This document shows, piece after piece, positions 1-64,000 of a stretch of DNA of 64,000 nt (the first letter of the stretch is position 1; every line of letters begins with the position of its first letter). The translations under genes were made by a program, and so were the position numbers. The notes under the pieces are model-generated. The model was not told the DNA's origin, searched no databases, and was given only the letters and a program-made list of their open reading frames with translations. The DNA comes from Flavihumibacter cheonanensis (GTDB taxonomy: Bacteria; Bacteroidota; Bacteroidia; Chitinophagales; Chitinophagaceae). The stretch spans positions 930,001 to 994,000 of the forward strand of contig NZ_JAKRWF010000001.1 in the NCBI RefSeq assembly GCF_022352215.1, written 5' to 3'.

Positions 1-1
1 C

Positions 2-448
2 CAACTCAAAGGTTCCCTGGAAGCCTATGCTTCCGCTACTGGTGTTGTGTTAACTGCAAAAGAAATGCTACAGCAAGAACCGGAGAAACCCAGTATGTTG
101 CGCAAGTACAATTTAGAGGAGTTAACCAGCAAACAAATTTTCGATTGTGCTATGCAGGGAGATGAGATTTCCCAATCGGTGTATCGGTTTACAGGACAGA
201 TTCTCGGCGAATCCCTGGCCAATTTTGTAATGTTTTCTTCTCCGGAAGCGATCATCCTGTTCGGTGGACTAATCAAAGCCGGTAATCTTATTTTTGATCC
301 AACGATTGAACACATGGAGCGGAACCTGCTGCCCATCTTCAAGAATAAAGTGAAGGTAATCAAGAGTGACCTTCATGAGGCAGATGCCGCCATTCTGGGA
401 GCGAGCGCATTGGTGTGGGAGATGAAGCAGAGTAGTTCGTCGCTATGA
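2..448 (+). CDS. ROK family sugar kinase (glucokinase-like), 3' part only
   Basis: The frame is open from the left edge, so only the C-terminal ~148 residues of a gene starting outside the window are visible. They match the C-terminal lobe of ROK-family kinases: a GSLEAYASATG stretch, then an IILFGGLIKAG strand and loop, and a closing EADAAILGASAL helix. Family members phosphorylate glucose or a related hexose in the cytoplasm; the exact substrate cannot be read here. The N-terminal phosphate-binding motif and the zinc cysteines lie outside the window. The TGA stop opens directly into a heptamer repeat array and a terminator. Confidence 0.85.
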   Translation, partial: QLKGSLEAYASATGVVLTAKEMLQQEPEKPSMLRKYNLEELTSKQIFDCAMQGDEISQSVYRFTGQILGESLANFVMFSSPEAIILFGGLIKAGNLIFDPTIEHMERNLLPIFKNKVKVIKSDLHEADAAILGASALVWEMKQSSSSL

Positions 449-525
449 GGAAGTGAGATGTCAGACGTGAGACGTGAAAAGTGAAAGGTGAAACGTGAAA
501 GATTGTGAAAGGTGAAAGGTGAAAA
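446..525 (+). repeat. Heptanucleotide array at the 3' end of the ROK gene
   Basis: Beginning at the TGA stop there is a TGAGGAA lead, then ten 7-base units in order: GTGAGAT, GTCAGAC, GTGAGAC, GTGAAAA, GTGAAAG, GTGAAAC, GTGAAAG, then an ATT interruption, then GTGAAAG, GTGAAAG, GTGAAAA. The array lies in the sense orientation of the upstream gene and is followed 37 bases later by a terminator hairpin. It is the left arm of a pair whose right arm is at 771-833. Function unknown. Confidence 0.9.
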
Positions 526-561
526 CGGAGTCGGGATTTGCGGCTCAGATTCAAATAATTT

Positions 562-593
562 CCCGGTCAAATTTAACTTGACCGGGATTTTTT
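562..593 (+). terminator. Rho-independent terminator of the ROK gene
   Basis: A CCCGGTCAA / TTGACCGGG stem with a seven-base AT-rich loop is followed by a T-run on the plus strand. It would end the ROK transcript after the heptamer array. From here to 770 I see no gene; the stretch is AT-rich and without recognisable motifs. Confidence 0.85.
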
Positions 594-770
594 ATTATTA
601 AGTCCTAAATAAACCAGTCTTTCCAGATTTTTATTGGTGGTTATATGTATCAGCTTCCAAGCAAAGCATTGCCTGTAAGTAACGATACTAGTTGAATCAT
701 TTTGTGTAGGGTATAATTACAATTGTTCCTTGTGTTTGAGTTTGATAAGGCTGCTCAAAGATTTGAGTTC

Positions 771-833
771 TTCTCACGTCTCACGTCTCACGTCTCACAT
801 TTTACCATTTTCACCTTTCACCTTTCACCTTCC
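771..833 (-). repeat. Heptanucleotide array at the 3' end of the phosphodiester glycosidase gene
   Basis: On the minus strand, in the sense of the gene that ends here, the units are GTGAAAG, GTGAAAG, GTGAAAA, a ten-base interruption, then GTGAGAC three times and GTGAGAA. The stop codon TGA of the gene at 811 is bases 2-4 of the GTGAAAA unit. The preceding two units are coding and give the terminal Lys-Val-Lys-Gly-Glu-Arg. The array is the opposite arm to 446-525 across a convergent gene gap. Confidence 0.9.
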
Positions 834-1908
834 ATACCATCGCCGCCGGCACTGCCCGTTGACCTTCCTTATCGGATGGCCGGATGGTTTCCATTCCGTT
901 TATCAGCAAACAGGAACTGCCGCCTCCATCCAGGTTCAACGCTTCCACACAACCAAGTTGTACAAGAAGAGCTGCGGTTTCGGTTAGAGTGGCACCTGCT
1001 GCAACACCAGGATTTCTACCCTCTATGACCAGCACAAGTATTTTACCTTCTTTTGTATAACCAATGGCTGTCCTTGGATGAGCATCATGGATAGCTTTAC
1101 CTGCGAATTTTCGCTCTTCGTTATTGGTTATGTTAACTGAGCTGTTTTGAACCAGTACTGGACCACCGCCAACTACCGTTTGCATTTTCCATCGTTTCAA
1201 TTGCATACTGGAGGAAAAATGACTCAGTGTGGTGGTGGACTTTTTTGCTGTGGCAAAATTGAATTCATATTGGCTGTCTTTGTACAAATCCGGAACCAGT
1301 TGGGTCGCATATGGCTTTCGTTTGTTCTTCGCTGTGAAGGTCCAGGCTACGTCCATTTCTCCTTTCTTATTGATGCCAAGCGCACTTACAAATGGATGAT
1401 AGTATTGCCCACTGTCAACTCCCCTGCCTGTTATGGTATGCTGGTTATAAGCCAGTAACCTTCCTCTGTTTACAATAACGTTCAGATTCAGATTGTCTTT
1501 AAAAGAAAAAAAACTGGTATTCACAACCAGCACCGGATGATTATTTTTCTCATAGAATCCGGAAGGAGTGAGTCGCCGGTTTTGGGTGGTATCATGCTCC
1601 ATTTGCAGCGAACCGGAACCTGGATCAGCAATCACGTAAAATGCACGGAAGGCTTTGTTCTGGTACATCCCTTCAAAGGAATATACTTCCATACCTGGGG
1701 GTATTGGACCGAAATCAGAAGACCTGTTTTGCCAGTTAATTGAAGCTTCGCTTTGGAAATCTGTGTTAGGCTTGACAAATAAAGGTTGCACCTCTTTATG
1801 GGTTTCTCCGGTTGAACCAGTTAACTGGGCACTACTAACAATAGGAAAAAATAAAAGGCCGATTAAGGCCTTGAAAAATAAGTTGCTCATGCTATTTAAC
1901 GACTCCAT
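811..1908 (-). CDS. Secreted phosphodiester glycosidase family protein (NAGPA/DUF2233)
   Basis: A 365-residue protein with a signal peptide (FFKALIGLLFFPIVSSA then Q) and a phosphodiester-glycosidase domain of the DUF2233/NAGPA family. The diagnostic C-terminal part is present: HPRTAIGYTKEGKILVLVIEG, then a leucine-rich helix and LNLDGGGSSCLLINGM around residues 310-335. Relatives hydrolyse or modify phosphodiester-linked sugars outside the cytoplasm; the substrate here is unknown. The ATG at 1908 overlaps the lipA stop as TGATG, suggesting translational coupling. A second ATG at 1890 places the start closer to the signal peptide. The last residues are encoded inside a heptamer repeat array. 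Confidence 0.82.
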   Translation of the reverse strand: MESLNSMSNLFFKALIGLLFFPIVSSAQLTGSTGETHKEVQPLFVKPNTDFQSEASINWQNRSSDFGPIPPGMEVYSFEGMYQNKAFRAFYVIADPGSGSLQMEHDTTQNRRLTPSGFYEKNNHPVLVVNTSFFSFKDNLNLNVIVNRGRLLAYNQHTITGRGVDSGQYYHPFVSALGINKKGEMDVAWTFTAKNKRKPYATQLVPDLYKDSQYEFNFATAKKSTTTLSHFSSSMQLKRWKMQTVVGGGPVLVQNSSVNITNNEERKFAGKAIHDAHPRTAIGYTKEGKILVLVIEGRNPGVAAGATLTETAALLVQLGCVEALNLDGGGSSCLLINGMETIRPSDKEGQRAVPAAMVWKVKGER

Positions 1909-2855
1909 CAGGATGCTTTATAAACTTCTATACCTTCTTTTTCTTCCATCCACTTCTGCTTTCCATAACCGGGAATAACATGACGTTCGGAGTGATAAGA
2001 AGAACGAACCAGCGGACCACTTTCCACATAATCCAATCCCAGGTTATAACCAATTTCGCGGTACTCGGCAAATTCATCCGGGTGTACGAACCGATCTACC
2101 GGTAGATGCTTTTTTGTAGGCTGAAGATATTGCCCAATCGTTACCACATCCACTCCGTTATCCCTCAAATCGGTCAATGTCTGAATTACTTCTTCTTTGG
2201 TTTCTCCCAGTCCCAGCATGATACCGCTTTTCACGCGCATACCGCCTTCTTTCAGCGTTCTCAGCACGTCCATACTTCTCCAGTATTTTGCCTGGATACG
2301 GACGCGTTTGGTGAGTCGCTCTACAGTTTCAATATTATGCGAAACTACTTCCGGGGCAGCATCAATTACACGCTGAATCTGGTCTTTTATGCCTTTAAAA
2401 TCAGGGATCAGGGTTTCCAGGGTAGTTTCCGGGTTCAACTGCTTCACCGCCTTAATGGTATTGTACCAAATGGTTGAACCACCATCTTTTAATTCATCCC
2501 GGTCTACAGAAGTAATTACCGCATGTTTCACTTTCATCAGATAGATGGCTTCCGCTACCCGCTGGGGTTCATCCCAGTCAATCGGGTCGGGCCGTCCTGT
2601 AGCAACTGCACAAAAACCACAACTCCGGGTACAGGTATTGCCCAGGATCATAAAAGTGGCTGTGCCTTCACCCCAGCACTCTCCCATATTGGGACAGTTA
2701 CCGCTTTCACATATTGTATGAAGCTTATGTGTATCTACAAGAGAACGAACATGTTTATAACTTTCCCCGGTAGGAAGTTTAACTCTTAGCCAATTAGGCT
2801 TTTTAATAGCAGACTCAGATTTCGGAACAGCTGCAACTACGGGTAATTCCTGCAT
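1908..2855 (-). CDS. lipA: Lipoyl synthase
   Basis: A 315-residue radical-SAM enzyme that inserts two sulfur atoms into the octanoyl chain on lipoyl-domain proteins such as the 2-oxoacid dehydrogenase E2 subunits. The auxiliary cluster motif C49-x4-C54-x5-C60 ([12 protein letters not shown]) and the SAM cluster motif C75-x3-C79-x2-C82 (CTRSCGFC) are both intact. The C-terminal RSSYHSE contains the conserved serine that ligates the auxiliary cluster. Length is normal for the family. It is followed by the glycosidase with a one-base TGATG overlap and preceded by an outer-membrane protein gene. pdhB, whose complex depends on lipoate, lies elsewhere in the window at 58575. Confidence 0.97.
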
Positions 2856-2872
2856 AATGGAACAAAATTACA

Positions 2873-3682
2873 TTACTTACGCTTACCAAAGAGTACGGTT
2901 ACGTAAGCATTAAAAAACAGGTTCCTTTCTTTATTGTTCACCATCTGAAGTACGGACTGGCTGTAATATTCAAGGTTTACCCCCGCTTCAATAGCGGAAA
3001 CCACTTCGTTGAAGCGGCCATAATCAAAACGAAGTGCTGCTTTAGCATGCGCACCCGGATTGAATTTTAACTCTCCCCATCCTACCGTGAAACCGGATGC
3101 TCCCAGGTAAGCATACTGGCGGAAATCCTCAATTTCTGTAAAACGTTTACGACTTCTTTCCTCTGTGGTACGATCTACCACATCTACGTAATAAGGCTTT
3201 TCTAGTCCGAAGCTGATACCTCCTGCCCAGATGCCAGTTACCGACACCCCGTTTTTATTGCTTTTTCCACCGATCAGGTATTGCTGACCGTAAGCTCCTT
3301 TTAATTGATAAAAATTGTTTGCTTTCCCAAAAACATATTGATTTACGTTTCCGGTGAACAGGTCAATACTTCCGGCATCCTTATCTTCTTTGGGATGTTT
3401 CTTTTCGTTGAATTCAATCTGGATTAACCTCGTCTTGCGCGGCGTAATAAATTTCCCCTTTTCAAAGAAGATACCCCAGCCATCGCTATTTAGTCGTAAT
3501 CCAAATACATTGTGTTTATCGAAAATCAATTGCCCTTCTTCTTCCATCTTTAATAAGGCATTGATTCTTTCTTTTTTTTCAGCTTTCTTGTCCTTCCTGG
3601 AGGACGCGGGATTGGATTGGGCCCATACCATGGTTGTCATCACAATTCCTATCGGCAATAACAAGATTTTTTTCACAGTCAT
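2873..3682 (-). CDS. Conserved outer-membrane beta-barrel-like protein, function unknown
   Basis: A 269-residue protein with a cleavable signal peptide (KKILLLPIGIVMTTMVWAQ), a Lys/Glu-rich stretch at about residues 28-48, and then alternating hydrophobic/polar strands with many Tyr, Phe and Gly residues, ending FFNAYVTVLFGKRK. An aromatic-containing terminal strand fits an outer-membrane barrel. I do not recognise a named enzyme family; related hypothetical proteins are common in Bacteroidota. It lies 17 bases upstream of lipA on the same strand and probably shares its transcript. It is divergent from the OsmC gene across 44 bases. Confidence 0.6.
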   Translation of the reverse strand: MTVKKILLLPIGIVMTTMVWAQSNPASSRKDKKAEKKERINALLKMEEEGQLIFDKHNVFGLRLNSDGWGIFFEKGKFITPRKTRLIQIEFNEKKHPKEDKDAGSIDLFTGNVNQYVFGKANNFYQLKGAYGQQYLIGGKSNKNGVSVTGIWAGGISFGLEKPYYVDVVDRTTEERSRKRFTEIEDFRQYAYLGASGFTVGWGELKFNPGAHAKAALRFDYGRFNEVVSAIEAGVNLEYYSQSVLQMVNNKERNLFFNAYVTVLFGKRK

Positions 3683-3726
3683 TTTTTTAGGTACCTGCTA
3701 GCGTAAATTTATACAAAAATAACAGC

Positions 3727-4131
3727 ATGACAGCATCCGTTGTTTACGAAGGACATTTACGTTGTAAGGCCACACACCTGCAGAGCGGTACATCAATTGA
3801 AACAGATGCCCCAACGGATAACAGGGGAAAGGGAGAGCGTTTTTCACCTACCGATATGGTTTGTGTAGCGCTTGGAACCTGCGCCATTACTACAATGGGC
3901 ATTAAAGCACAGGATATGGGGATAGAACTGGCTGGTACTACCATAGATATTCAAAAACACATGGTCAGTGACCCCAGAAGGATAGGTAAAATTGATGTTA
4001 TTCTGCATTTCCCGCAAACGTTAAACCTAAGTGAAAAAGATCGGGTCATCCTGGAAAGGGTTGGAAACAACTGCCCGGTGTTCAAAAGTTTATCTCCCGA
4101 TGTTAACATGAACCTGGTTTATGTATGGTGA
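3727..4131 (+). CDS. OsmC family peroxiredoxin-like protein
   Basis: A 134-residue OsmC/Ohr-fold protein. The two redox cysteines expected of the family are visible: one in VCVALGTCAITTMG (about residue 59) on the central helix and one in NNCPVFKSLS (about residue 118). Such proteins reduce organic hydroperoxides with thiol cofactors in the cytoplasm. The sequence resembles the YhfA-like branch more than Ohr, so the substrate is uncertain. It is a single-gene unit: divergent from the gene at 2873-3682 and overlapping the 3' end of the DUF2851 gene by 13 bases. Confidence 0.88.
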   Translation: MTASVVYEGHLRCKATHLQSGTSIETDAPTDNRGKGERFSPTDMVCVALGTCAITTMGIKAQDMGIELAGTTIDIQKHMVSDPRRIGKIDVILHFPQTLNLSEKDRVILERVGNNCPVFKSLSPDVNMNLVYVW

Positions 4132-5390
4132 GGTTCTTTTAGCAAATACCGACCAATGGAACAATCCAGGCAGCGTCTAGCCTCGCAATAATACTTTTTA
4201 AGTTCAATGAGAGCCTGACTTTCAAGCGCTGTTTCGGAGGTGGCTCCCGCACGTTGCCACTGTTTAATCAGCGCATTTCGCTCAGCCGGCAGACTACTCA
4301 GCCAGTTGATCGCTTTTTGCTGAAGAGCCGGCTGTTGTTGATAAACTCCTGCTGCATATTGGTATGGAATAATCACATTTATGAGTAGCTGCTGGATCAG
4401 TTCTTCACCTGTATGTTTGGGCTGGTAGGGAGAAGCTTCATCGAGCGTAAAGTGATAATGCCAAAAATCATTGGCGGTTATATCGAGTGTTCTGGCAATG
4501 TCCGGAAGTTTTTCTGCTTCCAGCCAGCTCCGGCTGAACATACCTTGCTGATGCCAGAGCATGGCCAATTGTGCCAGCCGTACTTCCGGAAAAGCAGTTG
4601 GACGCATTCGTAGTTTCTGCATTCTGCCATGTAATTCCGGTAACTGATACTTGTGTTGCAGATATTGATATTCGCGTTGTAATAACTGCACATAGGGGTC
4701 GGGGTTGGATTCCTTTAAGAGATTTGCCTGCCCCAATAATAAGGCCTCGAGTTGTATCACCTGATCCTTGTGTCTTGCCATAATACGGGATGGCAGACTT
4801 TTCGCTACCTGCTCAAAAAAATCACCGTTCACTACTGAGCCCATATACCTGGCCATCCAACACCAGGAGGCATCGTTCCAGTTATGGTTGCATGATTTAT
4901 ACAGGTTAAGTAAATCTTTTGCCTTGCGTTGAATCCGTTCCAGTATCAACTGCTGTTTCCAGTTTGCCCAGTAATCATTCGTTATGTCGGGCAACCATTC
5001 CTGGCAAACCAATTGCCCACCCGATTGCATAAGTTGTTCATACCTTTCTAACAGTATAGCCGATACCCGGTCTTGCAAAACCAGGGTCGGTAAACTGGCT
5101 GATAAGCGCGGAGCATCATTTTCCCATACTACGTGCAGGATTACATTGTTGTAAGATGGGTCTGTCTGGTGGCGATGCTGGTACCATTGAGAGCTTTTTA
5201 CATGTATCTCTACATTTCCCGCCCAGGTAGTACCATCCAGCAGAATACGCGCATTGAGAAAATCAGGTCCCTGGTCGTGATTCCATGTGCCGGGATCACG
5301 GATGATCAATTGCTCACCGCTTTCCAGCACCAGATTATTCAGCTGGAAATATTTTTCCTGCCAGATAAACTGCAAGAGTCGCTCTTTCAT
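4119..5390 (-). CDS. DUF2851 family protein
   Basis: A 423-residue soluble protein of the DUF2851 family, restricted largely to Bacteroidota. The characteristic N-terminus is present: ERLLQFIWQEKYF, then a GPDFLNARILLDG block, then WAGNVEIHVKSSQW and NVILHVVWEND. These blocks resemble a nuclease-like fold with conserved Asp/Glu and His, but no activity is established to my knowledge. The C-terminal half is helical, with a CxxC-type ARRCLDCSIGRYLL near the end. It is the last gene of the minus-strand KdsC/UbiA/Maf group, 43 bases after Maf. Confidence 0.8.
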   Translation of the reverse strand: MKERLLQFIWQEKYFQLNNLVLESGEQLIIRDPGTWNHDQGPDFLNARILLDGTTWAGNVEIHVKSSQWYQHRHQTDPSYNNVILHVVWENDAPRLSASLPTLVLQDRVSAILLERYEQLMQSGGQLVCQEWLPDITNDYWANWKQQLILERIQRKAKDLLNLYKSCNHNWNDASWCWMARYMGSVVNGDFFEQVAKSLPSRIMARHKDQVIQLEALLLGQANLLKESNPDPYVQLLQREYQYLQHKYQLPELHGRMQKLRMRPTAFPEVRLAQLAMLWHQQGMFSRSWLEAEKLPDIARTLDITANDFWHYHFTLDEASPYQPKHTGEELIQQLLINVIIPYQYAAGVYQQQPALQQKAINWLSSLPAERNALIKQWQRAGATSETALESQALIELKKYYCEARRCLDCSIGRYLLKEPHHT

Positions 5391-5433
5391 TTTTTTGATG
5401 AAAACTAAGTTCCTTCTGCTTGCTGGTCAAGCG

Positions 5434-6003
5434 TTAAAACACCTGAGTTTGCAGGGTTTGAACAACGCGACTAACTGGTAATCCCATTACATTGTAAAAA
5501 TCACCTGCAATGGAATGAATCCCGACCACACCAATCCATTCCTGGATGGCATAAGCGCCTGCCTTATCATATGGAAGATAATGGTCTATATAATAGGTAA
5601 TCTGCTCCAGTGTTAACGGATGAAACTGTACCCTTGTGATATCTGAAAATGACCATTCCTTCTCTCCTTTTCGAATGACCACACCCGTTATAACCTGGTG
5701 TGTTTCACCGGAAAGGTTACTTAAAATTTTTATTGCATCCTCCCTGTCTTTAGGTTTTCCAATGATCTGTTTATTTAATACAACAATGGTATCCGCAGCC
5801 AGCACAATTCTTTCATCTAATAATTCTTTCTGAATTACCCTGGCTTTTTCCCTTGCTATGAAAACGGGCACTTCTTCAATAGCTAAATCAGGTGGAAAAG
5901 TTTCAGCGGTCTCTTTCACTTTTATTTCAAACGGGATCTCTGCCCATTCCAATAATTGTTTTCTTCTTGGCGATTGCGATGCGAGTATAATTTTTTCCAT
6001 CAT
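5434..6003 (-). CDS. Maf family nucleotide pyrophosphatase
   Basis: A Maf-like nucleoside-triphosphate pyrophosphatase of about 189 residues. It begins with the family signature LASQSPRRKQLLEWA, followed by EKARV, LAADTIVVLN and GKPKDREDA blocks, and YAIQEWIGVVGIHSIAGDFYNVMGLP near the C-terminus. Members hydrolyse non-canonical or modified NTPs to monophosphates. I chose the ATG at 6003; the ATG at 6000 overlaps the UbiA stop as TGATG, and a GTG lies at 6012. The overlap points to coupling with the UbiA-like gene. Confidence 0.9.
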   Translation of the reverse strand: MMEKIILASQSPRRKQLLEWAEIPFEIKVKETAETFPPDLAIEEVPVFIAREKARVIQKELLDERIVLAADTIVVLNKQIIGKPKDREDAIKILSNLSGETHQVITGVVIRKGEKEWSFSDITRVQFHPLTLEQITYYIDHYLPYDKAGAYAIQEWIGVVGIHSIAGDFYNVMGLPVSRVVQTLQTQVF

Positions 6004-6932
6004 AAATACCACTTAAAAAACAGCAGTGTCAGTATGCCTGCCAGCATAATACCCTTTATCAATGAACTGAGCCTGTGAAAATCGGATGGGGTTTGCGCTT
6101 TTTTCAGATCCAGCAAAAACATGATTAAAGGAAAGATAACAGCTAATAGGGAAAACAATACGCCAATCCACCAGCCTTTAAACAACCCGATCACCTGGAT
6201 AATCCCCAGGCTGGCCAGTAATACAATTGTCCAGATGCCAACAAATAATTTACTAGCCTGAAGCCCCCATACTATCGGCATGGTTTTACAACCATACCTG
6301 TCGTCTCCTTCCCGGTCTTCCATATCTTTTACCACTTCCCGGATCAAAGAAATAATAAATGCAAATCCACTGTATAAAACCGCGTATTTGAATACATTCT
6401 TGAACGCCAGGATATAATCTGGATCGTCAAACCGGCTGATACGCATTTCGGCAAAATAAAGAACAAGAATAACCCAGGCAGTTAATAAGGATATAAGGAT
6501 ATTACCAATCAGCAATTGTTTTTTAAACGTGGTACTGTACAACCATAACAGGATCACACAACCGAAATTGGCAAAACCGATGATCGGATTACGAAGTTCC
6601 CAGGAGACATAAAAGGCAAGTACGATACCTATACTGGAAAAAATAAAATGCCAGAAGATTGCCCAGCGTCTGCTAATAAAACGCTGTACTACGATTGCGT
6701 CCGGTTTGTTCACCTGGTCAATATTCAGATCGAAATAGTCATTGATTATATAACCGGCTGCTGCTATCAGAACCGATGAGAGCCCGAGCATACCAAAGAT
6801 CGGCAGGCTCAGCTTCAGGTTAACTCCAATGGTTGGCTGCAGGACACAGTAGTAAAATAACAGCTGTGTTACAACAATAAAAACCAGGTTAGGCCATCGA
6901 ACCAGTCGGAGAAATGCAGCGATTGTTTTCAA
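6000..6932 (-). CDS. UbiA-type membrane prenyltransferase
   Basis: A 310-residue polytopic protein with about eight or nine hydrophobic segments. The two aspartate-rich motifs of the UbiA family are present: NDYFDLNIDQ (about residues 64-73) and DMEDREGDD (about residue 200). The family transfers isoprenoid chains to aromatic or glycerol-phosphate acceptors in the inner membrane. Bacteroidota copies in this context are usually labelled geranylgeranylglycerol-phosphate geranylgeranyltransferase, but the acceptor is not known from sequence. It sits between the KdsC-like phosphatase and Maf with short gaps, so it is probably co-transcribed with them. Confidence 0.85.
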   Translation of the reverse strand: MKTIAAFLRLVRWPNLVFIVVTQLLFYYCVLQPTIGVNLKLSLPIFGMLGLSSVLIAAAGYIINDYFDLNIDQVNKPDAIVVQRFISRRWAIFWHFIFSSIGIVLAFYVSWELRNPIIGFANFGCVILLWLYSTTFKKQLLIGNILISLLTAWVILVLYFAEMRISRFDDPDYILAFKNVFKYAVLYSGFAFIISLIREVVKDMEDREGDDRYGCKTMPIVWGLQASKLFVGIWTIVLLASLGIIQVIGLFKGWWIGVLFSLLAVIFPLIMFLLDLKKAQTPSDFHRLSSLIKGIMLAGILTLLFFKWYL

Positions 6933-6955
6933 ATTTACGCTTTCAGTTTTTCAAT

Positions 6956-7477
6956 TTATTTGCTTGATACGGTAGTATCGATCTGCCAGTCACCTCTTAA
7001 TTTCATAATTTTTTCCAATACATCTCTAACACAGCCCTCTCCTCCCTTTTGCTGACTGATATAAGTGGCTACCTGCAAGATTTCCGGAGCAGCATCTGCA
7101 GGAGCACATGGTAATCCAACCAGCTGCATCACTGAAAAATCCGGAATATCATCGCCCATAAAGAGGATTTCTTCCCAATGTAACTGTAGCCTGTTTCTGT
7201 ATTCTTCCAGTAAAGCAGCTTTGTTCTCCACTTTGAGATAAACCTCCTGTATGCCGAGTTTCTGTAAGCGTTCCCGTACGGCTTCCGACTGGCCACCGGA
7301 GATGATAACAACCCGATACCCTTTCTTTACCGCCAGTTGCAATGCATAGCCATCCTTGATGTTCATGCGACGTACCATTTGTCCGTCTTCCATCAGCCAT
7401 AGGGTTCCATCGGTTAATACGCCATCTACGTCCAGCACTATAGTGGTGATCTTGCGAAACTGATCCAGCAGGTTCAT
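6956..7477 (-). CDS. KdsC-like HAD phosphatase
   Basis: A 173-residue HAD-superfamily phosphatase of the KdsC type (3-deoxy-D-manno-octulosonate-8-phosphate phosphatase). Motif I is IVLDVDGVLTDG (residues 14-25), motif II is VIISGGQS, and motif III/IV is FMGDDIPDFSVM followed by APADAAPE. The short, capless length fits KdsC. It would act in Kdo synthesis for lipopolysaccharide. It heads the UbiA-Maf-DUF2851 group; the DUF2520 gene that often precedes it in relatives is separated here by an oppositely oriented gene. Confidence 0.85.
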   Translation of the reverse strand: MNLLDQFRKITTIVLDVDGVLTDGTLWLMEDGQMVRRMNIKDGYALQLAVKKGYRVVIISGGQSEAVRERLQKLGIQEVYLKVENKAALLEEYRNRLQLHWEEILFMGDDIPDFSVMQLVGLPCAPADAAPEILQVATYISQQKGGEGCVRDVLEKIMKLRGDWQIDTTVSSK

Positions 7478-7589
7478 GATAAGTTTATTTCAGCGGACAA
7501 TTAATTTAGTTGAGGGTAGCGAGCAAAACTAGCAAATGGTGATTAGACTAACAGGATTTTCACTACTTTAATAGTCCTAAAACCAACAT

Positions 7590-8606
7590 ATGAAAAGGGG
7601 AATCCGCATTTTGATCTGGATTGTGGCAATCATAGGTCTGTTATTGCTGATTGGCGCTTTCCTTCCCGGATCTGTTACTGTCTCAAGATCTACCAGTATA
7701 AAAGCACCGGCTTCAACTGTTTATGGAGTTCTTACCGATCTTACTACTTACGATGCCTGGATGCCATGGAACCAAATTGATACCAACATGAAAAAGACGT
7801 TTGGCCCTCTTACAAAAGGAAAAGGAGCCTGGTATTCCTGGTCAAGTGAAAATTGGAAAGTAGGGGAAGGCAAACTGGAAATTTCAGCTGTGGTACCGAA
7901 TCAGTCAATTACTACCGATCTTGTTTTTGGCGGTTCGGATGAAATCAACAAAGCAGAATGGAAACTGGAGCCGGATGGAAATGAGACCAAAACTACCTGG
8001 ACCATGCATGCGCATTTCGGCCATAATCCCATTAGTCGATGGTTTGGATTATTTGCAGAATCCATGATAGCACCTGATTTTGAGAAGGGACTTGCCCAGC
8101 TAAAGCAAAAAATTGAAACAGGTGAACTCCGTTTACCTGAACCAAAAATGATGGTTGAAACAATTAAAACAGCTCCCCTCCAGGTATTAACTATTCTGGA
8201 CACTGCAGCTGTGCAATCCGATATTGGTCCGGTTTTACAAAAAGCCTATGGAGAGATCGGCGAATTGATTAATAAAGATCAACTGACCTTTACAAGCGCT
8301 CCTCTTGCCTGGTTTTACTCTAACTCAGCACCATATGTTCTGGAGGCAGCAATCCCCGTAAATAAGGCACCTAGCACTACTTCTGGCCGGATCAAATACA
8401 AAACGGTTCCCGCTGAAAATGCCGTCGTGGTGCATTTTTACGGTCCTTATGAAGAAACAAAACTAGCTTATGCCAAAATCCAGGATTGGCTGAAAGCCAA
8501 TAATAAAAAGGCGAAAGGTGCTCCCTACGATGTGTATATGGATGATCCAACCACAAAAAAATCCATGTATGAAGTACGTACCGATATCATTCAGCCTTTT
8601 GAGTAA
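7590..8606 (+). CDS. SRPBCC domain plus GyrI-like effector-binding protein
   Basis: A 338-residue two-domain protein. After a membrane anchor or signal helix (about residues 5-25) comes an SRPBCC/polyketide-cyclase-like domain (about 30-170) beginning SRSTSIKAPASTVYGVLTDL. The C-terminal half (about 185-335) resembles the GyrI/AraC effector-binding fold, with VVVHFYGPYEETKLAY and a final YEVRTDIIQPF. Both folds bind small hydrophobic ligands; the ligand here is unknown. It lies on the opposite strand inside an otherwise minus-strand cluster, and its 3' end overlaps the DUF2520 gene by 20 bases. Confidence 0.8.
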   Translation: MKRGIRILIWIVAIIGLLLLIGAFLPGSVTVSRSTSIKAPASTVYGVLTDLTTYDAWMPWNQIDTNMKKTFGPLTKGKGAWYSWSSENWKVGEGKLEISAVVPNQSITTDLVFGGSDEINKAEWKLEPDGNETKTTWTMHAHFGHNPISRWFGLFAESMIAPDFEKGLAQLKQKIETGELRLPEPKMMVETIKTAPLQVLTILDTAAVQSDIGPVLQKAYGEIGELINKDQLTFTSAPLAWFYSNSAPYVLEAAIPVNKAPSTTSGRIKYKTVPAENAVVVHFYGPYEETKLAYAKIQDWLKANNKKAKGAPYDVYMDDPTTKKSMYEVRTDIIQPFE

Positions 8607-9396
8607 TGGTATCCAGGACCTGTGATTTGTAGGAGATGATTTCTTCCGTGAGGTGCTCATACAGATCTTTCCAGTCGGGGTGCGGACTCATCAGTTCCAG
8701 ATGCCTTCGAATGGTAGAGTGATCTTCCCGCATGGCAGGACCGGTTTGCCAGTTGAAGGGGTCTTTTGCAGGCTCATTGGCTGGTTCCAGCCGCAGGACA
8801 GTTTCTCTTATCAATGGTAAAAGCAATTCGAAGGAAAGCTGGTGTTCCTGGCATAAGCGATAGGCGATGCTAAACATCAGGTTAGGAAAATTATTTACCC
8901 AAACCGCGCTAACATGCATGCGTAAACGCTGGTGATCGCTGACTGACTGGCAGGAACTTCCTATGGAGCGTACGAATTTTTCTAATTGAACCAGGTCATC
9001 TGCATGGGCTGCCTGTATCAGAAAAGGCACAGAACCGCTTGCTGGTAGAGTTCCTTTTAAACTTTGTAAGGGATATAACACTCCACAACGGTTGGACACT
9101 CCATGCAATACAGCCATTGGTACAGTACCTGCTGTATGCACCACCAAACGGTTATGTAGTTGCCATTTCAACATAAGTTCCGGCAAGGCACGATCTGCCA
9201 GGGCTACTATGTAAAGATCAGCATCAGGTATAATGGAAGAAAAATCAGGTGTGAAGGCTGCGCCAAGGTCTCTTGCCAACCTTTCCCCCTTTTCCTGTGT
9301 CCGGTTCATGACCTGCAGAACCTGGTGACCCTGCTGAACGAAAATTCTGCCTAATGACCCGGCCACATTTCCTGCTCCGATCAAAACAATTTTCAT
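8587..9396 (-). CDS. Rossmann-fold plus DUF2520 protein
   Basis: A 269-residue protein with an N-terminal dinucleotide-binding domain (IVLIGAGNVAGSLGRIF, residues 3-19) like that of F420/NADP-dependent or pyrroline-5-carboxylate-type reductases, and a C-terminal helical DUF2520 domain (NNFPNLMFSIAY; NWQTGPAMREDHSTIRRHLEL). It is probably an NAD(P)-dependent oxidoreductase, but no substrate is known. In other Bacteroidota it commonly precedes the KdsC-like gene. Only 16 bases separate its start from the divergent hydrolase gene. Confidence 0.82.
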   Translation of the reverse strand: MKIVLIGAGNVAGSLGRIFVQQGHQVLQVMNRTQEKGERLARDLGAAFTPDFSSIIPDADLYIVALADRALPELMLKWQLHNRLVVHTAGTVPMAVLHGVSNRCGVLYPLQSLKGTLPASGSVPFLIQAAHADDLVQLEKFVRSIGSSCQSVSDHQRLRMHVSAVWVNNFPNLMFSIAYRLCQEHQLSFELLLPLIRETVLRLEPANEPAKDPFNWQTGPAMREDHSTIRRHLELMSPHPDWKDLYEHLTEEIISYKSQVLDTITQKAE

Positions 9397-9412
9397 ATCG
9401 TAACTTTACAGC

Positions 9413-10255
9413 ATGAAATTAGCACAAAAGCTGGCCCTGAATTACCTGCGGGCTAAATTGAATTTTACAGCCGTGTTCTCCAAACGCAAGGCTGCGGAAA
9501 TGGCTTTTGAGATTTTTTCAACTCCATTTCGGCGCTCCAAGAAAAAAGAAGCCCCTGTTTTTCAAAAGGCAGACAGGTTATTTGTTCAGGTGGAAGGCAA
9601 GCGGGTGGCTGTCTATAGGTGGAATAAGGGTGGTATTCGAAAAGCAATGATCCTGCACGGATTTGAATCTTCCTCCTGGAATTTTGATCGGTATATTAGT
9701 CCGCTTGTTAAAAAGGGATACGAAGTGATTGCTGCCGATGCCCCTGCACATGGTGCTTCGGAAGGAACCCAGATCACATTGCCGCTCTATGTTAAAACTA
9801 TTGCTTCTATCTACCAGGAATTTGGTCCCATTTATAGCTTTATGGCGCATTCTTTTGGTGGACTTGCTATTATGCATTTTCTGGAACAGGTGTCACACGA
9901 CGACCAGGTTCGGGTTGCATTGATTGCACCCGCTACTGAAACTACTACAGCTATAAAAAGTCTGTACAAAATGCTGCAACTGGATGAAAATGTGCAGCAG
10001 TCATTTGAAGAGATTATTCTTGAAAGAGGGGGTGTGTCTTCTGCCTATTATTCAATACCCCGGGCACTGCAGCACATTCATGCCTCCATCTTATGGATCC
10101 ATGATGAAGACGACGATGTAACTCCCCTCAAAGATGTAAAGCCAATTATCAAAAAAGCGCCGGCCAATATTGAATTTATGATCACCAAAGAGCTGGGGCA
10201 TCGGAAGATCTACCGGGAAAATAAAGTAGTGAAAAAGGTAGTGGAGTTTCTTTAA
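9413..10255 (+). CDS. Alpha/beta hydrolase
   Basis: A 280-residue alpha/beta-hydrolase without a signal peptide. The oxyanion-loop HGFESSSWNFDRY is followed by the nucleophile elbow AHSFGG (Ser about residue 146), then an acidic HDEDDDVTPLKD and the catalytic histidine in KELGHRKIYR. The triad is therefore complete. The substrate is not predictable; esters or thioesters are likely. The last four bases overlap the end of pcm on the other strand. Confidence 0.85.
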   Translation: MKLAQKLALNYLRAKLNFTAVFSKRKAAEMAFEIFSTPFRRSKKKEAPVFQKADRLFVQVEGKRVAVYRWNKGGIRKAMILHGFESSSWNFDRYISPLVKKGYEVIAADAPAHGASEGTQITLPLYVKTIASIYQEFGPIYSFMAHSFGGLAIMHFLEQVSHDDQVRVALIAPATETTTAIKSLYKMLQLDENVQQSFEEIILERGGVSSAYYSIPRALQHIHASILWIHDEDDDVTPLKDVKPIIKKAPANIEFMITKELGHRKIYRENKVVKKVVEFL

Positions 10256-10911
10256 ACACCTTCTCTCCCACCCAGCATGGGTACAAAAGAAAAATTGTCA
10301 AAGACTTCTTCACTGTAACTACCATCGGATTTTTTGGTGAGTCGCAACATCCGCTGAACTTTTCCTTCTCCAACCGGAATTACCATATACCCCCCGGTTT
10401 TTAGTTGGGCGATGAGTTTCTCTGGAATGAAGGGTGCGGCTGCTGTAATGATCACTTTATCAAAAGGAGCAAAAGTCGGAAGGCCTTCAAATCCATCACC
10501 GTAAAAGAATTTGATATTGGGATATTTTTTCAGGTAACTGAAGCCCTTGTTCTGATCGAAGAGTGCTTTCTGTCGCTCGATGGTAAATACCTGTGCTCCC
10601 ATTTCCGCCAATACACAGGCCTGGTAGGCACTTCCGGTACCGATTTCCAGCACTTTGTCAAATGGTTTGATCTCCAGTAACTGCGATTGATAAGCAACGG
10701 TATACGGTTGCGAAATGGTTTGTCCTACCGCAATCGGAAAGGCTTTGTCTTCATACGCTTTATCATCAAAGGCTGAATCCAGAAAATAATGACGGGGCAA
10801 TTGGAGAATGGCATCCAGCACGCGTTCGTCTGTGATGCCTTTCTCCTTTAAAAGATCCACCAGTTTTTTCCGAAGTCCTTTATGGCGATACGTATCTTCA
10901 AATCTTCTCAT
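10252..10911 (-). CDS. pcm: Protein-L-isoaspartate O-methyltransferase
   Basis: A 219-residue SAM-dependent methyltransferase that repairs isoaspartyl residues in aged proteins. The family marker AVGQTISQPYTVAYQ lies at about residues 62-76, followed by the SAM-binding strand DKVLEIGTGSAYQACVLAEMGA and the acidic GDGFEGLP. The DKVIITAAAPFIP block and GGYMVIPVG complete the fold. Length matches the family. It is convergent with, and just overlaps, the hydrolase gene. Confidence 0.95.
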   Translation of the reverse strand: MRRFEDTYRHKGLRKKLVDLLKEKGITDERVLDAILQLPRHYFLDSAFDDKAYEDKAFPIAVGQTISQPYTVAYQSQLLEIKPFDKVLEIGTGSAYQACVLAEMGAQVFTIERQKALFDQNKGFSYLKKYPNIKFFYGDGFEGLPTFAPFDKVIITAAAPFIPEKLIAQLKTGGYMVIPVGEGKVQRMLRLTKKSDGSYSEEVFDNFSFVPMLGGREGV

Positions 10912-10955
10912 ACCGCCCGCAAGTTATTGAAAAGGATCGGATGCCAAACCATCGC

Positions 10956-12680
10956 TTATAATTTCATGTCGCTGATAATGCCTTTGATTTTAGTATCCAG
11001 CTCAGCTTCCTTAGCTGCAAAGGCTGCGCTGTCTGGAAGCTGTGTAGATACGCTGAAGTAAAACTTGATTTTTGGTTCGGTACCACTGGGTCTTGCAGAA
11101 ATTTTGCTGCCATCTGCCAGTATAAATTGCAACACATTGCTTTTAGGCAGTTCAATTTTCCATTCTTCTCCTGTCTGCAGGTTTTTACCTTGCTGCAATT
11201 CATAATCCAGTAACTGAACTACTGCAGATCCATTTATCGTTTTTGGAGGGTTGGAGCGATACCCTTCCATCATGGCGGCAATCTGCTGTTGTCCATCCAT
11301 GCCTTTTTTGGTAATGGAAATCAAATGTTCTTTGAAGAATCCATATTGTACATAGAGGTCGATCAGTTTCTGATAGAGACTTCTGCCCTTGTCTTTTTCG
11401 TAGGCAGCCATCTCACAGAGAAGCGCAACCGCACTTACGGCATCCTTGTCGCGCAATTGCGGGCCAATCATCAACCCATAACTTTCTTCCCCACCAATTA
11501 CATAATTTTCTTTTCCTTCTTTTTCCTTGATGAGCTCAGCGATCCATTTGAATCCGGTCAGTACATTGTAGCAGGAGATATTGTTCCGCCTGGCGATTTC
11601 ATCAATCAGTTCGGTGGTTACAATGGTTTTTACCACCATATCATTTGGCTGTGCTAAGCCTTTCGCTTTTCTGGCTTCAATCATGTAATTAAATGCAAGC
11701 ACGGCCGTTTGGTTGCCATTCATCAGCACCCAGTTGCCATTGCTGTCTTTCACACCAATGCCTACCCGATCTGCATCCGGATCTGTTCCCAGCAAAATAT
11801 CCGCATCAATTTCTTTGGCTTTTTCCAAGCCCAGCGCCATTGCATCAGCTTCTTCCGGATTGGGATAATTTACAGTAGGGAAATTTCCATTGGGTTCACT
11901 CTGTTCCTGCACAATGGTAACATTGGTGAAACCAAAATCCGCCAGTACATCCGGAACCAGTTTGATGCCCGTTCCATGAATGGGTGTGTAAACAATTTTC
12001 AGGTCTTTTTGACGGGCAATCACATCCGGATAAACGCTCAGGCTTTTTACCATTTTGCGGTAGGCGGCATCCATTTCTGCTCCAATCAGGGTAATATTAG
12101 CTTCCCCTCCTGACCATTTTACTTCATCTACAGAAGCAATTTTTTCTACCTCCTTGATAACGTTTTTGTCGTGTGGGGGAACCAGTTGTCCACCATCGTT
12201 CCAATAGGCTTTATAGCCATTGTATTCTTTAGGATTATGCGAAGCGGTACAAACCACTCCCCCCTGGCAGCCCAGGTGGCGGATACTGAAACTCAGTTCA
12301 GGAGTAGGGCGAAGGGCTTCAAATAGATATACTTTGATACCATTGGCCGCAAACACGTTGGCAGTGGTTTCAGCAAAAAAGCGGCTGTTATTGCGACTGT
12401 CATGGGCAATCGCTACTTTAATTTCCGTATTCGGAAAAGAGGCTTTCAGGTAATTAGAAAATCCCTGTGTAGCCATGCCTACGGTGTATTTGTTCATGCG
12501 GTTGGAACCCACCCCCATAATACCCCGAAGGCCGCCGGTTCCGAATTCCAGACTGCGATAAAAAGAGTCAGTCAGTTCTGTAGGATTGTTTTTGATCAGC
12601 TCTTCAATGCTGGCTTTGGTATCGGCATCGTAATTGCCATTTCGCCACTGGTCCACTTTTGCTTGTATTGTTGCATCCAT
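10956..12680 (-). CDS. Phospho-sugar mutase (phosphoglucomutase/phosphomannomutase family)
   Basis: A 574-residue alpha-D-phosphohexomutase with all four domains. The phosphoserine loop is VCTASHNPKEYNG (about residues 140-152), the metal loop is GTDPDADRVGIGV (about 298-310), the sugar-specificity loop is GGEESYG (about 394), and the phosphate-binding loop is RPSGTEPKIKFY near the C-terminus. The length and the N-terminus fit the long bacterial phosphoglucomutase/phosphomannomutase subgroup, which interconverts hexose 1- and 6-phosphates. It is the sole gene between pcm and the divergent DUF2279 gene. Confidence 0.93.
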   Translation of the reverse strand: MDATIQAKVDQWRNGNYDADTKASIEELIKNNPTELTDSFYRSLEFGTGGLRGIMGVGSNRMNKYTVGMATQGFSNYLKASFPNTEIKVAIAHDSRNNSRFFAETTANVFAANGIKVYLFEALRPTPELSFSIRHLGCQGGVVCTASHNPKEYNGYKAYWNDGGQLVPPHDKNVIKEVEKIASVDEVKWSGGEANITLIGAEMDAAYRKMVKSLSVYPDVIARQKDLKIVYTPIHGTGIKLVPDVLADFGFTNVTIVQEQSEPNGNFPTVNYPNPEEADAMALGLEKAKEIDADILLGTDPDADRVGIGVKDSNGNWVLMNGNQTAVLAFNYMIEARKAKGLAQPNDMVVKTIVTTELIDEIARRNNISCYNVLTGFKWIAELIKEKEGKENYVIGGEESYGLMIGPQLRDKDAVSAVALLCEMAAYEKDKGRSLYQKLIDLYVQYGFFKEHLISITKKGMDGQQQIAAMMEGYRSNPPKTINGSAVVQLLDYELQQGKNLQTGEEWKIELPKSNVLQFILADGSKISARPSGTEPKIKFYFSVSTQLPDSAAFAAKEAELDTKIKGIISDMKL

Positions 12681-12779
12681 ATGGTTCGCTTTATTTAATC
12701 GGGGTTGAAGATATAGAATCTGGATGGAATCTGTTTAGCCGGGTAAAACGTATTTTTAGGGCTGAAATAATTTGATTTA

Positions 12780-13799
12780 GTGCGAATAAAAGCTTTGTTG
12801 AAGTCAGGAAGTATTTTACTGTTTTTGCTTTTAGCAGGATGGGCCTGTGCATTTTCACAAGTATTACCGGATAGCATTTTGAGAAAATCATGGCTAATTC
12901 TTGATACTAGTACAACTACCCTCACTAAATTAGGACCATGCCGGATAGGCCGTTTCATCCCCCCCTCCCGCAAGTGGTGGGTAGCCGGGGGGCATGCAGC
13001 TGTTTGGGCCGGCACCTACATCGCCCTCAATAAAGCCTGGTACGATGGTTATGAACGCCAGGGCTTCCACCTCTTTGATGATGGTAAGGAATGGAACCAG
13101 ATGGATAAAGCCGGACATATCTGGACCACCTATCAGTTGGGCCGTTTATCAGGTGAGGTTTGGAAATGGGCGGGATTGAGGCATAACCAGGCAGTATGGC
13201 TGGGCGGCGCCAGTGCCATGGCTTTCCAGAGCATCATCGAATTGCAGGATGCCTATTCCGCTAAATGGGGTTTCAGCTGGTGGGATATCGCTGCCAATAC
13301 CGTAGGTGCTGCGGCCTATGTTTCACAGGAATTAGGCTGGAAAGAACAGCGCATCCAGATTAAAATGGGTTATTTCCCTTATCGTTATCCGTCAGAACTG
13401 AAAAATCGGCAGAAAGAATTGTTCGGTGCCGGCTTTGCGGAAAGAATACTCAAAGACTATAATGGACAAACTTATTGGCTAAGTGCGAATCTGGACCGGT
13501 TTTTCCCTGCTGCGAAACTCCCCAAATGGCTGAATCTTTCGGTTGGCTATAGCAGTGATCTGATGCTGGGTGGAATGAGTAACAACTGGACCGAAGCGGA
13601 TGGAACCCCTGTGAACCGGAATGATATTGTCCGTTTCAGAAGATATTATCTATCTGCTGATGTTGATTTAACGCGCATCCCTACCCGAAAAAAATGGGTG
13701 CGAACCATTTTCACAGCTCTCAACGCCATCAAGATACCTGCTCCTGCCCTAGAATATAACAACGGTGGAGGTTTCCGCTTCCATTGGTTGCACCAGTAA
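12780..13799 (+). CDS. DUF2279 family exported protein
   Basis: A 339-residue protein with an N-terminal signal sequence (SILLFLLLAGWACAFSQ). The central block FHLFDDGKEWNQMDKAGHIWTTYQLGRLSGE (written in two parts: FHLFDDGKEWNQMDK and AGHIWTTYQLGRL) and the later QDAYSAKWGFSWWDIAANT identify DUF2279, a family related to E. coli YfiM. The periodic Gly and aromatic residues suggest an outer-membrane or envelope protein. Translation begins at GTG in my choice; no ATG is available near the signal peptide. It ends two bases before the convergent phosphoribosyltransferase gene. Confidence 0.75.
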   Translation: MRIKALLKSGSILLFLLLAGWACAFSQVLPDSILRKSWLILDTSTTTLTKLGPCRIGRFIPPSRKWWVAGGHAAVWAGTYIALNKAWYDGYERQGFHLFDDGKEWNQMDKAGHIWTTYQLGRLSGEVWKWAGLRHNQAVWLGGASAMAFQSIIELQDAYSAKWGFSWWDIAANTVGAAAYVSQELGWKEQRIQIKMGYFPYRYPSELKNRQKELFGAGFAERILKDYNGQTYWLSANLDRFFPAAKLPKWLNLSVGYSSDLMLGGMSNNWTEADGTPVNRNDIVRFRRYYLSADVDLTRIPTRKKWVRTIFTALNAIKIPAPALEYNNGGGFRFHWLHQ

Positions 13800-13800
13800 A

Positions 13801-14304
13801 TTATTCCAGGTAGGCTCCGCTTATTGTATCTCCTTCTACTGTTACATAAATATGATCCTGCATCGTAGTCGCGAGGCTGATCCCTACATAATCCGCTTTT
13901 ACCGGATAGGCTTTATGGGTGCGTTCCACCAGGGTTAGAATCTGGATTCTTTCCGGATGGTGCGACAAGAACGGCTGCATAGCATATAAAATAGTTTTGC
14001 CACTATTGGTTACATCATCTACGAGTACGATCGTACGATTGGCAAAATTCAGTTCTTTGCTGAGTGTGATAGTAGTTGGGTGACGTTTATCAAGGCTTAT
14101 TTCTATGATCTCAGAAGGTATTTCCGCAATTTCATGAATCAGTTTTGCCAGCAGACGGGCCATTACTACACCATTGTCTCGTATTCCGGCAATGACGATA
14201 GGTTCCCTGGTTCCAATCAGTTCTTCTGCCATTTCATAGGCCATTCTTTCCAGTTTCTTGGCTGCTGTCGGGGCATCCAGAATATATTTTCGATTCGCAG
14301 ACAT
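13801..14304 (-). CDS. PyrR-like phosphoribosyltransferase
   Basis: A 167-residue type I phosphoribosyltransferase. The PRPP loop IVLVDDVTNSGKTILYA lies at about residues 92-108, and the N-terminal AGIRDNGVVMARLLA and SLDKRHP blocks resemble PyrR/UPRT proteins. It could be a pyrimidine regulator, a uracil or hypoxanthine salvage enzyme, or a relative of unknown base specificity. The acidic pair in the PRPP loop is intact. It is divergent from the Fe-S oxidoreductase gene, with the promoter region between them. Confidence 0.8.
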   Translation of the reverse strand: MSANRKYILDAPTAAKKLERMAYEMAEELIGTREPIVIAGIRDNGVVMARLLAKLIHEIAEIPSEIIEISLDKRHPTTITLSKELNFANRTIVLVDDVTNSGKTILYAMQPFLSHHPERIQILTLVERTHKAYPVKADYVGISLATTMQDHIYVTVEGDTISGAYLE

Positions 14305-14339
14305 AATTGAATTTCAGGGCGAAAAATTACAACAAATCA

Positions 14340-14368
14340 TTGAGCCTATGCGAAATCACTTAATTTAG
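14340..14368 (+). promoter_or_regulatory. Candidate Bacteroidota promoter of the Fe-S oxidoreductase
   Basis: TTG at 14340-14342 is followed after 18 bases by TAATTTAG at 14361-14368, close to the TTTG-N19-TAnnTTTG consensus. The ATG at 14387 lies 18 bases further on, which favours that start over the upstream TTG codon at 14369. Confidence 0.45.
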
Positions 14369-14386
14369 TTGCACAATACCGATCTT

Positions 14387-15703
14387 ATGCATTACCTGCA
14401 ACAAATTGCTTTTGTATTGTTACTGCTTGCTGCTGTCTGGTTTTTTTCCAGGCAGGTCAAATTCATTCGCCGTAATATCCTGCTGGGAAAAGATGAAAAC
14501 TTCAGCGATCATCCTGACCTGAGGTGGAAAAATGTGTTACTCCTGGCTTTTGGCCAGAAGAAAATGTTTAAAAACCCACTGGTAGCTATCCTGCATTTTG
14601 TGATCTATGCCGGCTTTATCATCATCAACCTGGAAGTCCTGGAAATTGTATTGGATGGTATTCTTGGTACACACCGACTTTTTACCGGATTCCTTGGCAT
14701 GGGATTTTATCGCTTTCTGATCAACAGTTTTGAATGGCTGGCTTTGGGGGTACTCGTGGTTTGTGTGATTTTCCTGGCCAGGAGAAATATGCTGAAGATC
14801 CGGCGATTTATTTCACATGACCTGGATGGATGGCCACGCTCGGACGCAAATTATATTTTGATTACCGAGATCATTCTGATGCTGCTTTTCCTCACTATGA
14901 ATGCCGCGGATGTGGTATTACAGGAACGTGGTGTGTCAGGTTATACGGAGCATGCAACAGGTGCATTTGCTGTATCCTACTTTATTCAGCCCCTGTTAAC
15001 CAGCTGGAGTGATACCAGTATTATATTGTTGGAACGTATTTGCTGGTGGTTGCATATTGCCGGTATTCTTTCTTTTCTGAATTATCTGCCTTTCTCCAAA
15101 CACCTGCATATCCTGCTCGCTTTTCCCAATGCCTATTATGCACGATTGGAAGAGCAGGGTAAAATGAAAAATATGCCGGCTATTCAAAATGAAGTATTAT
15201 ATGCCATGCAACCGGAGCTGGCTCCAACAGAGGCAGGTGAAGCTCCTTCTTTTGGTGCTAAGGATGTAATGGAACTGAGTTGGAGAAACCTGCTCGATGC
15301 CTATAGCTGTACCGAATGTGGCCGATGTTCTGCTGCTTGTCCGGCTAATATCACGGGAAAATTATTATCCCCCCGCAAAATTATGATGGACACCCGAGAT
15401 CGCCTGGAAGAAGTGGGAAAAAATATTGATAAGAACGGAGCGTTTGTTCCGGATGGAAAGTCACTTCTGAACGATTATATCACTACCGAGGAATTAAGAG
15501 CCTGCACTACCTGTAATGCCTGTGTGGAAGCTTGTCCGGTTAGCATCAGTCCATTGGAGATTATCCTGGAGCTGCGTCGCTCGCTGATCATGGAAGCCAG
15601 CAATGCTCCCCAGGAATGGAATGCTATGTTCTCCAACGTGGAAAACAATTTCGCTCCCTGGAAATTTAGTCCGGATGAGCGGGATGCCTGGACTCAAAAT
15701 TAA
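14387..15703 (+). CDS. Membrane-anchored 4Fe-4S oxidoreductase (heterodisulfide-reductase-like)
   Basis: About 438 residues. The N-terminal half has five or six hydrophobic segments, as in NarI/HdrE-type membrane subunits. The C-terminal half has two 4Fe-4S motifs: CTECGRCSAACPAN and CTTCNACVEACPVS (CxxCxxCxxxCP each). Proteins of this layout pass electrons between the membrane quinone pool and a soluble Fe-S partner. In related genomes a CCG-domain Fe-S protein usually follows; here the next gene is a short-chain dehydrogenase, so the partner is not visible. Start chosen at the ATG fitting the promoter at 14340; a TTG lies at 14369. Confidence 0.85.
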   Translation: MHYLQQIAFVLLLLAAVWFFSRQVKFIRRNILLGKDENFSDHPDLRWKNVLLLAFGQKKMFKNPLVAILHFVIYAGFIIINLEVLEIVLDGILGTHRLFTGFLGMGFYRFLINSFEWLALGVLVVCVIFLARRNMLKIRRFISHDLDGWPRSDANYILITEIILMLLFLTMNAADVVLQERGVSGYTEHATGAFAVSYFIQPLLTSWSDTSIILLERICWWLHIAGILSFLNYLPFSKHLHILLAFPNAYYARLEEQGKMKNMPAIQNEVLYAMQPELAPTEAGEAPSFGAKDVMELSWRNLLDAYSCTECGRCSAACPANITGKLLSPRKIMMDTRDRLEEVGKNIDKNGAFVPDGKSLLNDYITTEELRACTTCNACVEACPVSISPLEIILELRRSLIMEASNAPQEWNAMFSNVENNFAPWKFSPDERDAWTQN

Positions 15704-15769
15704 GTACCGACCTGATTCTTATCAGTTTTTCCCGTACCTCAACCACGTAGTTTTATAAAAAAATCAATT

Positions 15770-16522
15770 ATGGCTATACTGGAAAACAAAGTTGCTATTG
15801 TAACTGGTGCCGGATCAGGAATTGGAAGAGCGATTGCCCGTTTTTATGCCCGCGAAGGCGCCAAAGTAGTGGTATCCGATATCAACCAGGCAGGTGGTGA
15901 AGAAACGGTGAAAGAGATCCATGCTGACGGAGGTATTGCTCTATTTTTTAAAGCGGATACTTCATCCATTGAAGACAATCGACTCCTTGTAGAAAAAGCA
16001 GTGCAGGAATATGGTGGCTTACATATTGCCTGCAACAACGCTGGCATTGGCGGACCAATGGGGCCAACAGCAGATTATCCGATTGATGGCTGGAACAAAG
16101 TGATTGGAATAAATCTGAGTGGCGTTTTTTATGGCATGCATTTCCAGGTGGCAGCAATGCTGAAATCCGGAGGTGGTGCCATAGTTAATATTGCCTCTAT
16201 TTTAGGCACGGTGGGCACACGGTTTTCTCCAGCATATGTAGCAGCCAAACATGGAGTGGTTGGGCTTACCAAAGCTACTGCACTTGAGTATGCCAGTCAG
16301 GGTGTTCGGGTGAACAGTATTGGCCCGGGTTATATACTAACACCGCTACTCACTAATGCTTTGGATGAAGCCACACTGGAACAGGTAAAATCACTGCATC
16401 CTATTGGCCGCCTGGGAACATCGGAAGAAGTTGCTGAGCTCGCACTTTGGCTGAGTTCGGATAAAGCTTCTTTTGTAACGGGTTCTTATTATGCGGTAGA
16501 CGGAGGATATCTTGCACAATAA
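15770..16522 (+). CDS. Short-chain dehydrogenase/reductase
   Basis: A 250-residue classical SDR. The NAD(P) motif TGAGSGIG is at residues 12-19, NNAG at about 88, the catalytic Ser precedes YVAAK, and the C-terminal GPGYILTPL and YYAVDGGYLAQ are typical. An Asp at the end of the second strand (VVVSDINQ) suggests a preference for NAD. The alcohol or ketone substrate is unknown. It overlaps nothing, but the SGNH hydrolase begins one base after its stop, so the two genes are probably one transcript. Confidence 0.92.
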   Translation: MAILENKVAIVTGAGSGIGRAIARFYAREGAKVVVSDINQAGGEETVKEIHADGGIALFFKADTSSIEDNRLLVEKAVQEYGGLHIACNNAGIGGPMGPTADYPIDGWNKVIGINLSGVFYGMHFQVAAMLKSGGGAIVNIASILGTVGTRFSPAYVAAKHGVVGLTKATALEYASQGVRVNSIGPGYILTPLLTNALDEATLEQVKSLHPIGRLGTSEEVAELALWLSSDKASFVTGSYYAVDGGYLAQ

Positions 16523-16523
16523 T

Positions 16524-17117
16524 ATGATCCGTTATCTCGCATTGGGTGATTCCTATACGATTGGGGAGCAGGTTTTGCTTACTGAATCTTTTCCCTATCA
16601 GTTGGTTCAGCTGGCAAGGCAGCAGGGACTTGCCCTTGCTGCTCCGGAAATTATTGCCCGAACCGGTTGGACTACCGATGAATTGCAGGCGGCGATGGAA
16701 GCCTATCAATTTCAGCCACCCTATGATTTTGTCAGTCTGCTGATCGGTGTAAATAATCAATACCGGGGACGCACAACCGAAGAATACGCCCATCAGTTTA
16801 GGCAACTTCTCATTCAGGCGATTGCATTGGCAGGTGGAGTACCACAGCAGGTTGTGGTGTTATCCATTCCCGACTGGGGGATAACTCCTTTTGCAGCAGA
16901 TCGCAACCGGGAGGAAATTACAGCAGCGATCAATTGTTTTAATGAAATAAACCAACAGCTTGCCAGAGAGCAGGCTGTTGGTTATATAGATATTACTCCA
17001 GGTACCCGGGAGGCTGCTACAGACAGCAGCTTACTTGCGGCGGATGCACTTCATCCTTCCGCAAAAGAATACCGGCGTTGGGCAGTACGACTGTTGCCTT
17101 ATCTCTCCCAGAAATAA
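16524..17117 (+). CDS. SGNH/GDSL hydrolase
   Basis: A 197-residue GDSL-type esterase. Block I is LALGDSYTIGE with the nucleophile Ser near residue 10; block III is LIGVNNQYRG with the oxyanion Asn; block V is DALHPSAKEYR with the Asp-x-x-His pair. No signal peptide is seen, so it is probably cytoplasmic. Substrate unknown; acyl esters are likely. I chose the ATG one base after the SDR stop over the TTG at 16512. The 3' end overlaps the DinB gene. Confidence 0.88.
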   Translation: MIRYLALGDSYTIGEQVLLTESFPYQLVQLARQQGLALAAPEIIARTGWTTDELQAAMEAYQFQPPYDFVSLLIGVNNQYRGRTTEEYAHQFRQLLIQAIALAGGVPQQVVVLSIPDWGITPFAADRNREEITAAINCFNEINQQLAREQAVGYIDITPGTREAATDSSLLAADALHPSAKEYRRWAVRLLPYLSQK

Positions 17118-17599
17118 GGTGGTTCAATACCAAGTGCCCGCAGGTAAACATATCCTTGTCCGCGATGGTGAATTTCATTATCGATCAGGTAAAGAACAGT
17201 ACTCAGGTTGGTCCCTTCGTATTGCCCGAATGCCATTTCCACTTTCGCAAATCTGGCGGGATCAATAGCTGGCCATTTGGCATTCATCTCTTCTGTTACT
17301 TCATCCCAAAAATCCAGTAGTTCTTCTTTGGTTTTGGGACGCTTTGCACCACCTGTATGATCAACTGCAGGCCAGGTTCCGGTTGCCACTCCTTCAATAG
17401 CAGGAACGGCAAGGGTAGCCATCTCCATTACCAGTTCAAAGAATGGGCGCATACCTCCTACTGAAAATTCAAACAATTCTTTTTCAGGAAAAGCCAGGAT
17501 TGCCTTTCGGGTCAGGCGGCGATGTCCCTGCCAGTGCTCCAGTAATTCGTTGGCTGATAGGATCTCCGTTTTGACAGGATGGTTCATTGTTGCATTCAT
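17099..17599 (-). CDS. DinB family protein
   Basis: A 166-residue four-helix DinB-fold protein. The metal-binding histidines are seen as HWQGHRR near residue 25 and DNEIHHRGQGYVYLRALG near residue 140. DinB-like proteins bind a divalent metal; some are thiol-dependent transferases and many have no known activity. It overlaps the SGNH hydrolase 3' end by 19 bases. Upstream lie a heptamer array and tRNA-Pro. Confidence 0.85.
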   Translation of the reverse strand: MNATMNHPVKTEILSANELLEHWQGHRRLTRKAILAFPEKELFEFSVGGMRPFFELVMEMATLAVPAIEGVATGTWPAVDHTGGAKRPKTKEELLDFWDEVTEEMNAKWPAIDPARFAKVEMAFGQYEGTNLSTVLYLIDNEIHHRGQGYVYLRALGIEPPYFWER

Positions 17600-17664
17600 G
17601 GTAAACTTATTTTAGTGATAAAGCAAAGAAAAGAGGGGGTTGTGACAACAGTATGTCAGGAGAA

Positions 17665-17723
17665 GTGAAAAGTGAAAGGGGAAAGGTGAAAAATTGTGAA
17701 AGGTGAAAAGTGAAAAGTGAAAA
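17665..17723 (+). repeat. Single-arm heptanucleotide array next to tRNA-Pro
   Basis: Units GTGAAAA, GTGAAAG, GGGAAAG, GTGAAAA, an ATT interruption, then GTGAAAG and GTGAAAA three times. The ATT interruption in the same context occurs in the array at 446-525, so the two are likely copies of one module. This copy does not begin at a stop codon and lies just beyond the tRNA terminator, antisense to the tRNA. Confidence 0.85.
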
Positions 17724-17747
17724 AGGCAGCTGGAGGGCTGCCTTTTT
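17720..17747 (-). terminator. Terminator of tRNA-Pro
   Basis: An eleven-base stem (AAAAAGGCAGC / GCTGCCTTTTT) with a six-base loop lies eight bases beyond the tRNA on the minus strand. The A/T flanks make it able to work in both directions. The array at 17665 abuts its far side. Confidence 0.8.
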
Positions 17748-17754
17748 GATTTTG

Positions 17755-17828
17755 TCGGGACGACTGGATTCGAACCAGCGACCTCTTGCACCCCATGCAA
17801 ACGCGCTACCGGGCTGCGCTACGTCCCG
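17755..17828 (-). tRNA. tRNA-Pro, anticodon GGG
   Basis: On the minus strand the acceptor stem CGGGACG pairs with CGTCCCG. The D-arm is GCGCAGCCCGGTAGCGC, the anticodon stem TTTGC/GCAAG holds loop ATGGGGT with anticodon GGG, and the T-arm is CTGGTTCGAATCCAG. It reads CCC/CCU proline codons. The 3' CCA is not encoded. It is a single tRNA with its own terminator. Confidence 0.96.
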
Positions 17829-17943
17829 AAATTTACAACTGCTTAACGCTCAGCGTTTTTCAATTGCGGGGTGGCAAAAGTACACCAAAATTTGATTTCA
17901 CAAAAATGAAATAACAATGCTAATTTCGCAGCATTCTACGCTG

Positions 17944-19209
17944 ATGAAACACTTATTAGAACAGGTTGTAATCAACGATCCCCGCTCTCCCTTTAACGGT
18001 TCCCGACAAGATATTCTCATCCAGGATGGACAAATCACCGCTATTGGTCAAGGACTGACAGCCGCTGATGCCCACCGTATACAAATGGATGGACTGGTCG
18101 TGAGTCCGGGTTGGGTAGATCCTTTCGCCCACTTTAACGATCCGGGATCTGAACATAAAGAAACACTGGAATCCGGTGCTGCTGCTGCATCCACCGGAGG
18201 TTTTACCCGGGTTTTCGTAGTGCCAAATACCAAACCGGCCATCGATGCGAAAACGCAGGTAGAATACATTATGGCAAAATCTGCAGCTCTTCCCGTGCAG
18301 GTACTGCCCCTCGGAGCTATTACCAAAGGAACCGAAGGCAAGGAACTGGCTGAAATGTATGATATGCAGGCAAGTGGTGCTATTGCTTTCAGCGATGGCC
18401 TAAAACCAGTGCAATCATCTGGCCTGCTGGTGAAAGCTCTGCAGTATGTAAAAGCATTTGGGGGATTAGTAATCCAGATCCCTGATGATATCAGTCTGGC
18501 TCCCCATGGACTGATGAATGAAGGAATTATTTCCACCCAACTGGGCCTTCCCGGTAAACCAATGATGGCAGAAGAACTGATGGTAGCCAGGGATATCAAA
18601 CTGGCCCGCTACACCGGAAGTCGGCTTCATTTTACAGCAGTAAGTTCACCTAAATCACTCGAATACATCCGCAGAGCAAAAGAAGGCGGACTGGATATCA
18701 CCTGTTCCATCACACCCTATCATCTTATGTTTTGCGATGAGGACCTGGTTAACTATGATACCAATCTGAAAGTTAACCCTCCCCTGCGCACTGCAGCTGA
18801 TCGGGATGCTTTGAAAAAAGCGGTACTGGAAGGATGGATTGATTGTATTGCCACTCATCACCAGCCACATGATTACGATGCCAAGATTCTTGAATTCGAA
18901 TACGCAAAGTTTGGAATGATTGGACTTGAATCTTCTTATAGTGTAGTAAAAAAAGCATTGCCAGAACTGAAAGAGGAGCAATTGGTAAAGCTGTTCTCCC
19001 TGAATGCTAGAACGATCTTCAACTTGCCTGAGGCAATCATTAAAGAAGGAACCTGTGCAGACCTTACCCTTTTCCAACCGGATCAGGAGTACGAATTTTC
19101 AAGGGCGATGATCCGGTCTAAATGTAGTAACAGTCCCTTTATTGGCCAACAATTCAAGGGAAAGGTAGTTGGAACCATCCTGGGTACTAAAATCAGTCTG
19201 AACAATTGA
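17944..19209 (+). CDS. Dihydroorotase-like amidohydrolase lacking metal ligands
   Basis: A 421-residue amidohydrolase-superfamily protein of the class I dihydroorotase/allantoinase type. The fold is clear: VVSPGWVD at 52-59, GGFTRVFVVPNTKP at 85-98, LPLGAITKG, and KVNPPLR at 276-282. Catalytic positions are changed: the metal motif DxHxH reads D59-P-F-A-H63, the substrate Arg of HxR is N65, and the catalytic Asp of IATDHAPH is H305 (IATHHQPH). It may therefore be a non-catalytic homologue, as known for PyrC-prime proteins that support aspartate transcarbamoylase. Start chosen at 17944, about 16 bases after a TAATTTCG -7 box; an ATG also lies at 17917. Confidence 0.85.
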   Translation: MKHLLEQVVINDPRSPFNGSRQDILIQDGQITAIGQGLTAADAHRIQMDGLVVSPGWVDPFAHFNDPGSEHKETLESGAAAASTGGFTRVFVVPNTKPAIDAKTQVEYIMAKSAALPVQVLPLGAITKGTEGKELAEMYDMQASGAIAFSDGLKPVQSSGLLVKALQYVKAFGGLVIQIPDDISLAPHGLMNEGIISTQLGLPGKPMMAEELMVARDIKLARYTGSRLHFTAVSSPKSLEYIRRAKEGGLDITCSITPYHLMFCDEDLVNYDTNLKVNPPLRTAADRDALKKAVLEGWIDCIATHHQPHDYDAKILEFEYAKFGMIGLESSYSVVKKALPELKEEQLVKLFSLNARTIFNLPEAIIKEGTCADLTLFQPDQEYEFSRAMIRSKCSNSPFIGQQFKGKVVGTILGTKISLNN

Positions 19210-19727
19210 AAACGATTTACGCTTCTGCCCTGCTAACTGGTACCCTGATAGGCCTTTTGTTTACAGGCTTCCTGTTTTTCAGCTGGAACCAGGGAATTGA
19301 TTTCATGGTAAGCTTTCATAAGTATTATGCCTTGCTGCCACTTGTTTTTTTATCAGTTTTGGGCGCCGCCTATTTAATAGAGCAAAAACAGAACTGGACC
19401 ATCGATTGGAAACTTATCATCCGATTTGCATTTCTCAGCTATATCATTTTTGAAATCTTTTACGCTATGGCGAATTACCTACTGTTTGACATAGTTGATC
19501 CCTCGGCTTATCTTCGCATGGTTGACACCCTGAATCAGGAAGACGTGCAGCGCTTGAAAGAGGCAAATGCACCGGAAGAAAAAATCAAAGAGCTGATCAA
19601 AATGGGTGAATATGCCAAACAGCCAATCACCTGGATACAGCGACTGGTTGCAATCGGACAAAACCTGATCATCGATTTTATAAAATCTGTACTGATTGGC
19701 TTTATAATTAAACAGGTAAAACGCTAA
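19206..19727 (+). CDS. DUF4199 membrane protein
   Basis: A 173-residue integral membrane protein with four hydrophobic segments (about 5-25, 40-55, 70-95 and 145-165) and a charged loop of about residues 105-135 rich in Glu and Lys. This layout matches DUF4199, a Bacteroidota family often found between a dihydroorotase-like gene and a GT2 gene. Its function is unknown. The start codon is TTG inside TTGA, overlapping the upstream stop, which indicates translational coupling. The GT2 gene begins nine bases after it. Confidence 0.78.
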   Translation: MKTIYASALLTGTLIGLLFTGFLFFSWNQGIDFMVSFHKYYALLPLVFLSVLGAAYLIEQKQNWTIDWKLIIRFAFLSYIIFEIFYAMANYLLFDIVDPSAYLRMVDTLNQEDVQRLKEANAPEEKIKELIKMGEYAKQPITWIQRLVAIGQNLIIDFIKSVLIGFIIKQVKR

Positions 19728-19736
19728 AGTTATTAC

Positions 19737-20684
19737 ATGGATCTTTCAATTGTGATACCCTTACTCAATGAAGAGGAATCCCTTCCGGAACTAACGGACT
19801 GGATACAACGCATCATGGTTGAAAATGGATTCAGTTATGAAATCCTGTATATAGATGACGGTAGTACAGATCGTTCCTGGGAGATTATTTCCAGGTTACG
19901 GCAAGGAGATCCCGAGCATATCAAAGGCATCAAGTTTCAACGTAATTATGGTAAATCAGCCGCGCTGAATGAAGGCTTCAAAGCCGCAAAGGGCGAGGTG
20001 ATCATCACCATGGATGCGGATTTGCAGGACTCTCCGGATGAAATTCCAGGTCTTCGAAACATGATTCTGGATGAGCATTATGACCTGGTGAGCGGGTGGA
20101 AAAAAATTCGGTACGATAATACACTTACTAAAAATCTGCCTTCCAAATTATTTAACGCGGCCACCCGAAAGGTGTCTGGTATTTACCTGCACGATTTCAA
20201 TTGCGGATTAAAAGCCTACCGGAAAAAAGTGGTGAAAAGCATAGAAGTGTACGGCGAAATGCATCGTTATATTCCTGTTATCGCCAAATGGTCGGGTTTC
20301 CGGAAAATCGGAGAGAAAGTAGTGGAACACCGTGCCCGTAAATACGGTGTTACCAAGTTTGGACTCAACCGTTTTATTAATGGTTTTCTGGATCTTGCTT
20401 CTATTACATTTGTGGGGAAATATGGTAAAAGGCCCATGCATTTCTTTGGATCCTGGGGCAGTCTGAGTTTTGGAATCGGTTTTGTTTCCATTATTTATCT
20501 ACTGGTAGCAAAAATCATGAACCCGGAAGTAAGTCTGAGTAACCGGCCTGCTTTTTATATTGGACTAACGGCGATGGTCATTGGCTCTCAGTTGTTCCTT
20601 GCCGGATTCCTGGGAGAACTCATTTCCAGAAACTCTCCAGGTAGGAACCATTACCTGGTAGAAGAAAAAATCGGATTGGATTAA
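19737..20684 (+). CDS. GT2 family glycosyltransferase with C-terminal membrane helices
   Basis: A 315-residue polyprenyl-phosphate-hexose-synthase-like enzyme. The GT-A core starts LSIVIPLLNEEESLPEL, followed by YIDDGSTDRSWE, and the metal motif MDADLQDSP at about residues 90-98. Two hydrophobic helices after residue 240 anchor it in the inner membrane, as in DPM1/GtrB/ArnC relatives that load a sugar onto undecaprenyl phosphate. Sugar specificity is unknown. It is co-directional with glycan genes downstream. Confidence 0.88.
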   Translation: MDLSIVIPLLNEEESLPELTDWIQRIMVENGFSYEILYIDDGSTDRSWEIISRLRQGDPEHIKGIKFQRNYGKSAALNEGFKAAKGEVIITMDADLQDSPDEIPGLRNMILDEHYDLVSGWKKIRYDNTLTKNLPSKLFNAATRKVSGIYLHDFNCGLKAYRKKVVKSIEVYGEMHRYIPVIAKWSGFRKIGEKVVEHRARKYGVTKFGLNRFINGFLDLASITFVGKYGKRPMHFFGSWGSLSFGIGFVSIIYLLVAKIMNPEVSLSNRPAFYIGLTAMVIGSQLFLAGFLGELISRNSPGRNHYLVEEKIGLD

Positions 20685-20693
20685 TCGGCGTAA

Positions 20694-21827
20694 ATGGCCT
20701 TGCACATTGTCATACTCGGACCGGCGCATCCATTCAGAGGAGGTGGTATTACCACCTTTAATGAACGATTGGCAAGAGCTTTGCAGGAGGCTGGTCATCG
20801 GGTGGAAATACTCAACTTCACAGTGCAATATCCGGCCTTTTTGTTCCCGGGGAAATCGCAAACAACCGATGAGGCAGCTCCTTCAGATCTTATCATTGAG
20901 CAACGGCTGCATTCCATGAATCCACTTAACTGGTGGACCACCGGTGAATACCTTCGAAAGAAAAAACCCGACCTGATATTGGTTCGTTACTGGCTTCCTT
21001 TTATGGGGCCGGCATTTGGAACCGTATTAAGAAGGGCTCGTAAAAATCACTACACAAAAATCATTGCGCTTACAGATAATGTGCAACCGCATGAAAAACG
21101 GTTGGGTGATCAACTCTTTACCCGCTATTTTCTGCCTGCCTGCGATGCATTTATAACCATGAGTAAAAAAGTGGAGCAGGATCTCCGGGCATTTGTCGAC
21201 AATAAACCTATTCTCCAGGTTCGACATCCGCTGTATGATAATTTTGGTTTGCCTGTTGAAAAGGATAGTGCAAGAAAACGATTAAACATTCATTCTGATA
21301 CTAAAGTCCTGCTTTTCTTTGGATTCATCCGGGCCTATAAGGGACTTGACCTGCTCCTTAAAGCCTTGCCATTGATTCGGGAACAAAATATGCTGTTGCT
21401 GGTGGCAGGTGAATTCTACGAAGATCCGGCTGCTTACCACAAACTAATTAAAGAACTTGGAATTGAAACGAAGGTAAAGCTGATGGCGGATTTTATTCCG
21501 TCAGACCAGGTTCGGTACTATTTCAGTGCGGCAGACCTGGTAGTACAGCCCTATCGAAATGCAACACAAAGCGGCGTAACGCCACTGGCCTATCATTTTG
21601 AAAAACCCATGGTGGTTACAAATGTGGGAGGATTGCCTGATTATGTGGAGGATGGGGTGACCGGCCTACTTGCAGAACCGGAACCTTCTTCACTGGCAAA
21701 TGCTATCAACCGTTTTTTTGAATTTGGAGAAGACCGGTTTAGCACGCAAATTCGTGAGAAGAAAAAAGAACTCAGCTGGCCCGCATTTATTGACCAGCTA
21801 CTGAAGCTTTTTCACAGGCTAAAATAA
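20694..21827 (+). CDS. GT4 family glycosyltransferase
   Basis: A 377-residue GT-B enzyme. The N-terminal acceptor domain begins LGPAHPFRGGGITTFNERLA, the glycine-rich loop typical of GT4. The C-terminal donor domain has LLFFGFIRAYKGLDLLLKA, ADLVVQPYRNATQSGVTPLA (the E/D-x7-E region is replaced by QPYRNATQSG) and DYVEDGVTGLL. It would add a sugar from a nucleotide donor during surface polysaccharide or LPS assembly. It lies nine bases after the GT2 gene and seven before gmhA. Confidence 0.88.
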   Translation: MALHIVILGPAHPFRGGGITTFNERLARALQEAGHRVEILNFTVQYPAFLFPGKSQTTDEAAPSDLIIEQRLHSMNPLNWWTTGEYLRKKKPDLILVRYWLPFMGPAFGTVLRRARKNHYTKIIALTDNVQPHEKRLGDQLFTRYFLPACDAFITMSKKVEQDLRAFVDNKPILQVRHPLYDNFGLPVEKDSARKRLNIHSDTKVLLFFGFIRAYKGLDLLLKALPLIREQNMLLLVAGEFYEDPAAYHKLIKELGIETKVKLMADFIPSDQVRYYFSAADLVVQPYRNATQSGVTPLAYHFEKPMVVTNVGGLPDYVEDGVTGLLAEPEPSSLANAINRFFEFGEDRFSTQIREKKKELSWPAFIDQLLKLFHRLK

Positions 21828-21834
21828 TGATACT

Positions 21835-22410
21835 ATGAAAAATATAATCCAGGAATCTATTGAAGCTTCGATCCAGGTGAAGGAGTCGATTTTATTGGAT
21901 GATGCGTTCCTGCAACGAATCGAAGAGGCGGTAAATAGCATACTGCTTGCATTTCAACAGGGGAAGCGGATTTATTTCTGTGGTAATGGAGGCAGCGCTG
22001 CTGATGCTCAACACCTGGCAGCAGAATTCAGCGGTCGTTTTTATAAAAACAGAAAAGCGCTTCCAGCAGAAGCCTTGCATTGTAATACTTCTTATCTCAC
22101 TGCTGTGGCCAACGATTTCGGCTACGATGAAATTTACGCACGGATAGTTGAAGGTATACTGGAGCCCGGTGATGTGTTGATTGGTTTATCCACTTCCGGC
22201 AATTCTCCCAATATTGTAAAAGCGTTTGAATCGGCGAGGTTGCTCTCCATTACCACGATTGGATTTACCGGAAGCAAGGGAGGACAACTGGCAGGATTAA
22301 GTGATCTTTTATTTAATGTGCCCTCTGATGATACACCGAGAATTCAGGAAAGTCATATTATGGTGGGACATATCATTTGCCAGTTAGTAGAAGCAAAATT
22401 TTTCGCCTGA
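21835..22410 (+). CDS. gmhA: D-sedoheptulose-7-phosphate isomerase
   Basis: A 191-residue SIS-domain isomerase converting sedoheptulose 7-phosphate to D-glycero-D-manno-heptose 7-phosphate for LPS or S-layer heptose. Family blocks are CGNGGSAADAQHLAAEFSGR, a short ALHCNTSYLTAVANDFGYDEI, and GLSTSGNSPNI; the QESHIMVGHIICQLVE C-terminus carries the metal-site residues. Length matches GmhA. The next gene starts inside its stop codon (TGATG), so the two heptose-pathway steps are coupled. Confidence 0.93.
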   Translation: MKNIIQESIEASIQVKESILLDDAFLQRIEEAVNSILLAFQQGKRIYFCGNGGSAADAQHLAAEFSGRFYKNRKALPAEALHCNTSYLTAVANDFGYDEIYARIVEGILEPGDVLIGLSTSGNSPNIVKAFESARLLSITTIGFTGSKGGQLAGLSDLLFNVPSDDTPRIQESHIMVGHIICQLVEAKFFA

Positions 22411-22973
22411 TGGATTGGTTGAAGCCAGATAAAACCTGGACGCTGTTTCTGGATCGCGATGGTGTAATTAATTACGAGAAAGTAAATGATTATATCTACA
22501 ACCCGGGTGAGTTTAAGTTTTACGAAGGTGTATTGGACGCCATGCATATTTTCCGTCAGCTATTTGGCAGGATCATCGTGGTAACCAACCAACGTGGGAT
22601 TGAAAAAGGTCTGATGACTGTCGAAGATTTGCAGGATATTCATCGGTATATGCAGCAGGAGTTGGCAAAAGTCGACGGCGTTATTGATGCTATATTTTAC
22701 TGCAGTTCGCTGGATGATCAGCATCCGAATCGTAAGCCGCAGCCGGGAATGGCTTACCAAGCCCTGGATAAATATCCTGAGATCGATTTCACAAAGTCTG
22801 TTATGGTGGGAAACAACCTGAGTGATATGTATTTTGGCAGGAATTCAGGCATGAAAACAGTTTATGTACAAACAACCCATCCTGATCTTCCGCTCCCCCA
22901 CCCTGCGGTAGATCTCGCGTGCAAGGACCTGTTAAATTTTGCGAAGTTGCTGGAGCCGGCATTAAAATGGTAA
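22410..22973 (+). CDS. gmhB: HAD-IIIA phosphatase, GmhB-like (heptose bisphosphate phosphatase)
   Basis: A 187-residue HAD phosphatase. Motif I is FLDRDGVINYEK, motif II is VVTNQRGIEKG, motif III is RKPQPGMAYQAL, and motif IV is MVGNNLSDMYFG; in motif IV an Asn replaces the first Asp of the usual GDxxxD. The position right after gmhA supports D-glycero-D-manno-heptose-1,7-bisphosphate phosphatase. The C-x-H...C-x-C zinc loop of E. coli GmhB is missing: the loop reads CSSLDDQHPNRKP. Histidinol-phosphate phosphatase is the main alternative. No HldE-type kinase/transferase is in the window. Confidence 0.8.
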   Translation: MDWLKPDKTWTLFLDRDGVINYEKVNDYIYNPGEFKFYEGVLDAMHIFRQLFGRIIVVTNQRGIEKGLMTVEDLQDIHRYMQQELAKVDGVIDAIFYCSSLDDQHPNRKPQPGMAYQALDKYPEIDFTKSVMVGNNLSDMYFGRNSGMKTVYVQTTHPDLPLPHPAVDLACKDLLNFAKLLEPALKW

Positions 22974-22993
22974 CTTAGATGGGTCTGAGAAAT

Positions 22994-24025
22994 ATGAAAA
23001 AACTAATATTTATAGCTGTATTGGCGATTGGAAGTGTTCAGCTAAACGCACAACATACATTTTCTGAAATCGAGCTGAAACAACTTCAGTCAAGAGAAGA
23101 CAGCTTGCGCATTCAGGCAGATAGTATGATCAATGCTTTGAGTCCGGGTAAACGTTTTTTAAGTGATAGCTTTTTTGTGCGTACACTGGTCCGTGCATTG
23201 AGAATACCTCATTCTTTTCATTATTCATTTGACTCCCTTCAGACCATTTCAAGATTGTATGCACCTGACAGCAGTTTTCGGATCTTCACCTGGCAGTTAA
23301 AAAAGGATGAATACTTCTATTACCAGAAAGGAGCTATTCAGTTGCGGACAAATGATGGATCGCTACGGCTTTATCCCCTTTTTGATGCCTCTATGTTCAC
23401 CAGTAATCCGCTGGATTCCGTTCGTAGCAGAAATAACTGGATAGGTGCTATTTATTACAAAGTGATCCAGAAAACCTGGAATGGTAGAAACTACTATACC
23501 TTGCTTGGTTTTGATGGATTCACTGTGGGCAGTAACCGAAAATGGATGGAAGTGCTGACTTTTGATGAGTCAACCGGTGAACCCCGGTTTGGCGGACCAT
23601 TTTTTAAAGTAAAGCATGATACAGCCAAAACTGAACAGGTGCTAAACAGGTTTGTTATTGAATATAAAAAGGAAGCCAGTACTACCTTCAATTACAATTC
23701 TGAAATGGATATGGTCATTGTTGACCACCTGATCTCTGAAACACAGGAACCCCATCGGCCGGAGACTTATATTCCCGATGGTGATTTTGAGGGATTTCAG
23801 TGGAAAAACGGGGTTTGGGTGCATGTACCCAAGGTATTCACTTATGTTCCTGATGAATTCAAACGAATCGATCCATTATTAGGGAATGCACCTGCAGAGG
23901 ATGCCATTCGTGATAAGGATGGCACCATCAATGAAAAGAAGCTGGAAGAACGTTCCAGGAAAAACATAGAAAAAGCAGCCGAGAAAGAGAAACCCAAACC
24001 GAAGAAACCGGGTGGCGGACAATAA
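22994..24025 (+). CDS. Secreted conserved protein of unknown function
   Basis: About 343 residues with a signal peptide (KKLIFIAVLAIGSVQLNAQ). The mature part has a coiled helix rich in Gln/Asp (about 25-50), a mixed central region with many aromatic residues (YYKVIQKTWNGRNYYTLLGFDG), and a Lys/Pro/Gly-rich tail (EKEKPKPKKPGGGQ). I do not recognise a characterised family; similar proteins occur in Bacteroidota. The upstream ATG at 22979 is possible, but 22994 gives a normal signal peptide. The flippase gene starts inside its 3' end on GTG. Confidence 0.6.
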   Translation: MKKLIFIAVLAIGSVQLNAQHTFSEIELKQLQSREDSLRIQADSMINALSPGKRFLSDSFFVRTLVRALRIPHSFHYSFDSLQTISRLYAPDSSFRIFTWQLKKDEYFYYQKGAIQLRTNDGSLRLYPLFDASMFTSNPLDSVRSRNNWIGAIYYKVIQKTWNGRNYYTLLGFDGFTVGSNRKWMEVLTFDESTGEPRFGGPFFKVKHDTAKTEQVLNRFVIEYKKEASTTFNYNSEMDMVIVDHLISETQEPHRPETYIPDGDFEGFQWKNGVWVHVPKVFTYVPDEFKRIDPLLGNAPAEDAIRDKDGTINEKKLEERSRKNIEKAAEKEKPKPKKPGGGQ

Positions 24026-25463
24026 CAGCAACATACCGTTCAGGCAATTACTGCTGCAGTATAGTAATACTGCTATCAATATACTTTTCCCGCTGATTCT
24101 TTTCCCTTACATGACCCGAACGCTTGGTCCGGAGGGATACGGTATTATCGGTTTTTATGAATCGCTGATGTCGGTAGTAATCGTTCTTTCCGCTTTCGGT
24201 GTTCGTTATTATGGACTACGATTACTAAGTAAATCAGCCATTGGCGATTCAAGACAAGCAAACACCATTCTCCATTTGGTATTGATCAACCTGGCTATGG
24301 GATTTATTGGTGTGGTTTTTTATTCTGTTTACCTGCTTTCCAAGCCAGTATTAATTGGTTCAGGTACAATCGCTGTTATATATGGTTTTATAATGCTTCA
24401 ATATATGCTTCATATGGATTGGTATTTTCAATCCCAGGAGCGTTATCAACTATTGTTTGCACGAACATTAGTCGCCCGTTTGCTGGTGTTGGTTGCCTCT
24501 ATTGTTTTTGTGAGAAACCCCGAAGATCTTATTTACTATATTATTATATCTGCCTGTAATTATATGCTTATATCAGGTGTTGCTATCTACCATATCCGGG
24601 ATCTGTTCAAATACTGGCAGTGGGATTTTGCACTTTTTAAAAAGTTGTTGAGCGCACTTGCTCCCTTTGCCCTTTTAGGTGTACTGGGGTCAATCTATTT
24701 TGCATTTGACACAATTTTATTGGCCAGGTTGGGGCAGTTGGATGAGCTGGGTTATTATACGGTTGCTGCAAAAGTTGTACGGATCGGCATAAATGTATTT
24801 TCTGGTGCATCAGTAGTATTCTTTGTAAAGCTGTTTCGTTCCTCAGTAAATAAAACTTTGCAGGCAGACAGCCTGCTCACCACAATTCATCTAAGTTATC
24901 CTATTGGCGCCATTTTATTTTTTTTTGCGGAGCCTGTTATATTATTCGTTTCTGGATCTGAATACCAGCCATCCGTTCATCTCTTGCAAATATTCTCTCT
25001 TTTATGGCTTGTTGTACCTCTACATGATTTTTTTACCATGCAGGTATTGGTATTGAATCACAGAGAAAAGTGGGTGTTGCTTATCTATCTGGCTGCTACC
25101 ATTGTTTCCTTCCTGTTGAACTTGTTTCTGATACCGATCTGGTTCAGTACCGGTGCTGCATGGGCCATTGTCTTTTCAGAAACCCTTGTTGGTGTTTTGG
25201 GGATTTATCTTTCCCGGAATTATTTTTTCATCAATAAACAGCAATGGTTGGAGATTATGGGTGTTCTGGTAGTTTTTCCAATTGCATATGGAGTTTATAA
25301 GCTAACAAGCCATTTGTTCAGTTTACCTTTGCTAAAAATTATTTCAGGAACAGGCACCACGTTGGTCCTACATATTCTGCTGCAGATAACAATATGTAAG
25401 AGCCGTATCTGGAATATCGGCTGGATGGCATTTAAAGCAAGAATAAAACGGAAGGCCGCCTGA
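24012..25463 (+). CDS. Oligosaccharide flippase (Wzx/MATE-like)
   Basis: A 483-residue membrane protein with about twelve to fourteen hydrophobic segments. The N-terminus has the polysaccharide-transporter signature INILFPLILFPYMTRTLG and YGIIGFYESL. It would flip lipid-linked oligosaccharide across the inner membrane. Translation probably starts at the GTG in GTGGCGGAC, giving a 14-base overlap with the preceding gene. It closes the plus-strand glycan run and abuts the convergent lepA gene with no intergenic bases. Confidence 0.88.
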   Translation: MADNNSNIPFRQLLLQYSNTAINILFPLILFPYMTRTLGPEGYGIIGFYESLMSVVIVLSAFGVRYYGLRLLSKSAIGDSRQANTILHLVLINLAMGFIGVVFYSVYLLSKPVLIGSGTIAVIYGFIMLQYMLHMDWYFQSQERYQLLFARTLVARLLVLVASIVFVRNPEDLIYYIIISACNYMLISGVAIYHIRDLFKYWQWDFALFKKLLSALAPFALLGVLGSIYFAFDTILLARLGQLDELGYYTVAAKVVRIGINVFSGASVVFFVKLFRSSVNKTLQADSLLTTIHLSYPIGAILFFFAEPVILFVSGSEYQPSVHLLQIFSLLWLVVPLHDFFTMQVLVLNHREKWVLLIYLAATIVSFLLNLFLIPIWFSTGAAWAIVFSETLVGVLGIYLSRNYFFINKQQWLEIMGVLVVFPIAYGVYKLTSHLFSLPLLKIISGTGTTLVLHILLQITICKSRIWNIGWMAFKARIKRKAA

Positions 25464-27257
25464 TTAATCGTCCAGTTTGAGAACAGCCAGAAATGCTTCC
25501 TGTGGAACTTCTACTGAACCGATTTGACGCATCCGCTTTTTACCTTCTTTCTGCTTTTCCAGGAGTTTACGCTTACGGCTGATATCACCACCATAACATT
25601 TGGCAGTAACATCTTTTCGCATGGCGCTGATATTTTCGCGCGCCACAATTTTAGCTCCGATGGCAGCCTGAATAGCAATCAGGAATTGCTGGCGGGGTAA
25701 TAATTCTTTGAGTTTTTCGCAAAGCTTGCGACCGAAATCATTGGCCCTGCCCCGGTGAATCAATGCACTCAATGCATCCACTCTTTCAGCATTGAGCAGA
25801 ATATCCATTTTTACGATATCCGCTTCCCGGTAACCGATTGGATGATAGTCGAAGGAGGCGTAACCTCTGGTCTGGCTCTTCAGCTTATCATAAAAATCAA
25901 AAACGATCTCTGTTAGCGGCATTTCAAAAATCAGTTCCACACGTGTCTGGGTCAGGTAACTTTGATTGATCAGGATACCTCTCTTTCCGAGGCAGAGTGT
26001 CATGATATTTCCGATATACTCAGGTTTGGTAATGATCTGTGCTTTGATAAAGGGCTCCTCAATCCGGTCGATCCGGCTTGGATCCGGCATTTCAGTTGGG
26101 TTGTTGACAATTACCTTTTCTCCTTTACTTGTATAAGCAATAAAGCTTACGTTCGGAACTGTCGTGATTACAGTTTGATTAAATTCCCGTTCCAATCGTT
26201 CCTGGATAATTTCCATGTGCAGCATCCCCAGGAATCCGCAACGGAAACCGAAACCCAGGGCCTGGGAAGTTTCCAGTTCGTAGGTAAGGGAGGCATCATT
26301 AAGCTGAAGTTTATCCATACACTCCCGCAGTTCTTCAAACTGGTCTGTTTCCACTGGGAAAATACCAGCGAATACCATTGGTTTTACCTCTTCAAACCCC
26401 CTGATTTGCTCTGGAGTGGGGTTGTTCGCCAGGGTGATGGTATCCCCTACTTTGACTTCTTTGGCGTTTTTGATTCCCGTGATAATATACCCTACATCTC
26501 CTGCGGAAACTTCTTTGCGCTCGGTCATTTTAAGTTTTAGAATACCGATTTCATCAGCGAAGTATTCCTGGTCGGTAGATACGAATTTTACTTTATCCCC
26601 CTTTCGGATAGTGCCATTCAGAATCCGGTAATACACGATGATACCGCGGAAACTATTGAACACACTGTCAAAAATCAATGCTTGTAAAGGGGCTTCCGGA
26701 TCACCTTTGGGAGCCGGAATTTTTTGCACAATTGCTTCCAGAATTTTATCTACTCCCAACCCTGTGCGTCCACTGGCCAACAGAATATCTTCCGGTTTGC
26801 AACCTATCAATTCCACAATCTGGTCTTTCACCTCTTCGATCATGGCTCCATCCATATCAATTTTATTGATGACCGGTATGATTTCCAGGTCGTTATCAAT
26901 AGCCAGATACAAGTTGCTGATGGTTTGTGCCTGGATGCCCTGGGTAGCATCTACCAATAACAACGCACCTTCGCAGGCGGCAAGCGCACGGCTAACTTCA
27001 TAACTGAAGTCAACGTGACCGGGAGTATCAATCAGGTTTAATACATAGTCCTGATTATCAGTATGTTTATAGTTGATTTGTATAGCGTGACTCTTGATCG
27101 TGATCCCTTTTTCTCTTTCGAGGTCCATGTCATCCAATACCTGGTCCATCATATCCCGTTCACTGATGGTATTGGTGGATTGTAAAAGTCGGTCTGCCAG
27201 GGTACTCTTTCCGTGGTCAATATGTGCGATAATGCAAAAATTCCGGATATTCTTCAT
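25464..27257 (-). CDS. lepA: Elongation factor 4 (LepA)
   Basis: About 597 residues of the ribosomal GTPase that back-translocates or remodels stalled ribosomes. The G1 loop [16 protein letters not shown]2 region [21 protein letters not shown] (G2 Thr in GITIKS), G3 DTPGHVDF and G4 NKIDMDGA are all present. The LepA-specific C-terminus contains [19 protein letters not shown] and [16 protein letters not shown]. Start chosen at the ATG giving [12 protein letters not shown]; an upstream TTG at 27281 lacks family support. Confidence 0.97.
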
Positions 27258-27335
27258 GTATTCAACTGAATAAGGGGGCAAAATTAGCGAAAAGCAGGCA
27301 GATACCAGCGTTCGGTGGAGGCTTTCAGCAAACTA

Positions 27336-27366
27336 TTTGGAGATGTATAAAAATCGGTTAGATTCG
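27336..27366 (+). promoter_or_regulatory. Promoter of the acyl-CoA-binding protein gene
   Basis: TTTG at 27336-27339, a 19-base spacer, then TAGATTCG at 27359-27366 fit the Bacteroidota sigma-A consensus. The predicted start of transcription is some 10-15 bases before the ATG at 27386, giving a very short leader. Confidence 0.6.
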
Positions 27367-27385
27367 CTGAAAATTGACCTTATAT

Positions 27386-27640
27386 ATGGAGCTTACCCAA
27401 CAATTTGAACAGGCTGTTGCAGATAGTAAGAATCTCTCTGAAAGACCCAGTAACGAAACTCTGCTTCAATTATATTCTCTTTATAAACAAGCAACAGAAG
27501 GCGATGTGAATGGGGATGCTCCCAATATTTTTGATTTTGTTGCAAAAGCAAAATATGAAGCATGGTCATCTCTTCAGGGTAAATCAAAAGAAGACGCCCA
27601 GCGCGAGTACATTGAACTTATTCGCAAGCTTAAATCCTGA
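27386..27640 (+). CDS. Acyl-CoA-binding protein (ACBP)
   Basis: An 84-residue four-helix ACBP. The conserved stretch LLQLYSLYKQATEGDVNGDAP and the helix KAKYEAWSSLQGKSKEDAQ contain the Tyr, Lys and Trp residues that bind acyl-CoA. It buffers long-chain acyl-CoA in the cytoplasm. Most Bacteroidota carry one such eukaryote-like protein. The ATG lies 20 bases after a good -7 box, which decides the start over the TTG at 27374. The 3' end overlaps the convergent glycosyltransferase. Confidence 0.92.
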   Translation: MELTQQFEQAVADSKNLSERPSNETLLQLYSLYKQATEGDVNGDAPNIFDFVAKAKYEAWSSLQGKSKEDAQREYIELIRKLKS

Positions 27641-28652
27641 TAAGCTTGTTGATGGCTTCAGTGAGATGCTCCCCTCCAGATATTTCCAGCTGAAGTGAAA
27701 GGATTTTTTTTCTAACATGTTGATAGGATATTTCATCCATGGTGAGAAGCAGTTCAGGTACTTCTTCCAAACTGTTAATCAACCACCCTATACCCATCGA
27801 CCGGATATATTCTGCAGATCCACCAAATTTGGGAGCAATTACTGGCATGCCAGCGAGGATATAAAGGGATAGTTTATGGGGGAATATATATTGCTGATAA
27901 TTGCCAATGGCGCCCGATGGTCCATCTGCACCTTCTCCATCCCAAATTAACCCAAAACTTCCTTCGATTATTGATGGAAGTTGATAGGGATTATATACTC
28001 CATGATAATTTATACTTGAGTTATGTAAACAACCTTTTGGTGGATTTTCTCCATACAGATGGTATTCAATGCTTTCTGACTGTGGAAGGTGGACAAGGAA
28101 ACCACTTTTAGACAAGTTTCCTGCAAAGCAAACGGAAGGTTGGAGATGTCTATTTTCCCGGAATGGGGCAGTAAGGAAATCAAAGGGGCCAAGCTGTGCA
28201 ATTTTTGCTGTTACTGCTTCAGGAAGATTTTCCAGCAACCATCTCTCCATAGTACCACCATGAACAACAAAATGAGTACATAGTTTTAATAATTTAAGTT
28301 CATTTTTCAGTAATTGCTGATTGTCTGTTTTTAGTCCATCAATATCAGATAGAATTACTAATAGATTCACTTTCTTCTTGGCCAGCAAGTACAGCAGTAT
28401 CCTAAACATGCGCGGATAAACTGGAAATTGAAAAGCGACCAGTGAATTAGACTTAATCTTCCACACCCATGATGCCATCGAGATTAAACGAATCAGGAAA
28501 TTAATAGGTTTAAACCTTTCGGGTAGTCGGATTGGAATAAACCCATCCTTATTTAAGATAGATTCAATATCCTTGTTTCCTACCCCTCCGTGATGAAATT
28601 CATGTGGGTAATAGACTTCGAAAAAATATTTTTCAGATTCAGTTAAATTCAA
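27630..28652 (-). CDS. Glycosyltransferase, galactofuranosyltransferase-like
   Basis: About 340 residues of a GT-B-like protein. The C-terminal donor domain carries GLIWDGEGADGPSG, NYQQYIFPHKLSLYILAGMP and APKFGGSAEYI, a pattern resembling beta-1,6-galactofuranosyltransferases of the WbbI type. The N-terminal half is more diverged. It may build a surface glycan. The first start is TTG at 28652; no ATG lies near the N-terminus, and the intergenic space to the divergent gene is only about 38 bases. AT content is visibly higher than in neighbours. Specificity is uncertain. Confidence 0.6.
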   Translation of the reverse strand: MNLTESEKYFFEVYYPHEFHHGGVGNKDIESILNKDGFIPIRLPERFKPINFLIRLISMASWVWKIKSNSLVAFQFPVYPRMFRILLYLLAKKKVNLLVILSDIDGLKTDNQQLLKNELKLLKLCTHFVVHGGTMERWLLENLPEAVTAKIAQLGPFDFLTAPFRENRHLQPSVCFAGNLSKSGFLVHLPQSESIEYHLYGENPPKGCLHNSSINYHGVYNPYQLPSIIEGSFGLIWDGEGADGPSGAIGNYQQYIFPHKLSLYILAGMPVIAPKFGGSAEYIRSMGIGWLINSLEEVPELLLTMDEISYQHVRKKILSLQLEISGGEHLTEAINKLIRI

Positions 28653-28690
28653 CTCGATTTAATGATTTTTGGAGTTATACAAATATATAC

Positions 28691-29827
28691 ATGAATGTAG
28701 GAATCCAGGAAGTTGAACACGTTGAAAACCTATATACTCTCATTCGTTTATTCGATACAGGACATAACAGGGTTTTCCTTTTTGTTCCACGTACTACCTA
28801 TCTGCAGATAGAGCAAATACTACACGGTGAAATGTGTCGTTATCACTGGATATTACATGAAGAGGGTGATTCAACCTGGGCTTATTGTAACAGAATATTA
28901 CGGACAGTTCAGCAGGAAGAGATCTCTCTTTTGTATTTAAATACCATTTCAAAACACCATCTGTTTTTTGCATTTCTTGTTTTTCGGTTATCCTGCAAAG
29001 TAATACTTACGGTTCATGATGTGAATTGCCTGTTCAGACCGACTTTCTCGCTTCGTCCTCGATTATTGATCCAGTATATTGGGAAAAAAGCGTTAACAGG
29101 AGTTGTTAAGGAGTTTAATACGATTTCAATGACTGTTGAACCCGCCCTGCATCTGGCTGCCGGAGCTAACAAAAAGGTATGGGTAATTCCAGGTGGTTTA
29201 TTTGAGGAAACAACTGCTGAAGAAGCGGTTACAGCTTTTTCATCCATGGATATTATCCATATTGTGGTGCCGGGAACATTAGATGCCAAACGAAGGAATT
29301 ATGAAGCTGTATTTGAGCTGCTCAACCAGGTAAAAAAAATGCCAATAAAAATGACATTACTTGGTGGTGGATCGGATGAAGTGGCCGATCTTATCCGGAA
29401 CCATGCATCGGAGTTTAGCAACCAACTTGTTTTCTACAAGGAAGCAACAGTTCCACAGGCTGAATTTGATAAGGTAATGAAACAGGCTCATTTAATATGG
29501 ATGCCTTTGGCAATTCATACCAGAATTTGTGGCTCTATTCCGGAAATTTATGGTAAAACAAAATCCTCGGGAATAATTTTTGATATTGTTAGGTATGCGA
29601 GGCCGTTTTTGTATCCTGCTGAATTAAGCATACCTGACTTGTTGAAAAGCTCTGGAATTGGATATTCCAGCCTTGATGAGCTGAAAGTTATATTGGCGGA
29701 CTTGGTTCAGAAGCCGGAAATCTTACTGAAACTCCTACAATTAGCAAAAGAAAATTCAACACATTTTACCATCGATAAAATCAGGCAGGCAAATTACCCA
29801 CTTTTTGAAACTATGGATTCGATCTAA
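28691..29827 (+). CDS. GT4-like glycosyltransferase
   Basis: About 378 residues. A Rossmann-like N-terminal half (KVILTVHDVNCLF) and a second domain with HIVVPGTLDAKRRNYEAVFELL, MTLLGGGSDEV and IWMPLAIHT resemble a diverged GT4 enzyme. The usual E-x7-E donor motif is not clear, so activity is uncertain. It is divergent from the galactofuranosyltransferase-like gene, and the two may act on one glycan. Start chosen at ATG 28691; the frame continues upstream but would overlap the other gene. The 3' end overlaps kefC by four bases. Confidence 0.6.
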   Translation: MNVGIQEVEHVENLYTLIRLFDTGHNRVFLFVPRTTYLQIEQILHGEMCRYHWILHEEGDSTWAYCNRILRTVQQEEISLLYLNTISKHHLFFAFLVFRLSCKVILTVHDVNCLFRPTFSLRPRLLIQYIGKKALTGVVKEFNTISMTVEPALHLAAGANKKVWVIPGGLFEETTAEEAVTAFSSMDIIHIVVPGTLDAKRRNYEAVFELLNQVKKMPIKMTLLGGGSDEVADLIRNHASEFSNQLVFYKEATVPQAEFDKVMKQAHLIWMPLAIHTRICGSIPEIYGKTKSSGIIFDIVRYARPFLYPAELSIPDLLKSSGIGYSSLDELKVILADLVQKPEILLKLLQLAKENSTHFTIDKIRQANYPLFETMDSI

Positions 29828-31701
29828 CCAGGATTTTTCATTTCCTCTATCAGGCTTTCTTCATCCCATCCCTTTTGCTGACCAATATCGGAAGCATGGG
29901 TGTCGGTTTGAATAATTCGCTCCAACTCATCAATAAATTCTCTTGATATGTTGATGTATTGTTTTGGATCACGGATAGAAGATAGTTTTTTCATCGCCAG
30001 TTCGTCGTAACGAAGGAAAGTTTGTGCAGCCCTGGTAGCAGTATAGGTTCTCCGCCCCATTAAACGGAGTGTATCTACTCCCATCCGTAGCGAACTATCC
30101 AGGTTTTCCCTGTAAATATGAAGCATGCCCGCATTCATCTGGTCATAGGCATCTGTACGGTCAGCAGCTCTTACCATCATCTGCAGGTGAGGAAAGTGCT
30201 TTTTGATGGTTTCGATCATTTCTAGTCTTTTTTCATTATCCCCGATAGTAATCAAAATTATTTTGGCATCTGCTGCGCCTGCTGCATGTAACAAGTCATG
30301 CCGGGATGCATCTCCATAATACACGTTAAATCCAAATTTCCGCAGAAAATCAACTCTGTCAGAGTCGATATCCAATACGGTACAGCCAATTCCATTAGCC
30401 CTTAAAAATCGACCCACTGTATTCCCAAAATGGCCAAATCCGGCAATGATAACCGGATTTTTTTCGTGGATACTATCCGGCGCCTTTTCCAGCGCCTGTT
30501 TGGTACCAACTCTGGGCTGAATAATTCGTTCAAACAGGAGGAAAAGGATGGGGGTAAGCGCCATACTTAATGCAACAGCTGCCATTATCAGATCTGTAAT
30601 TTCATTGCTGATAAGTTGTTCCTGGCGCGAAAACGAGAGCAATACAAAAGCAAATTCTCCCACCTGGCATAGTCCGAGCGAAAAGAGTAGATTTTGATCT
30701 GTACCTAAACGAAAGAATCGACCCAACAGGAACAAAACCAGCCCCTTTACTATCATCAGTCCCAATACAATTCCCAATAATAAAACAGGAAGATTCATCA
30801 GCAATTGAAAATTAATACTGGCCCCGATGGCAATGAAAAAAAGGCCCAGCAACATCCCCTTAAAGGGTTCGATGTCGCTTTCCAATTCATGCCGGTATTC
30901 CGAATCTGCCAGTACCACCCCTGCCAGAAAGGTTCCAAGCGCCGGACTTAATCCAACCTGTGTCATTAACAAGGTTATACCGATCACCAGTAAGAGCGCC
31001 GTGGCAGTGAATACTTCTCTAACCCTGGCAGCTGCTACCATGCGCAAAAGGGGGCGCACCAGTTTCCGGCCTGCGAAAATGATAAAAACAACGGCACCCA
31101 ATACCAGCAGGGTCTGTATCCAGGCAGGTTGGTGATCAATCCAGGCAGAAGATTGGTGAGAGCCGTTTGTGGGGCTTGTGGGTCCTGATCCCAGGAGAGG
31201 CAGTATAGCCAGCATGGGAATAACAGCGATATCCTGAAACAATAATACGGAGAAGCTACTTTGACCAGCTTCTGATTTCATCAGGCCTTTTTCCTGAAGT
31301 GTTTGTAATACAATGGCAGTTGAGCTTGGTGCAACAATCATCCCGATAGCAAGTGAAATTTTCCAATCGTACCCCATCGTCATGGCCAGTACCATGACTA
31401 TGGCCATTGTACATAGTACCTGCAAGCCACCTAAGCCCAGAATGGGTTTTCTCATTTTCCAGAGTAATCTGGGCTCCAGTTCAAGCCCAATTACAAAAAG
31501 CATTAAAACCACACCGAATTCAGCTGCATGCATGACATCGGAGCTATCTCCCACCAAATTAAGAAAAGCAGGTCCGATCACCATACCCGCTACCAAGTAG
31601 CCCAGGACAGATCCAAGGCCGGCTTTTTTAGCCAATGGAACCAATACTACAGCTGCAGTTAGATAAACCAGAGCCTGGTATAAAAAGGAACTTTGATCCA
31701 T
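29824..31701 (-). CDS. CPA2 cation:proton antiporter with RCK domain (KefB/KefC-like)
   Basis: A 625-residue protein. The N-terminal ~390 residues form about twelve membrane helices of the Na+/H+ exchanger fold (GSVLGYLVAGMVIGP; VVLMLFVIGLELEPRLL). The C-terminal RCK/TrkA-N domain begins IIAGFGHFGNTVGRFL and contains the acidic strand end VLDID and GDASRHDLLHAAGA. In E. coli the KefB/KefC proteins expel K+ to acidify the cytoplasm during electrophile stress and are gated by glutathione adducts on this domain. The KefG-like gene directly upstream supports that assignment. Confidence 0.9.
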   Translation of the reverse strand: MDQSSFLYQALVYLTAAVVLVPLAKKAGLGSVLGYLVAGMVIGPAFLNLVGDSSDVMHAAEFGVVLMLFVIGLELEPRLLWKMRKPILGLGGLQVLCTMAIVMVLAMTMGYDWKISLAIGMIVAPSSTAIVLQTLQEKGLMKSEAGQSSFSVLLFQDIAVIPMLAILPLLGSGPTSPTNGSHQSSAWIDHQPAWIQTLLVLGAVVFIIFAGRKLVRPLLRMVAAARVREVFTATALLLVIGITLLMTQVGLSPALGTFLAGVVLADSEYRHELESDIEPFKGMLLGLFFIAIGASINFQLLMNLPVLLLGIVLGLMIVKGLVLFLLGRFFRLGTDQNLLFSLGLCQVGEFAFVLLSFSRQEQLISNEITDLIMAAVALSMALTPILFLLFERIIQPRVGTKQALEKAPDSIHEKNPVIIAGFGHFGNTVGRFLRANGIGCTVLDIDSDRVDFLRKFGFNVYYGDASRHDLLHAAGAADAKIILITIGDNEKRLEMIETIKKHFPHLQMMVRAADRTDAYDQMNAGMLHIYRENLDSSLRMGVDTLRLMGRRTYTATRAAQTFLRYDELAMKKLSSIRDPKQYINISREFIDELERIIQTDTHASDIGQQKGWDEESLIEEMKNPG

Positions 31702-31704
31702 TAA

Positions 31705-32268
31705 TCAGATTTGTAAGGTGTTAAGTGTAACAGGTTCTTCGGTCAGTAGATTAAGCAGAAGCTGCCGGTACTTGATTGCTTCCGTCTGTATCATTTCAGT
31801 ATCCAGTCTGTGAGTTCCGTAAATCACATACGGATTCCGGTAGTTCATGTTGCAAAGGTGCGCGGATTGTTCAAACTGGTAACAGAATTCTTCTACTGTA
31901 CGGCGGTTTTTTCCTTGTGGCTGGTATGCTTCAAAACTACCTCCGCAGGTGATGATATTCATCCATGTTTTTCCACTAAGTGCTGTTCCCTTTTTTCCAT
32001 AGGCCCATCCATGTTCAAGAACCAGTTCCATCCAGTGTTTGAGTAAGGCAGGTGCGCTATACCAGTAAAATGGAAATTGAAACAGGATGATATCATGTTC
32101 CAATAACAGTCTCTTCTCTTTGTGAACATCAATCAGGAAATCAGGATAGGTTTCATATAAATCGTGAAAAGTAATTGCATCATGTCGGGGAATTTGCTTA
32201 AGGAATTCCCGGTGCACCCTTGATTTTTCAAGTACCGGATGTGTAAATAGCAGTAAAATTCTGGCCAT
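31705..32268 (-). CDS. NAD(P)H-dependent flavodoxin-fold oxidoreductase, KefF/KefG-like
   Basis: A 187-residue flavodoxin-like quinone reductase. Family blocks are LFTHPVLEKSRVHREFL, FQFPFYWYSAPALLKHWMELVLEHGWAYG, and MNIITCGG. In E. coli KefF and KefG are ancillary subunits needed for full activity of the K+/H+ antiporters, and they also reduce quinones. Only three bases separate it from the antiporter gene downstream, so an antiporter-ancillary pair is a strong inference. Confidence 0.88.
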   Translation of the reverse strand: MARILLLFTHPVLEKSRVHREFLKQIPRHDAITFHDLYETYPDFLIDVHKEKRLLLEHDIILFQFPFYWYSAPALLKHWMELVLEHGWAYGKKGTALSGKTWMNIITCGGSFEAYQPQGKNRRTVEEFCYQFEQSAHLCNMNYRNPYVIYGTHRLDTEMIQTEAIKYRQLLLNLLTEEPVTLNTLQI

Positions 32269-32308
32269 GCCTGAATTTACTGAAATAGTAGTAATTGAGG
32301 AGAATGGG

Positions 32309-32776
32309 TTATTCCCAGAACTTAACGGGATAGGTATTGCAGATAGCGCTGTGCTGGTCGTCCTTCAACTGTAGTTGGTTTAATTGTTCTGCAGAGAGAT
32401 TGGTTTCGAGGGATGGGAAAACAATTCGCTCTTCAAATCGAACATGTTGTTCCAACTGATCTGCAAGGTCTCCAAGAAGGCGATGAGTAACATTGGCCTG
32501 AACAAGATGAGTCATGGCAGTTCGCCAAAGTTCATGATCTCGCAGAATGGCATCTGCATAATTACTTCCCTCCGGATAAGTTCTTAAGGCCGGAATAAGA
32601 CTGCGCTCCTCCTGTTCAAAATGCGGTTTAATTTCCTGTTGCCAGCACTTCAGCAGAAAATCAGCCATTACGGATATGGATGCCTGTTTACTGACTCCTT
32701 TGCGAATCAGTAAACAGGTCATTAATGAAGATTTGTGTTGCCTTGACAGTGGCTGAAGGCTAACCGCTCTTTGCAT
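32309..32776 (-). CDS. Hemerythrin-like domain protein
   Basis: A 155-residue four-helix protein. Putative iron ligands are the His in SRQHKSSL, HFEQEERSLIPAL, DHELWR, and EQHVRFEERIVFP, in order along the helices. Such domains bind O2, NO or iron, or protect against oxidative stress. It starts four bases after tpiA and is about 40 bases from the KefG-like gene, so it may share their transcript. The first ligand helix is shorter than in classic hemerythrin. Confidence 0.82.
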   Translation of the reverse strand: MQRAVSLQPLSRQHKSSLMTCLLIRKGVSKQASISVMADFLLKCWQQEIKPHFEQEERSLIPALRTYPEGSNYADAILRDHELWRTAMTHLVQANVTHRLLGDLADQLEQHVRFEERIVFPSLETNLSAEQLNQLQLKDDQHSAICNTYPVKFWE

Positions 32777-32779
32777 ATC

Positions 32780-33544
32780 TTATTTTTTTAGTGCCTTGAT
32801 AATGGCTGTGAATTCTGCCGCCACGAGGGAAGCGCCACCGACCAGGCCCCCATCCACATCAGGCTGGGAGAAGATTTCTTCTGCATTTGCTGCTTTCACA
32901 CTTCCTCCATACAAAATGGAAATTTCATTCGCCACATCCGCTCCGTATTGTTTACTTAACACCTGCCGGATATGAGCGTGCATTTCCTGTGCCTGGTCAG
33001 AGCTGGCTGTTTTGCCTGTGCCAATTGCCCAGATTGGTTCATAGGCAATTACCACTTTTTTCAATTGGCTGGCATCCAGGTGGAACAGGCTTTCTTTTAA
33101 CTGAACTTCTACATACTGGTTCTGCTCTCCTGCCTCACGTACTGATAACGGTTCTCCACAACAAAAAATTGGCTGAATATCCTGTTCCAGTAATAAATTT
33201 AGTTTTGCAGCCAATTGTTGATTGGATTCATTGAAATATTCCCTTCGCTCGCTATGTCCGATCACACAAAATGGAATTCCCATCGAATGAAGCATTTCTG
33301 CTGCAATTTCACCGGTATAGGCACCCGATTTTTTATGGTGACAGTTTTGTGCTGCGATAAAATAGTACTGCTCATTGGCTACCGCACTCTTAGCCATAAT
33401 CAGGTATGGAAAAGGAACAGCAAAAACCACCTGCTGCTCATGTGTTAGTTCAATTTTTTCATGTAAAATTTCATCCAGTAGTTTTTCACCCTGTTGGTAA
33501 GTAAGATTCATTTTCCAGTTGGCCGCTGCGATTTGTTTTCTCAT
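32780..33544 (-). CDS. tpiA: Triosephosphate isomerase
   Basis: A 254-residue TIM-barrel enzyme interconverting dihydroxyacetone phosphate and glyceraldehyde 3-phosphate. Catalytic residues are Lys in AANWKMN (about residue 11), His in CVIGHSERRE, and Glu in VIAYEPIWAIGTGKTAS, followed by the phosphate loop LYGGSVKAAN and GGLVGGASL. All are intact. It lies 14 bases downstream of the GlmU-like gene and is followed by hemerythrin. Confidence 0.98.
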   Translation of the reverse strand: MRKQIAAANWKMNLTYQQGEKLLDEILHEKIELTHEQQVVFAVPFPYLIMAKSAVANEQYYFIAAQNCHHKKSGAYTGEIAAEMLHSMGIPFCVIGHSERREYFNESNQQLAAKLNLLLEQDIQPIFCCGEPLSVREAGEQNQYVEVQLKESLFHLDASQLKKVVIAYEPIWAIGTGKTASSDQAQEMHAHIRQVLSKQYGADVANEISILYGGSVKAANAEEIFSQPDVDGGLVGGASLVAAEFTAIIKALKK

Positions 33545-33558
33545 TCTTTCAGACTGAT

Positions 33559-34746
33559 TTAAAAATTATCGTAAATATATCTAAGGATATTCTGTTCTCT
33601 CGGACTAATAGAAGAATTTTTCCATTTCTTCCAATTCTCCAGGTCTCTCAGCGCCCTGGAAAATTCATACCTGCGGATGCCCTCCGCTCCCCAGGAAAAA
33701 TGAGGAATGTACTTAGGAAGGAGACCATTTCCAAATACACTGGAACAAATGCCCACAACCGTACCGGTATTGAAGGACGTATTGATGGCAGCTCGGCTAT
33801 AATCGCCCATTATAAGCCCGCATTTCGTTCCTACTGCAGCTTTACCTCCTTCACTGGAAGGAGAATAGACCAGTATTGGGCCTGCGCTGTTTTTAACATT
33901 GGACGCGGAAGTACCGGCACCCAGGTTACACCACTCTCCTATCACAGCATCACCAAGATAACCATCATGTGCTTTATTGGAATAACCCATCAGTACAGCG
34001 TTTTTGATTTCTCCGCCTGCAATGCAATGTGGACCAATGGTAGTACCCCCATAGATTCGGGTTCCCATTTTGACAATGGCCTGTTCACCAATAGCAACAG
34101 GACCGCGAATACAGGTTCCTTCCATAATTTCAGCATTCCTGCCAATATATACGGGACCTTCTTTTACATTAATGATACAGCCCTCCAATTGTGCCCCTTC
34201 TTCCAGAAATACCGGGAAGGTCCCGATTATCTGATTGCTGCCTGATATAGGTTGGGAAATTCTACCCGTTGTTAACAGCTCAAAATCTTCGCGGATGGCG
34301 CGATCATTTATTCTAAAAATATCCCAGGGAAATTTTATGGCAAGTAATTCACCATCATATGGAATGGTATCTCTAACTTTTATCCGATGGAGGCCGGTAA
34401 CATCTTCGGCATTAAAATGGAGTGCAATCGCACCCGCATCTGCGTGAATCAACGCCTGACCACTTTGTAGCCTTTGAATGGCTGCTACCAATTCAGGGGT
34501 TGGAAGAATGTTGGCATGAAGTAAAAGATAGTCTCCAGGCTCCAGGTTTGAGTCAATAATCCTGGACCGATCCGATTCCTTATAGTCACCTTCCCATTTG
34601 TCAAAGGAGGAAAGCTGCAATGCTTGTTCCCATTTTTCCCTGATAGTGAGAATTCCTAAGCGGATATCCTGAAGGTGACGGGTAAGATGAAACGGGTACA
34701 GGTTTTCCGGTTGACAGTATTCAGCAGAGAAAATAATGCATTGCAT
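33559..34746 (-). CDS. GlmU family protein (left-handed beta-helix, nucleotidyltransferase-like)
   Basis: A 395-residue protein widely annotated in Bacteroidota as GlmU family. The N-terminal half is a diverged nucleotidyltransferase-like domain; the C-terminal half has hexapeptide repeats (GPVYIGRNAEIMEGTCIRGP; GPHCIAGGEIKNAVLMGYSNKAHDG; GAGTSASNVKNSAG). The GxGTRxxPxT pyrophosphorylase loop is not recognisable, so it is probably not a full GlmU. It sits between rpmE2 and tpiA. Confidence 0.75.
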   Translation of the reverse strand: MQCIIFSAEYCQPENLYPFHLTRHLQDIRLGILTIREKWEQALQLSSFDKWEGDYKESDRSRIIDSNLEPGDYLLLHANILPTPELVAAIQRLQSGQALIHADAGAIALHFNAEDVTGLHRIKVRDTIPYDGELLAIKFPWDIFRINDRAIREDFELLTTGRISQPISGSNQIIGTFPVFLEEGAQLEGCIINVKEGPVYIGRNAEIMEGTCIRGPVAIGEQAIVKMGTRIYGGTTIGPHCIAGGEIKNAVLMGYSNKAHDGYLGDAVIGEWCNLGAGTSASNVKNSAGPILVYSPSSEGGKAAVGTKCGLIMGDYSRAAINTSFNTGTVVGICSSVFGNGLLPKYIPHFSWGAEGIRRYEFSRALRDLENWKKWKNSSISPREQNILRYIYDNF

Positions 34747-34764
34747 GCATTAAAGATAATAAAT

Positions 34765-34790
34765 AAAAAAGCCGGCACTTGCCGGCTTTC
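34765..34790 (-). terminator. Terminator of rpmE2
   Basis: Stem AAGCCGGC / GCCGGCTT with a four-base ACTT loop and a T-run on the minus strand, three bases beyond the L31 stop. It would separate rpmE2 from the GlmU-like gene. Confidence 0.85.
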
Positions 34791-34793
34791 TGA

Positions 34794-35042
34794 TTATTTC
34801 TTTGCGTACTTCTTTTTGAATTTGTCGATACGTCCAGCTGTATCCAGCATCACATTCTTACCAGTGAAGAAAGGATGGGAGGTGTTGGAAATTTCAAGTT
34901 TGATCAGCGGATACTCGTTTCCGTCTTCCCACTGAATGGTTTCTTTCGAAGAGGCAGTTGATTTGCTCAGAAAAGCAAAACCATTACTCATGTCCTTGAA
35001 CACTACAAAGCGATAATTCTGCGGATGGATACCTTGTTTCAT
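34794..35042 (-). CDS. rpmE2: Type B 50S ribosomal protein L31
   Basis: An 82-residue protein. [19 protein letters not shown] and [26 protein letters not shown] are characteristic of type B L31, which lacks the CxxC zinc ribbon of the main form. It joins the two ribosomal subunits at bridge B1. In many bacteria the type B form is used under zinc limitation, but I see no Zur-like operator in the 130 bases upstream; many Bacteroidota have only this form. Confidence 0.95.
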
Positions 35043-35172
35043 AATTTCTATTTTTAAGGCCGTACGGATTTTGCCGTACTGTTTTAATTTTTTGGAACTG
35101 CAAAATTAGAACTTTCCGATGGATTTTGAGCAGTGTGTCCAAAAAAAGATTCGAATTATAACCGACTGAAAA

Positions 35173-35667
35173 TCAGCTTTTCATATTGATGTACTGCAGG
35201 GGAATCGCCAGGTTCCAGGTTTTGCTTGCCTGAATAACTGCCTGGAGATCATCGATCTTTTTGCCCGTTACCCGAACGATATCATCCATAATGGCAGCCT
35301 GCACCTTCAAACCGCTGTCTTTGATCAGCTTTACGATCTTCTTGGCATCCTCCTGCTTGAGTCCATTCCTGACAGGGATTTCTTTTTTCCAGTTTTTTCC
35401 GCTTTGAAAGCCCGCCTTGGCTTCGAAATCGTAAATATTGGCGTCGAGTCCTTGTTTGATAGAACGACTGATCAGTACATCCAGCACCTGGTTCAGTTTC
35501 ATTTCACTTTCCACTTCAATGGTTAGTCGAAATTCCTTTTTATTCAGATCAATCTCCACCGGGGAGCCCTTAAAATCAAACCGGTTGGTGATTTCCTTTT
35601 TTACCGTATTTATAGCATTATCCAGGGTTTGGATATCCACTTTGCTAACAATGTCAAATGATGCCAT
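35173..35667 (-). CDS. YajQ family cyclic di-GMP/nucleotide-binding protein
   Basis: A 164-residue two-domain protein of the YajQ family. Blocks include FDIVSKVDIQTLDNAINTV, RFDFKGSPVEIDLNKKEF, and RNGLKQEDAKKIVKLIKDSGLKVQA with VTGKKIDDLQAVI. In Xanthomonas a homologue binds c-di-GMP and acts with a transcription factor; in other bacteria the role is unclear. A perfect 24-bp palindrome lies immediately upstream (35684). Confidence 0.93.
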   Translation of the reverse strand: MASFDIVSKVDIQTLDNAINTVKKEITNRFDFKGSPVEIDLNKKEFRLTIEVESEMKLNQVLDVLISRSIKQGLDANIYDFEAKAGFQSGKNWKKEIPVRNGLKQEDAKKIVKLIKDSGLKVQAAIMDDIVRVTGKKIDDLQAVIQASKTWNLAIPLQYINMKS

Positions 35668-35683
35668 GGCTTACTTTTTTAAC

Positions 35684-35707
35684 TACCCGTCGGGTACCCG
35701 ACGGGTA
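35684..35707. promoter_or_regulatory. 24-bp perfect palindrome upstream of yajQ
   Basis: A perfect inverted repeat with half-site TACCCGTCGGGT and no spacer lies 17 bases before the yajQ start. A TACATTTG box (minus strand, 35715-35708) matches the Bacteroidota -7 consensus and places transcription start inside the palindrome. It could be an operator or an unusually compact 5' mRNA hairpin. Confidence 0.7.
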
Positions 35708-35714
35708 CAAATGT

Positions 35715-35744
35715 AAAAAAACGTCCTGTAGAAACAGGACGTTT
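35715..35744 (-). terminator. Terminator of the first TonB-type receptor gene
   Basis: Stem AAACGTCCTGT / ACAGGACGTTT with a four-base loop and a run of seven T on the minus strand, about 31 bases after the receptor stop. Its T-run overlaps the proposed yajQ promoter. Confidence 0.85.
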
Positions 35745-35775
35745 GAACCTTAAACTAACACTCATAGAGAAAAAA

Positions 35776-38232
35776 CTATTGCTGACTGTTGTTTCCAACA
35801 CGATTTTGTTCATCTATTGCACTGCCCGTGCGCCTTCTTTGCGGACCTCCATTCGCTTTTCCAAACCGGTAGCTGAAGTTCAATGCTACCCTTCTGTTAT
35901 CCCACCGGGCGTTTATCCTTGTATCGATATTCCCAAATTGGGTATAACCGCTGAAACGCATAAGAAATAAAGGATCCGTTACGGAAAGTTTGAGCGTACC
36001 CTTTGATTTCAGCACCTGCTTGGACAAGCCGAATGAAAACATACCCATTGGTCTGGCAATGATCAGACCGCCATCCTGCATTTTGGTGCGATAAAATCCA
36101 CTCAGTTCGGCACCCCAGGTTTTGGCGAATTTGAACTGGTTGTTCACATTACCCATAAAAGACGTAATGGATGCATCCAGGGGAGTATTATTTACAAATC
36201 CCTCGAAATAGTTGTTAAACAAGTTGCCGTAGAGTGAAACTGTCCACCATTTGGTAAGGGATTGATTATAACTGAGTGCAATACCAATATTTCTCCGGGT
36301 GGCAATATTCTCTTTGGTCTGGAAAGTGACTTTGGTTGTATCATTTTGCTTCAGGATATCGTTGATCACATCTGTAGTTCGGGTATAGTTTACCGTAGTA
36401 TTGATGATTCCCTTATAGTTGTGAGAAAGTTCCACATTATGGGTGAATTGTGGCTGCAGGTTGGGGTTACCCATCCGGAATGTATACTGATCAAGGAAAA
36501 ACTGGAAAGGATTCATGTCCTGGTAATTAGGGCGCTCAATCCTTCTTCCGTAGTTCGCGGTGAGGGTATTTTTTTCATTTAGTTTATAACTGGCGAATAT
36601 GGTAGGAAAGAGTTGTACGTAATTTCGAATGAACCGATCATTGTTCACGATTTGTTTACCTTTTGCATACGTGTGTTCCAGGCGAAGGCCGGTTTGCAGT
36701 GCCCATTTTTTAAACTCCTTGTTATAATTAAGATAGGCTGCATTGATATTCTCTTCATAGATGAACTGGTTGGACCTGGAAAAATCCGCTACCCAATCCT
36801 TACCCTGATTATCCCATATTCTGAAAGCCGCATCATTATCTGTTGTAACATAACTTGATTTAATTCCAGCTTCCAGTTTGGAGGTTTTATTGAGTGGATG
36901 CACATAATCCGTTTTGAAACTGTAGATCCGGATATCTGAAGGCAGATCTCCTCTTAATAAAAAGGAATCAGCTACTGAATTCTGTGGGAGTAAATAAGTA
37001 AAGTTATCAGAAGTCTGTAAAGCATTGGTGCCATACCAGATAAAGTCAAGATCTGCTGTAAGTTCCCGGCCTGTTGTATCCAATCGTTTGCGGAAATTAA
37101 AATTGGATCCGAAATTTTTCCAGGTATCCTTATTCAGACTGGAGGCCACATTGGATGATTCGGGATCCGATCCTCCATTGTAAATCAACGCTACACTGTT
37201 TGCTTTGAACTCACGGGGATTATAGGTTCCATTCACCTGAAAGCCGATAGTTGTCTTTTTGTTTATGGAATACTCAAGTCCGGTACGGAGGCTCAGATTA
37301 TGGCTATGAAATTTTCCCTTTGAAGTCTGATCAAACACTGAACCAATCGTTTCATTCGCTTTGGGAGAAAATTTGCGAACCAGGTCGAGATCATTGAAAC
37401 CTGCCCAATAGGAATAACTTGCCGTACTGAAGATTGTTAGTTTATCTTTTTTGTAATTGATATTGATGCTATTCGGCGATTTTGGATAGACACCCTGAAC
37501 AAAACCAAGATTAATAGATCCATTAAATCCGTTTTGACGGCCCTTTTTCGTTCTTATATTAATGATTCCACTGTTGCCCGAAGCATCGTATTTGGCGGAG
37601 GGCTGGGTCATGATCTCCACCGTTTCCAATTGATTGGAAGGAGTGTTACGTAGCAGGTTGGCAAGGTCCTGACCTCCTAAATAAGTTTGCTTTCCGTCTA
37701 CCAAAACGATTACTCCCTGCTTACCTTTAAGACTGATATTTCCATCCCGATCTACGGAGACTCCGGGAGCTTTTTCCAAAACATCCAGGGCTGTTCCTCC
37801 GGCATTCGAAATAAAAGCATCCACATTCACTACGGTTTTATCGGCTTTTACTTCCACCATGGGTTTGCGGGCGGTTACTGTTACTCCCTGAAGGCTTTTC
37901 TCGGCCGCTTTCAGCTGAACAGCTGGCAGTTCTACAGTTGCATTATCGCCTAATTTAACTTCATCGCTATTAAAGGATTCAAACCCTACAGCTGATACCT
38001 GTACCAATATGGCTGCTGCCGGTAATTGAATAATTTCAAAGTTCCCTTCTTTATCAGTAGTACCGATTTTTATCAGTTTTTTGGAATTGCTTTCCAGTAA
38101 AGTAATGGTTGCAGCTTCAAGAGGTTGTCCGCTTGGATCCTTCACCTTCCCTTTCAATGTTGCGCCCTGCTGGGCCATTAGTGTAGTAATGGTTGCCAGG
38201 AAAAGAATGAGTGTTTGTATAAATTTTTTCAT
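35776..38232 (-). CDS. TonB-dependent-receptor-like outer-membrane protein (CarboxypepD_reg, OMP barrel)
   Basis: An 818-residue outer-membrane protein. A signal peptide ending MAQ is followed by a CarboxypepD_reg-like Ig domain (about 22-100), a plug domain (VNVDAFISNAGGTALDVLEKAPG; GKQGVIVLVDGKQTYLGG) and a large barrel (OMP_b-brl_3 type) ending in VALNFSYRFGK and a short Arg/Asn-rich tail. These proteins import or bind large substrates, or process exported material; the ligand is unknown. It is a close tandem paralogue of the gene at 38460. No SusD partner or anti-sigma factor is adjacent. Confidence 0.88.
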   Translation of the reverse strand: MKKFIQTLILFLATITTLMAQQGATLKGKVKDPSGQPLEAATITLLESNSKKLIKIGTTDKEGNFEIIQLPAAAILVQVSAVGFESFNSDEVKLGDNATVELPAVQLKAAEKSLQGVTVTARKPMVEVKADKTVVNVDAFISNAGGTALDVLEKAPGVSVDRDGNISLKGKQGVIVLVDGKQTYLGGQDLANLLRNTPSNQLETVEIMTQPSAKYDASGNSGIINIRTKKGRQNGFNGSINLGFVQGVYPKSPNSININYKKDKLTIFSTASYSYWAGFNDLDLVRKFSPKANETIGSVFDQTSKGKFHSHNLSLRTGLEYSINKKTTIGFQVNGTYNPREFKANSVALIYNGGSDPESSNVASSLNKDTWKNFGSNFNFRKRLDTTGRELTADLDFIWYGTNALQTSDNFTYLLPQNSVADSFLLRGDLPSDIRIYSFKTDYVHPLNKTSKLEAGIKSSYVTTDNDAAFRIWDNQGKDWVADFSRSNQFIYEENINAAYLNYNKEFKKWALQTGLRLEHTYAKGKQIVNNDRFIRNYVQLFPTIFASYKLNEKNTLTANYGRRIERPNYQDMNPFQFFLDQYTFRMGNPNLQPQFTHNVELSHNYKGIINTTVNYTRTTDVINDILKQNDTTKVTFQTKENIATRRNIGIALSYNQSLTKWWTVSLYGNLFNNYFEGFVNNTPLDASITSFMGNVNNQFKFAKTWGAELSGFYRTKMQDGGLIIARPMGMFSFGLSKQVLKSKGTLKLSVTDPLFLMRFSGYTQFGNIDTRINARWDNRRVALNFSYRFGKANGGPQRRRTGSAIDEQNRVGNNSQQ

Positions 38233-38360
38233 GTGAAAGGTTTAATGCGGTTCCGAAATCGAAATTGATATTTCTGTGTAGTGCAAAAAAGTGAATTGGG
38301 GCGAACGGTTCAAATCAAGTACGAAAGAGTACGTAATAAACTTATCTTGTAGGTAAGGTT

Positions 38361-38396
38361 TTGTTAAACGCTCCGCTGAAGCGGAACGTTTAACAA
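38361..38396. terminator. Hairpin between the two TonB-type receptor genes
   Basis: A 16-base stem with one mismatch and a TGAA loop (TTGTTAAACGCTCCGC / GCGGAACGTTTAACAA). No T-run follows on either strand, so it may be an atypical terminator or an mRNA-stabilising hairpin. The heptamer array at 38398 abuts it. Confidence 0.6.
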
Positions 38397-38397
38397 G

Positions 38398-38434
38398 GTG
38401 AGACGTGAGACGTGAAACGTGAAAAGTAAGAAAG
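38398..38434 (+). repeat. Short heptanucleotide array, single arm
   Basis: Units GTGAGAC, GTGAGAC, GTGAAAC, GTGAAAA and a degenerate GTAAGAAAG. It lies between the hairpin at 38361 and the stop of the second receptor gene, and is antisense to that gene, unlike the paired arrays elsewhere. Confidence 0.85.
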
Positions 38435-38459
38435 GTTTAATGGTAATGGATGAATTCAG

Positions 38460-40940
38460 TTAATTGCTACCTCCCATTTTTACACGGTTTTGTTCATCAT
38501 TGGCTCCACCAATTTTACGACGGGGTTGTGTTCCTTTAATTGGTTTTCCAAAGCGATAAACAAACGACAGGTTTACTACACGGGTATCGCGAAGGTTTAT
38601 AAAGCTCGCATTGGTTGTTTGGAAATTAATGGTTCCTTTTACTTTCTGCGTGTAGAACATATCTCTTACATTCAGCTTAAGCGTTCCTTTTGATTTCAAT
38701 ATCTGTTTGGAAATTCCTGCAGCTGCAGCGCCGAGGGGATCAATCAGGATTTGTCCTTCTACCCCTTTGCTTCTATACCAGCCACTGAGTTCCGCACTCC
38801 AGCCTTTTTTAAACTTGAACTGGTTGTTGATATTAGCCATGAAAGTACCTGCTGATACATCAATGGTTTCATTATTGAGTTCCCCTTTGAATTGATTGTA
38901 ATTGTAGTTGGTGTATACAATTGCTGTCCACCATTTTTGAACCGGAATCTGTGCGCTCACTGAAATACCAGCATTCTGACGGGAACCAATGTTTCCCTGG
39001 CGAACAATCGTTGCATACTCAGGTTCATTGAATTGTGGGTTTCCCTGGGAAAAGGTTTCACTGAAGAAATCCTTAGTATAACTGTAGTTCAGGGTGGTTG
39101 TCAGAAAACTGTTATAGGTATGCGTAAATTCTATGTTATGTGTGAACTGCGGTTGTAGGTAAGGGTTACCACGACCATACGTGTATTTATCCAGGAAGAA
39201 CAGGAAGGGATTCAGGTCCTGGTAAGCCGGACGGTCAATTCTCCTGCCATAAGACATTGCCAGTTGGTTTTTGTCATTGGCAGCATAACTGACAAATAAT
39301 GTTGGGAATAAACTGCCGTAATTGCGTTTGAAGCTGGAGTCTGCTCTTTGCGGGTTCCCAAACTGGTAGCCTTCATAACTGGTATGTTCGTATCGAAGGC
39401 CGGCCTGTATGCCAAATTTTTTGATCTGGCGATTGTAGTTCAGATAACCTGCAATAATATTTTCCTTGTAGTCGAAATTATTTGATTTGTCATAATCCGG
39501 TACCCATCCACCATTGATCAGGTTCGTATAACCAGCGACGTTATTGGTATTTACATAACTGGTTTTTAATCCGGCTTCCATTTTTGCGCCTTTTTTCAAT
39601 GGCTGGGTATAGTCGATTTTAGCGGAATAAATATCAATATCAATTGGCAGACGGCCTTTCAGGTGTTCGACTGTTTTGGGAGACCAGTTTGGATCATATA
39701 TAGTGTTTACAAATAATTGTTCACTATTGGATCCGTACGTGACATAGTCCAGGTCAGCAGTCAATTCTCTTCCGGTGGAGTCAAACTGGTGACGCATATT
39801 CACGTTGATGCTTTTGTTTTTCCAGAGATCCCTGTTGGAACTGGTAGCAGTTATGATAGAGTCATTTTGGGCTGCGGCGTTCATCATGTAGCTGGTATTG
39901 AGGCCAGCTTGTTTCTCCGGACTAAAGTTCCCGTTAAGTACGATACCCAATGTAGTTTTCTTATTCAGGAAATAATCCGCGCCAATTTTCATGTTATAAT
40001 TCTTGTTCTCATTCTTCATGAAGGAAGTTTGCTCGAAAATGGCGGTAAGTTCTTTTGAGCTGGCATCCGAAAATTTCCGGTTGATGTTCAATTCCTGGAA
40101 ACTGTTCCAGATGCTATATCCTCCATTGGCAAAAAAATTGAATTTGCCGGTGCGGTAGTTCAGGTTCAAACTGTTATTCGTTTTCCAATAAGCTCCCTGT
40201 CCATAATTAAGGGTTAATGTGCCATTAAAACCTTTTTGCTTATTCTTTTTGGTTTTGATGTTGATAATTCCGGAATTACCAGCTGCATCATATTTGGCAG
40301 AAGGATTGGTTACAAGTTCAATCTGATCGATGGAACTGGCTGGCATGGATTTCAATAAATTAGCCAGCTGTTCACCAGTAAGATAAGTTGGACGGCCATC
40401 CATCATTACCATGACGCTTTGTTTTCCTTTCAGGCTGATATTACCGTCCTTATCTACCATAACGCCAGGTGATTTTTCCAGTACTTCCAGGGCGGTTGCG
40501 CCAACATTGGTTACAGCTGCGTCCACATTCACAACAGTTTTGTCTATTTTCTGCTCAATGAATGGTTTACGGTGAACAACCGTAACACCTTGCATTTCAC
40601 TGGAAACAGGATTGAGTTGAATTGATGGTAATTGAATAGCAGCATTGGCAGCACTTAATTCAAATTCGGCTGAATACGCTTTTTCATGACCAATGGCAGA
40701 ATACAGCAGCAGGTAACGGCCAAAGGACAGGTCCAGGAATTCAAAATTCCCGGACTTGTCAGTTGATTGCAGTTTCACTGCAGAAGAGTCTTTTGCCAGC
40801 AGTACAGTAATGGTAACAGCTTCTGCCGGCTTTTGCTGTTTGTCCGTCACATTCCCCTTAACTGAGGTAGTGCTTTGGCCCATGCTGACGAAGGATAAGG
40901 TGGATAAGGCAATTGTCAGCAGAAAGAGTGTCTTTTTCAT
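38460..40940 (-). CDS. TonB-dependent-receptor-like outer-membrane protein, tandem paralogue
   Basis: An 826-residue protein with the same layout as the gene at 35776: signal peptide (TIALSTLSFVSMGQ), CarboxypepD_reg-like domain, plug (VNVDAAVTNVGATALEVLEKSPG; KQSVMVMMDGRPTYLTGEQ) and barrel ending VVNLSFVYRFGKPIKG. The C-terminal tail GGANDEQNRVKM resembles the DEQNRVGN tail of the paralogue. Tandem duplication is clear, and the barrel loops differ most, which suggests different ligands. A TACTTTTG -7 box on the minus strand at 40997-40990 fits its promoter. Confidence 0.88.
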   Translation of the reverse strand: MKKTLFLLTIALSTLSFVSMGQSTTSVKGNVTDKQQKPAEAVTITVLLAKDSSAVKLQSTDKSGNFEFLDLSFGRYLLLYSAIGHEKAYSAEFELSAANAAIQLPSIQLNPVSSEMQGVTVVHRKPFIEQKIDKTVVNVDAAVTNVGATALEVLEKSPGVMVDKDGNISLKGKQSVMVMMDGRPTYLTGEQLANLLKSMPASSIDQIELVTNPSAKYDAAGNSGIINIKTKKNKQKGFNGTLTLNYGQGAYWKTNNSLNLNYRTGKFNFFANGGYSIWNSFQELNINRKFSDASSKELTAIFEQTSFMKNENKNYNMKIGADYFLNKKTTLGIVLNGNFSPEKQAGLNTSYMMNAAAQNDSIITATSSNRDLWKNKSINVNMRHQFDSTGRELTADLDYVTYGSNSEQLFVNTIYDPNWSPKTVEHLKGRLPIDIDIYSAKIDYTQPLKKGAKMEAGLKTSYVNTNNVAGYTNLINGGWVPDYDKSNNFDYKENIIAGYLNYNRQIKKFGIQAGLRYEHTSYEGYQFGNPQRADSSFKRNYGSLFPTLFVSYAANDKNQLAMSYGRRIDRPAYQDLNPFLFFLDKYTYGRGNPYLQPQFTHNIEFTHTYNSFLTTTLNYSYTKDFFSETFSQGNPQFNEPEYATIVRQGNIGSRQNAGISVSAQIPVQKWWTAIVYTNYNYNQFKGELNNETIDVSAGTFMANINNQFKFKKGWSAELSGWYRSKGVEGQILIDPLGAAAAGISKQILKSKGTLKLNVRDMFYTQKVKGTINFQTTNASFINLRDTRVVNLSFVYRFGKPIKGTQPRRKIGGANDEQNRVKMGGSN

Positions 40941-40989
40941 GTCTAAGGTTCTTTAATTAGTTTGGTACCGTTTAAGGTTAATTACAAGT

Positions 40990-40997
40990 CAAAAGTA
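40990..40997 (-). promoter_or_regulatory. Candidate -7 box of the second receptor gene
   Basis: TACTTTTG on the minus strand matches TAnnTTTG exactly, about 50 bases before the start codon. I see no TTTG at the expected -33 distance, so support is partial. Confidence 0.35.
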
Positions 40998-41135
40998 GGT
41001 ACTATGTTATGCAATGTACATTGTTTTGTGTTGGATGGCTTATTTTACTGATTTACGGCAAAAGGCCACATGAACATTGGACGATTAAGTCTGAATTAGG
41101 TTACAAGGATTGGAAGTTTCCTGATGAATGGTAGT

Positions 41136-41175
41136 AAAACAGGAAGAGCGGCCTATTGGCCGCTCTTCCTGTTTT
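41136..41175. terminator. Bidirectional terminator downstream of lgt
   Basis: A perfect 18-base stem (AAAACAGGAAGAGCGGCC and its complement) with a four-base TATT loop. A/T ends on both sides allow termination in both directions; it is 14 bases after the lgt stop on the minus strand. The remaining bases to 40940 hold only the candidate -7 box. Confidence 0.9.
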
Positions 41176-41189
41176 TACAAAGAAATCAG

Positions 41190-42350
41190 TTAGCTTTTGA
41201 GTTTTTGGGGATGAGTTTGCTGGTATTTTTTGGCCCAAAACCAGATGATGATTCCGGTAATTACCAGTAGTGAGGAGATAATTTCCGCCTGGGTAGGCTG
41301 AAATCCGAATATAGTATACTTGGTATTTACCCTGATTTTTTCAATAAAGAATCGCTCAATACCATTAACTGCCAGGTAGAGTCCGAAGAGCCGGCCTGGT
41401 ACTGGGATTTTCTTTCTAAGGCTCCAAAGGAATGCAAACAAAATCAAACAGGCGATCGTCTCATATAGTGGTGTCGGATAAACGGGTAATGGCAATTCAT
41501 TGCAATAATTACCCTCACAACCTGGAATAGGAACTCCGGCATTAATAACATTATGGGGGTAGGTATAAGACCAAACCCAGTCTGGCAACCAGGAATAAGG
41601 ATTCGGTCGATTGTTAACTATACCCCAGTCACCATCTCCCGCAACCTGACATCCGATTCTCCCAATTCCATATGCGAGCATCAGTGCAGGTGCAGCCGAA
41701 TCACAGAGATGCCGGATGCCGATCTTATGTTTTCTTGCATACCAAATAATTGCAATAGCCGCACATATCAACCCCCCATAAAAGGTTAGTCCGCTAAAGG
41801 AGAGTAAGGCACCGATTGGATCGGCTACAAATTCGTTCCAGTTTTCGAGGTTGTGAAATATCTTGGCACCAGCAAATCCGAAGAGCGCAGCAAATACTAC
41901 AAAATCGCCTACCCTGTCATGTGGCCAGATTCGGATTACTCTTTTTTCAGGCTTGGGTAAACGCTGTTTCTGCTTCTCTCTCCATTTCAACCCGGCAAAT
42001 AAAAATCCAAGTAATATGCCAGAGCCGACTGAACCTTGAGAGGAAAATATAAACTCCTGAGGATCTTCCGGTCCCAATACAAAGGCACCAATAATTTTAT
42101 ATCCCAATAAAAAACCAAGAATAAAATTGGTAATCAATTCCGCAATACTGGCGGGCTCTCCTACTGTGATAGTTGTTTCTTCATACTGAAGATGCCCTTC
42201 CCTGCTTTTTCGTTTAAGCTCAAGGGTTAGTATCCAGGCAGCTCCCAGGAAAGCAAGCGCAACAAAGAAACCAAAGGAATTGATGAATCGTAATCCGGGC
42301 AGATTAACTCCAAACAGATCCTTAAAAGCGTAATATAAATTGGGATACAT
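41190..42350 (-). CDS. lgt: Prolipoprotein diacylglyceryl transferase
   Basis: A 386-residue inner-membrane enzyme that adds diacylglycerol from phosphatidylglycerol to the lipobox cysteine of prolipoproteins. It has about seven to eight hydrophobic helices. The family region LAYGIGRIGCQVAGDGDWG (about 225-243) aligns with the E. coli signature GRIGNFINGELWG but lacks its Asn; later blocks YPTPLYETIACL and RFFIEKIRVN are typical. It is about 95 residues longer than E. coli Lgt, mainly at the N-terminus and in the GDGDWG loop. Single gene with terminators on both sides. Confidence 0.92.
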   Translation of the reverse strand: MYPNLYYAFKDLFGVNLPGLRFINSFGFFVALAFLGAAWILTLELKRKSREGHLQYEETTITVGEPASIAELITNFILGFLLGYKIIGAFVLGPEDPQEFIFSSQGSVGSGILLGFLFAGLKWREKQKQRLPKPEKRVIRIWPHDRVGDFVVFAALFGFAGAKIFHNLENWNEFVADPIGALLSFSGLTFYGGLICAAIAIIWYARKHKIGIRHLCDSAAPALMLAYGIGRIGCQVAGDGDWGIVNNRPNPYSWLPDWVWSYTYPHNVINAGVPIPGCEGNYCNELPLPVYPTPLYETIACLILFAFLWSLRKKIPVPGRLFGLYLAVNGIERFFIEKIRVNTKYTIFGFQPTQAEIISSLLVITGIIIWFWAKKYQQTHPQKLKS

Positions 42351-42406
42351 GAATTGTTGATTAATGGCCTATTTCTGCGCAATGATAAGAAATATGGAGC
42401 CGGCAA

Positions 42407-42436
42407 AAAAATAACCCCTCCTTAAAAGGAGGGGTT
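42407..42436 (-). terminator. Terminator of the bacilliredoxin gene
   Basis: Stem AACCCCTCCTT / AAGGAGGGGTT with a tiny AA-containing loop and a T-run on the minus strand, 20 bases past the stop. It separates the gene from lgt. Confidence 0.85.
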
Positions 42437-42456
42437 ACCTGGTATTTTCTGAAAGC

Positions 42457-42870
42457 TTAACAATATTGCTCAAACGCTGCAATCAGGTTGTGGGCAATCA
42501 TTTGTGCCGAACGACCTTCAATCATATGCCTTTCAATAAAATGAACCAACTGTCCATCCTTAAACAAGGCAATTGATGGGGAGGATGGTGGATAGGGCAG
42601 TAAATGCTCTCTTAATTTGCGAACAGCCTCAATGTCGAATCCCGCAAAACTGGTTGCGAGGTAATCAGGCTTTTTAGGACTGTTGTGTACAGCCATCAAA
42701 ACACCCGGACGGGCTGTACCTGCCGAACATCCACATACGGAATTTACTACCACCAGGGTTGTTCCGGCCTTTTTTAAATGACTATCTACTTCTTCAGGAG
42801 TCAGTAACTCAACAAATCCCTGTTCAGTTAACTCCTCTTTCATGGGCATTACTATCTCTGCTGGATACAT
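42457..42870 (-). CDS. BrxA/BrxB family bacilliredoxin
   Basis: A 137-residue thioredoxin-like protein of the YphP/YqiW (BrxA/BrxB) family. The active site is VCGCSAGTARPGV (CGC, about residues 45-48), and SPSIALFKDGQLVHFIERHMIEG is the family C-terminal block. In Bacillus it removes bacillithiol from modified proteins; Bacteroidota also carry these proteins, some alongside bacillithiol synthesis genes, none of which is in this window. Confidence 0.93.
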   Translation of the reverse strand: MYPAEIVMPMKEELTEQGFVELLTPEEVDSHLKKAGTTLVVVNSVCGCSAGTARPGVLMAVHNSPKKPDYLATSFAGFDIEAVRKLREHLLPYPPSSPSIALFKDGQLVHFIERHMIEGRSAQMIAHNLIAAFEQYC

Positions 42871-43088
42871 TATGTTGTTTTTTGAATTTGCAAATCTACT
42901 TTAAAAACATAAGAAAGCTTATTTGGTTCGTAGCTGTCAATATGGCGCCTTATTGATCAGGAGTAGTGTCATAATGTCTTTATGGCCTAGTCCATTTATG
43001 GGTTTTCTTCAAGTAATGGCAGAAATAAAGGGGTGGTATGCCAATTGAATACTAATCATTAAACACAAAAACAATAAAACTAAATAAG

Positions 43089-43523
43089 ATGACTAGAGTA
43101 AAATTCAATCAGCCGGCACGTCCTTTTTTTCATTTACTGGATGACTGGTTCCAGGAGTTTCCAACACGTAATCCGAAAGAAATTGTAAATGGCATTCACG
43201 CTGTACCGGTAAATATTCTGGAAACTTCTGATGCATATCACCTTGAGTTAAATGCTCCTGGCAGAACAAAGGAAGAATTTAAAATACAGGTAGAGAATGG
43301 GCTTCTGACTATTTCATACGATCAGAAAGAAAGCAAGGAGCAGGAAGGTGTGAAGCAAATCCGCCGTGAGTTTTCACAACTTTCATTCAAACGCAGTTTT
43401 ACACTGGACGACAAGATTGATGAAAATGGCATTCAGGCAAAATATGAGCAGGGCCTGCTCAAACTCTATCTTCCAAAAAAGGAAATAGTTGCCAATCAGC
43501 CCAAGCAAATTTCAATTCAATAA
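43089..43523 (+). CDS. Hsp20/alpha-crystallin family small heat-shock protein
   Basis: A 144-residue ATP-independent holdase. The alpha-crystallin domain covers about residues 38-130: DAYHLELNAPGRTKEEFKIQ, LLTISYDQKE, FKRSFTLDDKIDENGIQAKY and the conserved GLLKLYLPKKE. Oligomers hold unfolding proteins during stress. The 218 bases upstream to the divergent bacilliredoxin gene show no clear CIRCE or HAIR element. A terminator follows. Confidence 0.93.
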   Translation: MTRVKFNQPARPFFHLLDDWFQEFPTRNPKEIVNGIHAVPVNILETSDAYHLELNAPGRTKEEFKIQVENGLLTISYDQKESKEQEGVKQIRREFSQLSFKRSFTLDDKIDENGIQAKYEQGLLKLYLPKKEIVANQPKQISIQ

Positions 43524-43553
43524 GTGTTTCTCATAAGCAGTTGGTTTTGGTAT

Positions 43554-43583
43554 AGTCCCGATGTTTCTACTTCGGGACTTTTT
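43554..43583 (+). terminator. Terminator of the Hsp20 gene
   Basis: Stem AGTCCCGA / TCGGGACT with a ten-base loop and a T-run, about 30 bases after the hsp20 stop. Confidence 0.85.
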
Positions 43584-43665
43584 CTAACATACTGTTAAAG
43601 CTATCTCCGCTGAAAATGAAGTAATATTGCCACGATTTTCAGCATGATCCTTAAATAACCAGAGA

Positions 43666-44982
43666 ATGTTAAGACGAATATCCGCAATTGTGGTGCTGAA
43701 CTTTTTTCTCCTGATCAGCCAGGGTGAATTGTATGCACAGGTAACCGATACCCTTCCCAGAAAGGATACACTTCATCTGTTGGACACTATCCCCCTAGGG
43801 CCAGACAGTTTACCTGTGGCGCCGATTGATACTACCCTACGGATTCTTAACCTATCTCCTTACCTGACCCTGCATGTAGATTCATCCATCAATTACAAAC
43901 TTGAAATAAACCGGGTACCTGGGAATTATTTCTGGTATTTGCGAAATGCTCCAGTCGGACTGAAAATCGGCAAAGATGATGGGCGACTCACATTTAAGGC
44001 TGAAAAATCCCTGTTTTTATCAGGCCGACTAAGATATGACCAGGAATACAAGGTACAGATGGGCGTTCAGAATCTTTCAGATCCTAAAGAGAGAGTTGAT
44101 ACTTTTTTCACACTGATGTTTTACAATACTGAAATTGTAATATCACGTTTGAAGCCCGGCGTGAGTGAAACCATTTTCATTGATGAGGGGGATACACTTT
44201 CCATTCCGGTTCAATGTGAGCGTGGAAGCTTTCCGATTGAGTCCATTTCAACCTTAACGGATGCCTCCATTAAGGGCTATGAATCCGTACGTAAATGTGA
44301 TGATATTTTCACCTGGGCTATCCCTTATGATTTTGTGAAAGACGGAGATAAGGAAAAGCAAAAGACATTCCATATCACATTTGTTGGAGCGGATAAGTTT
44401 TATAACAGGGATACAGCAAAAATCACTGTTGTGGTGCGCGATGCACTTAATTATCCCTTCCGGAAAGATGAATACGGCCGTGTAGTAAAGGAAATACAAC
44501 GGTATATTTTACAATTAAAATTTAGCTTTAAAGAGCTGGATAAAAATGTAAAGCGAACTAAAGGAACCCGTACCGGTTTTGACCTGATGTCAGGTTCCTC
44601 CGCCCTTGCTGGAACTGTATTGTCTACCAGCTCTGCTGATGCTGATAAAAACATTGGTAAGGTAATGCCCAGTGTGGGGGTTGCACTTGTACCGGTGAAG
44701 GAAGCTGTTAGTCCTGTTAAAGCATATGAATCCAATTCCGCCGCACAGGTTAGAACAAGTATCAAACGACTTGAATACAGCCTCTCTGATAATGCGCTTG
44801 TTGGCGAAACAGACCCCGAAATTCTTACCAAGCTCGCTAAACTACGCAGCGATCTTAAGCAGGTTCAAACTCAGTTGATTGACGTACCAATGGTAGATAC
44901 CGGTGGCATGAGTGAAGAAGAGCTCAACCAGTATTTCAATAGTCCGCGCGTCAACAAAAAATATAAGCTTACACGTAATTAA
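43666..44982 (+). CDS. Secreted protein with Ig-like beta domains, unknown function
   Basis: A 438-residue exported protein (signal peptide ending ELYAQ). The mature N-terminal half looks like one or two cadherin/Ig-like beta domains (VPGNYFWYLRNAPVGLKI; FHITFVGADKFYNRDTAKITVVV), and the C-terminal ~170 residues are helical and polar with many Lys and Ser. No enzyme motif is visible. The convergent NTF2-like gene starts its stop codon at the next base. Confidence 0.6.
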   Translation: MLRRISAIVVLNFFLLISQGELYAQVTDTLPRKDTLHLLDTIPLGPDSLPVAPIDTTLRILNLSPYLTLHVDSSINYKLEINRVPGNYFWYLRNAPVGLKIGKDDGRLTFKAEKSLFLSGRLRYDQEYKVQMGVQNLSDPKERVDTFFTLMFYNTEIVISRLKPGVSETIFIDEGDTLSIPVQCERGSFPIESISTLTDASIKGYESVRKCDDIFTWAIPYDFVKDGDKEKQKTFHITFVGADKFYNRDTAKITVVVRDALNYPFRKDEYGRVVKEIQRYILQLKFSFKELDKNVKRTKGTRTGFDLMSGSSALAGTVLSTSSADADKNIGKVMPSVGVALVPVKEAVSPVKAYESNSAAQVRTSIKRLEYSLSDNALVGETDPEILTKLAKLRSDLKQVQTQLIDVPMVDTGGMSEEELNQYFNSPRVNKKYKLTRN

Positions 44983-45447
44983 TTACTGACATCCCTTTTT
45001 ACGACGGGTATCGATGATATATTGAATCTTCCATGTTCCATTCAGCTTTACCAGTTGAAAGGAATTTACACCGCAGTGACTAAACTGGCTCCCCAAATAA
45101 AATTGATAGGGTGTCCAGGCAGTGGCTAGTGGACCGTCTACCAGTATAGTACCAAATTCAATGCGTTCATCGAGCACCTCTTTACCAGGCGTTCCTACCG
45201 ATTTGATGAAGCCGTCAATAGATTCAGTACGAACCTGAATACTCCCATCCTTAGTTCTTCCGATTGTCTGAAGAACGGCCGTAGGTGCAAAAGCATCCCG
45301 TAACTGAACAGTATCACGGCTTCGCATAGCCGAAAATAACTGGTTGATGGTGTTTTTGATGCCGGATTCATCAGTTGTTTGTGCCCAGGCGGAAAAACTA
45401 ACAAGTGTTAATATCAAGCCAAATAGCGCTTTCATGTGCTTACTCAT
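44983..45447 (-). CDS. Secreted NTF2-like (SnoaL/lumazine-binding-type) protein
   Basis: A 154-residue protein with a signal peptide (ALFGLILTLVSFSAWAQ) and an NTF2-like cone fold: helix GIKNTINQLFSAMRSRDTVQLRDAF, then strands ending WKIQYIIDTRRKK. Related bacterial proteins are labelled putative lumazine-binding. Activity unknown. The alternative ATG at 45435 gives a shorter n-region to the signal peptide. It is divergent from the His-rich gene across 45 bases. Confidence 0.72.
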   Translation of the reverse strand: MSKHMKALFGLILTLVSFSAWAQTTDESGIKNTINQLFSAMRSRDTVQLRDAFAPTAVLQTIGRTKDGSIQVRTESIDGFIKSVGTPGKEVLDERIEFGTILVDGPLATAWTPYQFYLGSQFSHCGVNSFQLVKLNGTWKIQYIIDTRRKKGCQ

Positions 45448-45492
45448 TTAAACGGTTATTTTTTGTACCAGTCTACTAATGTATAACCAAAA

Positions 45493-45930
45493 ATGATCCC
45501 TATGTTAAGAATTGTACCAGCGGTTATACTTACCGCAACCTTTGGCCTGATCAGTCTTTCCACAAAAGCACAGGGCCCCAGGTATCAGAATCGTTCCAAC
45601 ACAACGGTTATTGTAATAAACGACGATGATGACGATTGGCATGAAAGAGGTCATCATTACAGAAAGAATAAAAAGGGGAAACATTCCCGCCATTGGGAAC
45701 ATCCGGGAAACCGGAGGGGACGGATCAGTCATCCTCCACTTGTTATTATGGATACTCGGAACCTGCCAATTCGCAGGTACAACAATAACAGGTATTACTA
45801 TCGAAGCCAGGCCGGCTTACACTACTGGCTCGGCCGCAATGGTTATCTCTACCTGGATGTCAAGTACATAAACCGGAACCTATGTACCGACCGTGAGTAT
45901 GCGTATTGGGAAAGAGGGTATGGATGGTGA
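45493..45930 (+). CDS. Small exported His/Arg-rich protein
   Basis: A 145-residue protein with a signal peptide (PAVILTATFGLISLSTKAQ), then an acidic run (NDDDDDW), then a strongly basic histidine-rich stretch (WHERGHHYRKNKKGKHSRHW), a Tyr/Asn/Arg cluster (RRYNNNRYYYRSQ) and a C-terminal LHYWLGRNGYLYLDV. The Asp run followed by His-rich clusters suggests metal or polyanion binding, but I know of no function. The ATG at 45502 is an alternative start. No family recognised. Confidence 0.55.
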   Translation: MIPMLRIVPAVILTATFGLISLSTKAQGPRYQNRSNTTVIVINDDDDDWHERGHHYRKNKKGKHSRHWEHPGNRRGRISHPPLVIMDTRNLPIRRYNNNRYYYRSQAGLHYWLGRNGYLYLDVKYINRNLCTDREYAYWERGYGW

Positions 45931-45941
45931 TTCAATGGTAC

Positions 45942-46096
45942 GGGAGGAATGGAAGATGGAGGAATGGAAGAGGGAGAAATGGAAGAGGGAGAAATGGAGA
46001 AATGGAGGAATGGAGGAATGAAAGAGGGTAGACAGGTAGATGAACACCCCATCCTCCTTTCCCCCCATCCTCTTTTCCTCCATTCTTCCCTACCCC
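45942..46096. repeat. Purine-rich octamer repeat and its inverted counterpart
   Basis: The plus strand from 45942 to 46029 is nearly all purine with a single T about every eight bases, built from variants of GGAGAAAT and GGAGGAAT. From 46047 to 46096 it is nearly all pyrimidine, the reverse-complement type. Each arm is purine-rich in the sense strand of its adjacent convergent gene; the second arm runs into the stop of the DUF4407 gene. It could fold into a long imperfect hairpin or a triplex. Confidence 0.85.
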
Positions 46097-47157
46097 ACCA
46101 CTTCCATCTTTGGGCTGGCATCCTGCTCGCGGGCAATGGATTTTTCAAGATGATGCATGGGCACCAGTTCCTCTTTCGCAATAGCAATATCATAAGGACC
46201 AACAGGCAGGAGTAGTTTAGCCAGAATGGGGGCTGTTTCCAATAAAATGATTAGCAAGGTGATCAAAAGATTCGCCATAAATACGCTGTCTTCCCGATCC
46301 GATAAACTTTGCAGGGCTTTGTTCCTGGCCAAAAATCCGATGTTGGAATATGCAGATTGAGCATACTTATCCTGATCGGACTTAAGCTCCTTTGCAGCAT
46401 TCTCAAGAAATCTGGTTTGCCTGGCCAGCGCTGTATCCAGTCCGGGAAAAAGCTGCGCATAATTGCTGGCGGTTTGCTCATATGCGCCCTGTTTAAGCCG
46501 GGTAATCCGTTCAATCCCTCTCCTGCCTGACCCACCTGTACCATCAGCCTCCATCAGGTAGGCCTGTTGCAATTTCAGCAACGTATCCTGCATGGATGCT
46601 CTTCGCTGCAGCAGTAGGTTTCTTTCCAGCATGGCTGCAGCCACCCGGGCCTGGTGGATCGTATCCAGTTTCAGGTTATAGGCTTTAATTTGTTCCTGGA
46701 TATGTGATTCTACCTCTACATTGATTTCTTTTTCAAAGAGTTTTAATTCCAGAGGTCGGGCGATCGTCACCCCGATAAAGATGGCCAATAATAAGCGTGG
46801 AAAGGCTACTTTCCATTGGCTGGAAGAAGACATTCCATATTTACGGATAGTGGACACCATAAACCGGTCGAGATTGAATATGATTGCCCCCCAAAGCAGG
46901 GCAAATGCAAAGGCCCATCCAATATGTTGGAAAATGGTATAAAAAGCATATCCGGACGAAAGGGCCGCAAGGGCAAAGGTGGCCAGTAAAACCCCACCCA
47001 GTGTATGGTATTTGGGGTGTTCCGTTGGATATTGTGCCAGCGTAGGTTGATGTACCCCGGCACACCACCAAAAAAAATGGGTGTTTTTACCTTTACTACC
47101 AGAAAATGATTCATAGCCGGAAATAGAGGTTTCCGGCGCGTCTGTTGGCTTCGCCAT
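46090..47157 (-). CDS. DUF4407 membrane protein
   Basis: A 355-residue membrane protein with four helices: two after FFWWCAGVHQPTLAQYP (about 50-95), one at about 120-140, and one near 300-320 (LLITLLIILLETAPILAKLL), separated by a long coiled-coil-like cytosolic or periplasmic stretch (about 150-285) rich in Gln, Leu and Ala. This matches DUF4407, common in Bacteroidota and Actinobacteria. Function unknown. The C-terminal residues run into a purine-rich repeat. Confidence 0.85.
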   Translation of the reverse strand: MAKPTDAPETSISGYESFSGSKGKNTHFFWWCAGVHQPTLAQYPTEHPKYHTLGGVLLATFALAALSSGYAFYTIFQHIGWAFAFALLWGAIIFNLDRFMVSTIRKYGMSSSSQWKVAFPRLLLAIFIGVTIARPLELKLFEKEINVEVESHIQEQIKAYNLKLDTIHQARVAAAMLERNLLLQRRASMQDTLLKLQQAYLMEADGTGGSGRRGIERITRLKQGAYEQTASNYAQLFPGLDTALARQTRFLENAAKELKSDQDKYAQSAYSNIGFLARNKALQSLSDREDSVFMANLLITLLIILLETAPILAKLLLPVGPYDIAIAKEELVPMHHLEKSIAREQDASPKMEVVG

Positions 47158-47268
47158 AGCGTTATTCAGTTAAGGAATCAAAAAAAGGTAGAAGTGGAAC
47201 GACACAAATAACGACTATTTGAGCATAGTATTTCTTAAAGCTTTGGTAAGACGCAGAAATTTCCTGAA

Positions 47269-47299
47269 TTGGTATTTTCGGTCTTATACTGTAAACTTG
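47269..47299 (+). promoter_or_regulatory. Promoter of topA
   Basis: TTG at 47269-47271, a 20-base spacer, then TAAACTTG at 47292-47299 match the Bacteroidota promoter pattern with one mismatch. The topA ATG lies 39 bases downstream. Confidence 0.5.
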
Positions 47300-47338
47300 C
47301 AAGGACTGGATCTACTTTTTAAAACGATTTATTGATAC

Positions 47339-49948
47339 ATGGCTAAGAATTTATTGATAGTGGAGTCGCCGGCGAAAGCCAAAACCATTGAGAAAATCCT
47401 CGGGAAAGATTTTGAGGTGAAGAGCTGTTATGGCCATATCCGCGACCTGGAAAAGGGTGAAATGGGAATCGACATTAACAACCAGTACAAACCTCGCTAT
47501 ATAGTACCGGATGAGAAAGAAAGAGTGGTGAAAGAATTAAAACAACTGGCTAAAAAAAGTGACGAAGTATGGCTGGCAACGGATGAGGACCGGGAAGGAG
47601 AAGCCATTAGCTGGCATTTGTGTGAAGTACTCGGTTTAGATCCCAGCAACACCAAACGGATCGTTTTTCATGAAATTACCAAACCTGCTATTCAGAAAGC
47701 GGTTCAGTCGCCCCGTACGGTAAACATGAACCTGGTAAATGCTCAACAGGCGCGAAGAGTGCTCGACCGGATCGTAGGTTTTGAACTGAGTCCCGTTCTC
47801 TGGCGTAAAATGAGTATGGGAACTTCCCTGAGTGCCGGACGGGTTCAATCTGTTGCGGTTCGGTTGATAGCAGAACGCGAACGCGAGATCAATGCCTTCA
47901 AGTCTCAGAGTCATTTCCGTATTGATGCCTTTTTTACGGCCAATGACCTGTCCAATAAACCTGTTCTTTTCAAGGCTGAAGGACAAAAATATAATGAGCA
48001 GGAGGATGCAGAGAAGTTCCTTGAATCCTGCAAGGGGGCCAGTTATACAGTAACGGATATCCAGGTGCGTCCGGGTAAGAAATCTCCCGCTGCCCCATTC
48101 ACAACTTCCACCCTGCAGCAGGAAGCAAGCCGTAAACTTGGTTATTCTGTAAGTAAGACGATGTTGCTGGCGCAGAAACTGTATGAAAGTGGTAATATCA
48201 CGTACATGCGTACCGATAGCGTTAACCTGAGTGATACTGCCATGGATGGAATCCGTCAGCAGGTTACCGGGCAATATGGGCAGCGTTATTTTCAACCGCG
48301 CAAATTCAAAAACAAAAATGAGTCTGCCCAGGAAGCGCACGAAGCCATACGCCCAACCTACATGGAAAACAGTACGGTGGATGATCCGGAAACCAAGCGC
48401 TTATATGAGCTGATCTGGAAGCGTACCATGGCTTCCCAAATGGCTGATGCCGAATTGGAAAAAACTACAGCCAAAATTTCAATTTCAACCAATAAGGAGG
48501 AACTCACTGCAACTGGTGAAGTGTTGAAATTTGATGGCTTTCTGAAAGTATACCGGGAGGATCGGGATGATGACGACCTGACCGAGGAAGAGGGCAATGA
48601 TAGCATGTTACCTCCTTTGCAGGTAAAACAGGTATTGCCGTTAAAAGAAATGACAGCCACTGAACGATTCAATCGGGCGGCCCCCCGTTATACAGAAGCA
48701 TCACTTGTTAAGAAACTGGAAGAGTTGGGAATTGGACGTCCTTCTACCTATGCGCCTACTATAACGACCATCCTCAAACGAGGATATGTTGAGAAGCGCG
48801 ATAAAGAAGGGGTTCGCAGAGATTTCAGGATACTGAAACTGGTAAAGGATCAGATCAAAAAAGAAATGTCTCAGGAAACAACAGGAGCTGAAAAAGCTAA
48901 ACTGTTTCCAACTGATTTGGGACTGGTTGTTACTGACTTCCTGAATCAGTATTTCAATGATGTAATGGATTATGGTTTCACGGCCAAAATTGAGGAAGAA
49001 TTTGATGAAGTTGCCAATGGGAAACGGCAATGGCATAAAATGATTGATGCTTTTTACAATCCCTTCAAAAAGGATGTAGATAAAACCATCGAAACGGCAG
49101 AACGGATTAAAGGTGAACGTGAACTGGGAACAGATCCTGAAACGGGTCGTAAAGTTGTTGCCAGGATGGGCCGTTATGGTCCAATGGTACAAATTGGGGA
49201 TGCAAGTGAGGAAGAAAAACCAAAATTCGCCCGGCTCAAATCCGGTCAGAGTATTGAAACCATCTCCTATGAGGAGGCGATGGAATTATTCAAATTGCCC
49301 TTAACCATTGGAGAATACGAAGGGCAGGAAGTATCTGTGAATGTTGGCCGGTTTGGTCCTTATGTAAAATGGGGTGAGGAATTTGTATCTATCCCAAGAG
49401 GTGAAGAGCCTCTAACTGTGGATTTGGAAAGAGCAGTTGAGCTCATTAATGAGAAAAAGCAGGCTGATGCACCGATCGCAACGTATGAAGGACTACCTGT
49501 TACAAAAGGCAAAGGCAGATTTGGTCCTTTTATCAAATGGAATAACCTGTTTATCAATGTTCCGAAGGCATATAATTTTGATGCACTCAAACAGTCTGAT
49601 TGCAATGAATTGATTCAGAAAAAACTGGAGAAGGAAGCCAATCGATTTATCCAGCAATGGCCTGCTGAGAAAGTTTCTCTTGAAAACGGTCGCTGGGGTC
49701 CTTTTATCCGGTTTGGCAAAAAAATGCTGAAGATGGGCCGAAAGGCGGATGGTTCCAAATTTACCGAGGAGGAACTAACTGGCATTTCCCTTGAAGAAAT
49801 CAAAAAAATGATCGAAGCTGAAATTCCGGGAGCATTTGAAAAAGCAGCCAAAAAAGCACCTGCAAAAAAAGCGGCCACAAAGAAAGCTCCGGCTAAGAAA
49901 GCCGCGCCCAAAAAGGCAGCAAAAAAATCCTCACCCGGGAAAAAATAG
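47339..49948 (+). CDS. topA: DNA topoisomerase I
   Basis: An 869-residue type IA topoisomerase that relaxes negative supercoils. The Toprim domain starts NLLIVESPAKAKTIEKIL and includes ATDEDREGEAISWHL; the catalytic tyrosine lies in NITYMRTDSVNLS. Instead of zinc fingers the C-terminal part has four beta repeats: GRYGPMVQIGD, GRFGPYVKWG, GRFGPFIKWN and GRWGPFIRFG. The last ~35 residues are an AAKKAPAKKA-type Lys/Ala/Pro tail, histone-H1-like, found in many Bacteroidota and Actinobacteria and likely to bind DNA. Confidence 0.97.
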   Translation: MAKNLLIVESPAKAKTIEKILGKDFEVKSCYGHIRDLEKGEMGIDINNQYKPRYIVPDEKERVVKELKQLAKKSDEVWLATDEDREGEAISWHLCEVLGLDPSNTKRIVFHEITKPAIQKAVQSPRTVNMNLVNAQQARRVLDRIVGFELSPVLWRKMSMGTSLSAGRVQSVAVRLIAEREREINAFKSQSHFRIDAFFTANDLSNKPVLFKAEGQKYNEQEDAEKFLESCKGASYTVTDIQVRPGKKSPAAPFTTSTLQQEASRKLGYSVSKTMLLAQKLYESGNITYMRTDSVNLSDTAMDGIRQQVTGQYGQRYFQPRKFKNKNESAQEAHEAIRPTYMENSTVDDPETKRLYELIWKRTMASQMADAELEKTTAKISISTNKEELTATGEVLKFDGFLKVYREDRDDDDLTEEEGNDSMLPPLQVKQVLPLKEMTATERFNRAAPRYTEASLVKKLEELGIGRPSTYAPTITTILKRGYVEKRDKEGVRRDFRILKLVKDQIKKEMSQETTGAEKAKLFPTDLGLVVTDFLNQYFNDVMDYGFTAKIEEEFDEVANGKRQWHKMIDAFYNPFKKDVDKTIETAERIKGERELGTDPETGRKVVARMGRYGPMVQIGDASEEEKPKFARLKSGQSIETISYEEAMELFKLPLTIGEYEGQEVSVNVGRFGPYVKWGEEFVSIPRGEEPLTVDLERAVELINEKKQADAPIATYEGLPVTKGKGRFGPFIKWNNLFINVPKAYNFDALKQSDCNELIQKKLEKEANRFIQQWPAEKVSLENGRWGPFIRFGKKMLKMGRKADGSKFTEEELTGISLEEIKKMIEAEIPGAFEKAAKKAPAKKAATKKAPAKKAAPKKAAKKSSPGKK

Positions 49949-49979
49949 CAAGGAAATCCGTTTACTGGCAGTACTTCCG

Positions 49980-50001
49980 CTTATCCACAGTAGTGGATAA
50001 G
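49980..50001. promoter_or_regulatory. Inverted DnaA-box-like pair / hairpin after topA
   Basis: TTATCCACA at 49981-49989 is the E. coli DnaA-box consensus, and the inverse GTGGATAAG follows at 49993, giving 9-base arms with a 4-base AGTA loop. No T-run follows, so a terminator is less likely, though a structural role in the topA mRNA end is possible. Confidence 0.4.
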
Positions 50002-50111
50002 TATCGAGGCATTATACCTGCTTTCCAGCGAAATTTATTGGCGGAACAATAACAATATTTTGGGTGGTTTAAGCGTCCTAAGATTGTTATTAATCTGAAC
50101 CCAACCAAGGA

Positions 50112-50987
50112 ATGGAAGAAACCCGAGAAATATCAGCCCTTTTTCATCTCATTGATGACCCCGATATCGAGGTGTTTTCCACAGTGAGCGACCGGATTAT
50201 CTCGCTTGGAACCAATATCATTCCAAACCTGGAACATTTGTGGGAAACGACTCCGGATGAGGCTGTTCAGGAGCGGATTGAAATGCTTATTCATCGCCTG
50301 CACTACTGTGAGTTAACCAATGATTTTCAACGATGGAAAGCACAACCTGCTCCAGATCTGCTAGGTGGGGCCCTGTTGGTTTGTAAATTTCAATACCCCG
50401 ACCTTAATGTCAGCGCTATTCTGCAGGATATTGAAAAAATGCGACGAAATATCTGGTTGGAGCTCAATAATTACCTTACGCCGCTGGAACAAACCAACGT
50501 ACTCACCACAATTCTTTATAATTACTACCATCTGAAAGGTTCTGAAATTAATTATTCAGAGCCGAATGATTTTCTATTAAATAAAGTCCTGGAAACCAAA
50601 AAAGGAAATGCCATTAGCAATGGTATTCTGTACCTGGTACTTTGCGATTTGCTCGATATTCCCATACGTGCTGTTCCTATTCCCCGGCAGTTTATACTTG
50701 CTTATTTTGATATGGAACCGGGTGTTTGGCAGGAACCTGCTTCTAACCCGATGCATCAAATTCAATTTTATATTGATCCCATGAGTGGCCAGGTATTTAC
50801 ACAAAAAGATGTGGATACCTATTTCAAAAGGATATCTGTTCCGCCTACCGCTTCCTTCTTCAAACCAATGAATACCATCCGTATCATTCAGCATTTACTC
50901 GAAGAATTTTCCCGCTGCTATGAGTCAGATAAAGATGGATATAAACAGGAGGAACTGATGAAATTGGCGCAGCTGTTGGAAACGTGA
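50112..50987 (+). CDS. SirB1/transglutaminase-like family protein
   Basis: A 291-residue protein with a SirB1-type transglutaminase-like domain: LNNYLTPLEQTNVLTTILYNYYHLKG, then KKGNAISNGILYLVLCDLLDIPIRAVPIPRQFIL (in two parts: KKGNAISNGILYLVL and CDLLDIPIRAVPIPRQF). The catalytic Cys of true transglutaminases is replaced, as is usual in SirB1-like proteins. An N-terminal helical repeat region precedes it. Function unknown. Its stop codon is embedded in the first unit of a heptamer array. Confidence 0.75.
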   Translation: MEETREISALFHLIDDPDIEVFSTVSDRIISLGTNIIPNLEHLWETTPDEAVQERIEMLIHRLHYCELTNDFQRWKAQPAPDLLGGALLVCKFQYPDLNVSAILQDIEKMRRNIWLELNNYLTPLEQTNVLTTILYNYYHLKGSEINYSEPNDFLLNKVLETKKGNAISNGILYLVLCDLLDIPIRAVPIPRQFILAYFDMEPGVWQEPASNPMHQIQFYIDPMSGQVFTQKDVDTYFKRISVPPTASFFKPMNTIRIIQHLLEEFSRCYESDKDGYKQEELMKLAQLLET

Positions 50988-51056
50988 GACGTCAGACGTG
51001 AGACGTCAGACGTGAGACGTGAAAAGTGAAAGGTGAAAGAGAGTGAAAGGTGAAAC
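50984..51056 (+). repeat. Heptanucleotide array at the 3' end of the SirB1-like gene
   Basis: Ten units: GTGAGAC and GTCAGAC alternating twice each, GTGAGAC, GTGAAAA, GTGAAAG, GTGAAAG, a three-base AGA interruption, GTGAAAG and GTGAAAC. The gene's TGA stop is bases 2-4 of the first unit. The order from GTGAGAC-type to GTGAAAG-type is the same as in the array at 446. Confidence 0.92.
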
Positions 51057-51092
51057 ATGAGTTCTCTGAGGTTTAAGCATCCAAATAAAATA

Positions 51093-51122
51093 ATAAAAGC
51101 CCGCAGAAATGCGGGCTTTTAT
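51093..51122. terminator. Bidirectional terminator between the arrays
   Basis: Perfect 13-base stem ATAAAAGCCCGCA / TGCGGGCTTTTAT with a GAAA loop. A/T ends serve both convergent transcripts. It lies midway between the two array arms. Confidence 0.9.
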
Positions 51123-51133
51123 TTTAGAGATTT

Positions 51134-51202
51134 GTCTCACGTCTCACGTCTGACGTTTCACCTTCCTCACAGCTCCCATCCTTTTCTTCTTTCACGTTTC
51201 AC
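51134..51202 (-). repeat. Heptanucleotide array at the 3' end of the oxidoreductase gene
   Basis: On the minus strand: GTGAAAC, GTGAAAG within the coding end (51202-51189), then the coding tail and the stop in TGTGAGGAAG, then GTGAAAC, GTCAGAC, GTGAGAC, GTGAGAC. The gene's C-terminal Val-Lys-Arg-Glu-Arg is encoded by the first units. It mirrors 50984-51056. Confidence 0.9.
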
Positions 51203-52588
51203 GAACTGGTTGGCTTCTTCGAAATTGGTGATTTTCATATTCTTCGCATCCCATAACAATTTCTTACGACCCAGGTATTTGTCGTTCCAACCTTTCAGGT
51301 TGGGATTTTTCATCATCCAGCTGCGAATCGCCAGGTTACCGATGAGAATACTTTCTGTAAATGGTCCCGCATATTCAAAAGGAGAACTGGTTTTTCCTTT
51401 TCCATGACCTGCAATACAAGCATATACCCATTGTGCATAATGCCCTTCTGGTACTCTTGCGATGGTTGGCGCTGGCAGGCTTTCCTGCATTTTGGTTGTA
51501 GGCAGCAAACGCGGATTTTCACCATAGCAATCAGCCAAAAGTTTCCCTTTAGTTCCTTCAAAGAGGATTCCACCATCCCAATTGCCAAATGCTTCTCCCG
51601 GTAACAATTCATCCGGACGGTTTGGCAGAAGGCCACCATCGTACCAGGAAATTTTAATATTACCTTTTCCATCCGTTCTGGGGTAATCCAGGTGGATGAT
51701 AGAAGAAGGAGGACATCCATCCGGATTGGAGCTTTCAACCCACATATCCTGCCAGATATTGGCAACACTGCACTCAACTGAACTTGGATAAAGAATGGGC
51801 AATATCCGGAATGCCGGATCCAAAATATGACAGGCCATATCACCCAGGGCACCGGTTCCGAACGCCCACCAGCCTCTCCAATTGAAGGGCAGGTAAGCTG
51901 GGTTATAATCAATGTGCTGTGCAGGACCAAGCCAAAGGTCCCAATTCAGTTCTTTTGGAATATCATGTTTACCGGAAGGTGTAGGAATACCTTGTGGCCA
52001 AACCGGACGATTGGTCCAGGCATGTACCGTATGAACATCCCCAATCATGCCCGCATCAATGAGTTCTTTTGCTCTTCGAACTCCATCCCCACTACCTCCC
52101 TGGTTTCCCATTTGGGTAACCACTTTGTATTTTTTGGCAGCTTCGGTTAACAAACGTGCTTCATAAATATCGTGGGTTAGTGGTTTCTGTGTATAAACAT
52201 GCTTTCCTAACTGCATGGCTGCAAGGGTAGCATTAGCATGCGTGTGGTCAGGAGTAGAAATGGAAACCGCATCGATCTGGTTTTTGTGTTTTTCCAGCAT
52301 GTCCCGGAAATCCTTATAATAAGGCGCTTTGGGATGTGCCTGGCGTGACTTGGCCGCTGCCCTGTCATCCACATCGCAGAGCGCAACAATATTTACTTTG
52401 CCGGTTTTGTAAAACTCTGCAAGGTCGCTGGTGCCTTTACCTCCGGCACCAATTCCTGCAACATTCAGTGTATCACTGGGTGCAACAAAGCCTTTTCCTA
52501 AAACATGGCGGGGTACAATGAAAAAACCTGCGGCTGCTGCAGTCGAATTCCGAAGGAATTTTCTACGCGATGGCGATAAACGGGGCAT
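51167..52588 (-). CDS. Gfo/Idh/MocA family oxidoreductase, Tat-exported
   Basis: About 473 residues. The N-terminal Tat signal has SRRKFLRNS followed by AAAAGFFIVP. The NAD-binding fold starts LNVAGIGAGGKGTSDLAEF, with the conserved DHTHANATLAAMQLGKHVYTQKP (in parts: DHTHANATLAAMQLGK, HVYTQKPL) and HDIPKELNWDLWLGP, typical of secreted Bacteroidota sugar dehydrogenases. It probably oxidises a sugar derivative in the periplasm. Start chosen at the ATG before the twin-arginine motif. The C-terminus runs into the heptamer array. Confidence 0.88.
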   Translation of the reverse strand: MPRLSPSRRKFLRNSTAAAAGFFIVPRHVLGKGFVAPSDTLNVAGIGAGGKGTSDLAEFYKTGKVNIVALCDVDDRAAAKSRQAHPKAPYYKDFRDMLEKHKNQIDAVSISTPDHTHANATLAAMQLGKHVYTQKPLTHDIYEARLLTEAAKKYKVVTQMGNQGGSGDGVRRAKELIDAGMIGDVHTVHAWTNRPVWPQGIPTPSGKHDIPKELNWDLWLGPAQHIDYNPAYLPFNWRGWWAFGTGALGDMACHILDPAFRILPILYPSSVECSVANIWQDMWVESSNPDGCPPSSIIHLDYPRTDGKGNIKISWYDGGLLPNRPDELLPGEAFGNWDGGILFEGTKGKLLADCYGENPRLLPTTKMQESLPAPTIARVPEGHYAQWVYACIAGHGKGKTSSPFEYAGPFTESILIGNLAIRSWMMKNPNLKGWNDKYLGRKKLLWDAKNMKITNFEEANQFVKRERRKGWEL

Positions 52589-52702
52589 AATTACAATCGG
52601 TTTGATAAAAATTAAAAGATGCCTGAATTTACGGTAGGTTTGTTTACCGATTACGCATTGAATCAAAAAAAAACGATCATTTTGCGTTAATATCTTGAAA
52701 AT

Positions 52703-53035
52703 ATGTTCATAAGCTGGTCTGATTTTGAAAAAATAGATATTCGTCTTGGGACCATTCTGGAAGTGCAGGATTTTCCCAAAGCCAGAAAACCCGCCTTCCA
52801 GTTAGTTATCGATTTTGGGGAAGCCGGCATAAAAAAATCCTCGGCGCAGATTACTGATCTATATTCAAAAGAAGAATTAGCTGGCCGGCAGGTAATTGTC
52901 ATCCTTAATTTTCCTCCCAAACAAATTGCCAATTTCAATAGTGAATGCCTGGTTTTAGGAGTATATACACCCAATAATGAAGTAGTATTATTACAACCAG
53001 ATCGTCCGGTAAAAAATGGTTCTAAGATCGGATAG
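52703..53035 (+). CDS. csaA: tRNA-binding protein CsaA-like
   Basis: A 110-residue OB-fold protein of the EMAP/Trbp111/CsaA family: FEKIDIRLGTILEVQDFPKARKPAF, KKSSAQITDLYSKEEL, and LVLGVYTPNNEVVLLQPDRPVKNG. CsaA binds tRNA and acts as a chaperone-like protein that assists export in Bacillus. It is divergent from the Tat-oxidoreductase gene across about 114 bases. It ends four bases before cdd. Confidence 0.92.
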   Translation: MFISWSDFEKIDIRLGTILEVQDFPKARKPAFQLVIDFGEAGIKKSSAQITDLYSKEELAGRQVIVILNFPPKQIANFNSECLVLGVYTPNNEVVLLQPDRPVKNGSKIG

Positions 53036-53038
53036 TAC

Positions 53039-53530
53039 TCATCCTTTATCCAACTCCTCACCTGTAAAGCTAAAAGGCAGCAAATGATTCATTGAACTTA
53101 TTATAAATATAGGTCCAACTTGTCCGCCCAGGATAATTCTAATAGGAGCCTGCTGCCTTTTTTCCTGCTCAATGAGTGATTGCCTGCAAATACCACAAGG
53201 TGAAATGGGGTGGTTACTTGCTGCTCCGGCTGAACGAAAACTAATTGCCATGGCATGGATTACAGCCCCTGGATAAACAGAGGACACAGCAGCCAGTACA
53301 GTACGTTCTGCACAAATTCCGGCAGGAAAAGATGCGTTCTCCTGGTTCGTTCCACTCAACAATTGGCCATTGTCCAATTTTACTGATGCCCCCACAAAAA
53401 ACCTGGAATAGGGTGCATAAGCCTGAACCGTTATAGCACGGGCAGTTTCCAGTAAAGCGGCATCCCCTTTCTGCAATTCCTCAATGGAATCGTAAACTTC
53501 ATAAGCAAATTCAAAGGAGTTGGTTTTCAT
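53039..53530 (-). CDS. cdd: Cytidine deaminase
   Basis: A 163-residue zinc deaminase converting cytidine to uridine for pyrimidine salvage. YAPYSRFFVGASV leads to the zinc site GICAERTVLAAV with the catalytic Glu, then SPCGICRQSLIEQ with the two Cys ligands. Complete and of normal length. It is followed by lepB 30 bases downstream in the opposite sense of reading order (cdd after lepB on the minus strand). Confidence 0.95.
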   Translation of the reverse strand: MKTNSFEFAYEVYDSIEELQKGDAALLETARAITVQAYAPYSRFFVGASVKLDNGQLLSGTNQENASFPAGICAERTVLAAVSSVYPGAVIHAMAISFRSAGAASNHPISPCGICRQSLIEQEKRQQAPIRIILGGQVGPIFIISSMNHLLPFSFTGEELDKG

Positions 53531-53560
53531 ACTGTTCGTTTGGAGCGCTTTCCAATTAGT

Positions 53561-55117
53561 TTAATGAATCGTTCTGAAAAGACGATTCCAGCGTATTCCT
53601 TTGTTCAGGCTCATCCAAATGATCCAGGCTTCCCCCACCACATGATCTTCCGGAACAAAGCCCCAGAAACGGCTGTCCTGCGATTGGTGGCGGTTATCCC
53701 CCATCATCCAGAAATAATTCATCTTAAATGTGTATTGGTTGGTTGGTTCTCCGTTGATAATAAATTGATCGCCCTGTCTTTCCAACTGGTTGCCTTCGAA
53801 AACACGTATTGTTCTTTCGTAAATGGAGTAGTTATCTGCCGTAAGTGTAATTGTTGCCCCTTTTTTTGGTATCCAGATCGGGCCATAAAAATCTTCTGTC
53901 CATTTGTGCTTTCCGTCATGCGGAAAAATATCAATGGTAAATTTGGTTGGAGGCACTGCATCCGGACGAATCAGCAGAGGAGTTATCCGTTTCACCAAAC
54001 CGCTTTTTTGTAACTTATCAACTGCTTCTGCGGTGAGTAACATATTGAATACATTACCACTCAATCTGGCAAATTCCTGCTCATCGTTGATATCGATATC
54101 ATATTCATCTTTCATGAACTCCGCATTTAGCGGCTGTCCGTTTGTTTCAATTTCATAGAGCAACTGTGATTTGGGGGGAACGAATCCCGGCTCACCGTTG
54201 ATATAGACACGTCCTTCGCGAACTTCCAGGGTATCACCTCCGATTGCTACACACCGTTTGATATAATTTTCACGCTTATCTACTGGCCGTATTACCAGCG
54301 GATAGGTTTCAGGGTCGCTTAGAATCATTTGTCTCCCCAAATCCATATTGCCGTTTCCAAATTGACGGGCAACATTGTAATATGGATACATCGACTGAAA
54401 CTCCGGCTTATTGATAACGGTATCTCCATCCGGAAAATTAAATACAACTACATCGTTTCTTTTAACCGGGCTGGCAAACCACCTGCTGTAAGGCAATTTG
54501 ATAAGTTCCGAATAGGATTTAGTGGTACTACCCGGCAATGAATGATGTACGAAGGGAACCGCCAGTGGTGTGTTTGGAATCCTGGGGCCATAGCTCAGTT
54601 TGCTAACAAATAAGAAATCATTTACCAAAAGCGTCTTTTCCATGGATCCGGTTGGAATCGTGTATGCTTCAAAAATAAAGGTGCGGATCAGTGTAGCGGC
54701 AACAATGGCAAAGATGCCGGCATCCACCCATTCCCGTACGGGTGTTTTTTTATAATGTTTCACTCCTTCCGGGCCGATAAAACGGGTCTTGGGGTCCATC
54801 CCAATCATTGGAAAATAAACGAATGGCAGTAAGCAGGTCAACGTATGTTCCCAAAAGCTGAACTTATTAAAACATTTTACAAATTCAATCAGGATACCCA
54901 TTGTAACGAACCAACCTACCACTGGAATAAACTGCCAGAAAAACCAGTGTTTCGGACGTTTGGCGATTTCCAGCATGGTCCAGGTATTGTAAAAGGGAAC
55001 AAAGGCTTTCCATGCAGGCACTCCTGCTTTCTGAAACAATTTCGAAAGGCCAAAAGCCGGTAACATCACCAGTAAAAGTGAAATCAGGGATACGATCAAA
55101 ATCTGATTCGTTGTCAT
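53561..55117 (-). CDS. lepB: Signal peptidase I with N-terminal DUF5684-like region
   Basis: A 518-residue S26A peptidase. The first ~110 residues have several hydrophobic segments (FGLSKLFQKAGVPAWKAFVP, DUF5684-like). The catalytic Ser is S158 in PTGSMEKTLL and the general base is K287 in NYIKRCVAIGGDTLEV; MMGDNRHQSQDSRFWGFVP gives the family box near residue 475. Roughly 120 residues are inserted between the Ser and Lys boxes and about 160 after, typical of Bacteroidota LepB. It removes signal peptides at the inner membrane. Confidence 0.95.
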   Translation of the reverse strand: MTTNQILIVSLISLLLVMLPAFGLSKLFQKAGVPAWKAFVPFYNTWTMLEIAKRPKHWFFWQFIPVVGWFVTMGILIEFVKCFNKFSFWEHTLTCLLPFVYFPMIGMDPKTRFIGPEGVKHYKKTPVREWVDAGIFAIVAATLIRTFIFEAYTIPTGSMEKTLLVNDFLFVSKLSYGPRIPNTPLAVPFVHHSLPGSTTKSYSELIKLPYSRWFASPVKRNDVVVFNFPDGDTVINKPEFQSMYPYYNVARQFGNGNMDLGRQMILSDPETYPLVIRPVDKRENYIKRCVAIGGDTLEVREGRVYINGEPGFVPPKSQLLYEIETNGQPLNAEFMKDEYDIDINDEQEFARLSGNVFNMLLTAEAVDKLQKSGLVKRITPLLIRPDAVPPTKFTIDIFPHDGKHKWTEDFYGPIWIPKKGATITLTADNYSIYERTIRVFEGNQLERQGDQFIINGEPTNQYTFKMNYFWMMGDNRHQSQDSRFWGFVPEDHVVGEAWIIWMSLNKGIRWNRLFRTIH

Positions 55118-55265
55118 TCAGGCAATTTTAGATGTGGGCAAAAATACCATTATAAGGTAATAATACTAGTTTCCTGCACTATTTGTAACTGTTTTATGTA
55201 AATTATGACAGCATAGCCCCCAAATTTTTGTTAATCGGAATTTTTACCGCATTCTTGCAACCGTT

Positions 55266-56171
55266 ATGAACAGGTTCAGCATTCGGGATATAGAAAAGCT
55301 TACAGGTATTAAAGCACATACACTCAGGGTATGGGAGCAGCGGTACCAGTATGATTTCTCGAAGCGAAAAGAGGGTGGGCATCGCTATTATGACGGGGAG
55401 GATTTAAAGAAAATACTGCGACTTTCCATCCTGTACAAAAGAGGAAACAAGATTTCATCATTGCTGGAAATTGATCAGGAGCAACTGGCTTCTTACTGCA
55501 TGCAGGATTTAAACGCAGGCGTATATGCTGAACCATTTCGCCAACTTTTGGAAGCCGTTTCCAATTTTGACGAGGAAACGTTTAACCAGGTAGTTCATTT
55601 GCAGATTTTGCACATAGGACTTCAAAAGACAATGCTGGAAATCATTTTTCCGTTACTGAACCTGATCGGAAATAATTGGCTTTGTGACCGGGTAATTCCT
55701 GCCCAGGAGCACTTTTGCAGTTCGCTTGTAATGAAAAAGTTATTGCTTGCAATAGATGGACTGGAAACGGAAAATGCCGAAAATGCCCGAACTGTTTTAT
55801 TATTTACACCTATTGGAGAATCTCATGAGATTCCTATTCTTTTTATGCACTACCTGTTAAAAAAGAATGGTTCAAAATGCGTTTACTATGGCAAAAATGC
55901 CAACCTCCATGTGTTAAAGGATATCTGTGAAGTGCATCATCCGTCTCATCTGTTTTTTCACCTGATCACACACCTGGATGATCGTCCGTTGGAAAACTAC
56001 CTTCAGGAACTGCTCTATCATTTTCCTGACAAGAAAATAGTTGCAGCCGGCCCTGCCCTGCAAAACCAATCGCTTCCATCTCACCCATCTTTTACCTGGT
56101 TAAAAGACTGTGAGGCCATGCTGAAATTTTCAGCAGCTGACCAGGTTAATTCCTTGGCACCACATTATTGA
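55266..56171 (+). CDS. MerR-family regulator, CarH/LitR-like cobalamin-binding type
   Basis: A 301-residue regulator. The N-terminal MerR HTH is complete (FSIRDIEKLTGIKAHTLRVWEQRY, given as FSIRDIEKLTGIKA and HTLRVWEQRY; GGHRYYDGEDL). The middle helical bundle has W138-x9-E148-H149, the motif that contacts adenosylcobalamin in CarH. The following Rossmann-like domain has E185-S-H187-E-I-P190 in place of ExHxxG. It is therefore a candidate B12-dependent photoreceptor, although Gly to Pro may alter binding. No carotenoid gene is adjacent. It overlaps the NtrC-like gene by 26 bases. Confidence 0.85.
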   Translation: MNRFSIRDIEKLTGIKAHTLRVWEQRYQYDFSKRKEGGHRYYDGEDLKKILRLSILYKRGNKISSLLEIDQEQLASYCMQDLNAGVYAEPFRQLLEAVSNFDEETFNQVVHLQILHIGLQKTMLEIIFPLLNLIGNNWLCDRVIPAQEHFCSSLVMKKLLLAIDGLETENAENARTVLLFTPIGESHEIPILFMHYLLKKNGSKCVYYGKNANLHVLKDICEVHHPSHLFFHLITHLDDRPLENYLQELLYHFPDKKIVAAGPALQNQSLPSHPSFTWLKDCEAMLKFSAADQVNSLAPHY

Positions 56172-57309
56172 CGACATCTTCCTTCACTATTGTTTTACCT
56201 GACAGGATAACCAATCGCTCCACAACATTTCTCAATTCCCGTATATTACCAGTCCAGTTGTAATCGCGCAGCGCTTCCAAGGCATCTGCCTCAATTTCTT
56301 TTTTGGCGATACCGTATTCTATACAGATATTCTCAAGGAATTTATCTACAAGCAGCGGAATATCATCTCTTCTATCATTAAGAGATGGAACATGAATCAG
56401 GATAACACTCAAACGATGATACAGATCTAGCCGGAAGTTTTTTTCTTCCACTTCTTTAAGCAAGTCCTTGTTTGTAGCAGCTACCACTCGAACGTCTACT
56501 GAAATTTCTTTATCACCCCCTACCCTTGTGATTTTTCCTTCCTGTAATGCCCTCAATACTTTTGCCTGTGCCGATAAACTCATGTCGCCAATTTCGTCCA
56601 GAAACAATGTTCCTCCACTGGCCTGTTCAAATTTGCCAATACGTTGCTTAATGGCAGAAGTAAAGGAGCCTTTTTCGTGTCCAAAAAGTTCACTCTCGAT
56701 CAATTCTCCTGGGATTGCAGCACAGTTTACTTCTACTAACGGACCGGAAGAGCGATTGCTTTTCTCATGGAGCCAGCGGGCTACCAACTCTTTTCCTACC
56801 CCATTTTCGCCTGTTATTAATACACGGGCATCAGTAGGTGCTACCTTCTCAATGGTGTCTTTGATTCGTTGGATAGCAGGAGAATTTCCAATCATTTCCT
56901 GCACCTTGCCTACCTTGCGTTTTAACACTTTTGTTTCCGTAACAAGGGAGGTTTTATCCATTGCGTTTCGTAAAGTAATCAATAGGCGATTAAGGTCCGG
57001 TGGCTTGGAAATATAATCAAAGGCGCCTTTTTTAACCGCCTCAACAGCGGTTTCAATAGTGCCGTGACCAGAAATCATAATGATGGGTATATCCGGATTG
57101 GCTTCCCTTGCTTTATCCAGAAATTCAATTCCATCCAGTTTCGGCATTTTGATATCACAGAGTACTACGTCAAAATTTTTTTCCTTAAATTTTTTCAATC
57201 CTTCTTCCCCATCCGATGCCTCTTCTACCTTATATCCCTCGTAGGATAGAATCTCTCCCAATGTTTTGCGAATGGCTCTTTCGTCGTCAATTATTAATAT
57301 TTGGGACAT
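56146..57309 (-). CDS. NtrC-like response regulator lacking HTH and GAFTGA
   Basis: A 387-residue protein. Receiver domain with acidic D8/D9, phospho-acceptor D52 and K102; AAA+ domain with Walker A GENGVGKE (167-174), L1 loop GSFTSA (214-219) and Walker B GGTLFLDEIGD (232-242), and arginine fingers in the DLYHRLSV region. The sequence ends soon after the AAA+ lid (VERLVILSGK), with no Fis-type HTH. Canonical sigma-54 activators need GAFTGA and usually an HTH, so this group may act differently. Similar proteins are widespread in Bacteroidota. Confidence 0.9.
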   Translation of the reverse strand: MSQILIIDDERAIRKTLGEILSYEGYKVEEASDGEEGLKKFKEKNFDVVLCDIKMPKLDGIEFLDKAREANPDIPIIMISGHGTIETAVEAVKKGAFDYISKPPDLNRLLITLRNAMDKTSLVTETKVLKRKVGKVQEMIGNSPAIQRIKDTIEKVAPTDARVLITGENGVGKELVARWLHEKSNRSSGPLVEVNCAAIPGELIESELFGHEKGSFTSAIKQRIGKFEQASGGTLFLDEIGDMSLSAQAKVLRALQEGKITRVGGDKEISVDVRVVAATNKDLLKEVEEKNFRLDLYHRLSVILIHVPSLNDRRDDIPLLVDKFLENICIEYGIAKKEIEADALEALRDYNWTGNIRELRNVVERLVILSGKTIVKEDVVNNVVPRN

Positions 57310-57389
57310 GTTAAAATCAGTTTATGCTGTGGTATCGATTGTGTAAATAATTTGGAATTGCATCTCAACTGTACCAAAAATACCGATTA

Positions 57390-58181
57390 ATGCAATTGCC
57401 CCTGATATTGGCAATTATTTTGCCATTTTTTCAACGTGCAGATAAACTGAGGTCAATTGAATCCATTGCTGTTCCGTCGGGCTTTGTCAGACCGGTGGCT
57501 GCAACAGGAAGTTATTCAGACTATCTCCGGAAACTCGTATTAAAGCAAAACAAGACGGTATATTATTATACTGGTCTGCCCAAGCCAAACCAGCAGGCTA
57601 CTTATGCAGTGCTGGACTTACCGGTTCGGAATAATTCCCTGTTACAATGTGCGGATGCGGTTATGCTCATACGGGCGTCCTGGTTGTTTGAACAGCAGCA
57701 ATATGAACAGATTCATTTTTTCGCAACAGACGGTACCTTGTTGAATTATTCCGATTGGTGCAAGGGGGGGCGATATATACTGAAGGGAAATAAATTGCTA
57801 ACGGTAAGGCGTAGTGCTCAATCAGTTTCGCCGGGGGTACGATCAAACCTGGATCGTTTTCTTCAGCAAGTGTTTGTCTATTGTGGTACAGCTTCTCTTT
57901 CAAGGCAGATGAGGCGCAAGTCAGCCAACTCAAGTCCCGAAGCAGGTGATGTATTTCTTCAGCCCGGTTATCCAGGCCATGTTATGCAGGTTGTGGACCT
58001 GGCAAAGAATGCAAAAGGGGAAACTGTTTTTATCCTGTTGCAGGGGTTCATGCCAGCTCAGGATATTCACCTGGTTAAATCCGTCAAAACACAATACCCG
58101 CAACCCTGGCAGCACTTTACAGGCGGCAGCTTTCAAACGCCTGAATGGAATTTTCCGGCTGGCAGTTTGTACCAGTGGTAA
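57390..58181 (+). CDS. DUF4846 family protein
   Basis: A 263-residue protein with a hydrophobic N-terminus and the DUF4846 blocks: GSYSDYLRKLVLK, YAVLDLPVRNNSLLQCADAVMLIRASWL (in two parts: YAVLDLPVRNNSLLQ, CADAVMLIRASWL), GGRYILKGN, and PGHVMQVVDLAKNAKGE with FILLQGFMPAQDIHLV. It is probably exported. The His in PGHVMQV and Cys in LLQCADAV are conserved candidates for a catalytic pair, as in NlpC/papain-like folds, but this is an inference. It is divergent from the NtrC-like gene across 80 bases. Confidence 0.78.
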   Translation: MQLPLILAIILPFFQRADKLRSIESIAVPSGFVRPVAATGSYSDYLRKLVLKQNKTVYYYTGLPKPNQQATYAVLDLPVRNNSLLQCADAVMLIRASWLFEQQQYEQIHFFATDGTLLNYSDWCKGGRYILKGNKLLTVRRSAQSVSPGVRSNLDRFLQQVFVYCGTASLSRQMRRKSANSSPEAGDVFLQPGYPGHVMQVVDLAKNAKGETVFILLQGFMPAQDIHLVKSVKTQYPQPWQHFTGGSFQTPEWNFPAGSLYQW

Positions 58182-58229
58182 AGTGGAAACGCTTCGTAAT
58201 TGTACTAAAAAAATCGGGTAGAACTGTGA

Positions 58230-58260
58230 TTGACAGGAGTAGTTAGGGATTGTATTTTTG
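58230..58260 (+). promoter_or_regulatory. Promoter of the 46-residue microprotein gene
   Basis: TTG at 58230-58232, a 20-base spacer, then TATTTTTG at 58253-58260, an exact TAnnTTTG box. The ATG follows 29 bases later. This makes the small reading frame more credible. Confidence 0.65.
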
Positions 58261-58289
58261 AAGTATCCAAAATCCAAAAATATCCACCT

Positions 58290-58430
58290 ATGAACAGACT
58301 ACGTCACCCTTTGAAAAACACCCGCGAGATCAGCGTGTGGCAATTGACAACCAAACTTGTTTTATTGGCAGGCGTTCTAATGGCCTACTCGTATTGCTTT
58401 CTGCTTACTGTTGGAAGCATGCTGAAGTGA
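58290..58430 (+). CDS. 46-residue single-span membrane microprotein
   Basis: An ATG-initiated frame of 46 residues: a basic N-terminus (NRLRHPLKNTREI) followed by one hydrophobic segment of about 22 residues (LVLLAGVLMAYSYCFLLTVG). It has its own consensus promoter and ends inside a heptamer array, whose first unit supplies the stop codon, followed by a terminator. No family recognised. It could be a membrane regulator or a toxin-like peptide, but nothing in the sequence decides that. Confidence 0.5.
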   Translation: MNRLRHPLKNTREISVWQLTTKLVLLAGVLMAYSYCFLLTVGSMLK

Positions 58431-58454
58431 GACGTCAGACGTGAGATGTGAGAA
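58427..58454 (+). repeat. Heptanucleotide array at the 3' end of the microprotein gene
   Basis: Four units: GTGAGAC, GTCAGAC, GTGAGAT, GTGAGAA. The stop TGA is bases 2-4 of the first unit. The first 20 bases are the exact complement of the right arm at 58531-58550, giving a long outer stem around the terminator at 58484. Confidence 0.92.
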
Positions 58455-58483
58455 GCTACGTGGAGCTAACGCCCAAAAAAATC

Positions 58484-58517
58484 AAAACCCGTAAGAGAAT
58501 TTCTCCTACGGGTTTTT
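58484..58517. terminator. Bidirectional terminator between array arms
   Basis: Stem AAAACCCGTA / TACGGGTTTT with an inner GAGAA / TTCTC extension. A and T runs on both sides allow bidirectional termination. It lies between the arms at 58427 and 58530. Confidence 0.88.
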
Positions 58518-58529
58518 ATATTTTTTGAC

Positions 58530-58578
58530 GTCTCACGTCTGACGTCTCACTTTTCACCTTTCACCTTTCACCTTTCAC
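58530..58578 (-). repeat. Heptanucleotide array at the 3' end of pdhB
   Basis: Minus-strand units in gene order: GTGAAAG three times, GTGAAAA, GTGAGAC, GTCAGAC, GTGAGAC. The pdhB stop TGA (58577-58575) is bases 2-4 of the first GTGAAAG. Confidence 0.92.
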
Positions 58579-59564
58579 TTCTTCATATACATCACTTCCT
58601 TTACCAGCTTTACCGTTCTTGCAACATCTGGTAAAGCAGCAGCTACCAGATTGGGAGCATAGTGCAACGGTGCATCTGCAGCTGTTATCCTGCGAATCGG
58701 TGCATCGAGGTAATCAAATCCTTCTTTTTGGATCCGGTAGGAAATTTCAGAAGAGATGGATGCAAATGGCCACTGTTCTTCAACAATAACCAGGCGATTG
58801 GTCTTCTTTACACTTTCAAGGATGGTCATCCAGTCGAGCGGACGAATGGTTCTTAGGTCAATCACCTCCGCGTTTACACCTTCTTTTTCCAGTTCAGCAG
58901 CTGCTCCTAAAGCAACTTTCATCATTTTATTGAATGAAACGATGGTAACATCGGATCCTGCTTTTTTTACATCTGCTTTACCTAACGGGATATAGTACTC
59001 TTCTTCAGGAACTTCCGACTTATCGCCGTACATTAATTCAGACTCCATGAAAATCACGGGATCCTCTTCGTAACGAATGGCTTGCTTCAACAATCCTTTT
59101 GCATCGTAACCATTAGATGGGGATACTACTTTGATGCCCGGAATATTGGCATAATAACTTTCGAATGCAGTAGAGTGCTGGGCTCCTAATTGTCCGGCTG
59201 AACCATTGGGTCCACGAAATACGATGGGACAGGAAATCTGACCTCCACTCATCGCAAGCATTTTAGAAGCTGTATTCAGAATCTGGTCAAGTGCCAGAAC
59301 AGCGAAGTTCCAGGTCATGAATTCAACAATGGGACGCAGGCCGTTCTGAGCTGCACCAACTGCAACTGCAGCAAATCCAAGTTCAGAAATTGGGGTATCG
59401 ATCACTCGTTTTTCACCAAATTCATCGAGCATACCCTGGCTAACTTTGTAGGCTCCATTGTATTCAGCCACTTCCTCTCCCATCAGGAATACGCGATCAT
59501 CGCGACGGAACTCTTCATTCATTGCTTCGCGCAGCGCTTCTCTAAATGCAATTGATCTTGCCAT
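58575..59564 (-). CDS. pdhB: Pyruvate dehydrogenase E1 component, beta subunit
   Basis: About 329 residues. Begins MARSIAFREALREAMNEEF, then VFLMGEEVAEYNGAYKVSQG, TPISELGFAAVAVGAA, IVFRGPNG, PVIFMESELMYG and VIDLRTIRPLDW, all E1-beta blocks. With E1-alpha (not in the window) it decarboxylates pyruvate and reductively acetylates the lipoyl arm of E2; a branched-chain oxoacid E1-beta is the main alternative. Start chosen at ATG 59564; the upstream frame lacks family similarity. The stop opens the heptamer array. Confidence 0.93.
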   Translation of the reverse strand: MARSIAFREALREAMNEEFRRDDRVFLMGEEVAEYNGAYKVSQGMLDEFGEKRVIDTPISELGFAAVAVGAAQNGLRPIVEFMTWNFAVLALDQILNTASKMLAMSGGQISCPIVFRGPNGSAGQLGAQHSTAFESYYANIPGIKVVSPSNGYDAKGLLKQAIRYEEDPVIFMESELMYGDKSEVPEEEYYIPLGKADVKKAGSDVTIVSFNKMMKVALGAAAELEKEGVNAEVIDLRTIRPLDWMTILESVKKTNRLVIVEEQWPFASISSEISYRIQKEGFDYLDAPIRRITAADAPLHYAPNLVAAALPDVARTVKLVKEVMYMKK

Positions 59565-59637
59565 TCTTTTGTTTTTATAAGGAGTGGCAAATTTATTGGT
59601 TACACTCCAAATGCGCAAAAAATCCCCCATAAATGCC

Positions 59638-59661
59638 AAAAGCCCCGGTAAGGGGGCTTTT
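59638..59661 (-). terminator. Terminator of the S41 protease gene
   Basis: Stem AAAAGCCCC / GGGGCTTTT on the minus strand with a short loop and a T-tract, about 18 bases past the stop. It separates the protease gene from pdhB. Confidence 0.8.
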
Positions 59662-59679
59662 GATAAAAACTAGTTATTC

Positions 59680-61062
59680 TTAATTTTTGAGTTTTTCTGA
59701 CAAGTTATAACGGTCTTCTACCAATACTTTCATTTTTTTCATCGGGAGTCGCTGGTAACTTTCCAAATAATCAGCCGTCAGGCGGCTTGATTCGCGTGTA
59801 GCAGCCCTGAAAGAACCGGTAGTCAGGTACTTCATCGCACTTGCCAAACAGTCTTCCGTCAGATCTCCCCAGGCCTTATCCAGCCCATCCGGAACCTGAC
59901 TTTCAGGGATAAATCCGTTGAAATAACTTCCCTGATTGTTACTGTTCACTGTCCGGAAGCTAACAGGAAGAATATACCAATCACCAACCGGGATCGGAAA
60001 ATAACCAACCGGTTTACCATTGGAGGCACTTGGTCCAACGATTTTCACCTCCGTATGAGGAGTCAGGCTATTGATAAGACCTTCACTGGCAGACGCTGTA
60101 TTTTGAGAAATAATGAAAACAATTTTTGCCGGATTAACGGTACCTTTTTTCTCGAAATTCACGGTTTCATCGAACTGGCTGGCATATTTGTTGTTGAAAC
60201 TTTGCCGATACATAACCTTTCCATTTGCGGCTGTTGGTGCAAGGAAGTTGCCCATTTCTTCCCATAAGGACACAAATCCACCTCCATTGTAGCGCAGATC
60301 AACAATCAGTTCTGTTACGCCCTGAGCACCAAAATCGGAAAAGGTGGATGCCATTGCTTGCTTGATCTGATCCTGATCTCCCAGGAAAGAATTCAACACC
60401 ACATACCCGATTTTTTTGCCTCCGTTTGTATATACGGTATCCAATGCCAAAGGATATTCCTGGTAGGTAATGGGAGAAAGCGTTATCTCCTGAGTGGTTC
60501 CGTCAGGTTTTTGAAATTCAACCGTTGCGGCATTTCCTCCGTAGATCGCATTCACGATAAAATTGATACTGGCATCGGAGGTATTAATGCTACTGTTGCC
60601 ATTAATTTTTAACAGCCTCCAGCTTCTCTGAACACCTGCTTTTCCAGCAGCTCCGTCCTTTTCAACATAGGTAACCCGTAGATCATTGTTGGAACGGAAA
60701 AAAATACCCATGCCAAGGTCCGCGGAAATACCACTGCTGGCATTATCCCAATCTGCTTTTTTTACGGCAAAACTCCAGCGGTCAACCGGGTTGGTAAATC
60801 CGTTTTCTTTACTGAAAGGCCGGATGGCTTCCATTATCTTGTTAGGATCTGCATAACTTTGCGCATTAAAGGTAGCCGGTATCTGGTTGTACCAGAGGTA
60901 AATATCCCTGGTATACAGCATTACGGAATCCTTCAGTTTTTGCTCAGCTGTAGGAGGTGTTGGGCCGGGCGGATTTGGGTTTGGTTCCGGGTCGTCCACT
61001 TTTTTCTGACAGGCCACCAATACCCAACCCGCCATCAGAGATAGCAACAGTATTCGTTTCAT
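59680..61062 (-). CDS. S41 family peptidase (C-terminal processing-type), lipoprotein
   Basis: About 460 residues. The lipobox signal MKRILLLSLMAGWVLVAC gives a lipoprotein; a Pro/Asn-rich spacer follows, then an N-terminal helical part, a PDZ-like region (ISADLGMGIFF...GKAGVQRSWRLLKING), and the S41 core with LIVDLRYNGGGFVSLWEEM and the catalytic Ser in SQNTASASEGLINSL. It probably cleaves proteins in the periplasm or at the outer membrane. Start chosen at 61062 to fit the lipoprotein signal. Confidence 0.9.
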   Translation of the reverse strand: MKRILLLSLMAGWVLVACQKKVDDPEPNPNPPGPTPPTAEQKLKDSVMLYTRDIYLWYNQIPATFNAQSYADPNKIMEAIRPFSKENGFTNPVDRWSFAVKKADWDNASSGISADLGMGIFFRSNNDLRVTYVEKDGAAGKAGVQRSWRLLKINGNSSINTSDASINFIVNAIYGGNAATVEFQKPDGTTQEITLSPITYQEYPLALDTVYTNGGKKIGYVVLNSFLGDQDQIKQAMASTFSDFGAQGVTELIVDLRYNGGGFVSLWEEMGNFLAPTAANGKVMYRQSFNNKYASQFDETVNFEKKGTVNPAKIVFIISQNTASASEGLINSLTPHTEVKIVGPSASNGKPVGYFPIPVGDWYILPVSFRTVNSNNQGSYFNGFIPESQVPDGLDKAWGDLTEDCLASAMKYLTTGSFRAATRESSRLTADYLESYQRLPMKKMKVLVEDRYNLSEKLKN

Positions 61063-61137
61063 ATGGGATTTTATTTTCAATTTACGTTTAAGTTTCACTT
61101 TCAGTTGCTCTGTTCAGCGAGAAAATAGGTTTTTAGT

Positions 61138-61671
61138 TCAAATTTTAACCAAATCCCCCAGTTCCTTAGCCATCAACCAGTCAGTTTGGAGGTCAGTGCC
61201 TAATAAAAAGGGATGATCTCCTTTTCTCTCAAAGCCCCATTTCTGATAAAATCGGATGGCTCTTTCGTTGTGCTCCCAAACTCCCAACCAAACCTGTTTT
61301 ACCATTTTTGACCTGGCGAAGTCCAGTGCAAACTGCATCATGGCTTTTCCAACACCTTTCCCAATGGCAAGCTGAGTAGCATATAAACGGGTTATTTCTA
61401 CAGTGGGTGCTGAAGGCAAACAACTATAGGCTTGTGATTGCCAAAACTTCAGTCGCATGTATCCCAAAGGCTCTCCATCCTCCCAGGCAATAAAGAAATA
61501 ATTGTCCGGTTCGTCGGGTTCCGCCATTAACTGTTCCCTGGTAAATTGCTTATCCAGAAACAGCTGCATATCTTCCGCCTTGTTGTAAGACGCAAAAGTA
61601 TCAACAAAGGTTTGCCGGCTCAGGTCAGCCAGCAAAGCTTTTTGTTCATTTGTAACAGGTAAAATATCCAT
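61138..61671 (-). CDS. GNAT family N-acetyltransferase
   Basis: A 177-residue GNAT-fold enzyme. The acetyl-CoA site is ITRLYATQLAIGKGVGKAMMQFALDFA (Q/RxxGxG/A variant: AIGKGVGKA), followed by the VWLGVWEHNERAIRFYQKWGFE block that is conserved in these acetyltransferases. Substrate unknown. It begins ten bases after the thiolase stop and may share that transcript. Confidence 0.88.
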   Translation of the reverse strand: MDILPVTNEQKALLADLSRQTFVDTFASYNKAEDMQLFLDKQFTREQLMAEPDEPDNYFFIAWEDGEPLGYMRLKFWQSQAYSCLPSAPTVEITRLYATQLAIGKGVGKAMMQFALDFARSKMVKQVWLGVWEHNERAIRFYQKWGFERKGDHPFLLGTDLQTDWLMAKELGDLVKI

Positions 61672-61680
61672 CCTGGCAAG

Positions 61681-62862
61681 TTATGCCAGATTTTCAATTA
61701 CCATAGCAGAAGCACCACCACCGCCATTGCAAATTCCAGCAGCTCCGTATCGGGCTTTTTTATCTTTCAGGATATGGATGAGGGTAACCAGAATCCTCGC
61801 TCCGCTACAACCAAGGGGGTGACCCAGGGAAACGGCACCACCGTGAACGTTTACTTTGGCAGGGTCGAGTTGCATACGGCGACTATTCTCAATACCTACC
61901 ACGGCAAAGGCTTCATTTAGTTCCCAGTATTCAATGTCCTGCATGGACAGGCCTGCTTTTGCTACGGCTTTGGGAACTGCCAGAGAAGGTGTGGTGGTAA
62001 ACCATTCAGGCGCCTGTTCCGCATCCGCATAAGAGAGAATCCTGGCAATGGGTTTTAGTCCGAGCTCATCCAGTTTTTCTTTGCTTACAAGGATCAGTGC
62101 TGCAGCTCCATCATTCATAGTAGAAGCATTGGCCGCGGTAACAGAACCATCTTTCTGAAAGGCCGGTCTCAGTTCTGGGATCTTTTCAAATTTTACATTC
62201 CAGGGTTCTTCATCTTTTGAAAAAAGGATTGGCTCACCTTTTCGTTGCGGAATGGGTACCGGAAGAATTTCAGCATCGAATTTGCCTTCGTTCCAGGCTG
62301 CCTGGCTTCTTTTATAACTTGCAATCGCGAACTGATCCTGGTCTTCCCTGCTGATTCCACATTCTCTCGCACACTTTTCCGCTGCATTTCCCATAGCCAG
62401 GCCATCGTATACATCTGTCAAGCCGTCTTTTGCCAACCCGTCAATCAGGGCAGTATTACCATATTTGTTACCCCAGCGAAGTTGTTCAACATAAAATGGA
62501 ACATTGCTCATACTTTCCATTCCACCAGCTACCACAATAGATGCATCACCCAGCATAATGCTTTGGGCACCCAACGCAACAGATTTCATACCACTGGCAC
62601 AAACTTTATTGATTGTAGTACAGTTAACGGTATCAGGTAAGCCGGCAAATTTTGCAGCCTGTCGGGCTGGAGCCTGTCCCAGGTTTGCCTGTAAAACAGA
62701 ACCCATCAAAACATCCTCTACCTGATCTGCGGAAAGGCCTGCTTTCGCCAGGGCTCCTTTAATGGCAATCGACCCCAATTGGGTAGCACTAATGTCTTTC
62801 AGTGTGCCGCCAAAACTTCCCATGGGAGTACGAACGGCCGCAACAACATAAACTTCCTTCAT
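61681..62862 (-). CDS. Acetyl-CoA C-acyltransferase (thiolase)
   Basis: A 393-residue thiolase. The acyl-binding Cys is in NKVCASGMKSVALGAQ (about residue 89), with HGGAVSLGHPLGCSGARI and CNGGGGASAMVIE supplying the His and second Cys. It could run acetoacetyl-CoA formation or the last step of beta-oxidation. Length and motifs are complete. Confidence 0.95.
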   Translation of the reverse strand: MKEVYVVAAVRTPMGSFGGTLKDISATQLGSIAIKGALAKAGLSADQVEDVLMGSVLQANLGQAPARQAAKFAGLPDTVNCTTINKVCASGMKSVALGAQSIMLGDASIVVAGGMESMSNVPFYVEQLRWGNKYGNTALIDGLAKDGLTDVYDGLAMGNAAEKCARECGISREDQDQFAIASYKRSQAAWNEGKFDAEILPVPIPQRKGEPILFSKDEEPWNVKFEKIPELRPAFQKDGSVTAANASTMNDGAAALILVSKEKLDELGLKPIARILSYADAEQAPEWFTTTPSLAVPKAVAKAGLSMQDIEYWELNEAFAVVGIENSRRMQLDPAKVNVHGGAVSLGHPLGCSGARILVTLIHILKDKKARYGAAGICNGGGGASAMVIENLA

Positions 62863-62927
62863 ATGGTTTTTTCAGTTAAATGACGAAAATACGGAAACAG
62901 GCTCAAATGCTAACAGTTGATAGTTTT

Positions 62928-63953
62928 CTATTTGTCGTCTCCCAATAACAATACCAACGGTGTACCTCCTTCTATTCTTTCGGCAATTAATTTCAGTATA
63001 GCAGCAAAAGGCACAAAGAGGATCATACCTGCCGCTCCCCATAAAATTCCACCCACAATGATGGCGATGATTGTAAAAAGGGTATTTAATTCCAGTTTGC
63101 GGGAAACAGCCCAGGGGAAGATGATATTGGCTTCCAGGTATTGTACAACACCAAAGACAGCAATCACACCAATCGGATACCAGATGGAATTATAGGTGAC
63201 CCAGGATAAAGTAATCGGAAAAAGCGAAGCCGCCAAAATGCCAACATAGGGAATAAAAGTAAGGACGGCGGCAATAACACCAAACAAGATGGCGTGAGGC
63301 ACCCCCAGCAGTAACAGGCCGATGCTGTTTAAAATACCAACGATTAGGTAAACAGCCAGCATACCTTTGATAAAATTATAATAAGATTGTATTGCCAACT
63401 GAACGATTTCGGTTATACGTGGCCGGTATATATCAGGAATTAGTAAAACAAGACCTTTCATCAACCGGCTTCGATAATACAAAATGAGAAAACTGTAAAT
63501 AGGAATCAGGAATAATAGAACCAATGAAACAGCAGAGCTGGCGATGGTCTTTTGTAAAAAATTGAACAGGTAACCCGGTGCATTTTTCAGCAACTGATCG
63601 GTATAGGTTTGTTGTGTTACACTATCAATTTGCCATTCATCATTGAGATAGACAGAAAGACGACTGATCGATTGATTGATCTTCTCTTTTAAAAGTGGCC
63701 ATTCCGATCCAAACTGCTTTAACTGATATACAAGCAGGAATACGATTCCTCCAAGCAGCAAGGTTAGAAAAGTCAGATTGATCAGAATTGCCATTGATTT
63801 GGAAAGTCCTTTTTCTTCCATCCATTTACAAATTGGATAGAGAATGAAACTGATCAGCAAGGCGAAACTGAGGGGAATGAAGAGGGAACGGCCTGCATAT
63901 AAAATTATACAGGAGAGAACTACAAAAAGTAAAACCTGATTTAGTTTTGGCAT
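62928..63953 (-). CDS. AI-2E family transporter
   Basis: About 341 residues with seven to eight hydrophobic segments in the typical AI-2E order. The family blocks are LSFALLISFILYPICKWMEEKG near the start, PHAILFGVIAAVLTFIPYVGILAA, and VVQYLEANIIFPWAVSRKLELN in the C-terminal part. Members export AI-2 or act as Na+/H+ antiporters; the role here is unknown. Start chosen at ATG 63953 because an upstream ATG lies inside the terminator at 63962. Confidence 0.9.
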   Translation of the reverse strand: MPKLNQVLLFVVLSCIILYAGRSLFIPLSFALLISFILYPICKWMEEKGLSKSMAILINLTFLTLLLGGIVFLLVYQLKQFGSEWPLLKEKINQSISRLSVYLNDEWQIDSVTQQTYTDQLLKNAPGYLFNFLQKTIASSAVSLVLLFLIPIYSFLILYYRSRLMKGLVLLIPDIYRPRITEIVQLAIQSYYNFIKGMLAVYLIVGILNSIGLLLLGVPHAILFGVIAAVLTFIPYVGILAASLFPITLSWVTYNSIWYPIGVIAVFGVVQYLEANIIFPWAVSRKLELNTLFTIIAIIVGGILWGAAGMILFVPFAAILKLIAERIEGGTPLVLLLGDDK

Positions 63954-63961
63954 GATATAAA

Positions 63962-63997
63962 GATAAAAAAGGGCCGTCATATCGGCCCTTTTTTATC
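63962..63997. terminator. Bidirectional terminator at the right edge
   Basis: A perfect 15-base stem (GATAAAAAAGGGCCG / CGGCCCTTTTTTATC) with a six-base loop and A/T runs on both sides. It probably ends a gene lying to the right of the window on the minus strand, or a plus-strand gene is absent here. Confidence 0.88.
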
Positions 63998-64000
63998 AGT

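Follow-up and report, generated by a model that had tools for sequence, protein, structure and literature searches.

GTGARAN heptamer arrays at gene ends of Flavihumibacter cheonanensis: a dispersed four-unit repeat family with the TGA stop as a likely by-product

Why do several genes in a 64,000-nt stretch of the Flavihumibacter cheonanensis genome (contig NZ_JAKRWF010000001.1, positions 930,001 to 994,000; the window) end on a TGA that belongs to a tandem heptamer repeat, GTGARAN? The preliminary description of this DNA had placed the TGA at bases 2-4 of the first unit in four array arms. This is the case for three of them (50985-50987, 58428-58430 and 58577-58575), whereas the stop at 813-811 lies in the third unit, the units of this minus-strand array spanning 828-822, 821-815 and 814-808. 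It is likely that the arrays represent a dispersed four-heptamer family residing at gene ends, and that the TGA stop is a by-product of the repeat and not its reason. All features of the window are collected in Table 1.

Table 1. GTGARAN arrays and terminator-like hairpins, in window coordinates.
Feature	Position	Strand	Context
GTGARAN array, 10 units with 3-nt joint	453..525	+	after end of ROK-family gene; the gene's stop TGA 446-448 lies earlier, in the TGAGGAAG lead
GTGARAN array	771..828	-	third unit holds stop TGA 813-811 of ORF 811-1908 (Pfam NAGPA); encoded tail VKGER
Two 4-unit modules joined by ATT	17665..17723	+	no sense gene end within range; on far side of a T-run hairpin (read by eye) after minus-strand tRNA 17755-17828
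4-unit block	38398..38425	+	antisense to gene ending at 38460; upstream of a minus-strand gene start
Array	50984..51056	+	unit 1 holds stop TGA 50985-50987 of ORF 50112-50987 (Transglut_core2)
Terminator-like hairpin	51092..51123	.	between two facing arrays; framed stretch with RNA fold z = -10.4
Facing array, 4 units	51134..51161	-	Gfo/Idh/MocA gene 51167-52588; stop TGA 51169-51167 lies earlier, in the GTGAGGAAG lead
4-unit block	58427..58454	+	unit 1 holds stop TGA 58428-58430 of 46-aa ORF 58290-58430
Terminator-like hairpin	58484..58516	.	between facing arrays; framed stretch with RNA fold z = -9.2
8-unit array	58523..58578	-	unit 1 holds stop TGA 58577-58575 of ORF 58575-59639 (transketolase pyrimidine-binding and C-terminal domains)

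In the two remaining arms the stop had been assigned to a shared lead, and TGAGGAAG is indeed present at both places (446-453 and 51169-51162) with the gene stop inside it. The lead occurs three times among the 36 arrays tabulated below (800 kb), and in the third occurrence (G000:C110:532181) its TGA is not the stop. An Rfam scan of the window returned the tRNA alone. Within the Gfo/Idh gene, a GTGAAACGTGAAAG doublet (51189-51202, minus strand) encodes VKRER, residues that are identical in the relative G001, and it has the appearance of native coding DNA rather than of an array. Elsewhere in the window (45942-46078), a purine-rich tandem repeat has a 15-bp unit, GGGAGGAATGGAAGA, with a 16-bp repeat close by.

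Hereafter G000 denotes this genome, in which the window sits in contig C110, G004 the sister species, and other G numbers the genomes of relatives. Tandem GTGARAN doublets (GTGARANGTGARAN) are far more frequent than chance would allow, with 266 + 230 matches in the 4.84-Mb genome, compared with 8 + 9 for the reversed pattern. We tabulated the stretch C110:470001-1270000 (800 kb, about one sixth of the genome), which contained 36 arrays; an array was defined as at least three units, its detection in G000 presupposes the motif, and genes were called by a purpose-written script instead of a standard gene finder. In the stretch 870-1270 kb, 20 arrays were present at a threshold of at least two units and 17 at at least three, and each of the latter 17 had a counterpart array in G004, sites being paired by gene context and flanks.

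The arrays have a characteristic length. Counting only runs with at least three perfect units, 30 of the 44 in-phase runs in G000 consisted of four units, six of three, and two each of five, six, seven and eight. The peak at four was weaker elsewhere (9 of 19 runs in G004; 11 of 25 in G041, where 10 runs had three units). Longer arrays were often 4+4 modules with a joint of 1-3 nt. The basic block is four degenerate heptamers, (GTGARAN)4, of about 28-31 nt with its joint, occurring singly or as two or more modules.

The blocks also have a characteristic position. The nearest gene end was in sense orientation for 30 of the 36 G000 arrays (p=7e-5); three arrays had every gene end more than 150 nt away. 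In G004 the corresponding number was 12 of 17 (p=0.14), one of the five antisense cases being the place of the 46-aa gene, which was not added there. Of the six G000 arrays with antisense orientation, three (C110:924855, 968398 and 996493) were located upstream of an ORF, on the strand that does not code for it. A same-strand gene end was found within the search range for 29 of the 36 arrays; the seven without one become six when the 46-aa gene (58290-58430), overlooked by the gene caller and an additional case of offset +1, is included. Among these 29, the gene stop fell in unit 1 in six cases, in unit 3 in seven, in unit 5 in one (offsets +1, +15 and +29 from the array start) and before the array in 15 (offsets -4 to -73); one of the +1 cases (C110:744578) depends on a questionable ORF of 67 aa that points at the end of a 326-aa gene. 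All stops except that at -73 lay between -31 and +29. GAA preceded unit 1 in 15 of the 36 arrays. The counts in relatives were two stops at +1, three at +15 and six before the array in G004 (n=11), and one at +8, two at +15 and six before the array in G014 (n=9). In G041, which belongs to another genus, all 16 stops preceded the array. The G014 and G041 stretches had been picked around known matches; for G041, duplicate arrays from two overlapping stretches were dropped, and one stretch was omitted from the run-length and frame counts. Among sense arrays, 11 of 29 in G000 and 8 of 11 in G004 had a hairpin on the downstream side alone, and 2 of 29 and 0 of 11, respectively, on the upstream side alone; these figures are no more than indicative, given the ad hoc thresholds of the finder.

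As for the TGA itself, the preliminary description had argued that a random insertion would not land on this codon so often. Since most units carry TGA at bases 2-4 and 7 mod 3 is 1, a reading frame entering an array will nearly always meet a stop in unit 1, 2 or 3. The first stop was indeed found there (offset 1, 8 or 15) in 95 of the 108 frames of the 36 G000 arrays; of the other 13, five ended elsewhere in the array (offsets 2, 22 and 29) and eight were open. Few frames stay open because nearly every unit holds TGA and each 7-nt step shifts the frame by one. All three frames were closed in 28 of the 36 arrays and two in the other eight, while only 20% of letter-shuffled arrays closed three; in G004, 11, 5 and 1 arrays closed three, two and one frames (n=17). 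With 95 of 108 frames stopping at units 1-3 anyway, an insertion aimed at TGA is unnecessary. The position of the in-array stops therefore holds no extra coincidence, and the one that had been noticed is explained and ordinary.

In-array stops were not enriched in unit 1 (6 of 14; binomial test against 1/3, p=0.57). A point against the by-product reading is that stops in the frame of unit 2 (unit 2 or 5) were rare among them (1 of 14 against 1/3, p=0.045, a class chosen post hoc); unit-2 stops exist, however, in G014 (1 of 9) and in the GTAAGAN sister family of G001 (1 of 10 runs). Stops before the array showed no preferred phase, with 3, 2, 2, 1, 3, 2 and 2 cases in offset classes 0 to 6 modulo 7 (n=15, derived by hand). 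An even spread of stops over unit phase, which the preliminary description had set against its own proposal, thus holds over the 800 kb for the 15 pre-array stops, whereas the phase of the in-array stops is nearly forced by arithmetic.

Most blocks, then, follow or straddle the stop codon of a gene in the sense direction and precede the terminator, and facing pairs are frequent. Where the left edge of a block extends into the final codons, a TGA of the block becomes the stop of the gene. As to how this came about, blocks might be copied or rewritten between sites, those arising inside genes would be removed by purifying selection, and the core GTnAnA may be recognised by a nucleic-acid-binding factor or by the copying enzyme. 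Neither a protein recognising the units nor an enzyme copying the blocks was found in this analysis.

Could the array instead be kept as a fail-safe stop, its tandem TGAs catching read-through or frameshifted ribosomes in every frame? The closure of three frames in most arrays and the sense orientation at most gene ends would suit such a role, as would the GTAAGAN family of G001, which has TAA at the same unit position. We nevertheless regard it as improbable. Units with GTCA, in which TCA replaces TGA and no stop is left, make up 12% (23/188) of units in G000 and 19% (20/103) in G004. Between these two species, the difference rates at unit positions 1 to 7 were 0.05, 0.10, 0.19, 0.02, 0.32, 0.04 and 0.48 (flanks 0.085), as estimated for arrays picked by pattern in G000 and from alignments able to slip by whole units. 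Among positions 1, 2, 3, 4 and 6, conservation is lowest at position 3, the central base of TGA, which changed in 18 of 94 comparisons, against 20 of 371 for positions 1, 2, 4 and 6 pooled (p=7e-5), the difference from position 2 alone being non-significant (18/94 vs 9/93, p=0.09). As the middle base of the TGA is the least conserved of the core, the stop looks like a by-product. Arrays without any sense gene end, and the lack of in-array stops in G041, are likewise at odds with a fail-safe. Finally, pure GGGAATC, as read from the heptamer, has zero stops in any forward frame, yet the GGGAATC repeats of Xanthomonas also occur at stop codons according to the available text of PMC4692102, which marks the stop as incidental. 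The replacement stop suggested by the preliminary description is borne out as an outcome, the array TGA ending the gene, often at the codon used by the orthologue (see below), while its reading as a purpose finds no support, given the lack of unit-1 enrichment and the weak conservation of the G of TGA.

A second possibility, raised by the preliminary description itself, is that the repeat needs a TGA-containing target, i.e. a native stop codon, to start an array, which slippage then extends. Array starts do cluster near stops, and with GAA so frequent before unit 1, native ends such as AAG-TGA could seed an array. To the comparison of stops in related species, which the preliminary description had asked for, we submitted seven genes with in-array stops (870-1270 kb) and their orthologues in G001, G006, G011, G012 and G013, excluding those with less than 50% identity, less than 70% coverage or more than 12 unmatched C-terminal residues; 23 gene-species cells passed. 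The comparison did reveal altered stops: the orthologues ended in TAA in 13 cells, TAG in seven and TGA in three, and in 14 of 23 cells the codon position of the stop was unchanged. Where an array-free gene ends in TGA in G000, 56 of 134 orthologue cells also had TGA (vs 3/23, Fisher p=0.0095, cells being phylogenetically non-independent). For all array-free genes the proportion was 152 of 624 (p=0.32); the difference is non-significant, and the target sites thus give no indication of a surplus of TGA. Slippage, moreover, predicts locus-specific units and falling copy numbers, yet one degenerate unit is found at hundreds of places and exactly four units prevail. A TGA target is thus very improbable, and the array TGAs seem, from these alignments, to have replaced older TAA or TAG stops.

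Individual genes illustrate the replacement. The stop codon of the transketolase-domain gene (58575-59639) has an identical position in the 13 same-genus genomes with an orthologue (15 searched); it is TGA in all four with a GTGARAN array, and TAA in six, TAG in two and TGA in one of the nine without. At the gene ending at C110:1114088, the sister species reads AAA-TAG-TGAGATG where AAG-TGA-AAGG is found here. In the +15 cases, the array adds a short encoded tail to the protein. A 705-aa gene, presumably MutS2, has its tail VKGER from the array and different tails in other species, and the gene at C110:1114169 has VKSER here but AIGNRQ in G001, where the tail is encoded by a different heptamer array of that genome's own. 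The 46-aa gene has an orthologue in all five outside species tested; it is four codons shorter than in four of them and equal in length to that of G001.

The facing pairs raise a third alternative, hairpin elements of the REPIN type mobilised by a RAYT transposase. REPIN/RAYT elements are short dispersed intergenic repeats, often in inverted pairs, and RAYTs belong to the Y1_Tnp family (PF01797). Ten facing pairs account for 20 of the 36 G000 arrays, at two window loci the arms can form long stems round a terminator-like hairpin in predicted RNA folds (z values in Table 1), and the array-rich genomes G014, G034 and G041 have a PF01797 match over the cut-off. This explanation is nonetheless hardly credible: GTGARAN arrays are tandem heptamers and the transposase family does not track them, being without a match in array-rich G004, G005 (55% complete) and G008, with a single match below the cut-off in G000, and over the cut-off in array-free G007, G015, G016, G017, G019 and G021, while the two arms of one locus resemble each other no more than arms taken from separate loci do (10 pairs in G000, p=0.18; 5 pairs in G004, p=0.88). 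This non-significant likeness also led us to reject the idea that paired arms evolve in concert. A mobile palindrome carrying its own terminator was discarded as well, the three terminators in the window differing in sequence. Reverse transcriptase (PF00078) was likewise rejected, with matches in four of 17 genomes (G002, G003, G012 and G014), only one of which is array-rich. As a separate observation, GTGARAN units in G041 are frequently arranged as compact palindromes, in which each arm has about 3-4 units and the loop is short; these lie at some distance from the stop codon.

Returning to the reading of a dispersed four-heptamer family, its distribution is patchy. GTGARAN triplets are plentiful in five same-genus genomes (G000, G004, G005, G008 and G014), nearly lacking in G013 (two) and absent from nine others of the genus; outside it, two genera of the same family (G034 and G041) again have them in plenty. 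A search of the open-licence PMC literature for the exact repeat strings, and for Flavihumibacter with tandem repeat, returned nothing on this family. The GTGARAN blocks resemble a little-understood repeat type of Xanthomonas. In the available text of PMC4692102, GGGAATC/GGGANTN of Xanthomonas and GGGGA(C/T)T of Nostoc are described as degenerate, genome-dispersed and transcribed heptamers, variable at positions 5 and 7, most commonly of four units (a preference tied there to G-quadruplex formation) and at sites largely shared by sister species; facing pairs are reported for Xanthomonas. As far as this text allows comparison, GTGARAN is likewise a dispersed tandem heptamer with positions 5 and 7 the most variable (0.32 and 0.48; others 0.02-0.19) and a preference for four units (30/44 runs in G000), and it shares with the Xanthomonas repeats the placement at gene ends, the facing pairs and the sites common to sister species. 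It differs from what that text describes in belonging to another phylum and being another heptamer without G-tracts, which excludes an ordinary G-quadruplex; unlike GGGAATC, its unit contains a stop codon and position 3 also varies (G/C). A GGG run was found in none of the 36 G000 arrays, and (GGGANTN)3 had no match in G000, G004, G008, G014, G001 and G011 and one in G041. As GTGARAN has no G-runs, the link with G-quadruplexes cannot be general, and the preference for four units must here have another cause.

Another precedent concerns the closure of frames. The accessible portion of PMC4679880 describes TAACTGA direct repeats in Beggiatoaceae, cyanobacteria and some Bacteroidetes, a heptamer of fixed sequence that holds stop codons and closes three frames, so that forward repeats come to lie at ORF ends; in the chief genome studied, they are located mainly just upstream of start codons. 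GTGARAN stops close all three frames of most arrays in the same manner, and the explanation for a placement at ORF ends is in this respect already published (PMC4679880). GTGARAN differs from the repeat described in that portion by its degenerate, other unit and by arrays that are mostly sense at gene ends.

It is possible, though we put this forward tentatively and as the less likely case, that four-heptamer blocks constitute a general, sequence-flexible class of bacterial gene-end elements, in which the 4 x 7 layout is kept across phyla, positions 5 and 7 are free, and the heptamer itself is swapped (GTGARAN, GTAAGAN, GGGANTN). If so, the layout would point to a dedicated copying enzyme or to an RNA- or DNA-binding protein with a four-fold 7-nt footprint, and not to a G-quadruplex or replication slippage. 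Independently of this possibility, GTGARAN is free of G-runs and yet shows the Xanthomonas-like preference for four units, most variable positions and placement at gene ends, which weakens the G-quadruplex as a general cause. Because members of a single genus either carry or lack each family, it is testable how such repeats originate.

Other heptamers occur in G001, which has no GTGARAN triplets. Of the gene ends compared, two (C110:910351 and 981167) have GTAAGAN arrays in G001 and another (1114169) has a GGCAATA array. In GTAAGAN, TAA occupies the position of TGA in GTGARAN, and four of 10 runs have four units; GTAAGAG triplets were found in G001 (20) and G032 (3) among 74 genomes. In the stretch G001:C11:272001-672000, the genome's own heptamers GTAAGAN, GGCAATA and GGGAATA stand at at least three gene ends that bear GTGARAN in G000.

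Within the genus, heptamer arrays are limited in generality, with almost none in G006, G011 and G012 in 200 kb each. Intergenic lag-7 runs per 200 kb numbered 1 in G006, 0 in G011, 0 in G012 and 2 in G013; in 400 kb, G000 had 15 and G004 had 12, and G001 had 7. In 1.08 Mb of sequence from other genomes, comprising 80 loci, simple runs were absent at lags 3-6 and numbered 15 at lag 7 (five of them from the two closest relatives), 3, 2, 2, 1, 0 and 0 at lags 8-13, and 21, 7, 5, 0, 4, 2, 0 and 6 at lags 14-21. In G011 and G013, where the heptamer family is lacking or nearly so, intergenic repeats of period 11 were present instead (five and four runs in 200 kb). Lastly, an array of another heptamer, ATTCATA, adjoins a GTGAGAN array in both sister species (G000:C110:1039948-1039973; G004:C11:172722); the GTGAGAN units differ between the two, and the downstream sequence compared is identical.
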